Assembly: GCF_947499945.1 (NCBI RefSeq)
Contig: NZ_CANMQD010000001.1
Coordinates: 930,001-994,000, forward strand
Direction of reading: 5' to 3'
Length of the DNA stretch: 64,000 nt
Origin: an uncultured Sulfitobacter sp.
Lineage (GTDB): Bacteria; Pseudomonadota; Alphaproteobacteria; Rhodobacterales; Rhodobacteraceae
This document shows positions 1 through 64,000 of this stretch, in pieces (within the stretch, counting starts at the first letter, position 1; the number at the start of each line of letters is the position of its first letter). Under the pieces are notes generated by a model that made no database searches, had not been told where the DNA came from, and was given only the letters and a program-made list of their open reading frames with translations. A program made the position numbers and the translations under genes.

Positions 1-645
1 ATTCCGTTTGCATCGCTGTTTGGCGTGCTTGCGTCTGAGGCAGGTTTGAGTGTGGTGGAGACGATGGCCTTCTCGATTGTCGTCATTGCAGGCGCGGCAC
101 AATTCACAGCACTTCAGCTTATGCAAGAGAATGCGCCGACTGTGATTGTGCTAATCTCTGCGCTTGCGGTGAACCTGCGTATGGCGATGTATTCCGCCTC
201 CCTCACCCCTTACATCGGCGCAGCACCGCTTTGGCAGCGTGCTCTTTGTGCCTATCTCACGGTGGATCAATCCTATGTGGTGGGCGTATCCAAGTTCGAG
301 CGTGAGCCGGATATGACAGTCGCGGCACGGGTTTCATACTTTCTAGGGGCGGTAACGCCGATCGTGCCGCTTTGGTATCTGTTCACATATGTTGGTGCTG
401 TGCTGGGCACTCAAATCCCTGACAGCTGGGCGCTGGATTTCGCCATTCCCATCACCTTCCTAGCTATGATCGCACCCATGTTCCGCACGGCGGCTCACGT
501 AGTAGCGGCACTGGTCGCTGTTGTTGTCGCTTTGCTCGCTGCTGGTGTGCCCTACTCGCTCGGGCTGATCATTGCAGGGACGGCAGGTATGATGGCAGGT
601 GCGCAAACCGAACTGTGGCTTGAGCGCAAAGGAAATGCTAAATGA
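1..645 (+). CDS. azlC: AzlC-type branched-chain amino acid exporter, large subunit (5' truncated by window edge)
   Basis: Reading frame is open from base 1 (IPFASLFGVLASEAG...), hydrophobic AzlC-like sequence, 4-bp overlap with AzlD-like gene. Confidence 0.85.
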   Translation: MPFASLFGVLASEAGLSVVETMAFSIVVIAGAAQFTALQLMQENAPTVIVLISALAVNLRMAMYSASLTPYIGAAPLWQRALCAYLTVDQSYVVGVSKFEREPDMTVAARVSYFLGAVTPIVPLWYLFTYVGAVLGTQIPDSWALDFAIPITFLAMIAPMFRTAAHVVAALVAVVVALLAAGVPYSLGLIIAGTAGMMAGAQTELWLERKGNAK

Positions 646-968
646 TCGAAACAGGTACACTCTGGACTGTGATCATCGTGCTGGGGCTAGGCAGCTTTGG
701 CTTGCGCTTTGTCTTTACCGGATTGGTAGGCGACCGCGCGATGCCCGATTGGCTGCTGCGGCACTTGCGCTATACCGCAGTCGCGATCCTCCCTGCACTG
801 GTGGCGCCACAGGTCGTCTGGCCTGTCGCGACTGACGGTGTGTTTGATATTCCACGCGCGGCAGCGGCAACAGCGGCCTTGCTGATTGGATTGGTCACAA
901 AGAATGTTTTGATGGCTGTGCTTAGCGGTGCAGTCACTCTTTACGGGCTGCTTTATCTAATCGGATAG
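642..968 (+). CDS. azlD: AzlD domain-containing transporter small subunit
   Basis: 108-aa 3-TM protein overlapping azlC by ATGA. Confidence 0.85.
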   Translation: MIETGTLWTVIIVLGLGSFGLRFVFTGLVGDRAMPDWLLRHLRYTAVAILPALVAPQVVWPVATDGVFDIPRAAAATAALLIGLVTKNVLMAVLSGAVTLYGLLYLIG

Positions 969-1556
969 ACCTTTGACGCCGTCGCGAACATTACCTTGGT
1001 CATCTTCATAATAGCGCGAAGTTTTTACACCGGGCAATCGCTCTACCTGTTCCATCAGCTTGAGTGGATAAAACCCCTGCTGGATCGACTGAAAACCGGG
1101 GATCTGTTTGAGAATGCCAGAGGTAGCGTTCGCACAAAACGCGCTTGGCACCGCACCATTCGACCGCACCAACTGCATCGCGCGCGCTGCTTGTGCGGGT
1201 GTCACGACAAACTCTTGGGAGACGACATGAAAGTCACTACGCGCATGGGCAGATTTATAAATCTGGATCCAATTCGGTGACATGCCGTACAAGACATCAC
1301 CACGCTCGGGTATCTTCTCGTGTTCGAAAGAACCTGCGGGATCAAAAATCACAGACTGCTGACCCTGAACCAACAACGCACTGTGCCCGCCTGCACCGGT
1401 CCGGTTATTGATCATCGTGATCAACGTCAGTTTTGGGGGGCCCTGATGCGTATGTATCCCTGCTTCAATCTGCGCTTGTGGCGATTCTTTTCCCTTTTCT
1501 GCACAGCCAGCCAAAAAGGCTGCGCACATCAAGGACGCAAGGAGTGGTTTAATCAT
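957..1556 (-). CDS. Putative lipoprotein, possible permuted papain-like (NlpC/P60-like) fold
   Basis: Lipobox-like LAGC after signal peptide; GGHSALL and later FCANATSGIL. Confidence 0.6.
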   Translation of the reverse strand: MIKPLLASLMCAAFLAGCAEKGKESPQAQIEAGIHTHQGPPKLTLITMINNRTGAGGHSALLVQGQQSVIFDPAGSFEHEKIPERGDVLYGMSPNWIQIYKSAHARSDFHVVSQEFVVTPAQAARAMQLVRSNGAVPSAFCANATSGILKQIPGFQSIQQGFYPLKLMEQVERLPGVKTSRYYEDDQGNVRDGVKGLSD

Positions 1557-1572
1557 CAGTTATACAATCGGT

Positions 1573-1707
1573 TTAGCGTGCGAAAAGAGCCAGAAAAAGC
1601 AGAATACCAATGATTACCATGCAAGCGCGTGTGACAAAAGTAACGAAGCCGTTAAATGTCTTTTCCTGCACGTCAGTTTTCATCGTGCCATGTTCATGTT
1701 CGGCCAT
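1573..1707 (-). CDS. aa3-type cytochrome c oxidase subunit IV (44 aa)
   Basis: Not in ORF track; MAEHEHGTMKTDVQEKTFNGFVTFVTRACMVIIGILLFLALFAR matches the short one-TM COX IV family. Confidence 0.85.
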   Translation of the reverse strand: MAEHEHGTMKTDVQEKTFNGFVTFVTRACMVIIGILLFLALFAR

Positions 1708-1809
1708 CGGAAGTCCCTCTTGTCATAGTTGGCTTGGTTTTACGGCTGATTACGGCATTTTCCTGCCGCTGTCACGCCAGATTTGGCGCATATGTCTAAG
1801 ATGCCGCGT

Positions 1810-2274
1810 TTATACCTCGTCCCGATCCAGATCAGCCAACAGCTTAAAGCCGATGCGATTGGGGGCTTCTGCCTCGACCGTCTTTGGCAGAGCTCGGAAA
1901 ACAACATTCAGCTGGCTCACGTGCTGGACCAGCTGCATCTTTACGCCTGCTGCGTCTGCACCGTAGAAAGTCACCACATCAGGATCGAAGAACCCCATGC
2001 CCTCAATCTTGAGCACGCCAGCGTCCGTTCCTGCAAATCCCATGGCGATTTCGTGATCGTCATCAAGGCCTTCCTCGAACTTCTTGAGATACAACACTGT
2101 GCGCTCGTAGGCCCATTGCGCGGGGGATTTCTTTTCCACAGGCTTGCCCGAAACACCCTTTGGTACAGGTTGATCCTTGGCGTTTTTCGCCGCAGGGTCG
2201 TTGTGTACTTCGTGCACACGCGGCAGGGCACTTGTCTCATGTGCTTCTGCCGCTGTCTTGATCTGGTCACCCAT
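1810..2274 (-). CDS. DUF6173-like protein
   Basis: 154-aa ORF; GFAGTDAGVLKIEGMGFFDPDVVTFYG pattern. Confidence 0.6.
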   Translation of the reverse strand: MGDQIKTAAEAHETSALPRVHEVHNDPAAKNAKDQPVPKGVSGKPVEKKSPAQWAYERTVLYLKKFEEGLDDDHEIAMGFAGTDAGVLKIEGMGFFDPDVVTFYGADAAGVKMQLVQHVSQLNVVFRALPKTVEAEAPNRIGFKLLADLDRDEV

Positions 2275-2284
2275 AACTCACCCT

Positions 2285-3334
2285 CTACGCTTTACGCTGA
2301 TACAGCCATGCACCATCGTCGCGCTGTGTGCGCGTGGCAAGGCCCGTCTGGTGAAGGTGGCTCAAATGGGCAAAGGCTTCAACCAGCGCAAGGCCATATT
2401 CACCCTCACCTATCGCTCTTTTGAACAACGGTGAGAAAACCTCGCCCGCGGTCTTGGGCGTGCAGATGTAGTCGAGCAGACGGCGCAGCGCACCGTGGTG
2501 GTTGTCGATCAGCATGTTCATTCGCTTTGGCAGGCCTGTAAAGGGTACTTTGTGGCCGCCCAACACCAGATGATCGGCACGTCCCAGCAGGGCCAACCGC
2601 TCGCATGCCTCAAGCCATTCACCAATCGGATCAGCCATCGGTTCGGTGGCGTAAACGCCAACATTCGGGCTGATGGAGGGGAGAATTTGGTCGCCAGCGA
2701 TAACCAGGTTATCATCACGGCTCCAGAAGGTTGCGTGCTCTGGCGCGTGGCCGTTGCCCATATGCACATCCCACAAACGGCCACCCAGCTCGATCGTGTC
2801 GTCCTGCTTGATCCGTGTGTATCCCAGCGGCAGCGGATCGACGATATCAGCAAAATTAAACGGGCGGTCTTTGGCCCGCTTTGTATAAATCGCAGCTTCC
2901 ATACCCGCAGAGCGGTAGAAGGCAAGGCTCTCTTCATTGGGGACATCCTGCACATCCAGCGTCAGCATGCGCGCCGTGAGCCATGCCGTGCGGGTCGTCA
3001 CCAGCTCTGCCCCATGCTCGGTCTGGAACCAGCCCGCCAACCCGATGTGATCGGGATGGTGGTGCGTCACCACAACGCGGCTGACCGGTTTGCCCCCCAG
3101 CGGCCCCGCCAAAATCTCGGTCCAGATGCTTTTGGATTTCTTTGAGGAGAACCCCGTGTCGATAATGGTCCAACTGTCGCCCTCGTCCAGCGCATAGACG
3201 TTGACGTGGTCGAGCTTCATTGGCAGCGGCAGGCGCATCCACAGCACACCGGGTGCGACTTCGATCGCCTCTGTTCCGACGGGTGGCACCTCCCATGGAT
3301 AACGCAGACCTTCGGGCGCGGGGCGTTCAGCCAT
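2285..3334 (-). CDS. MBL-fold metallo-hydrolase
   Basis: Canonical THHHPDHIG motif and downstream GDQILP. Confidence 0.9.
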   Translation of the reverse strand: MAERPAPEGLRYPWEVPPVGTEAIEVAPGVLWMRLPLPMKLDHVNVYALDEGDSWTIIDTGFSSKKSKSIWTEILAGPLGGKPVSRVVVTHHHPDHIGLAGWFQTEHGAELVTTRTAWLTARMLTLDVQDVPNEESLAFYRSAGMEAAIYTKRAKDRPFNFADIVDPLPLGYTRIKQDDTIELGGRLWDVHMGNGHAPEHATFWSRDDNLVIAGDQILPSISPNVGVYATEPMADPIGEWLEACERLALLGRADHLVLGGHKVPFTGLPKRMNMLIDNHHGALRRLLDYICTPKTAGEVFSPLFKRAIGEGEYGLALVEAFAHLSHLHQTGLATRTQRDDGAWLYQRKA

Positions 3335-3336
3335 GA

Positions 3337-5052
3337 TTATCCTGCCAATTCTTCTGCGGTCAGCGCGTATAGGTCTTCCGCTCCCGCCTGTGCATGGGCC
3401 AGCAGCGCAGTATGTTCGGGCAGCATGCGTTGAATGTAAAAACGCGCCAGCTTTTCACGTGCGCCGCCTCGCTCGGCCACTGCTGCCTTAAGGTGAAGAT
3501 GTGCGCCCAGAATTCGGGCAAAAGCATGCAGGTATGGCACCGCCCCAGCAAAACGCTCTTGCAAATCAGTTTGTGAAACAAGCCATTCTGTCGCCTCACG
3601 CATGCTCTCTGTGGCTTCCCAGACATCATTGGCGAGACGTGGAAAGACCGCCTTGGCCGCTTCGACATCTTCGGAGATTTCATCCAGCAAGGCCATCGCC
3701 GCCTCACCGCCATCCATCATTTTGCGCGCCACAAGGTCCATTGCCTGAATGCCGTTGGTCCCTTCATAGATTGCCGTAACACGCACGTCGCGACAGAACT
3801 GCGCGGCCCCTGTCTCCTCTACAAAACCCATGCCACCGTGCACCTGAAGGCCCATATCCGCCACAGCAATGCCTGTGTCTGTACCAAATGCTTTTGTGAT
3901 CGGGGTCAGGAGTGCTGCACGCGCTTTCCACACTTTGTCACCCGTTGCTGTGGCCATATCAATGGCAACTGCGTTGCAGACCGCAATAGCCCGCGCAGCA
4001 AATATCTCGGCCTTCATGGTGGTCAGCATACGCCGCACATCCGCGTGGCCCAGAATGGAGTCTTTTTCCGCAGGCGCGCTGGTTTTGCCCTGCTTGCGGT
4101 CCTGCGCATAGGCCAGCGCGTGCTGGTAGGAAGCATCGGCAATCCCAATCCCCTGCCCGCCGACACCCAGCCGCGCATTGTTCATCATTGTAAACATCGC
4201 TGCCATGCCGCCATTTTCTTCACCCACAAGCCATCCAGTGGCGGCGTCATATTGCATAACGCATGTTGGGGAGCCGTGCAGGCCCATCTTGTGCTCAAGA
4301 CTGACAACGCTCACACCATTGCGCTGACCTGGATTACCATCGGCATCAGGCAACAGTTTTGGCACAAGAAACAGGCTTATCCCGCGCACACCAGCAGGTG
4401 CACCTGCAAGCCGCGCTAGAACCAGATGACAAACGTTGCCTCCAAAATCGTGATCACCCCATGTGATATAGATTTTCTGGCCTGTGACGGCGAAAGTACC
4501 GTCTCCGTTTTCTTCGGCTTTGGTCGTCAACGCCCCAACATCCGATCCTGCCTGCGGTTCGGTCAGGTTCATGGTTCCGGTCCATTCGCCACTGATCAGT
4601 TTTGGCAGGTACAACTCTTTGAGCGTATCGCTCGCATGATGCTCAAGCGCTTCAATCTGCCCTTGGGTCAGCATTGGAGCCAGTTGCAACGATAGGCAAG
4701 AGCCGCTCATCATCTCGCCCACAGCCGCGGTGAGCGCCATTGGCAGACCCATGCCGCCATACTCGGGATTGGCCGACATGCCGACCCATCCGCCCTCGGC
4801 AATCGCCTTGAACCCCTCATGAAAACCCGGCGAAGTCCGCACCACGCCATTTTCCAGATGGGCAGGATGTACATCGCCTGTGCGCTGAAGCGGGGCCAGC
4901 ACTTCTTCACAAAGCTTGCCCGCCTCAGTGAGAATCGCGCGGGTCACATCGTCCGTCGCATCGCCAAACCGCTCGGTCGCACGCAGCGCGGTCAGCCCCA
5001 CAACATGCTCGAACAGAAAATTGTAGTCTTCAACAGGTGCGCGATACGTCAT
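3337..5052 (-). CDS. Acyl-CoA dehydrogenase (long form with C-terminal domain, DmdC-like)
   Basis: NLTEPQAGSDVGAL, GLHGSPTCVM, YEGTNGIQAMDLV motifs; start placed at MTYRAP. Confidence 0.85.
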   Translation of the reverse strand: MTYRAPVEDYNFLFEHVVGLTALRATERFGDATDDVTRAILTEAGKLCEEVLAPLQRTGDVHPAHLENGVVRTSPGFHEGFKAIAEGGWVGMSANPEYGGMGLPMALTAAVGEMMSGSCLSLQLAPMLTQGQIEALEHHASDTLKELYLPKLISGEWTGTMNLTEPQAGSDVGALTTKAEENGDGTFAVTGQKIYITWGDHDFGGNVCHLVLARLAGAPAGVRGISLFLVPKLLPDADGNPGQRNGVSVVSLEHKMGLHGSPTCVMQYDAATGWLVGEENGGMAAMFTMMNNARLGVGGQGIGIADASYQHALAYAQDRKQGKTSAPAEKDSILGHADVRRMLTTMKAEIFAARAIAVCNAVAIDMATATGDKVWKARAALLTPITKAFGTDTGIAVADMGLQVHGGMGFVEETGAAQFCRDVRVTAIYEGTNGIQAMDLVARKMMDGGEAAMALLDEISEDVEAAKAVFPRLANDVWEATESMREATEWLVSQTDLQERFAGAVPYLHAFARILGAHLHLKAAVAERGGAREKLARFYIQRMLPEHTALLAHAQAGAEDLYALTAEELAG

Positions 5053-5185
5053 AAGGGTCTCTTTCAAGTGGAAGGCGGTTCAGCTGCGGTCAAACTATTT
5101 CGCTCGACGCAGCATAACAACAGGTTGGTGAGCAATCAGGCGAACTGCAACCAAAACGCCGCGTCAGACAAGGCAGGAGCAGACA

Positions 5186-6130
5186 GTGACACAACAAACC
5201 GAACGCCTATCTGCAACTGAAACCGGCATCGACCGCGCGGCTGAGCTGCTAGAGGCAGGTGCCTTAGTCGCCTTCCCCACAGAGACTGTCTACGGCCTTG
5301 GCGCTGATGCGCGACAGGGAGAAGCGGTGGCCGCCATCTACACTGCGAAAGGCCGCCCATCCTTCAACCCGCTCATCGTGCATGTCGCAGATGTTTCAAT
5401 GGCACAAAAATATGCGGAATGGTCGCCTGAAGCAGCTGCACTTGCCGCTGCATTCTGGCCGGGGCCTTTGACCCTTGTTCTCCCGCTTTGTGCTGATAAT
5501 GGCCTGTCGCCCTTGGTCACTGCGGGGCTGTCCTCCGTCGGCCTTCGAGTGCCTGAGCACACCGTAGCGCGGGCCTTACTCACAGCATTTGGTGGACCTG
5601 TTGCCGCGCCATCGGCCAATCCATCAGGACGGATCAGCCCGACCACATCCGAGCATGTTCTTTCGGGTTTGGACGGACGCATTGCCGCAGTGGTGGAAGG
5701 GGGCGCTTGTCCTGTCGGTGTCGAAAGTACAATCATCGGACTGATGGATGGACCTGCTGTCTTGTTGCGCAGTGGCGGTGTGTCCAGCGAAGCGATCGAA
5801 GCGGTTTTGGGCCAACCCCTGCGGCACGGGGATGAGAGCAAGATCACCGCCCCCGGTCAGATGGCATCTCATTACGCACCGCAAGGGAATGTTCGCCTTA
5901 ACGCCGCACAAGCACGTCCTGACGAACACATGCTGGGTTTTGGCAATATCTCAGGTGATTTAAACCTCTCTGAATCTGGTGACCTGACAGAGGCGGCGGC
6001 AAACCTGTTTGGGCATTTGCACCGGCTTGATGCATTGGGCGGGCCGATTGCTGTGGCACCGATTCCGATGGAGGGGTTGGGCCGCGCCATCAATGACCGC
6101 CTCGCCCGCGCCGCAGCCCCCCGCGACTAG
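5186..6130 (+). CDS. L-threonylcarbamoyladenylate synthase (Sua5/YwlC)
   Basis: FPTETVYGLGADA, KGRPSFNPLIVHV, PSANPSGRISPTT motifs; GTG start. Confidence 0.93.
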   Translation: MTQQTERLSATETGIDRAAELLEAGALVAFPTETVYGLGADARQGEAVAAIYTAKGRPSFNPLIVHVADVSMAQKYAEWSPEAAALAAAFWPGPLTLVLPLCADNGLSPLVTAGLSSVGLRVPEHTVARALLTAFGGPVAAPSANPSGRISPTTSEHVLSGLDGRIAAVVEGGACPVGVESTIIGLMDGPAVLLRSGGVSSEAIEAVLGQPLRHGDESKITAPGQMASHYAPQGNVRLNAAQARPDEHMLGFGNISGDLNLSESGDLTEAAANLFGHLHRLDALGGPIAVAPIPMEGLGRAINDRLARAAAPRD

Positions 6131-6131
6131 A

Positions 6132-6686
6132 TCAGGCACGCCCCGCAGCGCCAGAAAGGCTCACGGGATCAATGCCGATGCTGCGCAATGACGCATCCCA
6201 GATCAGTTCGGTTTGCGTGTCGAACACCAAATCCTCTGACGCGGCGGCCGTGAGCCAGCCATTTGCGGCAATTTCCTGCTCTAGCTGACCCGCTCCCCAG
6301 CCCGCATAACCCACCGCGAACAAGAAGGGCGTCGGCCCCTTCCCTGTTGCAATATCCTCCAGAATATCGCGTGTCGCCGTGAGGACATATCCACCCGGGA
6401 TTATCAAAGGCTCTGGCGAGAGACGGGTTTTATCGAGGTGCAGGACAAATCCGCGCTTTGTCTCAACAGGGCCACCGAAATGCACAGGCGTCGACACTGG
6501 CCCAGTGCTGGCGGTGATTTCAATACGGGCAAACACTTCGCGCAGGGTCATGTCGCCCACGTGTTTGTTAATGATGACCCCCATCGCACCCTCATCCGAA
6601 TGCGCGCAGATAAACACAACCGAACGGGCAAAGCGCGGATCATCCATCCCTGGCATCGCAATCAAAAGCTGTCCTGTCAGATCCAT
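6132..6686 (-). CDS. YqgE/AlgH family protein
   Basis: LTGQLLIAMPGMDDPRFARSVVFICAHSDEGAMGVIINK motif; start placed at MDLTGQ. Confidence 0.93.
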   Translation of the reverse strand: MDLTGQLLIAMPGMDDPRFARSVVFICAHSDEGAMGVIINKHVGDMTLREVFARIEITASTGPVSTPVHFGGPVETKRGFVLHLDKTRLSPEPLIIPGGYVLTATRDILEDIATGKGPTPFLFAVGYAGWGAGQLEQEIAANGWLTAAASEDLVFDTQTELIWDASLRSIGIDPVSLSGAAGRA

Positions 6687-6823
6687 AGCTGCCTCCTGCC
6701 GCTCAAGCCTGTCGCCCTCTGCCACTTTGACCAGCGCGGATCGCCCCTGCAAGTACCATCAGCGAAACATAGCTGACTGAGTTGTGACTTGGCAAAAGCA
6801 TCGGGCCGCGTCACACAGGATGC

Positions 6824-7630
6824 ATGATCAAATCCATACTCTGCGCCACCGCCCTTATTACAACTGCTACCGTTGCCCATGCAGGCGATCCAGTTGGCGT
6901 TCCCGTAACTGCAGAGTTGATTGACGGCTGGCAACAGGCGGACGGTACTCGCGTGAGTGCAATTCGCCTGACGATGGCGCAAGGATGGAAGACATATTGG
7001 CGCGCACCCGGTGACGCAGGTATTCCGCCAGATTTCAAATGGAACGGATCACGTAATCTGGCGGGGGTCACTGTAAGCTGGCCCACACCAAAAGTGTTCG
7101 AGCAAAATGGCATGCGCTCTGTTGGCTATTCCAATCAGGTCACCCTGCCATTGGCCGTTGCGCCAAAGCGGTTAGGCAAGCCGGTCGAGATTAACCTCAA
7201 AATGGAAATTGGTGTATGCAAAGATATCTGTGTGCCTCAAACTCTTTCCATAAAAGGAACGCTTAACAGCGATGCAACAACACCTGTTCCCGCGATTGCG
7301 GCAGCCTTGGCCGAACGCCCTTACTCTGCCAAAGAAGCGGGCGCACGCAACGTCACTTGTGCGATCAGCCCCTCAGAAGATGGCCTGAACATTACTGCCA
7401 CGCTCACCCTTCCCACGACTGGCGGCAGAGAGCATGTCGTGATTGAAGCAGGTCGCCCTGACATTTGGGTGTCCGAAGCTGTATCACGTCGCAGTGGCAA
7501 CACACTGACAGCACAGGCTGAAATGGTATCAGGTGCTCAGGGCGCCTTTGCGCTCGATCGCTCTGCGATCCGTTTTACGGTTTTGGGATCGTCCCATGCG
7601 GTTGACCTGATAGGCTGTACACCAAGCTGA
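6824..7630 (+). CDS. Stand-alone secreted DsbD N-terminal (alpha)-like domain protein
   Basis: Signal peptide, GWKTYWRAPGDAGIPP, MEIGVCKDICVPQ. Confidence 0.8.
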   Translation: MIKSILCATALITTATVAHAGDPVGVPVTAELIDGWQQADGTRVSAIRLTMAQGWKTYWRAPGDAGIPPDFKWNGSRNLAGVTVSWPTPKVFEQNGMRSVGYSNQVTLPLAVAPKRLGKPVEINLKMEIGVCKDICVPQTLSIKGTLNSDATTPVPAIAAALAERPYSAKEAGARNVTCAISPSEDGLNITATLTLPTTGGREHVVIEAGRPDIWVSEAVSRRSGNTLTAQAEMVSGAQGAFALDRSAIRFTVLGSSHAVDLIGCTPS

Positions 7631-7645
7631 GGCGCTAAAGAGCTG

Positions 7646-10600
7646 CTACTCTGTCGCGATGCTGGGTTTGCGAAGCATCATCACAAGACCACCAATCAGG
7701 TATCCCAAAAGGGCGACGATAGCGGCACCTACGACAAACAATGCGAACGCCGCCACCATGACAGATTGTCCTGCCAATGTGGGCAGTGCAGCAAGCAGCG
7801 CCGGAAAAAGCACACCCTTAAGCGTCGCATGGCCCAGTGTGAGCGCACCCCATCCCAGAACCAACGCCCAAAGCGCAACCAGACCCAGTTGCAAACCGCG
7901 TGCCCGCGCTCGCATACCGCGTCTCATCGCCGCAATCTGACGGGCAACATCATGTTGCGCCGCTACCAGCGCTGGAACAACCAGCAGCACCAACAGCATT
8001 CCGAACCCAAGGCCGTAAACCAGTGTGATCACCGTGGGTTTTAGAAACTGTGCCTGTTGGCTGCGCTCAAACAGGAGCGGTGCCATGCCCAAGACAGTTG
8101 TGAGCGTCGTCAACATCACAGGGCGCAAACGGTCAGCGGCACCATCTATGATAGACGGGATAAGCCCGCGGTCCTGCGCATATTCATCAATCGTCGTCAC
8201 CAATACAATTGAATCGTTGATGATAATCCCCGTCATTCCCAAAAGGCCGACGACCGTAAACATGCTTAGCGGGACATCCCACGCGTGGTGTCCATAAATT
8301 GTGCCAACCAACCCGAACGGAATAATTGCCATGACAACCAAGGGGCGCGTCCAGCTGCCAAAGACCCATGCAAGCACCAGAAAAATACCAGTTAGACATA
8401 AAATTAGTCCCGTCATTGCATCCTGAAGGAACTGGTCTTCCTGCTCGCTCAGACCTGCGATGCGATATTCCACCTGCAACTCGGAGGCGATGCGCGGCAA
8501 GATATCCTCGGCCAGTGCCGCTCCAATTTCTGTCGCACGGTCGGCGTTGTCCTCGGAGATATCCCCCGTCACCGAGATCAACCGGATCCCGTTCTCGCGC
8601 CGCACGGTGCTAAATCCTGTGCGCTGCTGGACGCTCACGATATCGCTGAGTGCTACATAATTTCCCGCCGCTGTGCGCATCTGGGTACGATCCAGAAAAT
8701 CAGCCGTCAACTCCCCTTCAGGCAACTCAACCCGTATCGTAGCCGACCGCGGGCCGTCGGGATACGTTGCCGCTTCAATCCCACCGAGGCGGTTACGCAA
8801 CACACGCCCAAGCTGATCAATGGTGAAGCCCAGCGCCAATCCTTGCGGCGTCAGGTCTAGAATAAGCTCCTCTTTATCATAGGCGAGGTTGTCCTGAACT
8901 GCACTCACTTCGGGATATTGAAGCAAGGCCGTTTGAAGCGCTTCTGAAGCGTTTTTGAGCGTCTGCGTCTCGGCTCCGTAGAATTCAACCGACAACGCGT
9001 CACCACCCGGACCAGAGCGCCAGCCGCGGAAGCTTACTGTCTCGACTAAGGGATGATTAATCACCTCGTCCTGCAACTGCGCGACAAAAGCAAAGCTTGA
9101 ATAGGGACGCAAATCAGCGTCGATCAATTCAATCGAAATCCCACCAAGCAAATCTGCATCTTTGCCGTCCGCAGCGGACAATCCCCGCCCGCCGTTTCCA
9201 CCGACCTGTGCCATGACATAATCAAGCGGGTTGGTGCCGTGCTCTTCCTCCAACTTGGCTGCTACGGCATCCGTGGCACGCTGCATCTCGCGCATCATCT
9301 CAAGTGTATCGGCACGGGTGGCCCCTTCCGCCATGATGAAATTGCCAGTCACAGAACCGCGCTCGGGCGCGTTGAAGAAGCGCCACTGCACATCGCCCCT
9401 GATGAACAGCGCAACCTGACTGGCCAGCACAACAACAACGCCAGCCAACACCACATAACGCGCCTTGATTACAAGGGCCATAAACGGGCGGAACAGACGC
9501 TCGCGCATCCAAACAAAGCCGCCATTAATCACTGTGGAAGGCGTATCAATCCCATAACGTCCAATGGCCTGCACCATCGCCCGCAGGCGCGCAGGGCGGG
9601 TGGCCAGATACCCGCCGATAAGGACCAGCGTGATCCCAGTCAGGGCCGCTGCACTGCCCGACAACAGACCATAGGCCTCGCTCACATCAGCGCTTGTGAT
9701 CCACAAAAATCCGGAAATTATTCCAAAGATCGCAGCCGTGATAAGCACAGTCGCTACAATCGCAGAGACAATGCCGCCCACAACCAACTTTGACATCGAA
9801 AACTTTGAGCGTTCTTCGATACTCTCCAGAGCATTTTTCATGTGGTGAGGCAGAATTAGAAAACACTCGATCAGGGACGCGATCAAAACGGCAATCACCG
9901 TAAACGGAATATCGCGGATAAGATCACCAAAACGCCCCCCTACAGCCACCAAACCAAAGAACGCGATGATCGTCGTAAGTGTCGCCGCAAATACCGGCAT
10001 CGCCATGCGCTGTGCTGCACCCTCGGCCGCTTCTGCCGCACTCATCCCGCCGAGGCGGTAGCGGTGATCGGCATGTTCTCCAACAACAATCGCATCATCT
10101 ACAACGATGCCCAACGTGATAATAAGACCGAACAGCGAGATCATATTGATCGTCAAGCCACCGAGATACATGAAGGCAATCGAGGCCCCCATCGCAACAG
10201 GAATACCTGCCGCGACCCAAAATGCGGTCCGTGCGTTGAGGAACAAAAACAACAGCGCAAGCACAAGGCCTAACCCCATCAAACCATTGTCGATAAGAAG
10301 ATCAAGACGCCCTGTTATTGCCGCTGCCCGCGTCCGGATCAACTCCACCGACACACCTTCAGGGAGGCCAGCTTGGAGTTCAGCTGCGACCTGTTCGACT
10401 TGCTCTTGAATACCAATGGCATCGCCGCGATCCGAGCGGTCCACCCGTACGGATATCGCCGCATTGCCACCTACGAAAAATCCCATTTCACGGTCAACAC
10501 CTTGCGCGCGAACTGTTGCGATATCACCGACCAACAGCTTTGAGCCGTCGGGATTTGATCGCAGAGTGATGCCTTCGATTTCTTGCGGAGTACGTTTTGC

Positions 10601-11302
10601 TGTCCCTGTGCGCACACGCGCATTCGCACCTGCTACATCACCGGCCGGATCGGCATCGACCTCCTCGGCAATTGCCGCCGCGATTTGCGCCATGCTCACA
10701 TCATAGCCAACAAGTTTTGAGGAGGGCACTTCGACGAGTGTTTGTGGGGCGGCGACACCTTGGATAGTGGTACGCGTGACCCCGGCCGCAAAAAGGCGAG
10801 TCACAAACTCATCTGCAAAGCGGCCCAACTGCTCTGGCCCAACAGGCCCCGTGATCACAACATCGGTGACACGGTCGCGCCATGCACCACGGCGCACATC
10901 GGGTTCCTCGGCCTCTTCTGGCAGTATCGTGATTGCATCGACGGCTGTTTGCACGTCCGCTGCGGCACGCGCCATGTCCCAACCTGGCTCAAATTCAAGC
11001 GAAATCGTGCTGCGTCCTTCACGCGCTGTGCTCGAAGAACTCTCAACGCCTTCAAGGCCCAGCAAAGCAGTCTCGAGTACTTGACTGATTGCCTCATCTA
11101 CATCCTCGGCACCAGCGCCCTGCCACACTGTTGTCACCGAAACATTATCGACAATCACATCAGGAAAAAACTGGGCGCGCATGTTTGGCGCAGCGGTGAC
11201 ACCCGCGACCAACATCAAAACAAGCAGGAGGTTCGCTACGGTCTTATGGCGTGTAAAATAGGAGAGTATCCCGCCTGCTGTTTTTGGAATTGGCCGCGCC
11301 AT
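7646..11302 (-). CDS. RND-family efflux transporter permease (AcrB/HAE1-like), 1218 aa
   Basis: RND repeats, TM4-like GLIITLGIVVDDAIVV and GLLGMTGIIINDSIVL. Confidence 0.93.
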   Translation of the reverse strand: MARPIPKTAGGILSYFTRHKTVANLLLVLMLVAGVTAAPNMRAQFFPDVIVDNVSVTTVWQGAGAEDVDEAISQVLETALLGLEGVESSSSTAREGRSTISLEFEPGWDMARAAADVQTAVDAITILPEEAEEPDVRRGAWRDRVTDVVITGPVGPEQLGRFADEFVTRLFAAGVTRTTIQGVAAPQTLVEVPSSKLVGYDVSMAQIAAAIAEEVDADPAGDVAGANARVRTGTAKRTPQEIEGITLRSNPDGSKLLVGDIATVRAQGVDREMGFFVGGNAAISVRVDRSDRGDAIGIQEQVEQVAAELQAGLPEGVSVELIRTRAAAITGRLDLLIDNGLMGLGLVLALLFLFLNARTAFWVAAGIPVAMGASIAFMYLGGLTINMISLFGLIITLGIVVDDAIVVGEHADHRYRLGGMSAAEAAEGAAQRMAMPVFAATLTTIIAFFGLVAVGGRFGDLIRDIPFTVIAVLIASLIECFLILPHHMKNALESIEERSKFSMSKLVVGGIVSAIVATVLITAAIFGIISGFLWITSADVSEAYGLLSGSAAALTGITLVLIGGYLATRPARLRAMVQAIGRYGIDTPSTVINGGFVWMRERLFRPFMALVIKARYVVLAGVVVVLASQVALFIRGDVQWRFFNAPERGSVTGNFIMAEGATRADTLEMMREMQRATDAVAAKLEEEHGTNPLDYVMAQVGGNGGRGLSAADGKDADLLGGISIELIDADLRPYSSFAFVAQLQDEVINHPLVETVSFRGWRSGPGGDALSVEFYGAETQTLKNASEALQTALLQYPEVSAVQDNLAYDKEELILDLTPQGLALGFTIDQLGRVLRNRLGGIEAATYPDGPRSATIRVELPEGELTADFLDRTQMRTAAGNYVALSDIVSVQQRTGFSTVRRENGIRLISVTGDISEDNADRATEIGAALAEDILPRIASELQVEYRIAGLSEQEDQFLQDAMTGLILCLTGIFLVLAWVFGSWTRPLVVMAIIPFGLVGTIYGHHAWDVPLSMFTVVGLLGMTGIIINDSIVLVTTIDEYAQDRGLIPSIIDGAADRLRPVMLTTLTTVLGMAPLLFERSQQAQFLKPTVITLVYGLGFGMLLVLLVVPALVAAQHDVARQIAAMRRGMRARARGLQLGLVALWALVLGWGALTLGHATLKGVLFPALLAALPTLAGQSVMVAAFALFVVGAAIVALLGYLIGGLVMMLRKPSIATE

Positions 11303-11305
11303 GCG

Positions 11306-12757
11306 TTATCCCCCCATCCTGCTTTCGATCCGCGCAACAACCTTTGCAGAGACCTTAGCCTCGCTCAGTTGAGCGAGTACGCGGGCCTTGGCATCCTCTG
11401 GCATCCGCTTGTTTGCCTCGACAAAAGCCACGAGTTTCGCACGACGCTCCTCAGTGAGCTCCAGCATCTCGGGCTCTGCTGGCGGCAAAGCACCCCTGCG
11501 CAGCGGTTTAACCGCAATGCCTGCACCCAACAGAGGTGATCGCGCCTCGACGACTTCCCGGCCGACAATATCACCGCGCACCAGAACATCGTCATCCTGA
11601 CGGCGCAGCACGGTGACGCGGGCGGCCTCAAGCCGATCCTCTTCACCCAGCACCAGAACCGTTCCCGCAGCATCAACAGCAGAAGACGGCAGTAAAATTA
11701 CGTTTTCGAGGGGGGGTTCTTGTACACGAGAAGTCACAAAATCTCCGGGTTTGAACCCGACGGGATTCTCAAGGGACGCAAAAACCAGACGGCCGGTTTG
11801 TCCTTCCCCCGCTGCGGCGGAGGTACGCGTCACACGGCCCCGCGCTTCAAGGTCTACCCCCGCAACGTCCAAAGTAACGCGCACATCTGATTTCAAGATG
11901 GAACCATCGGTGTCAAGCAGTCGCGCATATTGCGCAGTGGACAAACGGAAAGAAACCTCGAGGTCGTCAGGGTCTATTAATTCTGCCAGACGCTCGTTTA
12001 TTGTGACCAGCCGCCCTTCCACCACTGTTGCTCCGCTCAAGGTACCATCAAATGGCGCCGTTATGACGGTATCATCCAAGCGCCTCTGAGCCTCTGCCAA
12101 TGCAATCTCTACACGTGCAATTGATGTGGTCGCCTGATCCACACGCGCCTCAGCCTGAGCTAGAGCCTGACGGCGCGCCAGTACTGCTTGTCGCGCAGCA
12201 GATGCCGCAAGTTCCGCTGTTTCTTCGGCAGCAGTCGTACCCACGCCGCGCTGTACCAGATCGGTTTGACGCTTGGCTGCACGCACGCGCAGGTCAGCTT
12301 GCTCTTGGGCAGCTGACAACTCATCTCGGGCTAGTTCTAGCCCGCGTGCGGCATCCCGCGCTTCTGCTTGTGCATCCGCCAAATCACTCTGTCCACGCTG
12401 AAGCGCCGAGAGCGCATCCGCAGGATCAAGTCTGACCAAAACATCGCCAGCTTTGACGACGCCGCCATCCTCGAAGCCATCGGCGAGTCCTATCACACGG
12501 CCCCCATCAGCGGCCCGCAGTTCAAGAGTTCGACGGCTTGCTATTTCGCCAAAACTTTCAAGAACAGGTGATTGCGTGCCCATTTCGGCTTTTACTACAT
12601 TAACGCTAAATACCCGCTCGCGCGCCGGCGGTGCCACCGATGTATCCGCCATCCGCGTTTGAACGGCACCACCAATCATCTGGACAGCCCACACCAGCAA
12701 CCCCAGCGTGACAGCCGCCAGAAACAGACCAATCATACTTTGTCTCAGAAAACGCAT
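11306..12757 (-). CDS. RND efflux periplasmic adaptor (HlyD/MFP family)
   Basis: Coiled-coil plus barrel-sandwich motifs (RAADGGRVIGLADGFEDGGVVKAGDVLVRLD); adjacent to RND permease; start at MRFLRQ. Confidence 0.9.
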   Translation of the reverse strand: MRFLRQSMIGLFLAAVTLGLLVWAVQMIGGAVQTRMADTSVAPPARERVFSVNVVKAEMGTQSPVLESFGEIASRRTLELRAADGGRVIGLADGFEDGGVVKAGDVLVRLDPADALSALQRGQSDLADAQAEARDAARGLELARDELSAAQEQADLRVRAAKRQTDLVQRGVGTTAAEETAELAASAARQAVLARRQALAQAEARVDQATTSIARVEIALAEAQRRLDDTVITAPFDGTLSGATVVEGRLVTINERLAELIDPDDLEVSFRLSTAQYARLLDTDGSILKSDVRVTLDVAGVDLEARGRVTRTSAAAGEGQTGRLVFASLENPVGFKPGDFVTSRVQEPPLENVILLPSSAVDAAGTVLVLGEEDRLEAARVTVLRRQDDDVLVRGDIVGREVVEARSPLLGAGIAVKPLRRGALPPAEPEMLELTEERRAKLVAFVEANKRMPEDAKARVLAQLSEAKVSAKVVARIESRMGG

Positions 12758-12892
12758 TCTGTATCCGTTATATCCAGTTGATAGAGATTTAATGCGGCAT
12801 TGCAGTTTGCCAATCAAACCTTATACGCACACTGTTCAAATTTCCGTCACTTTTTTCTGTAACGTATTTACACAAACCCAAGCGATATCGCC

Positions 12893-13435
12893 CTATTTGC
12901 GGCGGTGGTGCTCATCCAGACGGGGCAAAATCTCGACAAAGTTACAAGGGCGGTGCCGGTAATCGAGCTGCTTTTCCAAAATTTCGTCCCAAGCGTCTTT
13001 GCAGGCGCCCGGACTGCCTGGCAACGCGAACAGATAAGTACCGTTGGACACCCCACCCGTCGCACGCGACTGAACTGCGCTGGTGCCAATTTTCTGCATC
13101 GACACGATAGTAAAGATTGTGCCGAACGCATCAATCTCTTTTTCATAAACGTCACGGTGGGCCTCGACCGTTACATCGCGCCCTGTCAGACCTGTGCCAC
13201 CTGTTGAGATCACAACATCAATCTGCGGATCAGCGCACCACTTGCGCAGCTGCTCGGCGATATCGACTCGCTCATCGCGCAGAATTTTGCGGTCTGCCAG
13301 TATATGCCCTGCCGCTGCAATCCGGTTAACCAGCACATCACCCGAGCGGTCCTCCTCGATGCTGCGCGTGTCAGACACGGTGAGCACGGCAATCCGCACC
13401 GCGATAAAATCTTTGTTCTCGTCTATTCTGCTCAT
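12893..13435 (-). CDS. moaB: Molybdenum cofactor biosynthesis protein B
   Basis: VLTVSDTRS, STGGTGLTGRDVT, FALPGSPGAC motifs. Confidence 0.92.
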   Translation of the reverse strand: MSRIDENKDFIAVRIAVLTVSDTRSIEEDRSGDVLVNRIAAAGHILADRKILRDERVDIAEQLRKWCADPQIDVVISTGGTGLTGRDVTVEAHRDVYEKEIDAFGTIFTIVSMQKIGTSAVQSRATGGVSNGTYLFALPGSPGACKDAWDEILEKQLDYRHRPCNFVEILPRLDEHHRRK

Positions 13436-13438
13436 CGC

Positions 13439-14044
13439 CTACTCCATCACCGCAAGACGCGCGGCCAATGCTGCATAAATGCTGCCAGTGACATAGCCCA
13501 AAATCTTGGACGATTTCACCAGTTTTGCGCCCAGCGTCCCCGCATATGCGCCAACCATTCCGTTGACCACAAAGCCACCCAGCGCGATCATCGCGCCAAA
13601 GGCAAGGAACTGCGCAAATACAGGCCCCGCTTCGGGAACGACAAATTGGGGAATAAAGGCAAGAACGAACCAGATCACTTTGAAATTGCTCAGGTTCGTG
13701 AAAAAGCCAGCGCGAAAAGCCCTTAGCGGAGACATGCCTGCACCGCGCGCTTTGACGGTGCTGCTGCGGAATGCCTGAACTGCGAGGTACAGCAGATAAG
13801 CCACGCCGACCCAGCGGATCATTTCAAACGCCCATGGAAATGCGCCCACGACTGCCCCAAGGCCCAGCCCTGCTATTGTTACATGAACGAAGGCACCTGC
13901 ACTCACGCCCGCACTTGCCGCCCATGCCGCCTGACGGCCAGCGTGCATGCCTTGCGCAAGGCACAGCATCATATCGGGTCCAGGCGTAAAATTTAGGGCC
14001 AGCGCCGCTGGCACAAAGGCCAAAAGAACTACCGGATCTATCAC
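13439..14044 (-). CDS. LysE/RhtB family translocator
   Basis: NFTPGPDMMLCLAQG motif, ~6 TM. Confidence 0.9.
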   Translation of the reverse strand: MIDPVVLLAFVPAALALNFTPGPDMMLCLAQGMHAGRQAAWAASAGVSAGAFVHVTIAGLGLGAVVGAFPWAFEMIRWVGVAYLLYLAVQAFRSSTVKARGAGMSPLRAFRAGFFTNLSNFKVIWFVLAFIPQFVVPEAGPVFAQFLAFGAMIALGGFVVNGMVGAYAGTLGAKLVKSSKILGYVTGSIYAALAARLAVME

Positions 14045-14817
14045 TTATCCACAGCCGCTTTGAGGCTTAACAAATCCGCCCAAGCATCTCGCTTTGCATC
14101 CGTATTTCGCAGCAGATATGCAGGATGGCACATCGGTAAGGCAGGTTTATCCACAGCTTGCGTCCAGTGCCCCCGCAACCGTGTGATGCCGCGTTTTGCG
14201 AGTAAGGCCTGACAGGCCCAATTGCCCATAATGACCAGCACCTTAGGGTCAGCCAATGCGATATGGCGCAGCAGAAACGGTTTCATCATCGCAATCTCTT
14301 CAGGCTTGGGGTCGCGGTTGTGAGGGGGACGCCATGGCAGAGTGTTTGTAATATAGATCGGCGCATCGGCATTCGTACGCCCCATGCCGATAGCTGCAAA
14401 CATCTTGTCCAAAAGTACACCCGACGCACCAACAAACGGCTTGCCAATACGATCCTCATCCCGGCCCGGTGCTTCTCCAATGATCATAACAGGTGCCCCG
14501 GCAATACCGTCAGAGAACACCATATTTCGCGCACCGCGTTTCAGATCGCACAACTCAAATGCTTCCATCGCCGCGCGCAGAGCTTCCAGACTGTCGGCAC
14601 CATTTGCCGCCGCTTCGGCTTCTGCCACCGCGTCGCGGCTCTCCATCTTGACGGGACCCCGTGTGAGGTGGGGCTTGGGGTTCGCTTGCTTTGGCTTGGC
14701 AAGTTTGTCTGGCAAAGCATAGCGGTCCACAGGCATATCGCTGATGCACTCATCCGCGCCCAGCTCAATCTGCCACTCCAAAAGCGCACGCGCCGTGTGA
14801 AACTCAACTGATTCCAT
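14041..14817 (-). CDS. Uracil-DNA glycosylase superfamily (family-4-like)
   Basis: IGEAPGRDEDRIGKPFVGASG, PWRPPHNRDP, CHPAYLLRN motifs. Confidence 0.88.
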   Translation of the reverse strand: MESVEFHTARALLEWQIELGADECISDMPVDRYALPDKLAKPKQANPKPHLTRGPVKMESRDAVAEAEAAANGADSLEALRAAMEAFELCDLKRGARNMVFSDGIAGAPVMIIGEAPGRDEDRIGKPFVGASGVLLDKMFAAIGMGRTNADAPIYITNTLPWRPPHNRDPKPEEIAMMKPFLLRHIALADPKVLVIMGNWACQALLAKRGITRLRGHWTQAVDKPALPMCHPAYLLRNTDAKRDAWADLLSLKAAVDK

Positions 14818-14924
14818 GCCGACACTCTACGCCTCTGGACAACAGATCAAAATGCCTCATGCACCGCTTCTTGCCCGTCTGCGCCCGCCTCCCTATAACA
14901 GCGCAAACAGCGTAAGGTTTCCTC

Positions 14925-15863
14925 ATGAGCTTCCCCCACCGTCACCTGCTTGGTATCGAGCCGCTGCATCCCACCGAAATCACGACTTTGTTGGACCTCG
15001 CCGACAGCTATGCCGAGCAGAACCGCATGCCGGACAAGCACGGATCGGCGCTCAAAGGGCTGACACAGATCAACATGTTCTTCGAGAATTCGACCCGCAC
15101 CCAGGCAAGCTTTGAGATTGCGGGTAAGCGGCTGGGCGCTGATGTGATGAACATGGCGATGCAGGCATCTTCAATTAAAAAGGGCGAGACCCTGATTGAT
15201 ACCGCCATGACACTGAATGCAATGCATCCAGACCTGCTTGTCGTGCGTCATCCGCAATCGGGAGCTGTGGATCTACTGGCTGAAAAAGTGAACTGCGCCG
15301 TCCTCAATGCCGGTGACGGACGCCATGAACACCCGACCCAAGCGCTGCTTGATGCGCTTACCATCCGCCGTGCCAAGGGTCGCCTGCACCGCCTGTCGAT
15401 CGCCATCTGCGGAGATATCGCGCACAGCCGCGTGGCACGGTCCAATATCATGTTGTTGGGCAAGATGGAGAACCGCATCCGCCTGATCGCACCGCCCACC
15501 CTGATGCCCTCGGGCATTGGCAAATTTGGCGTAGAGGTGTTCGACAACATGGAAGAAGGGCTGAAAGATGTAGATGTCGTCATGATGCTACGCTTGCAAA
15601 AAGAGCGCATGGATGGCGGGTTTATCCCCAGCGAAAGGGAGTATTACCACCGTTTTGGCCTTGATGAGGCAAAGTTATCCCACGCCAAGCCAGACGCGAT
15701 TGTCATGCACCCCGGTCCGATGAACCGTGGTGTCGAAATTGACGGTACATTGGCCGATGACATCAACCGCAGCGTCATTCAGGATCAGGTAGAGATGGGC
15801 GTTGCAGTGCGCATGGCCGCGATGGACCTGCTAGCGCGCAATCTGGCTGCCAATCGCGCATGA
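14925..15863 (+). CDS. pyrB: Aspartate carbamoyltransferase catalytic subunit
   Basis: [42 protein letters not shown] motifs. Confidence 0.97.
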
Positions 15864-16354
15864 CCACATCAAGTTTTTGGGATAAGCTATTAGAGGCAGA
15901 TGAAAAAATACTTTGGTCGGGTCGCCCCCAACCAAAATTTCACTGGCGCAACTGGCGCTTTTTTGGCCCCGCCCCAATGGCCGCAGTCGGGCTTCTGGCG
16001 GCGGCGTGGTTCATCATATACACAACGGGAAGTGAGGGTGATATGTGGTTGCTGGTCCTGCCCGCGCTGCTAGTCCTCATCCCGCTTCGCGCGACACAGC
16101 AACAGCTGCGCACTTATAGAGCGACCCGCTATGCATTGACTGACAAGCGTGTGCTTTTCTTCAAAGTCGAGGGATCTGAAACCCGCGTTGCTGCGCACCC
16201 GCGCAGTGCGATGATCCCCCCGATCGTGCAGAACACACTTCCCTCCAGCGTGAGTTTCCTAAGGCATGGCCCGAAAAAGGTCGATGTTTTGGGGTTTGAC
16301 TTCATCCAAGGTGCCGACGACTTACTGCCGCACCTCAAGCAGGCCGCGAAATGA
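15860..16354 (+). CDS. Membrane protein with bacterial PH-like domain
   Basis: [21 protein letters not shown], two TM, then [21 protein letters not shown] overlap with pyrB. Confidence 0.65.
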
Positions 16355-16884
16355 CAAAAATTCTGATCCCCAGCGCGGAGCATGGCACAATCCGCGTCTT
16401 TGCGATCTCGCGCCCGATTGCGGATATGGCTCACGCTCTCAAGCAACAACACAAGACTGCGATCGCTTCCGTGTTGTTGGGCCATGAGGTGTCGCAGGAT
16501 GATATAGAATTATTTGCCCTATCTGATTTGACAGGTATCGGCCTTCACGGCTACCTCGCAGAAGGGTATGATGTTGACAAAGATACCCTGCGCCAAGACT
16601 TTACACGACTTGAAGCGCTTGACGGATATGTCCTGCTTGTCTTCTCGAAAGTGAGTGCAAAGGGAGATGTGACACTTACGCCGACCCATGACCTGACGCT
16701 CATCGGCACCTATGCCGAGCCAAAGGCAAAACACATAGCACCGCCGATCGTGACTGATGCATCCAAGCTTTACTCCGGCGTTTCTCAAGATCCGAAAGCA
16801 CCGCAACGGTCACGGGCAGGCAGTGCCTTTACAGCGGCGGCAGTCCTGCTCACCCTTCTCATAATATGGTGGATATTGCGATGA
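16351..16884 (+). CDS. Conserved-type hypothetical protein, C-terminal TM anchor
   Basis: 177 aa, C-terminal AAAVLLTLLIIWWILR; ATGA overlaps on both sides. Confidence 0.65.
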   Translation: MTKILIPSAEHGTIRVFAISRPIADMAHALKQQHKTAIASVLLGHEVSQDDIELFALSDLTGIGLHGYLAEGYDVDKDTLRQDFTRLEALDGYVLLVFSKVSAKGDVTLTPTHDLTLIGTYAEPKAKHIAPPIVTDASKLYSGVSQDPKAPQRSRAGSAFTAAAVLLTLLIIWWILR

Positions 16885-16985
16885 AAGAACCCAAACCCGA
16901 TCCAAAGATGTCTGGCCGCGTCGCTACGATAGCGCTTCTTGTGGCCTTTGCAGTGGCCGCAGGCATGGTCTGGTTGGCGGGATGA
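16881..16985 (+). CDS. 34-aa single-TM small protein
   Basis: Not in ORF track; MKEPKPDPKMSGRVATIALLVAFAVAAGMVWLAG, ATGA-coupled at both ends. Confidence 0.6.
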   Translation: MKEPKPDPKMSGRVATIALLVAFAVAAGMVWLAG

Positions 16986-17413
16986 GCGATCCCCTCGCCG
17001 CTTGGACACCAACACTGGCAGTTTTTGTGCGGCGCTGCGCAATAGTCGGGGTGCTGACGATTGGCCTTATGCTCTTGTTTGGCTGGATCATCGGCACGTA
17101 TACGGGTTTTTGGCAGGTCATGTATGTCGCGCCTGTCCTCGCGCTTGCCTATAATATCGGGTTCGAGGACCCCGCCCGCTGGCGTGCTGCACGCCAGGAC
17201 CGCTGGCACCTTCGCACTGATGCCGTCATCCATCACGGACCCGATGGTGAGGTCCGGATACCGCTCGCTGATGTGGTCGATGTGCGCACCCGCCTCGGCT
17301 GGAGCGTGGTAATTTTCCTCACAGACGGGCAGCGTGTTCGGATATCTTATGTGAGCGGCCCCAAAGAGATTGCCGCTCAGATCATCGCAGCTCGAAACCG
17401 CATGACACCGTGA
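16982..17413 (+). CDS. Membrane protein with PH-like C-terminal domain
   Basis: Two TM then WHLRTDAVIHHGPDGEVRIPLADVVDVRTRLGWS. Confidence 0.6.
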   Translation: MSDPLAAWTPTLAVFVRRCAIVGVLTIGLMLLFGWIIGTYTGFWQVMYVAPVLALAYNIGFEDPARWRAARQDRWHLRTDAVIHHGPDGEVRIPLADVVDVRTRLGWSVVIFLTDGQRVRISYVSGPKEIAAQIIAARNRMTP

Positions 17414-17567
17414 GCAACATTCTTGATTGATATTGGAGAAGTCAGGGAAAATCGTCTGGAAGAGCCGCTCTGATTACTGTCGTCGTAACCCGCTTGACCC
17501 AATTCACACGCATTGACGATGCGCAAAAAGTATTCCACCTCATGCAGCAGATCCAGAAAGAGACGCC

Positions 17568-18842
17568 ATGACCCACCATTTCATCAACGCCACCCTGATC
17601 GACCCCGAAAACGGGACCGAATTCGTCGGCTCGGTCAGTGTCGAGGGCGACCGCATTAGTGCAGTGACCGAAGGTGGATTAGCCAATCCCAAAGGTGATG
17701 TGATTGACTGTGGCGGCAAATACCTTGCACCCGGCATTGTCGATCTAGGGGTAAAGGTTTGTGAGCCGGGCGAGCGGCATAAAGAAAGCTACCGCTCTGC
17801 CGGGTTGGCCGCCGCTAAAGGCGGCGTGACGACAATGATCACGCGGCCAGATACGAACCCCGCGATAGACAGCCCCGAAACGCTGGAGTTTGTGACGCGC
17901 CGCGCTAATGAAGCCTCTCCTGTCCACGTCCTGCCCATGGCCGCCCTCACCAAGGGGCGCGAAGGTCGCGAGATGACCGAAATCGGGTTTCTTATGGACG
18001 CTGGAGCGGTCGCCTTTACAGATTGCGACCATGTGATCACCGACACAAAAGTGTTTTCCCGCGCACTCTCCTACGCCTGCGGCCTTGGCGCTTTGGTCAT
18101 CGCCCATCCGCAAGAGCCGATTATGAGCAAGGGGGCCGCTGTCACATCGGGCAAGTTTGCAACCCTGCGCGGCTTGCCTGCCGTCTCGCCGATGGCCGAG
18201 CGAATGGGGCTGGACCGTGACATGGCACTCGTTGAGATGACAGGTGCGAAATATCATGCCGACCAGATCACCACCGCTCGCGCCCTACCACCACTGGCGC
18301 GCGCCAAGAAGAACGGTCTGGATGTCACCGCAGGCATCGGCATCCATCACCTCACGCTCAACGCGCTGGATGTGGCGAATTACCGGACCTTCTTTAAGCT
18401 CAAACCGCCGTTGCGCGACGAAGACGACCGTCTGGCGATGGTCGATGCGGTAGCCTCTGGCCTGATTGATATCGTTTGCTCCATGCACACACCACAGGAT
18501 GAAGAGAGTAAGCGCCTGCCCTTTGAGGAAGCTGCGTCTGGGGCTGTTGGACTAGAGACGCTGCTGCCTGCGGCACTGCGTTTGTGGCACTCCGAAATGA
18601 TCACCCTGCCCCAACTCTGGCGAGTCATGTCGTTCAACCCCGCACAACGACTTGGCCTACCCTCTGGCAGACTTGCGGCGGGCGCACCTGCCGATTTGGT
18701 GCTGTTCGATGCACATGCGCCTTTTGTGATGGATCGGGCCACACTACACTCGAAATCGCGCAACACCCCGTTTGATGGCGTGCGAATGCAAGGTAAGGTG
18801 CTGGCAACTTATGTATCGGGCGCTTGCGTCTATACGGCCTGA
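17568..18842 (+). CDS. Dihydroorotase homologue, probably catalytically degenerate (PyrC'/PyrX-like)
   Basis: DHOase-like architecture with VDLGVKVCEPGERHKES in place of DxHxHxR and SMHTPQ in place of TDHAPH. Confidence 0.88.
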   Translation: MTHHFINATLIDPENGTEFVGSVSVEGDRISAVTEGGLANPKGDVIDCGGKYLAPGIVDLGVKVCEPGERHKESYRSAGLAAAKGGVTTMITRPDTNPAIDSPETLEFVTRRANEASPVHVLPMAALTKGREGREMTEIGFLMDAGAVAFTDCDHVITDTKVFSRALSYACGLGALVIAHPQEPIMSKGAAVTSGKFATLRGLPAVSPMAERMGLDRDMALVEMTGAKYHADQITTARALPPLARAKKNGLDVTAGIGIHHLTLNALDVANYRTFFKLKPPLRDEDDRLAMVDAVASGLIDIVCSMHTPQDEESKRLPFEEAASGAVGLETLLPAALRLWHSEMITLPQLWRVMSFNPAQRLGLPSGRLAAGAPADLVLFDAHAPFVMDRATLHSKSRNTPFDGVRMQGKVLATYVSGACVYTA

Positions 18843-18858
18843 TTTGGAGAGCTGACCT

Positions 18859-19467
18859 ATGCCAATCCTCGAGAGTTCCCTGACTTTACTTCTGCTCTGG
18901 GCCGTGATCGGATATCTGCTCGGCTCCATTCCGTTTGGCGTGATCGTGGCCCGTGTAATGGGTCTGGGCAATCTGCGCGAGATTGGATCGGGCAACATAG
19001 GGGCAACGAATGTGCTGCGCACAGGCTCAAAGCCTGCGGCGGCGGCGACGCTGATACTGGACGCCACCAAGGGTGCAGTTGCGTTGCTTTTGGCCCGTTA
19101 TTTCGCAGCGGAGGATGCCGCACAGGTTGCCGCTCTCGCTGCGATGATCGGACATTGCTATCCGGTTTGGCTCAAGTTCAAAGGTGGCAAAGGCGTCGCA
19201 ACCTTCCTTGGTATTTTGTTGGCTCTTGCCTGGCCTGTTGGTCTTGCCGCATGCCTTGCATGGCTCATCGGTGCGGGCCTGTCGCGCATTTCCTCCATGG
19301 GCGGGCTGTTTTCTGCGGCCTCCTCCACCATACTGATCGTTGTAATGGGTTTTGGCTCGGGATATCTGCTCAGCGTTTTGTTGGCGATCATCGTATTTCT
19401 GCGTCACCGTGCCAACATCGCCCGTATTCGCGCAGGTACAGAGCCCAAGATCGGCCAGAAGAAGTGA
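18859..19467 (+). CDS. plsY: Glycerol-3-phosphate 1-O-acyltransferase PlsY
   Basis: GSIPFGVIVAR, GSGNIGATNVLR, KFKGGKGVAT motifs. Confidence 0.95.
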   Translation: MPILESSLTLLLLWAVIGYLLGSIPFGVIVARVMGLGNLREIGSGNIGATNVLRTGSKPAAAATLILDATKGAVALLLARYFAAEDAAQVAALAAMIGHCYPVWLKFKGGKGVATFLGILLALAWPVGLAACLAWLIGAGLSRISSMGGLFSAASSTILIVVMGFGSGYLLSVLLAIIVFLRHRANIARIRAGTEPKIGQKK

Positions 19468-19748
19468 GAGCCTCGGCACCCGAAGGATTTGCCAAGGCGT
19501 TGAGAGCTATTCCGCTTGGCACATCTGTGGGACGCGTGGAGTCCATCCGCTACACCGCTACGCGCAGCGACTTTAACAACGGGCGCTCAATCAAACTGGT
19601 TGCCGAAGCTTTGGACCAGTCCGACTACGTTAGCCTTAACTTTTATGATCTGGAGAGCGGCGGGCAGCTTGCCCCTTGCGAAATGCAGCATGACAAGGTG
19701 GTCGACTTTATCATGGCCTATTGTCCTGAAACGGAGACGTCATATTGA
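19464..19748 (+). CDS. Hypothetical protein (GTG start)
   Basis: 94 aa VRASAPEGFAKALRAIPLGTSVGRVES...; GTGA overlap with plsY and TTGA overlap with the next gene. Confidence 0.55.
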   Translation: MRASAPEGFAKALRAIPLGTSVGRVESIRYTATRSDFNNGRSIKLVAEALDQSDYVSLNFYDLESGGQLAPCEMQHDKVVDFIMAYCPETETSY

Positions 19749-20401
19749 AACACTTTGTCATACCTTTCGCCATGATATTGGCTGCGCCAGCGACTGCTGA
19801 AACCTTTGACGTACTGCTCGGCAACAAATCACTCGGGCAACTCAACTATGAGAAAAAGGGCAGTACTGCTACTCTGCGCACTGCCCTCAACAACACACCA
19901 ATGGGCGTTTTCAACGGGACCTTTACAGGCACCAGCACAGGCAATTCCAAAAGCGCAAATTTCATAGGGGACAGTCGGTCCTCCCGCAAGCGGCGCGTGG
20001 TCCGTGTCGAGATTGCAAAAGGCCGCGCGAGCTCAACCGATATTAAGCCTGCCAGCGAGATCACAGACCTGTCGGACGTCGCACGTGTTCCCGCAGGCGT
20101 CACTGATCCCGTCCGCGTTATCGCGGCGCTCATTTCTGCGGACGGCTGCCCCGATTCGATGAAAATGTATGATGGCCGACGTGTTGTGACCTTTGCGCAA
20201 AAGGCAGGTAAGGTTGAAGATGATACCCTTACCTGCAACATGACCTACCGCGTCACCGCTGGGCCAGGGCATTTGTCGGCGCTGGGCATCAAGTCGGCTG
20301 AATTCGAGCTGACCTATGTGACAGGTGGGTCGGATCAGTCGCTTCGCCAGATCAAGGTATCATCAGGCATTTTTCGACTGACCCTCGACCGCAAAGAATG
20401 A
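19745..20401 (+). CDS. Secreted DUF3108-like hypothetical protein
   Basis: Signal peptide; beta-rich 218 aa; TTG start overlapping preceding stop. Confidence 0.6.
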   Translation: MKHFVIPFAMILAAPATAETFDVLLGNKSLGQLNYEKKGSTATLRTALNNTPMGVFNGTFTGTSTGNSKSANFIGDSRSSRKRRVVRVEIAKGRASSTDIKPASEITDLSDVARVPAGVTDPVRVIAALISADGCPDSMKMYDGRRVVTFAQKAGKVEDDTLTCNMTYRVTAGPGHLSALGIKSAEFELTYVTGGSDQSLRQIKVSSGIFRLTLDRKE

Positions 20402-20403
20402 GT

Positions 20404-20413
20404 TTCTGCAGAA
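20404..20413. promoter_or_regulatory. Short perfect palindrome TTCTGCAGAA, related to the flanking operator-like sites
   Basis: Read directly: agTTTCTGCAGAAcc. Confidence 0.35.
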
Positions 20414-20452
20414 CCATTTGTGAATTCTCTTGTAAAGTCTGTTAATTTCGTT

Positions 20453-20472
20453 ATTTCTGTAAATGCAGAAAT
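20453..20472. promoter_or_regulatory. Inverted repeat ATTTCTG-N6-CAGAAAT, candidate operator
   Basis: ATTTCTGtaaatgCAGAAAT 20 bp upstream of the GbsR/MarR-type gene. Confidence 0.65.
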
Positions 20473-20491
20473 TAATGAATGAGTCGCACAG

Positions 20492-21025
20492 ATGCACCTG
20501 ACACCCGCCATGCAAAACTTTATCCTTCACTGGGGTGATATGGGTGCGAAGTGGGGCACGAACCGCTCAGTGGCGCAAATCCACGCGTTGCTGCACATTG
20601 CCCCTGACCCACTGACCGCCGATGAAATCTGCGACTTGCTCAACCTTGCCCGTTCTAACGTCTCAAACGGCCTAAAAGAACTTCAAAGCCTCGGCATGGT
20701 GAAATCACAGCGCAAGTTGGGCGATCGTCGCGATCACTTCACGTCGATCCGCGACATGTTTGACCTGACCACCACCGTGATCGAAAGCCGCCGTCAGCGT
20801 GAGTATTTGCCAACCTTGAAAGCACTTGAAGCGGTCCAGCGCGAGGCAGAAGAAGACGCTACGCCAGCAATCGTAAAACAGCGGATCAAGGAAACTCTTG
20901 ATACGATGCAGATGTTTGACAGCTGGTATCAAGATGTCTCCCGTCTACCCCGCTCTGTGCAGATGGCAGTAATTAAATTGGGCGGACGTGTCGCACGCTT
21001 CTTGCCGAAGGGCAAAGACAGCTAA
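20492..21025 (+). CDS. GbsR/MarR family transcriptional regulator
   Basis: winged-helix LTADEICDLLNLARSNVSNGLKELQSLGMVKSQRKLGDRRDHF. Confidence 0.85.
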   Translation: MHLTPAMQNFILHWGDMGAKWGTNRSVAQIHALLHIAPDPLTADEICDLLNLARSNVSNGLKELQSLGMVKSQRKLGDRRDHFTSIRDMFDLTTTVIESRRQREYLPTLKALEAVQREAEEDATPAIVKQRIKETLDTMQMFDSWYQDVSRLPRSVQMAVIKLGGRVARFLPKGKDS

Positions 21026-21041
21026 AAATTTTGATATGGAG

Positions 21042-21059
21042 TTTCTGTAATGACAGAAA
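21042..21059. promoter_or_regulatory. Inverted repeat TTTCTG-N6-CAGAAA overlapping downstream start codon
   Basis: TTTCTGTaatgACAGAAA spans ATG at 21050. Confidence 0.65.
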
Positions 21060-21496
21060 TAAATGACAATACCGAAGAAAATAGCATCCACTGGGCCGGA
21101 TTTACCACTGGTTTGATTGGAGCACCACTCATACTCAGTACCGCTCTAGTCGGTCCGCTGTTTATCCTCGACGTATTTTACGATTCCGCTGATATCCGCA
21201 GCGCAATCAGTGTCCTTGGTGTCCTCATCACAATCGGAGCCACACTCTATGCGCTGATCGGAACGCCTGTTTTGATCTACCACCTCAAACGCCATCACGC
21301 CGAAGTTGGTCGGATCATGGCCCTGTCCATTTTGTCGGTGCTCGCAATGTTGCCAGTCGGCGCATTCTTCTCGCTGGTCATGTTTGACCCAGCGGCCCTG
21401 ATGATCGCGGGCATCTCTACTTGCTTCGGCCTCCTTGGCGCCCCTGTTCTCGCAGCACTTTTTACCTTCATTTACCAGCGGTTCACCCGCACCTGA
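21050..21496 (+). CDS. Small multi-TM membrane protein
   Basis: 148 aa, ~4 TM; IGAPL...IGTPVLIYHL...GAPVLAALFTFIYQRF. Confidence 0.7.
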   Translation: MTEINDNTEENSIHWAGFTTGLIGAPLILSTALVGPLFILDVFYDSADIRSAISVLGVLITIGATLYALIGTPVLIYHLKRHHAEVGRIMALSILSVLAMLPVGAFFSLVMFDPAALMIAGISTCFGLLGAPVLAALFTFIYQRFTRT

Positions 21497-21507
21497 AAGG
21501 AGCCATC

Positions 21508-21945
21508 ATGCATACTATGCTCACCCCTCCTCCTGTACCATATCCCGCACGCTATATCATTGATCCCGTTGCTTTCTTCGCAGCACTCATTGGCGGACCC
21601 CTTCTCTTTACCGCACTTACCTTTGCTGCGTTCTTGATCCCAGTTGCTGCCCTGATTTTTGGCGGCCCGATGTATCTCATTGTGGGGACGCCACTGCTGC
21701 TGTGGTATCTGCGGCTCAATGACGGCGATCCAAATGCCTTGGCCTTTCTCGCGTTCAAGGTCATGGCTTTTGCTCTGATCCTCGCTACCGCGCTTGCAGC
21801 CATCACTGGTGACAATGCCGTGTTTGGGATCGGCCTGTGGTTCACGGGCTTTGGCATGATCTTCGGACCCGCTTGGGCATACTTCTTTGGCATCGTTTAC
21901 CAATACCTGCGGCGTGATTTTTTCGCAAAACCGCGCTGTCTTTAA
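21508..21945 (+). CDS. Small multi-TM membrane protein, paralogous to preceding ORF
   Basis: IGGPLLF...VGTPLLLWYL...GPAWAYFFGIVYQYLRR; start at MHTMLTPPP. Confidence 0.7.
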   Translation: MHTMLTPPPVPYPARYIIDPVAFFAALIGGPLLFTALTFAAFLIPVAALIFGGPMYLIVGTPLLLWYLRLNDGDPNALAFLAFKVMAFALILATALAAITGDNAVFGIGLWFTGFGMIFGPAWAYFFGIVYQYLRRDFFAKPRCL

Positions 21946-21974
21946 CCCCCCTCGCTCCTGAAAGGACACCTACC

Positions 21975-22325
21975 ATGTTTGTATTTGCAGCTCTCTATAT
22001 CGCTCTAGGCTTTGGCGCATTGGCCGCTCTTGCCACCATGATCCTGCGCATTGGCACCCTGTTGGGTGAATGTCCGCAAAGCAAGCGCACCGCCCGTGCC
22101 GCCTCTGTCACCATCGCAACCGGCTTTGCCGCAATTGGCGCAGGTGGTGTCATCCTTGTCGGCGCTGTCCTACCCCTGATGGCGGAAGTTCCGCTAACTG
22201 GATTTTTGGGGGCCTTGGGGTTTGTAGCACTTTGTCTTGGTCTCGGCTTCACCCAAGCGGTCGGCACCCTGCGCGCCTTGATGTTTGACGCACAGCCAAA
22301 AGCACCGAACACCGCCGCCGCCTGA
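21975..22325 (+). CDS. Small membrane protein
   Basis: 116 aa, 3 hydrophobic segments, RBS-like gaaagg upstream. Confidence 0.65.
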   Translation: MFVFAALYIALGFGALAALATMILRIGTLLGECPQSKRTARAASVTIATGFAAIGAGGVILVGAVLPLMAEVPLTGFLGALGFVALCLGLGFTQAVGTLRALMFDAQPKAPNTAAA

Positions 22326-22340
22326 CGGAGCAAATAGCAG

Positions 22341-22372
22341 GTTTGAGGGCGGCAGGGCTGCTGCCCTCAAAC
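22341..22372 (+). other. Strong RNA hairpin (no T-tract) between membrane-protein ORF and DUF805 gene
   Basis: GTTTGAGGGCgGCAGggCTGCtGCCCTCAAAC. Confidence 0.55.
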
Positions 22373-22462
22373 GGGCAAAGATCACTGATTTGCCTCATTC
22401 TACCCACCATTGCGCCACAGCGATGGATCACCGTCAGGCTGAATGAACCAAGAGGATATGAT

Positions 22463-23038
22463 ATGGGCCCTTTGACAGCGATCAGCCAAGCCGTCGCACG
22501 CAGCTTTACCTTCAAAGGGCGCGCAAGCCGCAGTGAATACTGGTGGTTCATCCTCTTCTACACCGTGGTCATTATGGCCTGTGGTGTATTTGACACCGTG
22601 ATGATCATAGAATTAATCCAAGAACAGGGGGAACTGGCGGCACTGGAACTCGGTGTCCTAGATTTTGCTTCAACCTACGCTTGGGTCGCCACACTGCCCG
22701 CATTTCTTAGCGTGACCGTCCGCCGCCTGCATGATGCAGGGTTTTCAGGCTTCTGGTTGATCCTCTACTTCATCCCCGTTGGGGCACTGGTTTTGCTGGT
22801 GATGCACGTGTTCCCAAGCGAAGAACAAACTTCGGTACACGGCACGCCTGCATCAGGGCCAGTTGCCGACCGTACAGGCAAACCTGTCACAGTAGATTCG
22901 CACAAGCGCGCCATGCAGGGCTACGCGCTGCTGTTCGACAAAGACAAAAAGCTATCGCCAGAAGTCCAAGCCGCACGCAAAGCCGAAGTGTCCGACTACT
23001 ACCGCACCCAAGTCCTCAAGGCGTCCAAGCCTGCCTGA
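22463..23038 (+). CDS. DUF805 domain membrane protein with soluble C-terminal extension
   Basis: FTFKGRASRSEYWWFILF ... RRLHDAGFSGFWLIL. Confidence 0.85.
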   Translation: MGPLTAISQAVARSFTFKGRASRSEYWWFILFYTVVIMACGVFDTVMIIELIQEQGELAALELGVLDFASTYAWVATLPAFLSVTVRRLHDAGFSGFWLILYFIPVGALVLLVMHVFPSEEQTSVHGTPASGPVADRTGKPVTVDSHKRAMQGYALLFDKDKKLSPEVQAARKAEVSDYYRTQVLKASKPA

Positions 23039-23046
23039 CGCGCGAC

Positions 23047-24417
23047 TTAGTAAGAAAACTCTGAATAGATCCGGCTCAGATCGCCCTGCCACTCACCATT
23101 GTAGCAATCAATCAACTCGTCCGCAGGGGTTTTTCCGGTCTGGATGCTTTCCTTAAGCGCATTAAGGAAATGCGTCTCGTCAGGGACCAAACCGCCTGCA
23201 CCGCTACGTGCACGTGCCTTGAGACCAGCCTCGGACAAGGCAACCGCATCGCGTGCCAGGTCAAGCATATTTATACCGCCCACCTTAGCCTGCAATCCGT
23301 CAACAGAAGCGGCAACGCGCAGCGCTTCACGTGTTTCGGCATCCCAGCCTTTGACCATGTCCCACGCGCCATCAAGGGACGCCTGATCATACATGATACC
23401 GACCCAGAAGGCAGGCAGCGCACAGAGCCTGCGCCACGGGCCGCCATCCGCGCCGCGCATTTCGATAAATTGCTTGGTACGCGCTTCTGGGAAAGCTGTG
23501 GTCAGATGATCCGCCCAATCGCTCAGCATTGGTGTCTCACCCGGCAGGGCGGGCAGTTTGCCGGCCATAAAATCGCGGAACGACATGCCCAGCGCATCGA
23601 TATACTTGCCATCGCGGTAGACAAAATACATCGGCACATCGAGAGCATATTGCACCCAAGCTTCAAAGCCAAAGCCTTCTTCAAACACAAACGGGATCAT
23701 GCCCGTGCGGGCAGGATCAAGATCACGCCACACGCGGCTGCGCCATGATTTATGGCCGTTCAGCTTTCCTTCAAAGAACGGCGAATTGGCGAAAAGCGCT
23801 GTTGCCACAGGCTGTAATGCCACGGCCACACGCATCTTTTGTGCCATATCGGCCTCGGAGGAGAAATCAAGATTGACCTGAACCGTACAAGTGCGGCGCA
23901 TCATGACGCGACCCATGGTGCCGACTTTGTCCATATAGTCATTCATCAATTTGTAGCGGCCCTTGGGCATTAGGTCCATGTCCTCATGGGTCCATTCAGG
24001 CGCAGCACCAAGACCGATAAAGCCGACACCAATCTCGTCAGCCACATCTTTGACTTCGCGCAAATGCACATTCACTTCGTCGCATGTTTCGTGGATCGTC
24101 TCAACGGGCGCACCAGACAGTTCCAACTGGCCACCCGGCTCAAGCGATACATTCGCGCCGTCTTTTTCCAACCCGATGAGCTTGCCACCCTCCTCAACAG
24201 GAGACCAGTTGTGGCGGTCACGCAGACCCTCCAGCATCACACGGATCGAACGCTCGCCTTCGTACGGCAGGGGTTTGTGCGTGTCTTTACAATAGCCGAA
24301 CTTCTCATGCTCGGTGCCGATGCGCCATTTTTCCTTGGGCTTGCAACCATCTGCAAGGTATTGGGCCAGCTGATCAATATGCTCGATCGGGCCGCCGCCG
24401 GATTGGGGAATAGACAT
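23047..24417 (-). CDS. gshA: Glutamate--cysteine ligase (alphaproteobacterial/plant-type)
   Basis: RIGTEHEKFGY, RYKLMNDYM, RTCTVQVNLDF, EMRGADGGPW motifs. Confidence 0.92.
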   Translation of the reverse strand: MSIPQSGGGPIEHIDQLAQYLADGCKPKEKWRIGTEHEKFGYCKDTHKPLPYEGERSIRVMLEGLRDRHNWSPVEEGGKLIGLEKDGANVSLEPGGQLELSGAPVETIHETCDEVNVHLREVKDVADEIGVGFIGLGAAPEWTHEDMDLMPKGRYKLMNDYMDKVGTMGRVMMRRTCTVQVNLDFSSEADMAQKMRVAVALQPVATALFANSPFFEGKLNGHKSWRSRVWRDLDPARTGMIPFVFEEGFGFEAWVQYALDVPMYFVYRDGKYIDALGMSFRDFMAGKLPALPGETPMLSDWADHLTTAFPEARTKQFIEMRGADGGPWRRLCALPAFWVGIMYDQASLDGAWDMVKGWDAETREALRVAASVDGLQAKVGGINMLDLARDAVALSEAGLKARARSGAGGLVPDETHFLNALKESIQTGKTPADELIDCYNGEWQGDLSRIYSEFSY

Positions 24418-24471
24418 GCACGCACTCCACTTGGTGTTCACCCCACAGCCTTGCGGAGAATCTCTTGATCG

Positions 24472-24996
24472 TCAATGCAGCAGGGCGTGGGCAGGACGCA
24501 AGGGGGTGCGTTCCCAAATCACAACAGCGTTGCCGCGCTCTGCGCGCAGTTCTGACAACATCCGCTCGATCCGCAGCCCCGGCAATTTGCTGAAAGCGTC
24601 AAACAGGGCATCGGCTCCCGCAGCGTTCACAGGGATCATTACGGGCGCCTGCTCAGGTGCATCGAGCCGCCAATGGGCAGGGCTTGCCGTGCGGTCAAGG
24701 CTCAAACGTTCCAATGCGGCAAGGGCAACGACTCCGCCAGTCAGCGGTCCGAAATAGGCGATCTGGCCCTCATCCACTTGCACAGCGCCCAAGCCGTCGC
24801 CAGCCCCCCGAAACCGCCCCCGTTGTGCACCCACTAGGCTTAGGGCAATCCCGCCCAGCACCAATGCCCAACCCGGCAACGCCAGCAGAAGCCCTGGACC
24901 GATGACCCACCAAAGCCCGAAGAGGGCCAAGCCAACACCGACAAAAACCTCGCGCCAGCGCCATAACACTGCTTTCGCTTCAGGTCTGAAGAACAC
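24472..24996 (-). CDS. Hypothetical membrane protein (GTG start)
   Basis: TAGTG overlap with rsmE stop; two TM then soluble domain. Confidence 0.6.
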   Translation of the reverse strand: MFFRPEAKAVLWRWREVFVGVGLALFGLWWVIGPGLLLALPGWALVLGGIALSLVGAQRGRFRGAGDGLGAVQVDEGQIAYFGPLTGGVVALAALERLSLDRTASPAHWRLDAPEQAPVMIPVNAAGADALFDAFSKLPGLRIERMLSELRAERGNAVVIWERTPLRPAHALLH

Positions 24997-25721
24997 TATG
25001 ACCAATCCCCCAAAGCTTGCTGCCAGAGGGTCATGGCCGCCACTGCCGCCGTGTCCGCCCGCAATATACGCGGCCCCAGAGAGACTGAGGTTGCGCACGC
25101 CATCGCCCGCAGCTTGTCACGCTCCCGTTCGGAAAAGCCGCCCTCTGGCCCAATAAATATTGCCCATGGGGCAGAAACCTGACCCTTAAGGAAGCCAGAC
25201 GCCGATGATGTTAGTGCTTCGTCACAAAACATGATGCGCCGCGATAAATCCCAATTGCCCAGCAGCTTATCAAACCGCTGCATCTCGGCCACTTCGGGTA
25301 CATAAGTGCCGCCACATTGCTCTGCCGCTTCAACAGCATGGGCTTGAAGACGGTCACGCTGGACGCGGCCTGCATTGGTAAAGTCGGTTTGCATCGGCAC
25401 AATACGCGCAGCGCCCATCTCCGCCGCCTTCTCGACAATAAAATCAGTGCGCGCTTTTTTGATCGGTGCAAAGCAAAGCCAGAGGTCCGGCGGCATCTGC
25501 AACGGCTTGGTCTGCTCCAGACACGTCAGCTCACCACCGCGCTTTCCTGCCTGCGACACTTCGGCCTGCCACTCGCCGTCCTGCCCGTTAAACAACAGTA
25601 CCTGTGCGCCAGCAGCAAGCCGCATAACGTTGAAAAGATAATTCGCCTGCCCACGGTCCAAAGGAACTGTTTGCCCATCCCCTAAAGGGTGCTCTACATA
25701 AAGTCTGATTTTCGCATCCAT
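24996..25721 (-). CDS. rsmE: 16S rRNA (uracil1498-N3)-methyltransferase
   Basis: FIGPEGGFSERE and SLGPRILRADTAAVAAM motifs; start MDAKIR. Confidence 0.94.
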   Translation of the reverse strand: MDAKIRLYVEHPLGDGQTVPLDRGQANYLFNVMRLAAGAQVLLFNGQDGEWQAEVSQAGKRGGELTCLEQTKPLQMPPDLWLCFAPIKKARTDFIVEKAAEMGAARIVPMQTDFTNAGRVQRDRLQAHAVEAAEQCGGTYVPEVAEMQRFDKLLGNWDLSRRIMFCDEALTSSASGFLKGQVSAPWAIFIGPEGGFSERERDKLRAMACATSVSLGPRILRADTAAVAAMTLWQQALGDWS

Positions 25722-25732
25722 AGGATGGATAT

Positions 25733-26707
25733 ATGCAAGACAACGCCACACCACCAGAGCCGCAAGACAATGGAACAGTTGCAGATGCATATTCCCATAA
25801 TTGGGTGGACCTCTATGCCCCTGCCGCAACACGCCCCTTTCTGCGGCTCAGCCGCGCAGACAGGCCAATCGGCACATGGCTTTTGCTCCTTCCGTGCTGG
25901 TGGGGGCTGTCGCTGGCGATGATCTATGACCAACAGACATCGTGGTATGATCTTTGGATATTTGTGGGCTGTGCACTTGGGGCGTTTTTGATGCGCGGCG
26001 CGGGTTGCACATGGAACGATATCTCAGACCGTGACTTTGACGGAAAGGTAGCACGCACCCGCTCACGGCCTATCCCGTCGGGTCAGGTAAGTGTCAAAGG
26101 GGCGGTGATCTGGATGATCATTCAGGCGCTTATCTCATTTATGATCCTGCTGACATTCAACGCTGCTGCAATCCGCCTTGGTGTACTTGCCCTGATACCA
26201 GTTGCAATTTATCCCTTCGCCAAGCGCTTCACCTGGTGGCCACAAGTATTCTTGGGCCTCGCCTTCAACTGGGGCACATTACTGGCTTGGACGGCCCACA
26301 CAGGTCAACTCGATGCGCCGGCAGTTGTGCTTTATCTCGCTGGCATCGCATGGACGCTCTTTTATGATACAATTTACGCCCATCAGGACACGGAGGATGA
26401 TGCGTTGATCGGTGTTAAATCCACCGCGCGTCTATTTGGTGAAAACACTGGCAAATGGCTGCGCCGGTTTCTTATGGCGACTGTCGGACTGATGGGGATC
26501 GCGGTGATTTATTCCGCGCTGCCAAATGCTTCTGTCCTCGCCCTTGCCGTGGCAATTGGGGGGCCGTGGGCGATGGGATGGCATATGGCGTGGCAGTTGC
26601 GCGGCCTCGACATCCACAATACCGACAAAATGCTCCAATTGTTTCGAGTCAACAGAGATACCGGCATAATACCGCTGCTCTTTTTCGCGATTGCACTACT
26701 CCTGTGA
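25733..26707 (+). CDS. ubiA: 4-hydroxybenzoate octaprenyltransferase
   Basis: RADRPIGTWLLLLPCWWGL, GAGCTWNDISDRDFDGKVARTRSRP, YAHQDTEDD. Confidence 0.95.
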   Translation: MQDNATPPEPQDNGTVADAYSHNWVDLYAPAATRPFLRLSRADRPIGTWLLLLPCWWGLSLAMIYDQQTSWYDLWIFVGCALGAFLMRGAGCTWNDISDRDFDGKVARTRSRPIPSGQVSVKGAVIWMIIQALISFMILLTFNAAAIRLGVLALIPVAIYPFAKRFTWWPQVFLGLAFNWGTLLAWTAHTGQLDAPAVVLYLAGIAWTLFYDTIYAHQDTEDDALIGVKSTARLFGENTGKWLRRFLMATVGLMGIAVIYSALPNASVLALAVAIGGPWAMGWHMAWQLRGLDIHNTDKMLQLFRVNRDTGIIPLLFFAIALLL

Positions 26708-26768
26708 TTGCACCACAGGCATCAGCATCGTATCACCTGCTTAACCTCCAACTGTTCCGAAAGTGCCT

Positions 26769-28643
26769 ATGCGCCTCTCCTCCATGCTCACAATTTTTCT
26801 GACCTTTGCTGCCGCTGCGGTTATCTGCCTTGTTGCAGCAAGCTTTTCGGTACAGCTGATTGAGGATTCCTCGGAGATCGGTGTGCGTGATGCCTTGGAC
26901 GAAAAAGGAATGACATGGGCTGAAGTCGAGGCAAACGGCTTGCAAGTCTCGCTCACTGGTATCGCCCCCACCGAGGCAGTACGCTTTTCGGCACTAACTA
27001 CCGCAGGCTCTGTTGTCGACGCAGCGCGGGTGATTGACGGCATGGGCGTCGCCGCTCAGGAAGCACTTGCCGCGCCTAAGTTCTCCGCCGAAATCCTTCG
27101 CAACGAAAGTGGTGTATCCGTCATTGGCCTCATCCCCACCAGCACAGACCGTGAATATGTAATCGCGCGATTTTCCAGCCTTGAAGGCTCGAACGGCGTG
27201 ACGGATCTGCTTGAAACTGCGGATTATCCAGCGCCTGAAGGTTGGGAAAGTACACTCGAATTCGCCTTGTCTGCGATGAGTAGCCTCCCTCGCGCCAAAG
27301 TTTCTGTTGAGGCGGAACGCGTTGCCATCACAGCCATCACAAACAGCGCACAGGAAAAAGCCCGCCTTGAGCAAAACCTCAGACGCATGGCCCCGCGACA
27401 GGTTCTCTTGCAACTGGATATTTCCGCCCCGCGCCCTGTAATTACGCCGTTCACAACGCGGTTTCAGATCACACCAGACGGGGCAAGCTTTGACGCATGC
27501 TCTGCCGATACCGATCAAGCGGCGCAGCGCATCATCAGCGCAGCAAAAGCCGCAGGTGCGGAAAACCCGCGCTGTACTGTGGGCTTGGGCGTTCCCACGC
27601 CGCGGTGGGCGGATGCCGTTACCGCATCAATCGGTGCGCTGACAAAACTTGGTGGCGGCTCTATTACAATTGCGGACGCCGACATTACGCTGCTTGCGGC
27701 CCCAGAAACCAGCCAGTCGCTTTTTGACGATGTCGTCGGCGAGCTGGAAAATAGCCTGCCCGCCGTGTTCGCCCTGCAGGCAAAGTTGCCAGAGGCGCAG
27801 GATCCGAATGCAGGCCCCCCCGAATTCACTGCGACCCTGAGCCCTGAAGGCCAAGTGCAACTGCGCGGCCGCGTCAACGATGATGCGTTGCGTGACCTCA
27901 CAACCAGCTTTGCAAAGGCGCGGTTCGGCTCTGACAAAGTGTTCACCGCAACGCGGGTTGTGGATGATCTGCCTTCCGACTGGGCCACCCGCGTACTGGC
28001 TGGCCTTGAAGGGCTTGGCCAGCTGAGCAACGGTACTGCGACCATCACACCTGACAGCGTTCAAATCACTGGCAATACCGGCAATCCTGACGCCTCGACC
28101 GAGATCGCCTCGTTGCTCGCCGGTAAACTGGGCGAAGGATCGGCTTTCGATGTAAACGTGACCTATCAAAAAAGGCTGGACCCCGTCCTTGGCTTGCCCA
28201 CACCTGATGAGTGCGAGGCTGAAATCGGTGCGATCGTTGCTGCTGGCAAAATTAATTTTGAGCCTGGTTCAGCAACAATTGATGCGTCTGCCCTAGGAAC
28301 GATGGATGACATTGCGGCCATACTCAAACGCTGCGGCGCTCTTGATCTTGAAATTCAGGGTTACACCGACAGTCAGGGCGGCGGCGATATGAACCTCGCC
28401 CTCAGCCAAAGTCGTGCGGAGTCAGTTCTCAATGAATTGCGCGCACGCCGTGTGGTTACCAATTCGTTCAAAGCAGTCGGGTATGGTGAAGCAAGCCCCG
28501 TTGCAGACAATGCGACAGAAGCCGGACGAGAAGCTAACAGACGGATCGAATTCCGGCTGGTACGCTCTGGTGCCGTTGCAACGTCTGGCGAAAACGATGA
28601 TACAACAGAAAATACACCGACCGAAGAAAGCGCTACAGAATGA
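26769..28643 (+). CDS. OmpA-family protein with BON-like repeats
   Basis: C-terminal INFEPGSATID...IQGYTDSQGG...NRRIEFRLV OmpA motif. Confidence 0.85.
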   Translation: MRLSSMLTIFLTFAAAAVICLVAASFSVQLIEDSSEIGVRDALDEKGMTWAEVEANGLQVSLTGIAPTEAVRFSALTTAGSVVDAARVIDGMGVAAQEALAAPKFSAEILRNESGVSVIGLIPTSTDREYVIARFSSLEGSNGVTDLLETADYPAPEGWESTLEFALSAMSSLPRAKVSVEAERVAITAITNSAQEKARLEQNLRRMAPRQVLLQLDISAPRPVITPFTTRFQITPDGASFDACSADTDQAAQRIISAAKAAGAENPRCTVGLGVPTPRWADAVTASIGALTKLGGGSITIADADITLLAAPETSQSLFDDVVGELENSLPAVFALQAKLPEAQDPNAGPPEFTATLSPEGQVQLRGRVNDDALRDLTTSFAKARFGSDKVFTATRVVDDLPSDWATRVLAGLEGLGQLSNGTATITPDSVQITGNTGNPDASTEIASLLAGKLGEGSAFDVNVTYQKRLDPVLGLPTPDECEAEIGAIVAAGKINFEPGSATIDASALGTMDDIAAILKRCGALDLEIQGYTDSQGGGDMNLALSQSRAESVLNELRARRVVTNSFKAVGYGEASPVADNATEAGREANRRIEFRLVRSGAVATSGENDDTTENTPTEESATE

Positions 28644-28966
28644 GCAGATTTGAATTCGTCCTCGCGACCGCCATCATTCTATTCGTTGCATTCTGCATGG
28701 GATGGTTTGCCAACTGGCTACTGCACCGCTTTACCCGCGTAGCGTCGGATGATGTGGCCCAACTCGACCGGATGAGCCAAGAGCTTCACGAGGCTGAAGA
28801 GACGCGGGATCAGGCGATCACCTATCTGCAACAGCGTGAGGCCGAGCTTACAAACCAGCTGTCGCAGACAGAGGCCGAGTTGCGCGCCGCGATGGACGGC
28901 CTGCGCGACGCACGCCATGAAGCAGAAGAAATGCGTGCCTATATTGAAAGCCAGCGCGCAGGATGA
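28640..28966 (+). CDS. Single-TM coiled-coil protein
   Basis: N-terminal TM plus heptad-rich helix; ATGA overlap with OmpA-like gene. Confidence 0.7.
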   Translation: MSRFEFVLATAIILFVAFCMGWFANWLLHRFTRVASDDVAQLDRMSQELHEAEETRDQAITYLQQREAELTNQLSQTEAELRAAMDGLRDARHEAEEMRAYIESQRAG

Positions 28967-28976
28967 TCAAGCGCCG

Positions 28977-29423
28977 TTAAGGAACAGTGAGGCACGCGCA
29001 TTTGGCGTTCTTGCTGATCTGATGTGACGTGCTGCCCAAGACAAGCGATCCAAGATTTCCCAAACCACGACGTCCGGTAATGATCAAATCAGCCGATGCA
29101 GCTTCAGCACGGTCAAGAATGTCATGTGCAGGATCGCCATGGCCGATATGCACTTCGACAGTCTCAAGCCCCTCCTCTGCGGCAATGTCACGGGCTTGCT
29201 CACCCAGCTTATCCGCAGCCTCTAGCAAGAGCTCTTGTTGAGCAACATTCGTGCCCACATAAAAGCCCGATATCGCCTCGGCGGCGTAGACCACCGTTTC
29301 ATCCCGTGGAGTATGCTGAATTTGTAGCTTTGCATCGAATTTCAACGCAATCTGGCATGCAAGTTGCAGCGCCCGTTTGGCCGCGTCAGAGCCGTCGATA
29401 CCAACGACAATAGACTTAATCAT
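28977..29423 (-). CDS. Universal stress protein (UspA family)
   Basis: VVGIDGSDAAKRALQLA ... GRRGLGNLGSLVLGSTSHQI. Confidence 0.92.
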   Translation of the reverse strand: MIKSIVVGIDGSDAAKRALQLACQIALKFDAKLQIQHTPRDETVVYAAEAISGFYVGTNVAQQELLLEAADKLGEQARDIAAEEGLETVEVHIGHGDPAHDILDRAEAASADLIITGRRGLGNLGSLVLGSTSHQISKNAKCACLTVP

Positions 29424-29480
29424 ATTCTGTCCTCCAATGGGTGATCCTCTCAGCCTACGCTTGCGTGTCTCAATGCTGCT

Positions 29481-29494
29481 TTGACATGGATCAA
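29481..29494. promoter_or_regulatory. FNR/CRP-type box TTGAC-N4-ATCAA upstream of usp gene
   Basis: TTGACatggATCAA in intergenic region, ~58 bp upstream of usp ATG. Confidence 0.6.
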
Positions 29495-29508
29495 TACGTG
29501 GTGCCGTC

Positions 29509-29952
29509 CTACCAACGGGACAAAGCGGCTTCATCCTCTTCGGTAGACGCCACCCATGCTTTCCCTGACGCAGAAATTTCCCGCTTCCAAAAAGGCGCGC
29601 GCGATTTGAGATAATCCATCAAAAACGCTGCCGCTTCAAAAGCATCCTTGCGGTGTCGCGCGGCGGTTGCCACCATCATAATCATCTCACCCGGAACCAG
29701 ACGACCATATCTGTGAATGATCAAAACATCCCCTAACGAAAAACGCGCCTGCGCCTGCGATGCCATCTCAGAGAGCGCCTTTTCTGTCATCCCTGGATAA
29801 TGTTCGATTTCCATGGCTTCCATAGGATCGTCAGACAGGTCCCGCACAACGCCAGTAAAGGTTACAATTGCGCCCATATCACGCCGACCCGACGCGAAGG
29901 TGGTGCTCTCCTGCCCCAGATCAAAAGGCGCGTCTTGAACACTTATCCGCAT
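29509..29952 (-). CDS. moaE: Molybdopterin synthase catalytic subunit
   Basis: IEHYPGMTEKAL, IHRYGRLVPGE, PFWKREI motifs. Confidence 0.94.
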   Translation of the reverse strand: MRISVQDAPFDLGQESTTFASGRRDMGAIVTFTGVVRDLSDDPMEAMEIEHYPGMTEKALSEMASQAQARFSLGDVLIIHRYGRLVPGEMIMMVATAARHRKDAFEAAAFLMDYLKSRAPFWKREISASGKAWVASTEEDEAALSRW

Positions 29953-29953
29953 G

Positions 29954-30199
29954 CTACCCGCCTGTCATAGGTGGAAAAAACGCGACCTCGCGCACACCAG
30001 CAAGCGGGGCGTCAAAATCAGCAAGCTCTTGGTCCAACGCGACGCGCAAGGCAGACGTATCTTCAAAAGCGGCGGCATAGCGTTCTTCACGCGCCCTCAA
30101 TTCTGCAACCAAATCTGCAACGGTCACAGCGCTCGTTTCAATCTGTTCGCGCGGCAGGCCAATGCGCTCGCGCACCCACGCAAAATACAAGACGTCCAT
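29954..30199 (-). CDS. moaD: Molybdopterin synthase sulfur carrier subunit
   Basis: MDVLYFAWVRERIG... ending VAFFPPMTGG. Confidence 0.92.
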   Translation of the reverse strand: MDVLYFAWVRERIGLPREQIETSAVTVADLVAELRAREERYAAAFEDTSALRVALDQELADFDAPLAGVREVAFFPPMTGG

Positions 30200-30864
30200 C
30201 AACGCCCCTCCTTCAGATGCGGCATAGCCTTCATCATATAATCCCACCCCGTCACCGCCGTCAGCGCCGCAGCGAGCCATAAAAGAAACAGCCCGATCCG
30301 GCCCGACCATTCCATAGCCAACACCTTCCAGCCCAACCCAAGCGTATCTTCTTCAGTGCCGTTCAGGATTGCTTGAACCATCGTTTCATCCATGCCGTAG
30401 ACACTCATTCCCAAATAATGCTCAAACACCCCTTGGCTGAACAAGACGGCAATCGCAGTCATCTGCAATGCAGTCTTCCATTTGGCCAACTTCGTCACTT
30501 TCAAAGTTCCCGCAGTATCGCCGAGATATTCCCGCAAACCCGATACAAAAACCTCACGAAACAAGATCACAGTCGCAGGTAGCACAAGCCAAGGCGACCA
30601 ACTTGAAAAGCCAATGATAACCATCAAGGCAATTACAACCATCGCCTTATCCGCGATAGGATCCAACATCGCACCTAGCTTTGTCTCCTGCTTCCACGCG
30701 CGTGCAAGATAGCCGTCAACCCAATCCGTCACCGCCGCCGAGACAAAGAGCAGGAGTGCAAACCAATCCGCATAGGGACGCGTGAAATACAAAAACATCA
30801 CAGCCACACAGGGCGCAGCAAGCAACCGCATCACGGTCAGGATATTTGGTACATTCCACTTCAT
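30199..30864 (-). CDS. pgsA: CDP-diacylglycerol--glycerol-3-phosphate 3-phosphatidyltransferase
   Basis: DWVDGYLARAWKQETKLGAMLDPIADK (CDP-alcohol phosphatidyltransferase motif). Confidence 0.95.
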   Translation of the reverse strand: MKWNVPNILTVMRLLAAPCVAVMFLYFTRPYADWFALLLFVSAAVTDWVDGYLARAWKQETKLGAMLDPIADKAMVVIALMVIIGFSSWSPWLVLPATVILFREVFVSGLREYLGDTAGTLKVTKLAKWKTALQMTAIAVLFSQGVFEHYLGMSVYGMDETMVQAILNGTEEDTLGLGWKVLAMEWSGRIGLFLLWLAAALTAVTGWDYMMKAMPHLKEGR

Positions 30865-31012
30865 AATTGCACCCTACACCGCGCAAACATCACGTAAAAG
30901 CACGAACCCTGTCCCCACAGGAACAAGACATCTGATATGCGCGATCCTTCGCTTCTATTTAGCAAATCAAGTCACCCCAAAGGAAAAAGGCGAGAGAGTA
31001 AGAAGTCTCGGC

Positions 31013-32878
31013 TCACCCTTTCTCATGGAAGTAGGCATAGATCGTGTCAGCCAATGCCCCTGACACCCCCTCAACCGCTTTTAAATCATGCAGATTCGCG
31101 CGTGCGACCGCCTTTGCCGAACCGAAATGTGCCAGCAGTGCGCGCTTTCGCGCGGCTCCCACCCCTGGAACATCGTCAAGCGGTGTGGCCCCAACAGATT
31201 TTGCCCGCTTGGCGCGGTGCGTTCCAATTGCAAAGCGGTGTGCCTCGTCGCGCATGCGCTGAATAAAATAGAGCACCGGATCATTGTGCCGCAGAGCCAT
31301 AACTGGCCTACCCGTGCGGTAGAATTCCTCCTTACCTGCATCACGGTCCTCTCCCTTGGCAATGCCAATCATCGGGATATCCTCGACGCCATACTCCCGC
31401 ATAATTTCACGCACTGCACTCACCTGCCCCGCACCGCCGTCAATCAGCAGCAGATCAGGCCAATTCCCCTCGCGTCGCTCTGGATCTTCCTTGATCAGGC
31501 GCTTAAAGCGGCGCATCAACACCTCTTTCATCATGCCAAAATCATCACCTGGGGTAAGGTCATCCCCGCGAATGTTGAATTTGCGGTACTGGCTTTTCAT
31601 CATCCCCTCTTGCCCCGCAACCACCATCGCACCTACGGCAAAAGCACCCTGAATGTGGGAGTTGTCATAGACCTCGATTCGATCTGGTACTTTTGGCAGA
31701 TCAAATGCCTCCGCCAATCCTTTGAGCAGTTTGGTCTGCGTGGCACTCTCTGCCATCTTACGTGCAAGGCTTTCTCGGGCATTGCGCAATGCACCATCAA
31801 CCAGCTCGGCCTTCTCACCGCGCTGTGGCACCAACAACTCGACCTTGCGGTCAATCTTGGTGGCTAGAGCCGCCGCCATCAGGTCCGGATTCTCGATCTC
31901 GTGGCTCAGGATAAGTTGGCGTGGCGGATCGCGCTGGTCGTAGAACTGGCCGATAAAGGCCTCCAGAACTTCGGCAGGCTCCACATCATCGCCCACACGC
32001 GGATAATAATCGTGATTGCCCCAGTTCTGACCCGAGCGGATAAAGAACACCTGTACACAGGCCTGACCGTCGGACATGTGCAAACCAATGACGTCCGCTT
32101 CGCTCACACCTTTGGGATTTATGCCTTGCGTTGTCTGAACTTGCGTTAGTGCCTTGATGCGATCTCTTAAGGCTGCGGCACGTTCAAACTCCATCTCCTC
32201 AGACGCCGCAGTCATCTCGGCAGCAAGCCGTGTTTGGATACCAGTCGTCTTTCCGGCGAGAAACTTCTGCGCGTCCTCAACAGTCTGCCGATACTCCTCT
32301 GCGCTGATTTTACCCACACAGGGTGCTGAGCACCGCTTGATCTGGTACTGTAAACAGGGCCGTGTGCGGCTTTCGAATTGGGAGTTCGTGCAATCTCGCA
32401 GCAAGAACACGCGTTGAAGCTGGTTCAGCGTTCTGTTCACCGCACCCGCGCTGGCAAAAGGACCATAATAAGCGCCCTTTTCCTTCTTCGCGCCGCGATG
32501 TTTTTTAATCTGTGGGTAGTCGTGCGTATTGGTAACAAGGATATTGGGAAAGCTCTTGTCATCGCGAAGCAGTACGTTGAACTTAGGCTTAAGTTGCTTG
32601 ATCAAGTTTTGCTCTAACAGCAACGCCTCGGTCTCGGTCTTAGTCGTGAGAAACATCATCGAGACAGTGTTGTCGATCATACGCGCGATGCGTGGGCTGT
32701 GGCCGCTGGGCCGCGCGTAATTACTGACACGGGCCCGCAAGTTTCGCGCTTTGCCAACATAAAGCACCCTGCTCTCGCCATCCAGCATCCGGTAAACACC
32801 CGGTGAGCCGTCCAAAGTCTTGAGGTAACTCTGGATGACGTCATAGCCCGAAAGCTGGGGTTTTTCTGCGTCGGACAT
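31013..32878 (-). CDS. uvrC: Excinuclease ABC subunit C
   Basis: GIY-YIG start (GVYRMLDGESRVLYVGKARNLRARV), YDNSHIQG, DVPGVGAARKRALL. Confidence 0.97.
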   Translation of the reverse strand: MSDAEKPQLSGYDVIQSYLKTLDGSPGVYRMLDGESRVLYVGKARNLRARVSNYARPSGHSPRIARMIDNTVSMMFLTTKTETEALLLEQNLIKQLKPKFNVLLRDDKSFPNILVTNTHDYPQIKKHRGAKKEKGAYYGPFASAGAVNRTLNQLQRVFLLRDCTNSQFESRTRPCLQYQIKRCSAPCVGKISAEEYRQTVEDAQKFLAGKTTGIQTRLAAEMTAASEEMEFERAAALRDRIKALTQVQTTQGINPKGVSEADVIGLHMSDGQACVQVFFIRSGQNWGNHDYYPRVGDDVEPAEVLEAFIGQFYDQRDPPRQLILSHEIENPDLMAAALATKIDRKVELLVPQRGEKAELVDGALRNARESLARKMAESATQTKLLKGLAEAFDLPKVPDRIEVYDNSHIQGAFAVGAMVVAGQEGMMKSQYRKFNIRGDDLTPGDDFGMMKEVLMRRFKRLIKEDPERREGNWPDLLLIDGGAGQVSAVREIMREYGVEDIPMIGIAKGEDRDAGKEEFYRTGRPVMALRHNDPVLYFIQRMRDEAHRFAIGTHRAKRAKSVGATPLDDVPGVGAARKRALLAHFGSAKAVARANLHDLKAVEGVSGALADTIYAYFHEKG

Positions 32879-33164
32879 AACCGTTCGATTCTCTCTCGTT
32901 CTCTTCATGTTTTAACAGCAGCATCAACCACTAACATGTCCACTTTTCCTGTGGATAACTCTGTCTATAACTTCTGAACACACAGAGTTTTTCGTTAATT
33001 TTTAAGAGGTTCGCTGGAACGACTATTTTTTAGGCAAAAACTTAAACTATTGTAAACAATTGATTTAATTTAATAGTAGCTTCAAAACCGCTCATTAACC
33101 AATGAAACCCTTAACAGATTTACCAAATTCCATTCTTACGTGCAAAACTTTGCCACCCTGCGCT

Positions 33165-33944
33165 TTACTCCACGCCCAAAACATCGGGTGTTTGCCATCC
33201 GAGGTGCTGACCACCGTCGACGCACAGCAGCTGGCCCGTGACACCGGGTGCGTCCAGAAAGTATCCCAAGGCAGCGGTAATATCGCGCGGATTTGCGCCG
33301 CGTTTGAGAACAGTGGCAGCGCGCTGGCCTTCAAAATGGACTGCTGACTGACGGCTCCCCTGCAACGTGGGGCCGGGGCCAATCGCATTGACCCGAATAG
33401 CAGGCGCAAGAGCCTGGGCCGTCGTTTGCGTTAGTGACCAAAGCGCGGCTTTGGCAAGCGTATAGGTCATGAACTCGGGCGTGAGTTTGCGCACCCGTTG
33501 ATCCAGCATGTTAACGATCAAGCCAGAAGCAACTGGCTCCCCTCTGTCATCTGTTTCAGGCTGCAAATCCTGCGTTGCCATCGCCTGACTGAGTACGAAG
33601 GGGGCACGCAAATTCGAATTTATGTGCCTGTCCCAGCTGACGCGCGTCGCACTTGTGATATTGTCATATTCAAATATCGACGCGTTGTTCACCAAACAGG
33701 TGATTGGTCCCCCCAATTCCTCAGCCGCACGCGGCAGAAGCGTCTCCATCTCATCAAGATCCAGAAGATCAGCTTGGAAAGATTTGGCTTGGCGTCCCAT
33801 CTCTTTGATCTGTGCCACCACTTCATCAGCTGCGTCAGACGACGCCGCATAGTGCACTGCGACGTCAAACCCCCGCTCTGCTAGATGCAGCGCCATAGCG
33901 CGGCCAAGTCGCTTACCCGCGCCGGTTACCAATGCTCGTTTCAT
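33165..33944 (-). CDS. SDR family oxidoreductase (FolM/pteridine reductase-like)
   Basis: VTGAGKRLGRAMALHLAERG, NNASIF, YTLAKAAL. Confidence 0.88.
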   Translation of the reverse strand: MKRALVTGAGKRLGRAMALHLAERGFDVAVHYAASSDAADEVVAQIKEMGRQAKSFQADLLDLDEMETLLPRAAEELGGPITCLVNNASIFEYDNITSATRVSWDRHINSNLRAPFVLSQAMATQDLQPETDDRGEPVASGLIVNMLDQRVRKLTPEFMTYTLAKAALWSLTQTTAQALAPAIRVNAIGPGPTLQGSRQSAVHFEGQRAATVLKRGANPRDITAALGYFLDAPGVTGQLLCVDGGQHLGWQTPDVLGVE

Positions 33945-33954
33945 GTTATCGTCC

Positions 33955-34917
33955 TTAACCCGCCAAAACCACAAAGAGATAGGTGGCATATAGCGCAGTG
34001 AGGGCTAACCCCCAGACCCGCGTGATGTTTTGACCAAGATAAACAAATGGGATCAGCAGCAACGATGCGCCAAGCATGACCCACAGATCAAAGCGCAAGA
34101 ATTCGGGATCCACCTCAATCGGTCCAACCAGTCCCGCAATTCCGATTATTGCCAGAAGGTTAAACATGTTTGACCCGATAACGTTGCCCAGCGCCACATC
34201 GGCCTGACGGCGCAGCGCCGCGACAACAGTTGTCGCCAATTCTGGCAGGGATGTACCAATGGCAACCAGTGTGAGGCCAATCACCGTATCGCTAACCCCG
34301 AATTCCTTGGCTATAACTGTTGCGTTATCCACCAGCAGAGACGCACCAAGAGGCAGACCTACGAGCCCGAGGGCAAGGAACAGTCCAATCTTCCAGGTCG
34401 GCATATCGGGATCGACCCCTTCAAGATCTTCTTCCTCGTCCGTGGCCTCGGCCAAATCCGCATTACGATGGGCACGTGCATCCCGCGCCGCATCAAACAG
34501 CATCGCTGCAAGGGCTACCAATAACGCGATCGATGCAACCCAGTCGAATACCCCGCGATATGCCAGAGCAATAAACAGGAGCGTCGCCGCAATCATGTGG
34601 TTAAAAGATTTGCGCGTGTTGCATTCCGATGTGTGCATCGTGGCAAGCAAGGCAGGAATACCCAGAACCAGAAGGATATTAGCTGTGTTCGAACCCACAA
34701 CATTCCCCATCGCAATACCGGGAACGTCGTCCAGAACCGCTTTTATAGAAATGAGAAGTTCGGGTGCGGAGGTGCCGAAGGCTACGATCGTGAGGCTGAC
34801 AATAAGGGCTGGTATGCCAATTCTCAGGCTAAGGTTCACTGCCCCTTTTACAAGCGCATCCCCTGCAAGGAGCAAAATCACTAGCCCGAGGCCCGACAGT
34901 ATCCACGCAGTCATCAT
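33955..34917 (-). CDS. Calcium/sodium antiporter (CaCA family)
   Basis: Two repeats GTSAPELLIS / GTSLPELATT and GNVVGSN / GNVIGSN. Confidence 0.93.
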   Translation of the reverse strand: MMTAWILSGLGLVILLLAGDALVKGAVNLSLRIGIPALIVSLTIVAFGTSAPELLISIKAVLDDVPGIAMGNVVGSNTANILLVLGIPALLATMHTSECNTRKSFNHMIAATLLFIALAYRGVFDWVASIALLVALAAMLFDAARDARAHRNADLAEATDEEEDLEGVDPDMPTWKIGLFLALGLVGLPLGASLLVDNATVIAKEFGVSDTVIGLTLVAIGTSLPELATTVVAALRRQADVALGNVIGSNMFNLLAIIGIAGLVGPIEVDPEFLRFDLWVMLGASLLLIPFVYLGQNITRVWGLALTALYATYLFVVLAG

Positions 34918-35081
34918 CCCCGCTTCCCTCCACAGGCGCAGGGCCCTTTACCGATGCGGTAGCGTCCACATTCTTTACATTTGCGTTGTGTCAGGGCCTT
35001 ACCGCCGATCCAATGCATTTTACCAAACCAGCCCAAGACGCCGATGAAAACCAGAAACAAAGCAACAATTTTTAGGATCAT
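34914..35081 (-). CDS. Small TM-anchored zinc-ribbon protein
   Basis: MILKIVALFLVFIGVLGWFGKM...CKECGRYRIGKGPCACGG; ATGA overlap with antiporter gene. Confidence 0.65.
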   Translation of the reverse strand: MILKIVALFLVFIGVLGWFGKMHWIGGKALTQRKCKECGRYRIGKGPCACGGKRG

Positions 35082-35082
35082 A

Positions 35083-35880
35083 CTAAAGGCCGAATCGTGC
35101 AAATTGGGCGCGTTCTTCTATGCCGTGCACCGCATCCCCTATGATCTGCGCACCAAAACGGTTGAGCAGACCTTTCTTTACACCATAACGGCGCATCTTT
35201 ACCTTCTCGCCAAACCGCTCTTGCAGATGCGGTTTGATGTGGCCAATACCGTCGATCAATCCGACCTCAATCGCTTTGCGCGCAAGCCAGATTTCGCCGG
35301 TGAACAGATCACGGTCTTCGGCCAACTTACCCGCACGGCGGGTCGTCACATGCTCTTTGAAGTTTACATGAATATCTTCAAGCAACTCTTTGAGCCGCGC
35401 GATATCTTCGGGCTTTTCCGGCTGGAATGGGTCAAGCATGGATTTGGAATTGCCCGCCGTATAGACGCGCCGCTGCACGCCGTTTTTTTCCATCAACTCA
35501 TGCAGGCCAAAGCCTGCTGAAATAACTCCGATGGAACCGACGACCGATGATGTATCGGCATAAATTTCATCCGCTGCTGCCGCGAGCCAATAACCACCAG
35601 ACGCAGCCACATCCTCGACAAAGGCAATAACGGGAATCTTCTTTTCTTCCGCCAAGCGCCGAATCCGCGCACCGATCAACGAGGATTGCACAGGGCTACC
35701 TCCCGGTGAATTAACCTCAAGTGCGACTGCGACGGGCTTACCCCTAGAGAAGGCTTTCTCAATCACAGGCGCAAGGCTCGCATCATTGAGCGCGCCGCGT
35801 CCAGAGGTGCCAATCATCCCCGACAGCCGGATCACAGCTACGGTCGGGTCACTTTTCAAAAAGGGGAGCCATTGTTTCAT
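35083..35880 (-). CDS. S49 family (SppA/SohB-like) signal peptide peptidase
   Basis: NSPGGSPVQSSLIGARIR, DVAASGGYWLAAAADEIYA. Confidence 0.92.
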   Translation of the reverse strand: MKQWLPFLKSDPTVAVIRLSGMIGTSGRGALNDASLAPVIEKAFSRGKPVAVALEVNSPGGSPVQSSLIGARIRRLAEEKKIPVIAFVEDVAASGGYWLAAAADEIYADTSSVVGSIGVISAGFGLHELMEKNGVQRRVYTAGNSKSMLDPFQPEKPEDIARLKELLEDIHVNFKEHVTTRRAGKLAEDRDLFTGEIWLARKAIEVGLIDGIGHIKPHLQERFGEKVKMRRYGVKKGLLNRFGAQIIGDAVHGIEERAQFARFGL

Positions 35881-35930
35881 TCCTCACATGTAGAGCCGCA
35901 CGGCCCCAGCAACAAGGAGGGGGCGAGTGA

Positions 35931-36692
35931 TTATTGCCGGATGCGCCAGCCTGTTTTGAATATCCACCAAATCACGGCCATGCAGAGCGTGGTAAACCCT
36001 GCAATCGCGAAGAGACTCAGGCCGATTGACACGTCTGCCGACCCAAAGAAGGACCAGCGGAAGCCCGAGATCAAATAAACGACGGGATTGAAGTGGGAGA
36101 TGATTTGCCAAACGGGCGGCAGCATCGAGATGGAATAGAATGAACCGCCCAAAAAGACCAAAGGTGTGATGATCAACAGCGGCACCAGTTGTAATTGCTC
36201 AAAATTGCCCGCCCAAATGCCAATGATGAAGCCCATCAGCGCAAAACTGATGCAGGTGAGGACCAAGAAGCCGACCATGGCAAAGGGGTGCTGTATTTCA
36301 AAATCCACAAACAAAAATGCCGTGGCAAGGATGATGACGCCGATAAACAACGCCTTGGTTGCCGCAGCGCCTACATATCCCATCACGATTTCAAGGAAGT
36401 TCACTGGCGCGGAGAGCAGCTCGAATATCGTGCCAATGAATTTGGGGAAGTATATCCCGAAACTCGCGTTTGAGATCGACTGTGTAATCACGCTAAGCAT
36501 GATCAACCCCGGCACGATGAACGCACCATAGGAAACACCCTCGACCTCTTGGATACGGCTGCCTATAGCCGCGCCAAAGACGACAAAGTACAGCGAAGTG
36601 GAAAGAACCGGTGAGATGAAACTCTGCGTGATCGTGCGGAAAAAGCGTGCCATCTCGAAGACATAGATAGATTTTACAGCGGTCCAGTTCAT
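35931..36692 (-). CDS. ABC-2 type transporter permease
   Basis: Six-TM ABC2 permease; ATGA coupling with ATPase. Confidence 0.9.
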
Positions 36693-37621
36693 GGTGCATC
36701 TCCTTCGTGAACGAGGTCGACAAAAATATCCTCAAGGCTGGACTGCCTTGTGACAACATCGCGCAAGACCAGCCCCGCCGCCGCCACGTCTGCCAGCAAC
36801 TTGGTAATGCCCGTACGCTCGCTCTTGGTGTCATAACTATAGATCAGCGCGCTGCCGTCGCCCTTGAGGCGTAGGGTGTCCGACGCAAGACTGGCAGGAA
36901 TTTCCAAGATTGGCTCAGAAAGTTGGACCTCCAACTCCTTCTTGCCCATCCGCGCCATCAGCTTGGATTTTTCTTCGACCAAGAGGATTTCACCTTGCGC
37001 AATCACGCCGATGCGGTCGGCAATTGCCTCGGCCTCTTCGATGTAGTGGGTGGTCAGAATGATCGTGACGCCGTCACGCTTAAGTTCCGCAACAATCTCC
37101 CACATGTCGCGCCGCAACTCAACGTCTACGCCTGCTGTCGGCTCATCCAGAAACAAGACGCGCGGCTCATGGCTCAGCGCCTTGGCTATCAGAACGCGGC
37201 GTTTCATGCCCCCTGACAACTCGCGTATCTGGCTGTCACGCTTGTCCCAGAGGGACAGTTGACGCAGAATTTTCTCAATCAGCGCTGGATTGGCAGACTT
37301 CCCAAACAGCCCACGCGAGAATTTTACCGTGTTCTGAACCTTCTCGAACGGCTCAAGGTTAATCTCTTGGGGCACCAGCCCGATCATGGAGCGAGCAGCG
37401 CGGAAATCCTTGACAGTATCATGTCCGCCCACTTTGACGCTGCCCGATGTGGCTGTTGTTATTCCGCAAACAGTTGAAATCAAGGTCGTCTTGCCTGCAC
37501 CATTAGGTCCAAGCAGGGCAAGAATTTCGCCCTCCTCAATTTGAAGGTCCACCCCCTTAAGCGCCTCGAACCCGCCTGCATAGGCTTTTCGCAACGCAAC
37601 TACATCGACAATCAGGGGCAT
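36689..37621 (-). CDS. ABC transporter ATP-binding protein
   Basis: Walker [19 protein letters not shown], Walker [13 protein letters not shown]. Confidence 0.95.
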
Positions 37622-37690
37622 GGCAGTCTCCAGTTTGGGCTAATGCCTACCTAGACCGCTTTGCGCAGCAGCAACAAGAGGGCCGCTGCG

Positions 37691-38206
37691 TTACGATTTC
37701 TTCAACCCGAACCAGCCTTTTTTGCCTTCAGCCTCAGGGGCGTCTTCTGCGGCGTCCGCCTCTGGGGGACCCTCAAGCGTCGCTTGCAAATTATTAAAGA
37801 ACTGATCCGCCATTTTCTTAGCGAATCCGTCAATGATGCGGCTACCCAGTTGCGCCAGCTTTCCGCCGACTTTGGCCTCTACGTCATAGCTCAACTCGCA
37901 ACCGTCCGCAGTGGCGACCAGTCGTACATCAGCACCACCTTTTGCGAAACCAGCCGCGCCGCCCTTGCCTGCACCATCAATGCGCAGCGAAGTATCAGGC
38001 ACCATATCTGTGATCTCGACTTCACCTTTGAACGTCGCTTTCACGGGGCCGACTTTCTGCACAACCGTCGCAGTGAAACCTTCTTCCACCGATCCCGACA
38101 CTTCTGTCGCCCCCGGCACACAGGCCTTAAGCATTTCGGGATCAAGCAAAGCCGCATAAACCTCGGCGGGGGTCGCGGCGATCTGGCGGGTGTCTGACAT
38201 TTGCAT
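37691..38206 (-). CDS. CoxG/SRPBCC family protein (carbon monoxide dehydrogenase subunit G-like)
   Basis: AATPAEVYAALLDPEMLKACVPGATEVSG. Confidence 0.88.
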   Translation of the reverse strand: MQMSDTRQIAATPAEVYAALLDPEMLKACVPGATEVSGSVEEGFTATVVQKVGPVKATFKGEVEITDMVPDTSLRIDGAGKGGAAGFAKGGADVRLVATADGCELSYDVEAKVGGKLAQLGSRIIDGFAKKMADQFFNNLQATLEGPPEADAAEDAPEAEGKKGWFGLKKS

Positions 38207-38284
38207 GGCGTAGCTCTCCTGAGTTGAAGCCTAACGCTATGAATTTTTCTGGACAGCTGCAACGGGATTGATGAAGGTGGCGGG

Positions 38285-39262
38285 ATGACAACACCCTCAA
38301 ATCGTGCGGGCCTTGCAATCGCATTTGTGCTGTTCGGGGTTTTGTGCATCTCCCTCAACGACATGCTCATCAAACAGCTCTCGAGTGGCTATCCGCTGCA
38401 CCAGATTGTATTTTTTCGCTCGTTGATCGCCCTGCTGATTACGCTGGTGTTCTTGCAGTTCGAGGGCGGCTTTGCTGCGCTGCGCACCGACAAGCCCCTC
38501 TTGCATCTGTTTCGCGGTATCTTGGTCGTCATTTCGAATATGGCATTCTTTCTGGCGCTCGCCGTGCTGCCGCTGGCCGATGCCACTGCGCTTTTCTTTG
38601 TGGCACCGCTCTTTATCACGCTGCTGTCGATCCCTTTGCTGGGTGAAAAAGTAGGCCCCCTGCGCATCGGTGCTGTGATCGTCGGCTTTATCGGTGTGAT
38701 CATCATGCAGCGCCCGTGGGAGAGTGGTGACAGCCTCCCCGCCTCGCGCATTGTGTTACTCTTGCCTGTGCTGGCCGCCCTCACCTATGCGCTCAACCAG
38801 TTGATGACCCGCAAGCTGGGGGTCAAGGCACCTGCCTCAACGCTTGCGATCTATATCCAAGCGACATTCCTCATCGTCTCCATTGGCTTCTACCTTGTGG
38901 CGGGCGACGGTCGCTTTGCTGCCAATACCACCAATGCCTCGCTTGAATTTCTGTTGCGGGCATGGGTCTGGCCCACCCCATCAGAGCGGATCTGGCTTTT
39001 GGTCATGGGGGTAAATGGCGCGCTCATCGGCTATTCACTCAGTCAGGCCTACCGCCTTGCCGATGCAGCAACGGTTGCACCGTTTGAGTATATCGGTCTC
39101 CCCTTGGCCGTATTCTGGGGGCTAATGGTCTTTGGCGATTTGCCCACATGGGAGGTTTGGACAGGAATTGCCCTCATCATCGCGTCAGGATTGTTTGTGT
39201 TCTTCCGCGAGCAGGCCAAAGCAAAGCGCACAACCGTGCGCCCCGTTGCCAGACGACACTAG
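38285..39262 (+). CDS. DMT (EamA) family transporter
   Basis: ~10 TM, two EamA repeats. Confidence 0.9.
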   Translation: MTTPSNRAGLAIAFVLFGVLCISLNDMLIKQLSSGYPLHQIVFFRSLIALLITLVFLQFEGGFAALRTDKPLLHLFRGILVVISNMAFFLALAVLPLADATALFFVAPLFITLLSIPLLGEKVGPLRIGAVIVGFIGVIIMQRPWESGDSLPASRIVLLLPVLAALTYALNQLMTRKLGVKAPASTLAIYIQATFLIVSIGFYLVAGDGRFAANTTNASLEFLLRAWVWPTPSERIWLLVMGVNGALIGYSLSQAYRLADAATVAPFEYIGLPLAVFWGLMVFGDLPTWEVWTGIALIIASGLFVFFREQAKAKRTTVRPVARRH

Positions 39263-40221
39263 CTGACCTCGATCACAATCTTTCCCGTCGCTTTGCGGGT
39301 ACGGAGCAGATCAAGCCCTTCGTTCGCCTTTTCCAAAGGCAGCACATTGCTCACATGCGGCTTGAGCTTGCCCTCAAGATACCAGCCCATAAGCGTCGCA
39401 AAACTGCGCGGCAGTGCCTTCGGCTTTAGCTTAGCATAACCGCCGATGTAAAAGCCCAGAACCGTCATGTTTTTGACCAGAAGGATATTCGCAGGGATTT
39501 GCGGCACCTCCCCACTGGCAAACCCCAGCGGCAACAGGCGCGCTCCTACGTTACATGCCCGCATCGCGGCTTCGAACTGTGCGCCGCCAATCGGGTCATA
39601 AACAACATCCGCACCGCCCAGCGCTTTTACCCGCGCCCGAATGTCGTCGGTGTCGGAATCAATCAGATGGTCCGCGCCCAACCGCTTGCAAATCTCCAGT
39701 TTCTCCGCACCGCGCGCACAGGCGATAACTTCGGCCCCCATCAGCTTTCCCAACTCAACCGCTGTGAGCCCAACGCCACCTGACGCACCTAGCACCAGCA
39801 GCCGCTCACCTGCCTGCAACTGCGCCCTGTCATCAAGGGCGATATGGCTTGTCCCGTAAGTGATCAGAAACGCAGCAGCATCGGTGAAGGGCATCTCGTC
39901 AGGGATCGGCACACAAATCTCGGCGCGCACAGCGGCAAATTCAGAGAGACCGTTCACACCACTGTGGGCTGCAACGCGCTGCCCCACGTGCAGGTCCGTG
40001 ACACCCTCACCCACATGAGTAATCACCCCGGCAAGCTCCATCCCCGGCGTAAACGGCAAAGAGGGCTTTTCCTGATAGCTGCCTTTGATCATCAGCGTAT
40101 CACCAAAATTGAGGCCACAAGTTGCAACCTGTACCACCACTTCACCCGCCGCAGGAGTTGGCATTTCGAGCTGCATCATTTTCAGTGGCGTGTTGTAGTC
40201 CGTTACCTGCATGGCACGCAT
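39259..40221 (-). CDS. NADPH:quinone oxidoreductase family (zinc-less MDR)
   Basis: GERLLVLGASGGVGLTAVELGKLMGAEVIACA. Confidence 0.9.
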   Translation of the reverse strand: MRAMQVTDYNTPLKMMQLEMPTPAAGEVVVQVATCGLNFGDTLMIKGSYQEKPSLPFTPGMELAGVITHVGEGVTDLHVGQRVAAHSGVNGLSEFAAVRAEICVPIPDEMPFTDAAAFLITYGTSHIALDDRAQLQAGERLLVLGASGGVGLTAVELGKLMGAEVIACARGAEKLEICKRLGADHLIDSDTDDIRARVKALGGADVVYDPIGGAQFEAAMRACNVGARLLPLGFASGEVPQIPANILLVKNMTVLGFYIGGYAKLKPKALPRSFATLMGWYLEGKLKPHVSNVLPLEKANEGLDLLRTRKATGKIVIEVS

Positions 40222-40292
40222 CGCGCAGCCTCCCTTTGCGTGGAATTTATCGCAGAGTGGCCTGCGGCATCCCGAGTTTCAAGACGGACAGA

Positions 40293-41624
40293 TTATGTCG
40301 TGAACTGGACCTTCACGCGCAGACCCGGTGCAGCATCCTCGAACGACAGAACTGCACCGTGCAATCGCGCGACCCCGTCCACAAGGCTCAACCCCAGACC
40401 GTTGCCAGGGGTATTGCGACTTTGATCAAGACGGTAGAGGCGTTGGGTCACTTTCGTACGCTCCTCCTCGGGTATACCCGGACCGTTGTCTGTCACCAAT
40501 AAGGTTACGCACTGCGCATTTTGCACAATAGAGACCCCGATCTCAGCGCCCACACCCGCATGGTTTACCGCATTTTCAAGCAGGTTTGCGACCAGTTGCC
40601 CCAGAAGGTTCTTCTCACCCAAAACAATTGCATTGTCAGGGCCGATAAAATTCAAAATCTGATCACGTTCTGTTGCTGTCGGCTCATAAATTTCAACCAT
40701 CGTGCGGCACAACTCGGCCAGATCAACATGCTTGAATTGCCCTTTGAGCGTGCCATTCTCGACCTGTGCCAGTTGCAACAGCGACGCGAAAACCGCCGAT
40801 ATTCCATCGACCTCCTCACGAGTCCGTGCCACAAGGTCGGCCCCCGCCCCCTCATCAACAACGTCGGCCAATGCCTCGAGTTGCAATGAGACACGCTGCA
40901 CGGGTGTTTTCAGATCGTGGGCAATGTCAGAGGAGACTTGCCGCAAGGTCGCGACATTGCGCTCTTGCGCGACTGCCATCACATTCACGGCCTCGCCAAT
41001 ATTGCTCAGGTCATCCGACCAGCGTGGCGTTCGTACCACACGCGCCCCCAGATCACCGCCCGTCAATCGCTCAAGTGCTGCACGTATCACCTCTACATGC
41101 CTTTGGGAGCGCCGTGCAAGAATGAGCCCTCCCGACAGCGCAATGAGAACAGTGGGCAGCAAGCTAATCCACAAAATATTCAGAAACACAGGTTGCAAGG
41201 CTTCGATCTCGGCGCGGCTGCGTGCGATGGTCAGACGCCCACCATAAAGCCGCTCACTCAGCGCGAGGTATTCACCGTCCAATTCGGCCCGCCCTTCTTC
41301 AAGAGAGATGATGTGGAACCCCTCATCATCTCGGGCCACTGCACCGTTACCGTAAATCCGCCCCGTGCGCGTTATATAGCTCAGGACAAGGCGATCTGGG
41401 TCAGTCTCTTGAGATTCGGCCTGTACCAAAAGAGCAACCGCACGGGCCGAAGGAGCAGCGCGAAACCCTGCCAAATCTTGGGCCAGATCATCGCGGATGG
41501 ACTGCTCAAACGCCGCACGGGTCACCGCATAACTCGCGGCCAGGCTCAGCAGGCTGACCGAGCCGAAGAGCACAACCAGCACCAGCGCCAGTCGCAGCGG
41601 CATGGAGCGCCACAGCTGTTTCAT
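40293..41624 (-). CDS. Sensor histidine kinase
   Basis: HAMP, H-box DIAHDLKTPVQRV, DNGPGIP, GNGLGLSLV. Confidence 0.92.
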   Translation of the reverse strand: MKQLWRSMPLRLALVLVVLFGSVSLLSLAASYAVTRAAFEQSIRDDLAQDLAGFRAAPSARAVALLVQAESQETDPDRLVLSYITRTGRIYGNGAVARDDEGFHIISLEEGRAELDGEYLALSERLYGGRLTIARSRAEIEALQPVFLNILWISLLPTVLIALSGGLILARRSQRHVEVIRAALERLTGGDLGARVVRTPRWSDDLSNIGEAVNVMAVAQERNVATLRQVSSDIAHDLKTPVQRVSLQLEALADVVDEGAGADLVARTREEVDGISAVFASLLQLAQVENGTLKGQFKHVDLAELCRTMVEIYEPTATERDQILNFIGPDNAIVLGEKNLLGQLVANLLENAVNHAGVGAEIGVSIVQNAQCVTLLVTDNGPGIPEEERTKVTQRLYRLDQSRNTPGNGLGLSLVDGVARLHGAVLSFEDAAPGLRVKVQFTT

Positions 41625-42292
41625 CCGTCTATCCGATAACCTGCACCGCGCACAGTTTTGATCAGTTCGGTCTCGAACGGTTTATCGACTTTGGCCCGCA
41701 GGCGGCTCACGTGGGTCTCGACCACGTTTGTCATGGGGTCAAAGGACAAATCCCACACACCCTCAAGTAGCATCGTACGGGTCTGCACACGCCCTTTGCG
41801 GCGCAGCAAAAACTCCAGCAGCGCGAATTCGCGCGGCAGCAGATCAATCTCCTGACCGCTCCGCATCACTTTGCGCGTAAGCAAATCCATCGTCAGATCG
41901 CCAACCTGAAGCACTGTTTCCTGCTCAACTGCTTGCGGCCTGCGGCCAAGGGCGGCGACCCGCGCGGACAACTCACCAAAGGCGAAGGGTTTGACCAGAT
42001 AATCATCGCCCCCCGCGTTCAGCCCGCCAATACGGTCCTCCACAGACCCCATCGCCGTGAGGAAAAGCACAGGCGTTGTATTGCCCGCGCCGCGCAGGGT
42101 TTTGACAAGGGTGAGGCCATCCACATGCGGCAGCATACGGTCCACGATTAGCACATCATGCCCGCCGCCCGTTGCGGCAACCAGCCCCGCACGCCCGTCT
42201 GTTACCAGATCGACGACATGACCCTCCTCGCGCAACCCGCGTGCGATGTAGGTACCCGTTGTCGTGTCATCTTCAATCACAAGTATTTTCAT
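41621..42292 (-). CDS. OmpR/PhoB-type response regulator
   Basis: MKILVIEDD, VLIVDRMLPHVDG, winged-helix C-terminus; ATGA overlap with HK. Confidence 0.93.
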   Translation of the reverse strand: MKILVIEDDTTTGTYIARGLREEGHVVDLVTDGRAGLVAATGGGHDVLIVDRMLPHVDGLTLVKTLRGAGNTTPVLFLTAMGSVEDRIGGLNAGGDDYLVKPFAFGELSARVAALGRRPQAVEQETVLQVGDLTMDLLTRKVMRSGQEIDLLPREFALLEFLLRRKGRVQTRTMLLEGVWDLSFDPMTNVVETHVSRLRAKVDKPFETELIKTVRGAGYRIDG

Positions 42293-42428
42293 AGCATCCA
42301 TATAGCCGTTCGGGACCAGCTGTGCATCCCGCCTGCGTATTACAGTTTTGTATAGCTGCGCAGGGCTGTCCCGTAACCTTGGACCCCCATCTTTGCTGCA
42401 ATCGAAAACGAATGCACGAGGAACAATT

Positions 42429-43493
42429 ATGACATCTTTACTTACAAAATCCGCACCCCTTGCTCTGACCTTGGCGCTATCCCCTATAGCCGCTTTTGCT
42501 GTACCAGCTGGCGGTTATGGAGATCTCGTTGAACAGGTCGCCCCCGCCGTCGTCTACATTGAAGTCATCAGCGCGGCACAACCTGCCCACGCCTTGCCAG
42601 ACAACATGCCAGACGCATTGCGCAAACGATTTGAACAACGAATGCCGCAAGCACGCCCGCAAGGCGGGTTGGGCTCCGGCTTTATCATCTCGGAGGAAGG
42701 CCAGATTGTCACCAACCATCACGTTGTTGCGGGTGCTACAACGGTGAAGGTCAAAATGGCTGACGGGCGCACATTCAATGCTGAGGTAATCGGCAGCGAT
42801 CCCGCCACAGATATCGCACTGCTCTCGATCAAAGCCGATGTTGATCTGCCCTATGTCAGCTTTGGCACCTCAGAGGAGATGCGCGTGGGCGATGAAGTTG
42901 TCGCCGTTGGCAATCCCTTTGGCCTCAGTTCAACCGTGACCAGCGGGATCATTTCTGCCAAGTCGCGTAACATCAATGCAGGTCCCTATGACGCGTTCAT
43001 CCAGACCGATGCCGCGATCAATCAAGGCAATTCTGGTGGGCCTCTGTTTAACAACGAAGGCGATGTGATCGGCGTGAACACAGCAATCATTTCACCGGGT
43101 GGCGGCTCTGTCGGGATCGGATTTGCCGTACCTTCCGATATCGTACGTGATGTTGTCGCAGATCTATCGGATGACGGGATAGTCACACGTGGCTGGCTCG
43201 GAGTGAGCATTCGCCCAATGAGCGAGGAAGTGGCAGAGGTTTTAGGATTCGATAACGCTACAGGTGCCGTGGTCGAAGCAGTAGCAAAAGACAGCCCTGC
43301 GTCCAATGCGGGATTGGAAAAAGGTGATATTATTCTCAGCTTTGACAGTTCCGATATCAAAGAGCTGGGCGATCTGACCCGTGCCGTAGCCGCGAAAAAT
43401 CCGGACGACAGCGCAACAGTCACCGTATTGCGCCGAGGAAAGGAAAAGACCCTCACTGTCACGATCGGAACACTTGCCCCTCAAGAGGCCTAA
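42429..43493 (+). CDS. Do-like (DegP/DegQ) serine protease with PDZ domain
   Basis: NHHVVAGATTV, DPATDIALL, QGNSGGPLFN catalytic triad motifs. Confidence 0.93.
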   Translation: MTSLLTKSAPLALTLALSPIAAFAVPAGGYGDLVEQVAPAVVYIEVISAAQPAHALPDNMPDALRKRFEQRMPQARPQGGLGSGFIISEEGQIVTNHHVVAGATTVKVKMADGRTFNAEVIGSDPATDIALLSIKADVDLPYVSFGTSEEMRVGDEVVAVGNPFGLSSTVTSGIISAKSRNINAGPYDAFIQTDAAINQGNSGGPLFNNEGDVIGVNTAIISPGGGSVGIGFAVPSDIVRDVVADLSDDGIVTRGWLGVSIRPMSEEVAEVLGFDNATGAVVEAVAKDSPASNAGLEKGDIILSFDSSDIKELGDLTRAVAAKNPDDSATVTVLRRGKEKTLTVTIGTLAPQEA

Positions 43494-43557
43494 TCCCTCA
43501 ATACGCGTGTCCCCACATGCGTAGCCCCCCTTGTGTCTACCACATCCCGGGGGGGCA

Positions 43558-43588
43558 GCCCCGATGCCCCCCGCATCGGGGCATTTTT
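43558..43588 (+). terminator. Rho-independent terminator after degP-like gene
   Basis: GCCCCGATGC-ccccc-GCATCGGGGC-ATTTTT. Confidence 0.9.
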
Positions 43589-43672
43589 ATTTCAGGCGCA
43601 AATAAGCGCACAGCTGGATGTCGCAACCAAATGCGCTGGCCCAGCGCAGACGCGGAGTATATAGCGTTGTGC

Positions 43673-44029
43673 ATGACACGCATTAGTCAAACATATCTGG
43701 GACGTTTGCTGCTTGCCGCTGTAACACTGGCATTGCTCAGTTTGCCCTTTGCACATCGGTCTAGCGCAGCACCTGCATCACCGGAAATGGTGCAGTTTCT
43801 TGCCATGGGCGGAAGCTTTGCCGATATCTGCGGGGACATTGACACAGCGACAACTGGAAATTGCGAAAGCTGCCGGGTCGTTGCCGCCATGCACCTTGCT
43901 CCGCCCGTTCAGGTGGCGCATCCTGTATTTATTGCGGTAGAGGTACAGGCAACTCCGAACCCGTATGTCTTTGTGTCGGGCCCTGCCCTTCACCGCTCCC
44001 CTCCTGTGCGTGCGCCCCCACGCGCCTGA
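43673..44029 (+). CDS. DUF2946-like small secreted protein
   Basis: Signal peptide, ICGDIDTATTGNCESCRVV, C-terminal VRAPPRA. Confidence 0.65.
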   Translation: MTRISQTYLGRLLLAAVTLALLSLPFAHRSSAAPASPEMVQFLAMGGSFADICGDIDTATTGNCESCRVVAAMHLAPPVQVAHPVFIAVEVQATPNPYVFVSGPALHRSPPVRAPPRA

Positions 44030-44097
44030 CGTTTGCCCAAATCCTACGTCACAGATATCTGCGGGCTCTTGCCTGCACAGCTTCACAGGAAAACAAC

Positions 44098-44619
44098 ATG
44101 AATATTTTTACAAAATCCGCCCTCGCGGTTCTTCTTTCTGCCGGCATTGCGCAGGCTGGCAACTATACGCTTGGTGATCTGAAAATCGAACACCCCAGAG
44201 CATTCGAGACCGCAAAAAATGCCAAAGTAGGCGGCGGCTACATGACACTTACAAACAATGGCGGTGTAGATGACACCCTCGTTGAAGTACGCGTTGCCGA
44301 AATCCCCCGCATTGAACTGCACCTCTCCGAGACGGACGCCAATGGCGTCGCAACCATGACCGAGCAAAAAGGCGGTATCCCTGTCCCCGCAGGTAAAACG
44401 GTTATGCTTATGCCTGGTGGTCTGCATGTCATGTTTATGGGACTGGGCGGCGATCCATTTGAGTTAGGCGAGCAGATCAACGCCACACTTGTTTTTGAGC
44501 AAGCAGGCGAAATTGACATTGCATTTGACGTTGTAGCGCGCACCGCGGGCGACCATGGCACCATGAAACATGGCGATCACGGTACAATGGATAACTCGGG
44601 CGAGACAAATTCCGACTAA
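44098..44619 (+). CDS. Copper chaperone PCu(A)C family protein
   Basis: EIHLS-like IELHLSETDANGVATM and HVMFMGL; His/Met-rich tail. Confidence 0.92.
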   Translation: MNIFTKSALAVLLSAGIAQAGNYTLGDLKIEHPRAFETAKNAKVGGGYMTLTNNGGVDDTLVEVRVAEIPRIELHLSETDANGVATMTEQKGGIPVPAGKTVMLMPGGLHVMFMGLGGDPFELGEQINATLVFEQAGEIDIAFDVVARTAGDHGTMKHGDHGTMDNSGETNSD

Positions 44620-44627
44620 GGCACAAT

Positions 44628-44658
44628 GAACAGGCCGGAGCAATCCTTCGGCCTGTTC
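44628..44658. terminator. Hairpin between convergent PCuAC and MarR genes (possible bidirectional terminator)
   Basis: GAACAGGCCG-gagcaatcctt-CGGCCTGTTC. Confidence 0.55.
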
Positions 44659-45088
44659 ACAACTTTGATATCTTTTCGAGACAGCGGTTCAAAATCTCCC
44701 GCTCCTGCGCTGTGAAATGCGCCGACAGCTTTGCATCGTAGGATTTTGCCGCCTCAAACAGATCACTATAGACCACCTGACCCTGACGGGTGAGCGCCAG
44801 CGTCTCGTGGCGGCGGTCCTGCTCTTGCGGTGTCCGAACCAGAAACCGCTTCTGCTCAAGTGCGTATACAGCGCGGCTCACCTTGGTTTTGTGCAGGCTT
44901 GCGCGGTCACAAATGCCCTTGGCCGTCATTGCACCATACCGCCCTAGATGGAACAGGACCCGCCATTCGGTACGCAGCATGCCATAGCGTTGGCGGTAGT
45001 ACTTCTGAAACCCGATACTTGTCGCCTCCGCCGCCTGATTGAGGGCGTAGGGCAAAAAGCGGCTTAGATCGAAATCATCATCAGTCAT
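44657..45088 (-). CDS. MarR family transcriptional regulator
   Basis: MTAKGICDRASLHKTKVSRAVYALEQKRFLVRTPQEQDRR. Confidence 0.9.
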   Translation of the reverse strand: MTDDDFDLSRFLPYALNQAAEATSIGFQKYYRQRYGMLRTEWRVLFHLGRYGAMTAKGICDRASLHKTKVSRAVYALEQKRFLVRTPQEQDRRHETLALTRQGQVVYSDLFEAAKSYDAKLSAHFTAQEREILNRCLEKISKL

Positions 45089-45118
45089 TTTGTAAAGTTA
45101 TCTGTTGTTAGTTACAAA
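45089..45118. promoter_or_regulatory. Inverted repeat TTTGTAA-N16-TTACAAA in MarR/hmgA divergent promoter
   Basis: TTTGTAAagttatctgttgttagTTACAAA. Confidence 0.5.
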
Positions 45119-45133
45119 TCAAACTAATATCTC

Positions 45134-46522
45134 ATGTCTGATCGTAAAGGGGGAAATCCGATGAACAAAGAGCAGTCGCCACATGGTTTGCAAACTGCCG
45201 CGACGCCCGTGGGCACCACGGATGGATACATGCCCGGATTTGGCAATGATTTCGAGACGGAAGCCCTTCCCGGTGCGCTGCCGCAGGGAATGAACTCCCC
45301 GCAAAAGGTCAACTATGGCCTTTATGGAGAGCAGCTAAGCGGGACTGCCTTTACAGCGCCGTCGCACCAGAACGAGCGGACATGGTGCTACCGCATCCGC
45401 CCTTCGGTGAAACACACTCATCGATTCACGAAAATCGACCTGCCCTACTGGAAATCCGCGCCCCATGTTGATCCTGATGTTGTGTCCCTCGGCCAGTATC
45501 GCTGGGATCCTGTACCCCATTCCGATCAGCCGCTCACATGGCTAACAGGCATGCGCACCATGACCACGGCAGGTGATGTGAATACCCAAGTGGGCATGGC
45601 AAGCCACATCTACCTTGTCACCGAGAGTATGAAAGACGCCTATTTCTACTCGGCTGATTCCGAGTTGTTGGTGGTCCCCCAAGAAGGCCGCCTGCGTTTC
45701 GCCACCGAGTTGGGCGTGATCGACATCGAGCCGCAGGAAATCGCGATCATCCCGCGCGGGCTGGTCTACCGTGTCGAGGTGCTGGAAGGGCCTGCGCGCG
45801 GGTTTGTTTGCGAAAACTATGGCCAAAAATTCCACCTGCCCGGTCGTGGCCCGATTGGGGCGAATTGCATGGCAAATCCCCGTGATTTTAAAACGCCCGT
45901 GGCGGCGTTCGAGGATCGCGATGCGCCCTCCACCGTGACGATCAAATGGGCTGGCCAGTTCCACGAGACCAAGATCGGACATTCGCCCTTGGACGTAGTC
46001 GCATGGCACGGCAACTACGCGCCATGCAAATACGATCTGCGGACCTATTGCCCTGTCGGTGCGATCCTGTTTGACCATCCCGATCCATCTATATTTACCG
46101 TCCTGACAGCCGATTCCGGCGTGGAAGGCACCGCCAACATCGACTTTGTACTGTTCCGCGACCGTTGGATGGTGGCTGAGGATACGTTCCGTCCGCCGTG
46201 GTATCATAAAAATGTAATGTCAGAACTGATGGGCAATATCTTTGGCATCTATGACGCCAAGCCAAAGGGCTTCATCCCTGGCGGCATGAGCCTGCACAAC
46301 ATGATGCTGCCGCACGGCCCTGACAAAAACGCATTTGAAGGTGCATCGAATGCTGACCTCAATGCGGAAAAGCTAAGCAGCACTATGTCCTTCATGTTCG
46401 AGACCCGCTTTCCGCAGCACCTCACGGCATTTGCTGTAAATGAAGCGCCTTTGCAGGATGACTACATCGATTGCTGGACCGATCTTGAAAAGAAGTTCGA
46501 CGGCACACCGGGTAAGAAATAA
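45134..46522 (+). CDS. hmgA: Homogentisate 1,2-dioxygenase
   Basis: [45 protein letters not shown]. Confidence 0.97.
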
Positions 46523-46701
46523 TGGAAATTGTTCTCTCCATCATCTTCTTTATCTTCATCTGCGGTCTGCTTATGTTTTTTGATATGCGTCGTGGTGCAC
46601 GCCCACCGCGTAAGCATGGCGGCCGCTCGGACGGCTCGGTTGGCGGAAGCAGCGATAGCGGATGGTTCGGCGGCGATTGCGGCGGCGGCGGTGGCGATTA
46701 A
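46522..46701 (+). CDS. 59-aa single-TM Gly-rich tail protein
   Basis: Not in ORF track; TAATG-coupled to hmg[60 protein letters not shown]. Confidence 0.6.
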   Translation: MEIVLSIIFFIFICGLLMFFDMRRGARPPRKHGGRSDGSVGGSSDSGWFGGDCGGGGGD

Positions 46702-46742
46702 AAATTGGTGCAGCACCTCTGCACCCAATCTAAGGAAGTAGA

Positions 46743-47996
46743 ATGACATTGATGAAATCATGGGTCGAAAGCGCGAACAGCGCCGACACCCAATTCCCGC
46801 TCAACAACCTGCCCTACGGCGTATTCACGACCAACGCGCTTGAGCCTCGGTGTGGTGTAGCGATCGGTGATATGATCCTCGACATGCTGGCCGCAGAAGA
46901 AGCAGGATTGATCGAGCTTGCCGATGATCCTGTGTTCGACGTCCCTTACTGGAACGATGTGATGGAGCTTGGCCCAGAAGGCTGGGCCGCGCTGCGCGAG
47001 CGTTTAACACAACTGCTAGCGGATGGATCGCCCGAACAGGCGACTGTGGCTCCCATGCTCGTCCCGATGGCGGATGCCCGCATGGAAATGCCATTTGTTG
47101 TTGCCGAGTTTACCGATTTTTACGCAGGCAAACACCATGCCACGAATGTGGGCACAATGTTCCGTGGTGCTGAAAATGCCCTGCCGCCCAACTGGTTGCA
47201 CATTCCTATCGGATACAACGGGCGCGCGTCGTCAGTCATCGTGTCAGGCACAGACGTGATCCGCCCCAATGGCCAGACCAAAGCACCCGATGCGGATATG
47301 CCTTCTTTCGGACCCTGCAAGCGCCTCGATATAGAGCTTGAGATGGGCGCGATCGTGGGTACCGCCTCCGAGCTGGGCCATCCCGTTACAGTCGCTCAGG
47401 CGGACGAGATGATATTCGGCTACGTCCTGCTCAACGACTGGTCTGCACGCGATATCCAGGCGTGGGAATACCAGCCGCTTGGGCCGTTCCAAGCCAAAGC
47501 GTTTGCGACTTCGATCTCTCCGTGGATCGTTACGCGCGCGGCACTGGAGCCGTTCCGCACGTCCACGCCCGCGCGTGAAGTGACACTTCTGCCGCACCTC
47601 CAAGAGCCTAAGCCGATGCTCTATGACATTGACCTGAGGGTTACGATCAAGCCCGAAAGCGGCGAAGCTAAAACGATATGTGAAACAAATTTCAGCGAGA
47701 TGTATTACTCAGCAGCACAGCAACTCACACATCATGCAAGCTCCGGCTGTGCGATGACACCGGGCGATCTCTTGGGCTCTGGCACCATTTCTGGCGCCGA
47801 GAAGCACCAGCGCGGTAGCCTGCTTGAGATGTCTTGGGGCGGTAAGGAGCCGATTGATATCGGTGGCGGCCAAACCCGCAGCTTCATCGAGGATGGCGAC
47901 ACCCTCACACTTCATGGCGCAGCGAAAGGCGACGGCTACCAGATCGGTTTCGGCATCTGTACCGCCACGATTAAACCCGCTGTCAAATTCGGTTGA
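46743..47996 (+). CDS. fahA: Fumarylacetoacetase
   Basis: FTDFYAGKHHATNVG, DIELEMGAIVG, LLNDWSARDIQAWEYQPLGPFQAKAF. Confidence 0.96.
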   Translation: MTLMKSWVESANSADTQFPLNNLPYGVFTTNALEPRCGVAIGDMILDMLAAEEAGLIELADDPVFDVPYWNDVMELGPEGWAALRERLTQLLADGSPEQATVAPMLVPMADARMEMPFVVAEFTDFYAGKHHATNVGTMFRGAENALPPNWLHIPIGYNGRASSVIVSGTDVIRPNGQTKAPDADMPSFGPCKRLDIELEMGAIVGTASELGHPVTVAQADEMIFGYVLLNDWSARDIQAWEYQPLGPFQAKAFATSISPWIVTRAALEPFRTSTPAREVTLLPHLQEPKPMLYDIDLRVTIKPESGEAKTICETNFSEMYYSAAQQLTHHASSGCAMTPGDLLGSGTISGAEKHQRGSLLEMSWGGKEPIDIGGGQTRSFIEDGDTLTLHGAAKGDGYQIGFGICTATIKPAVKFG

Positions 47997-48023
47997 CCCG
48001 CCTTACCTAAAAGGACGCCCATC

Positions 48024-48485
48024 ATGAATAGAATGATCAATGCCGCAGCCTTTGTGCTGCTTGCAACACCTCTATTTGCCCAAGACACACAAGAACTGGC
48101 CCTGCAATACAGCCAAATGCCGGAAATACAGAAGATGATGGATGAGATGTTCTCGCCAGCATCCATGAGCGCGCAACTTGCGGCAAGCCTGCCGCCCGGT
48201 ACAAAAATGACGACCTCCCAGAAGACGCGGATCGGTGAAATAATGTCCAAGGCTTTGGGCGGGCTGCGGCCACGCCTTGAGGAAATTATGGTCGCCAGCA
48301 GTGCCGAGACTTTTAGTGCTGACGAACTCAAAGCCTTGATCGCGTTCTACAGCTCTGAACATGGCGCTTCTGTTATGACCAAGATGTCACCCTTTATGGC
48401 AAGCGTGATGGGCAGTCTGGCCCCCGAAATGCAAGCTGCGCAGGCCAAGATGGCCCCGCAAATCATTGAAATTATGCAGGAGTAA
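48024..48485 (+). CDS. DUF2059 domain-containing secreted protein
   Basis: Signal peptide; FSADELKALIAFYSSEHGASVMTKM. Confidence 0.85.
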   Translation: MNRMINAAAFVLLATPLFAQDTQELALQYSQMPEIQKMMDEMFSPASMSAQLAASLPPGTKMTTSQKTRIGEIMSKALGGLRPRLEEIMVASSAETFSADELKALIAFYSSEHGASVMTKMSPFMASVMGSLAPEMQAAQAKMAPQIIEIMQE

Positions 48486-48490
48486 TCACT

Positions 48491-49441
48491 ATGGCCAAGG
48501 CATTTGCCTCACAAGGCGACATGACTGAGAAGAAAATCACCTTTGACGAAATCGGCCGCGATCTATGGGCCTTTACCGCCGAAGGTGACCCGAACTCTGG
48601 CGTGATCATCGGCGACGAGAGCGTGATGATCGTGGAGGCGCAGGCCACCCCGCGTCTGGCGAAAAAGGTCATAGAGCAGGTCCGCAAAGTCACCGACAAA
48701 CCGATTAGCCACGTGGTGCTGACCCACTACCACGCTGTGCGCGTGCTCGGTGCGTCCGCTTATTGCGCGGACCAGATCATTATGGGCGAAGCCGCGCGCG
48801 GCATGGTGATGGAGCGGGGACAGGAGGATTGGGATAGTGAATTCCAACGCTTCCCGCGTCTGTTTGAAGGGTATGAAAGCATTCCAGGGCTGACCTTCCC
48901 CACCACAACCTTCAACGACCGCATGACAGTGCATTTGGGCAAGCGTCGCGTTGACCTCATGCACCTCGGCCGTGCGCATACGGCGGGTGATATCGTGATA
49001 CACGTGCCCGACGAGAACGTGATGTTTACTGGCGACATCGTCGAGGACCACTCCGCATGCTATTGCGGTGACGGACATTTCGCCGAATGGGGCACCACAC
49101 TGGATGCAATCAAAGCTTACGATGTGAACTCCATTGCACCCGGTCGTGGTGGTGCGCTTATCGGCAAAGAGGCCGTGAACCGTGCGATTGAGTCAACGCG
49201 TGATTTTGTCAACTCCACCTACGCTCCCGCCGCCCGTGTCGCGGCGCAAGGTGGCACACTTAAACAGGCATGGGACGCTGTGCGCGCCGAATGTGACCCC
49301 AAGTTCGCCGATTACGCAATCTATGAGCACTGCCTGCCCTTCAACGTCGCCCGCGCCTATGACGAGGCCCGCGGCATTACGCATCCGCGCATCTGGACCG
49401 CCGAGCGTGATCTGGAGATGTGGGCAGCTTTGCAGGGCTAA
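48491..49441 (+). CDS. MBL-fold protein with altered metal motif
   Basis: VVLTHYHAVRVLGAS, LGRAHTAGDIVIHVPDENVMFTGDIVEDH. Confidence 0.88.
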   Translation: MAKAFASQGDMTEKKITFDEIGRDLWAFTAEGDPNSGVIIGDESVMIVEAQATPRLAKKVIEQVRKVTDKPISHVVLTHYHAVRVLGASAYCADQIIMGEAARGMVMERGQEDWDSEFQRFPRLFEGYESIPGLTFPTTTFNDRMTVHLGKRRVDLMHLGRAHTAGDIVIHVPDENVMFTGDIVEDHSACYCGDGHFAEWGTTLDAIKAYDVNSIAPGRGGALIGKEAVNRAIESTRDFVNSTYAPAARVAAQGGTLKQAWDAVRAECDPKFADYAIYEHCLPFNVARAYDEARGITHPRIWTAERDLEMWAALQG

Positions 49442-49509
49442 AGCCAAAAGAGAGAATCGGGCGCATTCAGCGAGGATCGCCCGGTCGCATGAAATTGGGG
49501 GAATGAAAT

Positions 49510-51129
49510 ATGGTCGCCACACGGTACAAAACTGCCTTTCAGCTTTATCCTTACGCAAAAGTTCCAGCACAGGATAATGCGCCCATGCGTCATCCTGTTG
49601 TGATTGTGGGGGGAGGTCCTATTGGCCTGTCTCTTGCACTTGATCTGGGGCTCAAGGGCACTCCGGCGTTGGTGCTTGATGATCATGATGGCGCAGGACT
49701 GGGGTCCAAGGCGATCTGTTTTGCCAAACGAACTCTGGATATCGCCAACCGCTTGGGCGCGAGCCAAGCGATGGTGGATAAGGGTATCGTCTGGAATGTC
49801 GGCAAAGTATTTCATGACGATCACAAGATATTCGACTTCAATCTGCAACCCGAAGCAGGCCACCGCAATCCTGCCTTTATAAACCTGCAACAGCCCTATT
49901 TCGAGAAATACCTCGTTGATGCAATCAACACCGCCAAAGCAAATGGTGCGCCAATTGAAATTCGTGGCCGTAACTGTGTAACCGCGCTGGAAAACCATGG
50001 CAGCTACAGCACACTGACGGTTGAGACGCCCGATGGTCCTTACCAGCTTGAGGCCGACTACCTCATCGCCTGTGATGGCGCGCGTTCACCGCTGCGCGAC
50101 ATGATGGGGCTAAGCTTTGACGGGCGTGTGTTCGAGGACAACTTCCTCATCGCCGACGTGCATATGAAGGCCGATTTCCCGACCGAGCGCTGGTTCTGGT
50201 TCGAGCCGCCCTTCAAGAACAGCGGCCAATCAGCGCTGCTGCACAAACAACCCGACGACATCTGGCGCATCGACTTCCAGCTGGGCTGGGACATTGACCG
50301 CGAAAAGGAACTCGACCCAGACCGCATCCGCGCCCGCGTTGATGCGATGCTCTCAAGCCAAGCTGGCCATGTGCCTGAATATGAGTTGGAATGGACATCG
50401 ATCTACACCTTCCAATGCCGCCGGATGCAGAAGTTCCGCCATGGCAATGTGATCTTCGCAGGTGACAGCGCACATCAGGTCTCGCCGTTTGGCGCACGCG
50501 GGGCGAACTCTGGCGTGCAAGACGCCGATAACCTCGCGTGGAAGCTGGATCTGGTGCTCAAGGGGCTGGCCGATGACAGCCTGCTCGACACCTACGCCAC
50601 AGAGCGCGAGCACGGGGCGGATGAAAACATCTTGAACTCCTCGCGCGCGACAGACTTCATGACACCCAAATCGGAGGTGTCCAAAATATTCCGGAACGCC
50701 GTGCTGGAGCTTGCGAATAAACATGAGTTCGCCCGCCCATTGGTGAACTCTGGCCGCTTGTCAGTACCTTGCAACTATGTAGGTTTTGCCTTGTTCGGGG
50801 AAGATACGGTTGGCGGTCCTGAAACCACCCGCCCCGGCATGACTTGCCCCGATGCGCCCTTGGGAGACGCGTTTTTGCTTGATCAACTCGGCGGCGGCTT
50901 TACTGTTCTTGCGATTGGCACAGATGCGCAGGATATTTCAGCCCACGGCATCGACGCAAAAGCGATCACGATTGCCGCGCCCTGCCATACAATTAAGGTG
51001 CGCTATCTGGGCGATGCCGAGCAAGCGGTCTATCTCATACGCCCCGACCAACATATTGTCGCCCGTTGGGCCAACTTCGACGAGACCGCAGTCAAAGCAG
51101 CCCTTGGCACCGCAATCGGAAAGGCATGA
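49510..51129 (+). CDS. FAD-dependent aromatic monooxygenase (MhpA/PheA/TfdB-like)
   Basis: VVIVGGGPIGLSLALDLGLKG, CDGARSPLRDMMG, FAGDSAHQVSPFGARGANSGVQDADNLAWKL. Confidence 0.9.
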   Translation: MVATRYKTAFQLYPYAKVPAQDNAPMRHPVVIVGGGPIGLSLALDLGLKGTPALVLDDHDGAGLGSKAICFAKRTLDIANRLGASQAMVDKGIVWNVGKVFHDDHKIFDFNLQPEAGHRNPAFINLQQPYFEKYLVDAINTAKANGAPIEIRGRNCVTALENHGSYSTLTVETPDGPYQLEADYLIACDGARSPLRDMMGLSFDGRVFEDNFLIADVHMKADFPTERWFWFEPPFKNSGQSALLHKQPDDIWRIDFQLGWDIDREKELDPDRIRARVDAMLSSQAGHVPEYELEWTSIYTFQCRRMQKFRHGNVIFAGDSAHQVSPFGARGANSGVQDADNLAWKLDLVLKGLADDSLLDTYATEREHGADENILNSSRATDFMTPKSEVSKIFRNAVLELANKHEFARPLVNSGRLSVPCNYVGFALFGEDTVGGPETTRPGMTCPDAPLGDAFLLDQLGGGFTVLAIGTDAQDISAHGIDAKAITIAAPCHTIKVRYLGDAEQAVYLIRPDQHIVARWANFDETAVKAALGTAIGKA

Positions 51130-51311
51130 ACATGTTAATTCTTACCCCCAATCTGCCCGATCCGGACGGTTTCTATAACGAACTCATCCAAGCACATGAG
51201 GGTCTGACCAAAGAGCAAAGCGATGCGTTTAACGCGCGTCTCATTCTGACTTTGGCAAATCACATTGGTGACCGCACCGTTCTGACCACTGCACTGGAGG
51301 CCGCAAAATGA
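51126..51311 (+). CDS. DUF2783-like small protein
   Basis: 61 aa MNMLILTPNLPDPDGFYNELIQAHEGLTKEQSDAFNARLILTLANHIGD; ATGA overlaps at both ends. Confidence 0.75.
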   Translation: MNMLILTPNLPDPDGFYNELIQAHEGLTKEQSDAFNARLILTLANHIGDRTVLTTALEAAK

Positions 51312-51925
51312 GCGATGTCGTCTTGTGGGATTATCCGAAATCTTCTGCCAGCTACCGTGTGCGCATCGCGCTCAACCTCGCGGAAATCGACTACCGTATC
51401 GAAACGGTTGACCTATTGGCAAAACACCACATCAGCGCCGACCACCTTACCCGCAATCCGCAAGGCTTCGTTCCGGTGTTGGATATCGATGGACACAGAC
51501 TGACACAGTCCTTGGCGATTCTCGACTATCTCGACACCACGCGTGGCCTTGGCCTTCTGCCTGCCGAACCTGCAGCGCGCGCCCGCCAGACTGCACTGGC
51601 TCATGCCATTGCTGTTGATCTGCATCCTGTGTGCAACCTTTCCGTTGCAGGCTACGCCACCAAAGGCGAAGAGCCTGCACGCACGGAATGGATGCGCCAC
51701 TTCATTTCACCACGTATGGCAGCGTTTGAGACAATGTTGGCAGGCTTTATCCAGTCGCCTTACTGCTGCGGAGATGCACCAAGCCTTCCCGACGTCGTGT
51801 TGATGCCGCAGATTTACAACGCGCTACGCTGGGGCGCGGATTATGCTGGATGTACTCGCATAAAAGCCGTTGCTGATGCCTGTGCAGAACATCCAGCTTT
51901 TAAGCAGGCACATCCCGACCGCTAA
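51308..51925 (+). CDS. maiA: Maleylacetoacetate isomerase
   Basis: SSASYRVRIALNL (zeta-GST motif), NPQGFVPVLDIDG, L/VCNLSV. Confidence 0.94.
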   Translation: MSDVVLWDYPKSSASYRVRIALNLAEIDYRIETVDLLAKHHISADHLTRNPQGFVPVLDIDGHRLTQSLAILDYLDTTRGLGLLPAEPAARARQTALAHAIAVDLHPVCNLSVAGYATKGEEPARTEWMRHFISPRMAAFETMLAGFIQSPYCCGDAPSLPDVVLMPQIYNALRWGADYAGCTRIKAVADACAEHPAFKQAHPDR

Positions 51926-52026
51926 TGAGACCTGTTACATAGGCAAAAATGAAAATCTATGATGAGCCAGAGGCACAACTGCATTCATCGCAAATAATGC
52001 GCTGATCATAAATGAAAAAGTGATGT

Positions 52027-52103
52027 TGGTGCACCCAGAGCGATTCGAACGCCCGACCCTCTGATTCGTAGTCAGATACTCTATCCAGCTGAGCTATGGG
52101 TGC
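52027..52103 (-). tRNA. tRNA-Arg (anticodon ACG), CCA encoded
   Basis: GCACCCATAGCTCAGCTGGATAGAGTATCTGACTACGAATCAGAGGGTCGGGCGTTCGAATCGCTCTGGGTGCACCA cloverleaf on minus strand. Confidence 0.97.
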
Positions 52104-52181
52104 ACTAAGGGCGGTTTAATATTAGCGACGGAGTAATGCAAGCCCTCTAAGGGCGCAAAATTAGCTCTATCTGAAATTTCC

Positions 52182-53567
52182 CTAAATCGCGCCATCACCC
52201 TTGGGCAAAGTGATCAAAAATTCGGTTCCCTTGTCGTCCGTATGCACCAACTTGATATCACCACCATGACCGCGCACCAACTCCGCCGAAATAGTGAGGC
52301 CAAGACCCGACCCACCCTTCCGCACAGATCCTTGAAAGGCCGAAAACAGATGTTCCTGCGCTTTGGCAGCCAATCCAGGGCCTGTATCGCGCAGCCGGAT
52401 CAACCATGCAGCATCCGTTTGCGTGGCTTCGACCGTGATCTCGCCTGCGCGCCCCGTTGCCATAATCGACTGGCGCGCATTACGCACAAGGTTGCCGAGC
52501 ACACGGTGCATTTGTTCGGGGTCGGCCCTAATCCGCAATCCATCAGGTATATCAGACGACAAGGTCACATCAGCATCCGCAGCCGCTAGTCGCTCGGCAT
52601 AAAGCACATCGTCCACAACATCCGCCAACAGCATTTGCGTCAAGGTCGGTCCAGGCTCTTCCGCCTTTCCGAAAGCCAACGTCGACTCGCACAAATGTAC
52701 CGCGCGAGTGATAGAGCCCACCAACTTAGGCGCCAGACGCGTGACAACAGGGTCTTCGGACATTTCGATTCGGTCGGTGAAAAGTTGCGCAGACGTTAGG
52801 ATATTGCGCAAATCGTGACTGATCTTGCTTACTGCAGACCCCAATTGTGCCAGCCGTTCTTTTTGTCGCAAGGCGCTTGTCAGCTCTGTCTGCAGGGATT
52901 TCAAAGCTTCTTCCGCTTCGCGCAACTCTGTCACACCCGCCGAAGGCTGAATGATCCGCCGCGCATCTTCGGGGGCGGCTGCATATCGTTGCATATGACC
53001 CACTACACCCTTGATTGGCTTAACCAGAAATACCCGAAGCGCCACAAAAAGTAACAGCGCTGTAATAACAGAAATGACTGCCGATAGGACGAGAATACGC
53101 AAGCCATAGTCAATCATCGCCGCCCGCATTGGTGCTGTTTCCATCGTTACCTCGATGAGCAAGCCCGCGTCTCGCACAGGCGCACCAATGACGCGGATCA
53201 CTTCGTTTTGCGGAGAAATCAGGCGTCGCATTGCATCACCGATCAACAGCAGCGCTGAGTTATTTCTAAGATCGACAGTACTTGTAATGACCTGTGGCAT
53301 AGGAGAAGACAGTACCAGTTGCCGTACTTCATCACGTCTCAAAACGACGTTGAACACTTCAGCATTGCGCAACAACTCTGCCTCAAGCTCGGCATCGATC
53401 ATATCATCAGCCAAAAGCGTCAGGGATGCAATCTGCGCCCGCTCCAACCTATCCAGCATGTAATCCTCGCGAAACCGCGCAATCGACGGCACAAAGATCA
53501 GAATTTCCGCAATCATTACAAAGATTGTCGTCAGGATCAGCAATCGGCCGGAAAGGGAATTGATCAT
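52182..53567 (-). CDS. Sensor histidine kinase, no adjacent response regulator
   Basis: HAMP-like linker, H-box AVSKISHDLRNILTSAQLF, RDTGPGL, GGSGLGLTIS. Confidence 0.9.
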   Translation of the reverse strand: MINSLSGRLLILTTIFVMIAEILIFVPSIARFREDYMLDRLERAQIASLTLLADDMIDAELEAELLRNAEVFNVVLRRDEVRQLVLSSPMPQVITSTVDLRNNSALLLIGDAMRRLISPQNEVIRVIGAPVRDAGLLIEVTMETAPMRAAMIDYGLRILVLSAVISVITALLLFVALRVFLVKPIKGVVGHMQRYAAAPEDARRIIQPSAGVTELREAEEALKSLQTELTSALRQKERLAQLGSAVSKISHDLRNILTSAQLFTDRIEMSEDPVVTRLAPKLVGSITRAVHLCESTLAFGKAEEPGPTLTQMLLADVVDDVLYAERLAAADADVTLSSDIPDGLRIRADPEQMHRVLGNLVRNARQSIMATGRAGEITVEATQTDAAWLIRLRDTGPGLAAKAQEHLFSAFQGSVRKGGSGLGLTISAELVRGHGGDIKLVHTDDKGTEFLITLPKGDGAI

Positions 53568-53630
53568 ACTATTGACCCGACTTCTTACGGGATGGCGGGT
53601 GGGGCGTCGTCGCAGACGCGCGCCATACCA

Positions 53631-55049
53631 TCACGGCACAAACCGCTGCACAAATCCGACCACCCGCTTCACCAGATCACTCTCAAACAGGCGCGGGCTG
53701 AAATACGCACCTGCCGCACGTTTGTTAATTTCACCAATCGTCGGATAAGGCGCTATCATAGCGGCAATCTGACTCATTTTCATTTTATTTGCCAGCGCCA
53801 GCGCCCAAAGGTTAATCAACTCCCCCGCCTGATAGCCGACAATAGAGGCCCCCACGGGCCGCCCTTTAACTACCATAACTTTGATAAAGCCTTTGGTCTT
53901 ACGCTCTGCAATTGCACGGTCATTATGGGAAAAGTGGAACCGGACAACTTCCAAAGCGATGCCATGCTTTTTCTTGGCCTCTGCTTCGGTCAGGCCCACC
54001 TGCGCCAGCTCTGGATCGGTATAAGTCGCCCACGGAATATGCGCCGTCTTGGCCTTCGACGGCAGGCCAAATAGCATGGAACGAATGATCACACCCGCAT
54101 GATATCCCGCCACATGGGTAAATTGCAGACCACCTGCAACATCCCCAATTGCATAGACGCGTTTATTGCTCGTACGCAGGCTATCATTCACCTTTATCCC
54201 ATTACGGGTTGGCTCAACTCCACCAGCTTCAAGGTCAAGCTTGTCGATATTGGCCCTGCGCCCCACCGCCATCAGCAGATGCGAACCTTTGAAGATGCGG
54301 CCATCCTTGGTCTCGACCTCAATAGCTCCTGCTTTGCCGCGTATTTCGGCAGCAAGCGCATCTTCGGCAATCTCGACACCTTCTTCTTTGAGCGATGACA
54401 GCACGACTTCGGCTAGCTCAGGGTCATCTTTGCCCAGCGCCTTTGCCCCTTCGATCACTGTCACCATACAGCCCATGCGAATATGCGCCTGCGCCATCTC
54501 CATCCCGATTGGACCCCCACCGATGATCAGCAAATGCTCGGGCGTCTCTCGCAGATCGAACAAGGTCTCATTTGTCTCGTACGGAACATTCTCCAACCCC
54601 GGAATCGGCGGCACCAAAGGCGACGATCCTGTGGCAATGACAACGCGCCTCGCTTTTATCACAGTGTCACCTGCCTGCACTTCGGTAGGTGAAATGAATT
54701 TTCCGAATTCACGGATGACATTGATGCCAAACCCCTCGAACCGCTCCTGACTGTCCACAGGGGCGATGGTGGCGATGACATCATGCACATGATCCTTGGC
54801 CGCAGCGTAATCCACCGCACCCGCTGCATTCGCCACGCCAAATTGCGCGCTGTGCTGCTGGCCGTAAGCAGCTTTGCCCGTAGCGATCAACGCTTTGGAC
54901 GGGACACAGCCATAGTTCAGGCAATCGCCGCCCATCTTGTGCCCCTCAAGCAGGACAACATCAGCACCCATCTGGGAAGCCCCCGCCGCAACGGACAACC
55001 CTCCAGAGCCAGCACCGATAATCAGGATATCTGTTTTGATATGTTTCAT
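53631..55049 (-). CDS. Dihydrolipoamide dehydrogenase/mercuric reductase-like FAD disulfide reductase
   Basis: GAGSGGLSVAAGA, GGDCLNYGCVPSKALI, YAIGDVAGG. Confidence 0.93.
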   Translation of the reverse strand: MKHIKTDILIIGAGSGGLSVAAGASQMGADVVLLEGHKMGGDCLNYGCVPSKALIATGKAAYGQQHSAQFGVANAAGAVDYAAAKDHVHDVIATIAPVDSQERFEGFGINVIREFGKFISPTEVQAGDTVIKARRVVIATGSSPLVPPIPGLENVPYETNETLFDLRETPEHLLIIGGGPIGMEMAQAHIRMGCMVTVIEGAKALGKDDPELAEVVLSSLKEEGVEIAEDALAAEIRGKAGAIEVETKDGRIFKGSHLLMAVGRRANIDKLDLEAGGVEPTRNGIKVNDSLRTSNKRVYAIGDVAGGLQFTHVAGYHAGVIIRSMLFGLPSKAKTAHIPWATYTDPELAQVGLTEAEAKKKHGIALEVVRFHFSHNDRAIAERKTKGFIKVMVVKGRPVGASIVGYQAGELINLWALALANKMKMSQIAAMIAPYPTIGEINKRAAGAYFSPRLFESDLVKRVVGFVQRFVP

Positions 55050-55789
55050 TTCAGGATTTCCTTTTTGCCAGTAACGGCCTTGATAATCACGGGAAGGACG
55101 GACAACACACACAGCCCCAAAATCGGCAGCAGAATATGCGGCTCGAATATAATGCCAAGGTTTGGCGTCTCACCGCGGGCAAACACCTCGCCAAGGCCTG
55201 CGCCCACTGAGGTATAGACCAGCGATCCGGGAATGATTCCAACAAAGGTCGAGATCATGAAGCGCCGCAAAGGAACGCTAAGAAACGCAGGGATCAGATT
55301 TGCGACAAAGAACGGCACGGCAGGGACCAACCGTATGAAAAACAACATCGACCACTGATTCTCATCCAGCCCCTTCTTGATCTTTGCTACCATTCCATCA
55401 GAAGCATCCATCCGCGCCTTTAGCTTGTCACCCAGCCCCATCCGCGCAGCTGAGAAGATCAACGTGGCCCCGATCGTCGCTGCTGTGACATTCACTGCAG
55501 CGCCGAACAACGTTCCGAACAAAAAGCCGCCGGTCAGCGTCGCAATCAGCGCCCCTGGCAAGGAGAACGTCACGATCAACACGTAACACAGCACAAAACC
55601 CAGCACTGTGAGCACAAAGTTTCCGTCCCGAAACGCGATCAACGCCTCTCGGTTCTCGCGCAATGCATCAAAGCTGAGGTAATCGCGAAGTGCAAAAGCC
55701 CCGACAAGAGCTACCACTCCGATCAATGCCAGCGGCGCATATCGCACTAAGGGCGATTTATTGCTCGTGTCTTTTGCCATATCTGTCAT
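55046..55789 (-). CDS. TVP38/TMEM64 family (DedA-like) membrane protein
   Basis: GALIATLTGGFLFGTLFGA, RLVPAVPFFVANLIPAF; ATGA overlap with FAD reductase. Confidence 0.9.
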   Translation of the reverse strand: MTDMAKDTSNKSPLVRYAPLALIGVVALVGAFALRDYLSFDALRENREALIAFRDGNFVLTVLGFVLCYVLIVTFSLPGALIATLTGGFLFGTLFGAAVNVTAATIGATLIFSAARMGLGDKLKARMDASDGMVAKIKKGLDENQWSMLFFIRLVPAVPFFVANLIPAFLSVPLRRFMISTFVGIIPGSLVYTSVGAGLGEVFARGETPNLGIIFEPHILLPILGLCVLSVLPVIIKAVTGKKEILK

Positions 55790-56081
55790 GTCCTGCGCCT
55801 CAATCTGTGTTCGGTTTCTCTCTAAATGCGCCTTTACAGAACGCAGCGACAGTCACCTCACGCGCGATTGATCAACCGTGTGAGAATTTGAGTCTGTTTG
55901 CGCCCTATTGAGGCTGATTGAAACATATCAGCGTCTTCCATGTGAGATTTATTGCACATCAGGGGTGTTTGGGGCATTGCAGGGTTTGACTTGGGCGCTG
56001 CAGCGCTTTAGGGGACAAGTCTGAATTGACGCGCATCTGCGAATCCGCTGTGCGCAAACTATACTAGATGGAGACGGAGCG

Positions 56082-56216
56082 ATGAAACGCACCTTTCAAC
56101 CCTCGAACCTCGTCCGCAAGCGCCGCCACGGTTTCCGTGCACGCATGGCAACAAAAGCTGGTCGCAAGATCATCAACGCACGCCGCGCCCAAGGCCGGAA
56201 AGAGCTGAGCGCGTAA
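56082..56216 (+). CDS. rpmH: 50S ribosomal protein L34
   Basis: Not in ORF track; [44 protein letters not shown] (44 aa). Confidence 0.98.
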
Positions 56217-56238
56217 TACGCGTCTTAGGCTTAATACT

Positions 56239-56658
56239 ATGACACCGCCGAAGACCGACCTGATTGGCACAACTGCCATCGGGGCAAAGTCTCCGGCGGT
56301 TTTGTCGTGTTCACCCCCCATCGTTTTAACCCAACGTCGCGACTTTCAACGGGCGTCACGGGGAAAACGGGTGGCCATGGCTGGGTTCATCCTCCAAATG
56401 GTGAAGCGCCCTGAAGGCGAAGTTGGCGGGATTCGCGTCGGCTATACCTGCTCCAAAAAAGTCGGCAATGCAGTCGCCCGCAACCGTGCCAAGCGCCGTT
56501 TGCGCGAAATTGCACGCGCGGTATTACCAGTAACGGGCAAACAGGGCCACGACTATGTCCTTGTGGGACGCAATACCGCCACGGCAACCATTCCCTTCGC
56601 CCAACTGCTGAATGACATGGAAAAAGCGCTCGGCATCCTGCACGGCACGCGCACGTGA
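56239..56658 (+). CDS. rnpA: Ribonuclease P protein component
   Basis: RVGYTCSKKVGNAVARNRAKRRLREIAR. Confidence 0.95.
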   Translation: MTPPKTDLIGTTAIGAKSPAVLSCSPPIVLTQRRDFQRASRGKRVAMAGFILQMVKRPEGEVGGIRVGYTCSKKVGNAVARNRAKRRLREIARAVLPVTGKQGHDYVLVGRNTATATIPFAQLLNDMEKALGILHGTRT

Positions 56659-56882
56659 GCCTGCTCGCCAAAATCGTCGCCCTGCCCGTTCACGCCTACC
56701 GCCTTGTGTTCAGCCCATGGGTCGGTTTCAACTGTCGGTATCAACCGACGTGCTCGGCGTACGCGCTCGAAGCACTGGAACGTCACGGCGCCATCAAGGG
56801 CAGCCTTTTGGCCGCGCGGCGGATTGGACGCTGTCACCCCTTTGGTGGTGATGGCTATGATCCGGTGCCTGAAAAGGAATGA
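56655..56882 (+). CDS. yidD: Membrane protein insertion efficiency factor YidD
   Basis: CRYQPTCSAYALEALERHGAIKGSLLAARRIGRCHPFGGDGYDPVP; GTGA overlap with rnpA. Confidence 0.95.
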   Translation: MSLLAKIVALPVHAYRLVFSPWVGFNCRYQPTCSAYALEALERHGAIKGSLLAARRIGRCHPFGGDGYDPVPEKE

Positions 56883-57605
56883 ATGATAGACACGGGATTT
56901 TTCAAATGGGTATGGCGATTTAACGCATTGGTGATCGCCGCCGCCGTGACGCTCATGCTCTGCATTGTTATCTGGGAGATGACCTCATCCCTGCGCCGCA
57001 GTCTCTTTCAACCGCAAACCACGAATACACTTATCGCACCCATCATTCAGACAGATCAAAGCGAGGAAGACGGTCAGACTGACCCCGCTGAAGTCCGCCG
57101 CTACTTTGGCGCACCGCTCGAATACTCTGCGGGGTCGCCTTATGCCCTGCCCCTTCGGGTTGAGCAGGAATACGACAATCGCGGCATCAGCAAATCATCC
57201 GTCGGTAATACCATCAACTACAGGATTATCGATACAGTAACACAGACCAGTAAATGGCTTTTTCCAAAAGGGAATCGCCTGATCCTTGACACCATGCCTG
57301 TCCGTTTTTTCAAACGCGGCCAGCCCGAGCAGAACCTCGGCATGATTTTGAGCGTTGTCGAGAGCGATACCAACGGCGACGAACGGCTTTCAACCCGCGA
57401 TAAGATGAGCCTTTATCTGGTGGACACAGATTGGACCGAAGCGACGAAAATCACCGAAGGTGTGAGATCGGTCTTGAGGATACACACCGTGAGCCCAAGC
57501 CAGATTGACCTGATTTTCAACACTGATGATGGCACCCATGCAGCTCGGATCGACGCGGTCTCAGGTTTGATCCAGAACGAACAGGTAGTCAACGCGCAGG
57601 AATAA
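56883..57605 (+). CDS. Hypothetical TM-anchored protein with EF-hand-like loop
   Basis: N-terminal TM; SDTNGDERLSTRD. Confidence 0.65.
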   Translation: MIDTGFFKWVWRFNALVIAAAVTLMLCIVIWEMTSSLRRSLFQPQTTNTLIAPIIQTDQSEEDGQTDPAEVRRYFGAPLEYSAGSPYALPLRVEQEYDNRGISKSSVGNTINYRIIDTVTQTSKWLFPKGNRLILDTMPVRFFKRGQPEQNLGMILSVVESDTNGDERLSTRDKMSLYLVDTDWTEATKITEGVRSVLRIHTVSPSQIDLIFNTDDGTHAARIDAVSGLIQNEQVVNAQE

Positions 57606-57608
57606 TCG

Positions 57609-58139
57609 CTATTTCTGAAAGGTGATCAGCACTTCGCCAATATCGACACCGTATTTCTTCATGTAGGCACGGTTCAGCACTTGGCCGTCGCCCATATCCC
57701 ACATCCAATCGTCAAAATTCACCCGCAGAGTGCCGTCCGGCACAGGCAAATCTATGCGATATTTCCAGTTGAACGTGTCGCCGCGCTCCTCCCCCGTGGC
57801 CACGCCCAGCACACCATCAGCAAAACCTGTCCACATTTGGTCCGCCACAATCGGACCTGTCTTATTCAGCTGCCAGATGCGCTGCTCCTTGGTGCCGTCC
57901 TCATAGTCGAAATCCTCAACTAGTCTGAGCGTTTCGCCATCCCACGTACCGGTCACAACAACGTCAAACCGTCGCCGCACCGTGCCAAACACGTCCTGAA
58001 ATTGCCCCTTCGCTAAAACTCTACCGTCAAAAAACTCTTCAAGATTAAAGTTCTCCCCAGAGAGTTTTTCATCGTCAAGCGCAGGCTTGCCGACACACGC
58101 GCCGAGCGCCATCACAACCGCAAATATCGCTAACCGCAT
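57609..58139 (-). CDS. DUF3833-like lipoprotein
   Basis: Lipobox LGAC; FFDGRVLAKGQFQDVFGTVRRRFDV. Confidence 0.8.
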   Translation of the reverse strand: MRLAIFAVVMALGACVGKPALDDEKLSGENFNLEEFFDGRVLAKGQFQDVFGTVRRRFDVVVTGTWDGETLRLVEDFDYEDGTKEQRIWQLNKTGPIVADQMWTGFADGVLGVATGEERGDTFNWKYRIDLPVPDGTLRVNFDDWMWDMGDGQVLNRAYMKKYGVDIGEVLITFQK

Positions 58140-58409
58140 CGTAAACCTCCTAATTATAATACTGGAACTAAAGCAATTCAGGCAAAATCAACCATTACAT
58201 CGCACAAGGTAAAATCCTGAGCAGTTCAAACCTTTGTTTTTGCGAGGGTTGCGGCACATTTATTGAAAATTCGAGGGCGTATCCGTGATACCAACAATTT
58301 AACGCAATCTCAGCCGAGTTATTTGAGGCGCGTTAACCTCCAGTTTGGCTGTTGTCCCCTAGGGTCTCCATACCGGATCAATTTTGTGTTCCGGATCGGA
58401 GGATTGCCA

Positions 58410-59972
58410 GTGCCGCACGATAACGAAAAAAAGAGTGTTCTGAAAATCTTGGCGTATCGTCAACGCGCACTGGATTTGCTCACAGGGCCGCCCGCTCTGG
58501 CGTTTGTTCCCGCAATCTCGCTTGCTGCATTCTGGTTTGGCGGCGAAGGGGCACTCCTTGTCATGGCCGCTTTGGTGCCTGCCGCCTATCTGCTGTCAGG
58601 CGGAATTGGTGCTGCCGTTGAACAGTTACAAAGCGCAAGTTTGAACAGCAATGGCATTCTGGCGAGAGCGCCGATGACTGCCAAATGTGAGGATATTTTT
58701 GCAAAGACTTCTGCCGCAGAATTGGCCGCCTGCATCCATGTCATAGAGATTGAAGGTTTTTCTGATCTGATAGACCGTTTTGGCCCCGCTGCGGGCGACA
58801 CAATTGTCCAACGGATGGGCGAGCGTTTGATCGGCATCATGCGCGATGGCGATTCTATTGGACAAATCGGGGATGCGCGGTTTGCAGTCTGTACCAGTCC
58901 CGTGCGCCAACTCCCTCTCGAATTGTGTATCCAGCTAGCAGGCAGGGTACAGGCCGCTGCTGAGGAGCCGTTCTCCATCGACGGGACCGTCATTTATACA
59001 GACGTCTGCATCGGATTTTGCCAACATTCTCGCGCCCCCGACAAAAAAGCAACGGCGTGGCTTGAGGCAGCTTGTATTGCGCTGCGCAGCGCCCAAGCAA
59101 ACGGAGCATCCAGCATCCGCGCCTACTCCGACCAGATGCATCAAGAGCGCAAAACGCGCCGCGCCCTGCATGAAGATGTTGTCGCAGCTTTGGAAAGCGG
59201 CGAGATCACACCTTGGTTCCAGCCGCAGCTTTGCACGGACACTGGACGCATTACGGGATTTGAGGCCCTTGCACGGTGGACCCACCCGATACGTGGCGTC
59301 ATTCCTCCGGCCCAGTTTCTGCCTGCCATTGAAGCCGCCAATCTTCTGGAGCGGCTCTCTGAAGTAATGATGTACCATAGCTTTCGAGCACTCAAGCAAT
59401 GGGACGCAGCTGGAGCGGACATCCCTCAGGTAGGTGTCAACTTCACAGGCTCAGATCTTAGCAATCCAAGGCTTTTGGAGAAGGTGAAATGGGATTTGGA
59501 CAGATTTGAACTTACAGCCGATCGGCTCGCTATTGAGGTTCTAGAAACAGTTGTCGCCAGCGCACCCGACGATATGATTACACGCAATATTAATGCCCTA
59601 GGCGATTTGGGGTGCCGTATTGACCTTGATGATTTTGGCACCGGGAACGCTTCTATCGCCTCCATTCGCCGATTTTCTGTCAGTCGCATCAAAATTGACC
59701 GTAGTTTTGTTATGAAAGCGGATCGCGACCCGGAGCAACAACGCATGATCAGCGCAATCCTGACGATGGCAGAGCGACTACAAGTTGAAACGCTTGCCGA
59801 GGGTGTCGAGACTGTGGGAGAACATGTTTTGCTTGCACAATTAGGCTGTCATCACGTTCAAGGATTTGGCATCGCCCGCCCGATGCCGTTTGACCAAACC
59901 CTTGATTGGATCAATTCACACAATGCCAAATTACAAGATGTTCCCAAGATAATGCAGGGGCGCGGAAAATAG
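58410..59972 (+). CDS. Membrane-anchored degenerate-GGDEF/EAL phosphodiesterase
   Basis: FEALARWTHP, DDFGTG, IKIDRSFV, EGVET, QGFGIARPMP; GTG start with GGAGG upstream. Confidence 0.85.
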   Translation: MPHDNEKKSVLKILAYRQRALDLLTGPPALAFVPAISLAAFWFGGEGALLVMAALVPAAYLLSGGIGAAVEQLQSASLNSNGILARAPMTAKCEDIFAKTSAAELAACIHVIEIEGFSDLIDRFGPAAGDTIVQRMGERLIGIMRDGDSIGQIGDARFAVCTSPVRQLPLELCIQLAGRVQAAAEEPFSIDGTVIYTDVCIGFCQHSRAPDKKATAWLEAACIALRSAQANGASSIRAYSDQMHQERKTRRALHEDVVAALESGEITPWFQPQLCTDTGRITGFEALARWTHPIRGVIPPAQFLPAIEAANLLERLSEVMMYHSFRALKQWDAAGADIPQVGVNFTGSDLSNPRLLEKVKWDLDRFELTADRLAIEVLETVVASAPDDMITRNINALGDLGCRIDLDDFGTGNASIASIRRFSVSRIKIDRSFVMKADRDPEQQRMISAILTMAERLQVETLAEGVETVGEHVLLAQLGCHHVQGFGIARPMPFDQTLDWINSHNAKLQDVPKIMQGRGK

Positions 59973-60090
59973 CCCAGAACTGTTATAATAATATGACCTG
60001 AACAGACGTGAAAACCCGAATCCGCTTGACCTTTGACCGCCCCCGTTGTGTACCCACCCAACAGTTTTCAGACATCAGGTGGCCGTGCTC

Positions 60091-61920
60091 ATGGACAACG
60101 ATCAGAACAAAAACCTCATCATTGCAACAGCGCTAAGCTTTGTAGTGATCCTAGTTTGGTTTGTACTTTTTCCCCCACCAGAAGCGGAAACAGCAATAGA
60201 CGGGACAACTGCATCTGAAACCACGCCAGTTGAAGGCTCGCTGAGTACCCCGACCGCCGATCTGGCGACTACCCCGCCACCAACAACCGCAAGCACGGAA
60301 ACTGTCCCGAATGCGCTTGAAAGTGCTGGACGCGTTTCCATCGAAACCCCACGGGTCAGCGGTTCACTATCACTGCTTGGTGGTCGGATCGACCAGCTGT
60401 CCTTAAACGACTACAGGACAAGCTTGGAAGACGACGCCACAATTGTTGAAATCCTTTTCCCTGCTACAAAGTCAAATGCACAATATGCGTTGCATGGCTG
60501 GGCTGCCGATGCTGGCGTTGACGCAACTGGCGTTCCTGGCCCCAACACACCTTGGACACTATCAGGCGGTGAATTTCTGGGCGTCGACAGCCCTGTCACG
60601 CTGAGCTGGGACAACGGCGCTGGATTGCTCTTTACGAAGCAGATTGCGATTGATGACCAGTATATGTTTACGATCACCCAGTCAGTTGAAAACACCGGCA
60701 CGGGTGCTGCGACAATGGCACCTTATGCCATTCTGGCCCGTCACGGTGTGCCCACTGACCTCAAGAACTTCTTTATTCTGCACGAGGGTGTAGTCGCCAT
60801 GACAGACGGCGAATACTCCGAGACCGACTGGGACCAGATGCCCGATTTCGAGTTCAACCAACGCGCGGGTGCTCGCACGGATGAACGACAGATCACAGAG
60901 AACGGCTGGATCGGTTTTACCGATCACTATTGGATGAGCGTTTTGATTCCGACCCAAGGAACAGCCTTTAAATCCGTGGCGAAATACGACGAACGCCGCG
61001 ATATCTACCAGACAGAGGCTTTAAGCCCCGTCCAAAGCGTTGGGCCCGGCCAGACCATCACAAACACAACACAGTTTTTTGCTGGTGCAAAAGAGTGGGA
61101 TGTTTTGAAATCCTATGAAGACGCAGGTGTTTACAACTTTATCGACTCAATTGATTGGGGCTGGTTCGCCTTCCTGACAAAACCGATCTTTTGGCTTTTA
61201 CACCAGTTCAACCTGCTCATCGGCAATATGGGTATTGCAATTATCGCGCTTACCCTCCTGATCAAAGCGCTCCTGTTCCCACTGGCGTATAAATCCTATG
61301 TATCGATGGCCAAAATGAAAGAGCTTCAGCCAAAAATGGAGAAGCTCAAGGAAGAGGCTGGCGACGATAAGCAAAAGATGCAGCAGGGCATGATGGCCCT
61401 CTACAAGAAAGAAAAGGTGAACCCCGCCGCAGGTTGTCTGCCGATCCTGATGCAGATCCCAATCTTCTTTTCCTTGTACAAAGTGATCTTTGTAACGATC
61501 GAGCTGCGCCATGCCCCCTTCTTTGGCCCGTTTCAAGACCTCAGCGCGCCTGATCCAACGTCGATCTTCAACTTCTATGGCCTCTTGCCGTGGGGCACAC
61601 CTGACGCGGGCAGCATCATGGCGCTCGTCTTTATCGGTATCTTGCCTCTGTTGCTTGGTATTTCCATGTGGCTCCAGCAGAAACTGAACCCGGCACCCAC
61701 TGATCCCACCCAGCAAATGATCTTTGCATGGATGCCATGGGTCTTTATGTTTATGCTTGGCAGCTTTGCTTCTGGTCTGGTTGTATACTGGATCGCGAAC
61801 AACACGATCACCTTTACCCAGCAATATCTCATCATGCGGTCGCAGGGGTATAAGCCCGACCTGATGGGAAACATCAAAGGTGGCTTTGGCCGTAAGTCAA
61901 AGACCGAGCCGAAGAAGTGA
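60091..61920 (+). CDS. yidC: Membrane protein insertase YidC
   Basis: NPAAGCLPILMQIPIFFSLYKVIF, start MDNDQNKNLI. Confidence 0.97.
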   Translation: MDNDQNKNLIIATALSFVVILVWFVLFPPPEAETAIDGTTASETTPVEGSLSTPTADLATTPPPTTASTETVPNALESAGRVSIETPRVSGSLSLLGGRIDQLSLNDYRTSLEDDATIVEILFPATKSNAQYALHGWAADAGVDATGVPGPNTPWTLSGGEFLGVDSPVTLSWDNGAGLLFTKQIAIDDQYMFTITQSVENTGTGAATMAPYAILARHGVPTDLKNFFILHEGVVAMTDGEYSETDWDQMPDFEFNQRAGARTDERQITENGWIGFTDHYWMSVLIPTQGTAFKSVAKYDERRDIYQTEALSPVQSVGPGQTITNTTQFFAGAKEWDVLKSYEDAGVYNFIDSIDWGWFAFLTKPIFWLLHQFNLLIGNMGIAIIALTLLIKALLFPLAYKSYVSMAKMKELQPKMEKLKEEAGDDKQKMQQGMMALYKKEKVNPAAGCLPILMQIPIFFSLYKVIFVTIELRHAPFFGPFQDLSAPDPTSIFNFYGLLPWGTPDAGSIMALVFIGILPLLLGISMWLQQKLNPAPTDPTQQMIFAWMPWVFMFMLGSFASGLVVYWIANNTITFTQQYLIMRSQGYKPDLMGNIKGGFGRKSKTEPKK

Positions 61921-62657
61921 TGAAGGTTACGGCGCTATGGCGCCACCCGATAAAAAGCCATGGGCGTGAGGCGCTAACGCGTGTCACGCTGACCCGAGGC
62001 AAGTCTATGCCTTACGATCGCTTGTGGGCCATTGCTCATGATGCCGCCAAATCCGATGGAAGTGCATGGGCCGCCTGCCAGAACTTCAATCGAGGCGCTC
62101 AATCTCCCGCGTTAATGGCAATCACTGCCAAGCTGGATGAGCTGTCTGAAACAATCACACTTCGTCACCCTGCGCGGCCTGATTTGACAGTTCAGCCCGA
62201 TACTGAAAGTGCTGCCCTATTAGCATGGATCGGTCCTCTAATTGACCCGACGCGCGCCCAGCCTGCACAGGTATTCCGCCTTGATGGGCGCAGTTTTACC
62301 GACACGCCTTTTGCCTCGGTTTCGCTCTGCAGTCATGCGTCACATGATGCAGTTGAGACCCTAATGCTACGCCCACTGCAAACAGAACGCTGGCGCGGAA
62401 ATATCTGGTTTGAAGGTGCTGCACATTGGGAGGAATTTCAATGGTTGGGACATGAGTTGCGCATCGGGACTGTTCACCTCAAAGTGGAAGAGCGTATTCG
62501 CCGCTGCAAAGCCACTACTGCTAACACCGATACAGGTATTCGCGATGTGGATACGCTCAAGGCCTTGAACACACTTGGCCATCAGGATTTTGGCATATAC
62601 GCCACCGTAACTCAGACCGGCACGATTGCAGCTGGCGACCAGTTGGAGCTTGTTTAA
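61920..62657 (+). CDS. MOSC domain-containing protein
   Basis: VTALWRHPIKSHGREALTRV, RCKATTANTDTGIRD; TGATG overlap with yidC. Confidence 0.88.
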   Translation: MKVTALWRHPIKSHGREALTRVTLTRGKSMPYDRLWAIAHDAAKSDGSAWAACQNFNRGAQSPALMAITAKLDELSETITLRHPARPDLTVQPDTESAALLAWIGPLIDPTRAQPAQVFRLDGRSFTDTPFASVSLCSHASHDAVETLMLRPLQTERWRGNIWFEGAAHWEEFQWLGHELRIGTVHLKVEERIRRCKATTANTDTGIRDVDTLKALNTLGHQDFGIYATVTQTGTIAAGDQLELV

Positions 62658-63307
62658 TGCAACTACCTTTCCCACTCGCTGAAGAACCCGACGCACAGAC
62701 GATGGAAAAAGGCCGTCTGCTGTTTGCAGGCCCGACCGAGTTTGTCAAAGGCGTGGTCGCTATGTCCGGCCTGCCTGAGGCGGACCGTCTTGAGGTCTGC
62801 TTTGCCGGTCGCTCGAATGTTGGGAAATCGACCTTGATCAACGCGCTCACAGGGATGAAGGCCCTTGCGCGCGCCTCGAACACGCCCGGACGAACTCAAG
62901 AGATCAACTATTTCACAGCGGGCGATGACCTCTACCTCGTTGACCTTCCGGGCTATGGCTATGCCAATGCACCATTGCCCGTAGTGGAAAAATGGCAGCG
63001 CCTGCTCAAACAGTTCTTGCAAGGACGGCAAACTCTACGCCGCGCGTTTGTCCTGATCGATGCCCGCCATGGCGTCAAAGCCGTTGATGATGAGATCATG
63101 AGCTTGCTCGATAGTGCTGCTGTTACGTTTCAGGCGATTCTCACCAAAGCTGACAAAGTCAAAGAGATTGAGCGTGAGAAAATCCTCGATCAGGTGCGCG
63201 GCGCACTTGCCAAACATCCCGCGGCCTACCCCGAAATTATTGTGACGTCTTCGGAAAAAGGTTGGGGAATTTCAACGCTACGCTCTGTTATTGCCACGCT
63301 TGAATAA
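62657..63307 (+). CDS. engB: Ribosome biogenesis GTPase YihA/YsxC/EngB
   Basis: GRSNVGKSTLINAL, NTPGRTQEINYF, DLPGYGYA, TKADK. Confidence 0.96.
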   Translation: MQLPFPLAEEPDAQTMEKGRLLFAGPTEFVKGVVAMSGLPEADRLEVCFAGRSNVGKSTLINALTGMKALARASNTPGRTQEINYFTAGDDLYLVDLPGYGYANAPLPVVEKWQRLLKQFLQGRQTLRRAFVLIDARHGVKAVDDEIMSLLDSAAVTFQAILTKADKVKEIEREKILDQVRGALAKHPAAYPEIIVTSSEKGWGISTLRSVIATLE

Positions 63308-63343
63308 CCGCCTATGATCCCTACAGACATTGGGATCACTGAT

Positions 63344-64000
63344 ATGAGAAAACAGCAAATGAACCGCGATTGGGCCGCTACTGCCGCCACACTCTCACAG
63401 GCCCTGCCCTACATGCAGCGCTATAATGATGCGACGGTAGTGATCAAATTGGGCGGTCACGCCATGGGCAGTGACGAAGCGATGGTCGAGTTCGCCCGCG
63501 ATGTTGTCCTGATGCGCCAAGTGGGGGTAAACCCTGTTATCGTGCATGGTGGCGGTCCCATGATTAACGACATGCTTAAGCGGCTAAACATCAAATCCGA
63601 GTTCCTGAACGGCAAACGCATCACCGATGCGGCCACAATGGAAGTGGTCGAGATGGTCCTTTCAGGCCTTGTGAACGCAAAGATCGTTCAAGCCATTTCC
63701 GAGCAAGGCGGCCGCGCCGTTGGTGTGTCTGGCAAAGACAGTGGACTGATTATCTGTGAAGCAGAAAACCCCGAATTGGGCCTTGTCGGCAAACCCGTCA
63801 AAGTGAACCCACGTCTGCTGCTGGATATGGCAGATAAGGAACTGATCCCTGTGATTGCCCCCCTTGGCATGGGTATGAAGGGCGAAACGTTTAACATCAA
63901 CGGTGACACCGCTGCTGGGGCCATTGCGGCCGCACTAAAGGCTGATCGCCTTCTTTTACTCACAGATGTCTCAGGCGTAAAGAACGCCGCTGGCGAGGTG
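63344..64000 (+). CDS. argB: Acetylglutamate kinase (3' truncated by window edge)
   Basis: Not in ORF track (no stop in window); [36 protein letters not shown]. Confidence 0.96.

Follow-up and report, generated by a model that had tools for sequence, protein, structure and literature searches.

The gene pyrC' (pyrX) at positions 17568-18842 (+ strand) of the window, i.e., the whole 64,000-nucleotide stretch from an uncultured Sulfitobacter sp. analyzed here, encodes a pseudo-dihydroorotase of 424 aa that belongs to an already known type, the inactive partner of class A2 aspartate transcarbamoylase (ATCase) termed PyrC', PyrX or pDHO. Very probably, this PyrC' is a non-catalytic protein that bridges PyrB in a class A2 ATCase, while catalysis is left to a separate type II PyrC. 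The case is real and largely ordinary, as inactive ATCase partners were known before. New here, judged from alignments and trees, are the apparently independent origin of the site loss relative to a Pseudomonas-like line and a gradation of site erosion; the insertion of genes between pyrB and pyrC' in Rhodobacterales is an addition to the known picture.

A dihydroorotase homologue with an eroded site

The reading frame of 17568-18842 has no internal stop and encodes a type I dihydroorotase homologue of full length. With TIGR00857, the NCBIfam model of the multimeric dihydroorotase subfamily, the product scored 325.9 bits (cut-off 279.05). The top NCBIfam model was NF006558 (PRK09059, 'dihydroorotase') with 495 bits, a score that does not reach the equivalog cut-off of 645 bits. 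Closest solved relatives are Aquifex PyrC and the Bacillus anthracis dihydroorotase. An AlphaFold model built from 105 locus-derived sequences had a pLDDT of 96.9, and its best PDB match, at a TM score of 0.96, was the Aquifex dihydroorotase 3d6n_A, which comes from a complex with ATCase (PDB entry). Owing to these two values, the dihydroorotase fold appears to be retained in the predicted structure.

Alignment to Aquifex PyrC gave a different picture for the pocket. At the nine positions that we take, as established knowledge, to be the metal, catalytic and substrate residues of type I dihydroorotases (H61, H63, R65, N95, D153, H180, H232, D305 and H309 in Aquifex), PyrC' carries G61, K63, C65, D95, C153, H180, Q233, M306 and Q310. 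Eight of the nine are thus gone (H61G, H63K, R65C, N95D, D153C, H232Q, D305M and H309Q in Aquifex numbering), including five of the six ligand positions, D305 among them. The metal ligand H180 (18105-18107, +), present in 130/130 close relatives, is the sole survivor, also of the catalytic set consisting of HxHxR, the bridging Asp, H180, H232, D305 and H309. The N-terminal motif reads D59-L-G61-V-K63-V-C65-E-P-G versus D-I-H61-V-H63-L-R65-D-P-G in Aquifex, such that the former HxHxR metal/substrate motif (17748-17762, +) has become G61-V-K63-V-C65. Further along the same strand, the former substrate residue Asn95 is Asp (17850-17852), the former bridging metal ligand Asp153 is Cys (18024-18026) and the former metal ligand His232 of Aquifex is Gln233 (18264-18266). 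In the second motif, S-M306-H-T-P-Q310 versus T-D305-H-A-P-H309, both the catalytic Asp and the substrate His have disappeared (18483-18497, +).

A sequence-only reading of this DNA had described DxHxHxR as replaced by D-L-G-V-K-V-C, and TDHAPH as SMHTPQ with Met for the catalytic Asp; both descriptions proved correct in the alignment. The interval it had assigned, 17742-18497, runs exactly from codon D59 to codon Q310, but the gene extends beyond both ends, and the losses N95D, D153C and H232Q (window Q233) are additional to it. Of 130 distinct sequences with an identity of 57% or more to the window protein, 118 have the combination G-K-C-D-C-H-Q-M-Q, and the loss of the site is therefore not a sequencing accident. 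Given these replacements, PyrC' is presumably wholly without activity. Another mode of site loss was seen in the alphaproteobacterial family f13, in which three members (L212, L214 and L263) have the HxHxR region gapped at 63 and 65 rather than substituted (G--D...).

The pyrB locus and the catalytic dihydroorotase

The presumed partner gene pyrB (14925-15863, +), coding for an aspartate carbamoyltransferase catalytic chain of 312 aa (NF002032, 404.8 bits, cut-off 263), lies upstream of pyrC' on the same strand, with three genes in between. These are ORF164 (15860-16354, +), a small membrane-protein gene without family match that overlaps the pyrB end by ATGA, ORF177 (16351-16884, +), predicted to encode a soluble domain plus a C-terminal membrane helix, and ORF143 (16982-17413, +), again a small membrane-protein gene, with no family match above cut-off. 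The inserted small membrane-protein genes (window 15860-17413) evolve fast. Among 141 partly redundant Rhodobacterales loci, ORF177 was found between pyrB and pyrC' in 133, ORF143 in 49 and ORF164 in 23. In this order, pyrB and pyrC' are non-adjacent, being separated by small membrane-protein genes that are unrelated and number three at most; in most other alphaproteobacteria the two genes abut or overlap, and they were same-stranded in all fetched loci in which both were found. Despite its confident model (pLDDT 91.7), ORF177 matched nothing in Pfam, in NCBIfam or among PDB folds, and it may represent a small, novel family associated with pyrB-pyrC'. A promoter/terminator scan of 14500-19600 yielded matches not above chance. 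On the 3' side of pyrC' follows plsY (18859-19467, +; TIGR00023, 182 bits), the gene for glycerol-3-phosphate acyltransferase. The same position of plsY in Rhodobacterales and Sinorhizobium meliloti points to an old link between a pyrimidine and a phospholipid gene. In Ruegeria sp. TM1040, the pyrB-pyrC'-plsY cluster resides on a megaplasmid of 822 kb, and the dead gene there (L287 4001-5311) is annotated as pyrC, dihydroorotase.

We propose that PyrC' dimers would bridge two PyrB trimers to form a dodecameric class A2 ATCase as in Pseudomonas, and that this bridging would stabilize or activate PyrB, with dihydroorotase activity being contributed by the separate type II PyrC of the pyrC-pyrE cluster. 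We infer that PyrC' physically binds PyrB and that PyrB depends on PyrC'. The partner role, already suggested by the sequence-only reading, is supported by the linkage of pyrC' to pyrB in a bacterial order that lacks PyrI and by the pyrimidine auxotrophy of the S. meliloti counterpart mutant (PMC5929573). That reading had also expected an intact dihydroorotase elsewhere in the genome. Such a gene is indeed present (G000:C1:176283-177299): it adjoins pyrE, its product is a type II enzyme with intact motifs (TIGR00856, 426 bits, cut-off 293), and its nearest relatives are solved dihydroorotases. As a refinement, the active enzyme of this genome is, to judge from its sequence, the type II (E. coli-like) PyrC. 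A second type I homologue in the same genome (L002) was rejected as the active dihydroorotase, scoring 191 bits and thus below the dihydroorotase cut-off; it looks like a dihydropyrimidinase, adjoining an amidase, and is not needed for this role because the type II enzyme is present. A type II dihydroorotase above cut-off was found in 150/150 Rhodobacterales genomes and PyrI in 0/150, with the search controls positive in 7. Such a distribution is consistent with an ATCase that contains PyrC' instead of PyrI.

In the survey of the class, as read from its tables, an eroded site was accompanied in the genome by a type II enzyme or by another match to TIGR00857, the latter being a level that hydantoinases can reach too. 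The exception is G224 (98% complete, 90 contigs), which counts against the scaffold interpretation: it encodes an eroded PyrC' (L266, G224:C19; site QSGDGHQGE), and no second dihydroorotase was found at E <= 1e-30. This gap may reflect a missing contig, auxotrophy or another enzyme. In G269 and G273, the PyrB-linked protein is the only dihydroorotase match, and its site, QHRNDHHDH, is intact except for H61Q. This pattern, seen in these two genomes, is what would be predicted if the PyrB-linked protein were either enzyme or scaffold.

Also counted against the scaffold interpretation is that the 312-aa PyrB shows no clear N-terminal extension like that in Pseudomonas; its dependence on a partner is thus not readable from sequence. 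The genes inserted between pyrB and pyrC' in Rhodobacterales weaken translational coupling and weigh against it as well; they would suit a PyrC' that functions independently of PyrB, the linkage to pyrB being a relic. We consider such independence very unlikely, as same-strand linkage persists despite the inserts, pyrC' directly overlaps pyrB in other alphaproteobacteria, and the S. meliloti mutant is auxotrophic.

Pocket conservation and the course of site loss

Might PyrC' have retained dihydroorotase or a related amidohydrolase activity by means of a rebuilt site that uses, e.g., Cys65, Cys153, His180 and Lys63? The nine pocket residues hardly vary within the Roseobacter group (118/130), where their positions exceed 98% of random nine-site sets in conservation; in Rhodobacterales they are strongly conserved, at a ratio of 0.24 of the average rate. 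However, in a divergence-matched comparison at 70-85% identity, which comprised few pairs, the eroded pockets of other alphaproteobacteria were about as conserved, and the fixation is thus nothing special. In addition, both cysteines are absent from deeper, early-branching Rhodobacteraceae, which have Gly/Ala at 65 and 153, and a separate type II dihydroorotase always accompanies PyrC' in Rhodobacterales. We therefore give a retained activity very little credence. A re-specialized Cys/Cys/His pocket likewise received no support from the divergence-matched control. For this reason, and in view of the cysteine-less early-branching Rhodobacteraceae, there is at best a slim chance that the Roseobacter-group pocket (fixed Cys65, Cys153 and His180; Lys63, Gln233, Met306 and Gln310) was rebuilt to sense a ligand or a metal and so takes over the role of PyrI in regulating the ATCase dodecamer.

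The gene is under purifying selection: the median dN/dS was 0.04 (34 close pairs with dS of 0.05-0.8, Nei-Gojobori), and a homologue was found in 150/150 sampled Rhodobacterales genomes (E <= 1e-30), which together indicate that pyrC' is not decaying. The idea that a former dihydroorotase is decaying here as a pseudogene, which the disappearance of nearly the entire active site might suggest, is already contradicted by these selection data, by the open frame and by 190 of 424 positions that are nearly invariant across Rhodobacterales, and can practically be dismissed.

To trace the loss, a 46-row tree was computed with the nine pocket columns omitted. Eroded alphaproteobacterial sequences formed one clade (support 99/98), and those with intact sites (L199, L206, L282 and L275, where L206 has Q at 61) were placed at the base of the alphaproteobacterial clade. 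The branching order runs from RHRNAHHDH, the partly eroded site of basal members such as L278, via RQRNGHHD(H/Q) to RFG-type sites, and then, within Rhodobacteraceae, from RFGDAH(L/M)S via GKGD(A/G)HQ(F/M)Q to GKCDCHQMQ as the last. Living alphaproteobacteria thus preserve a gradation that begins with intact sites and ends with completely eroded ones. Multiple losses within the alphaproteobacteria, indicated by a quick tree with two nested intact sequences, were rejected, as a constrained search gave a better one-loss tree and the intact sequences are basal in the careful tree.

A further eroded clade (L247-L260), which we call 'Pseudomonas-like' on the basis of its placement outside the alphaproteobacteria, is separate from the eroded alphaproteobacterial sequences. 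Constraining all eroded sequences to one clade, which amounts to a single inactivation, was rejected by the AU test at p=0.0004, an outcome that is model-dependent and refers to an eroded group set by motif, not by tree. On this evidence, the loss of the site in alphaproteobacteria was probably an event separate from that in the Pseudomonas-like PyrC' lineage, with two losses as the minimum. The designation 'Pseudomonas-type', as used in the sequence-only reading, is thus adequate with respect to function but does not extend to one shared inactivation, since the two lines probably lost their sites separately.

Relation to known systems

Genes of this kind are annotated as 'dihydroorotase' (e.g., pyrC in Ruegeria); catalysis belongs to another protein, of type II. 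For an entire order of abundant marine bacteria, this label would lead metabolic models and target lists astray. The alphaproteobacterial gradation of site erosion, along all of which pyrB linkage is kept, allows each step on the way from enzyme to scaffold to be tested, a way that was apparently taken at least twice in proteobacteria.

Class A2 ATCases with PyrC'/pDHO are known from P. putida and P. aeruginosa (PMC7053772; Schurr et al. 1995 cited therein), and P. aeruginosa pDHO is inactive yet required in vitro for the active trimer of the PyrB chain (PMC7053772). The window protein resembles these partners in being a type I dihydroorotase homologue without a metal site, encoded with pyrB, in a genome with a presumably active dihydroorotase elsewhere and with PyrI absent. 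It differs from the Pseudomonas-like clade in its probably independent loss and its other replacements (e.g., S/A-R-R-D there, G-K-C-D here), and from Pseudomonas in that other genes split pyrB and pyrC' in the window. In S. meliloti, disruption of smc01361, a pyrB-linked dihydroorotase homologue, causes pyrimidine auxotrophy, though an essential PyrC is encoded elsewhere (PMC5929573). The PyrX counterpart in an S. meliloti record is eroded at 9/9 positions (RFGDGGESQ) and shares with the window protein the clade and the gene order pyrB-pyrX-plsY, but is about 45% identical to it, has other pocket residues, and its gene overlaps pyrB by 4 bases. The fungal CAD-like pseudo-dihydroorotase is similar by description, having the dihydroorotase fold, lost zinc ligands and a location next to ATCase (PMC7053772), but it is fused, as one domain among others, into a multifunctional protein of eukaryotes. 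With Aquifex aeolicus PyrC (3d6n, 4bjh; class A1), finally, the window protein has in common the predicted fold and the presumed position in the dodecamer, whereas the Aquifex enzyme is active and has all site residues, of which the window protein keeps one of nine.
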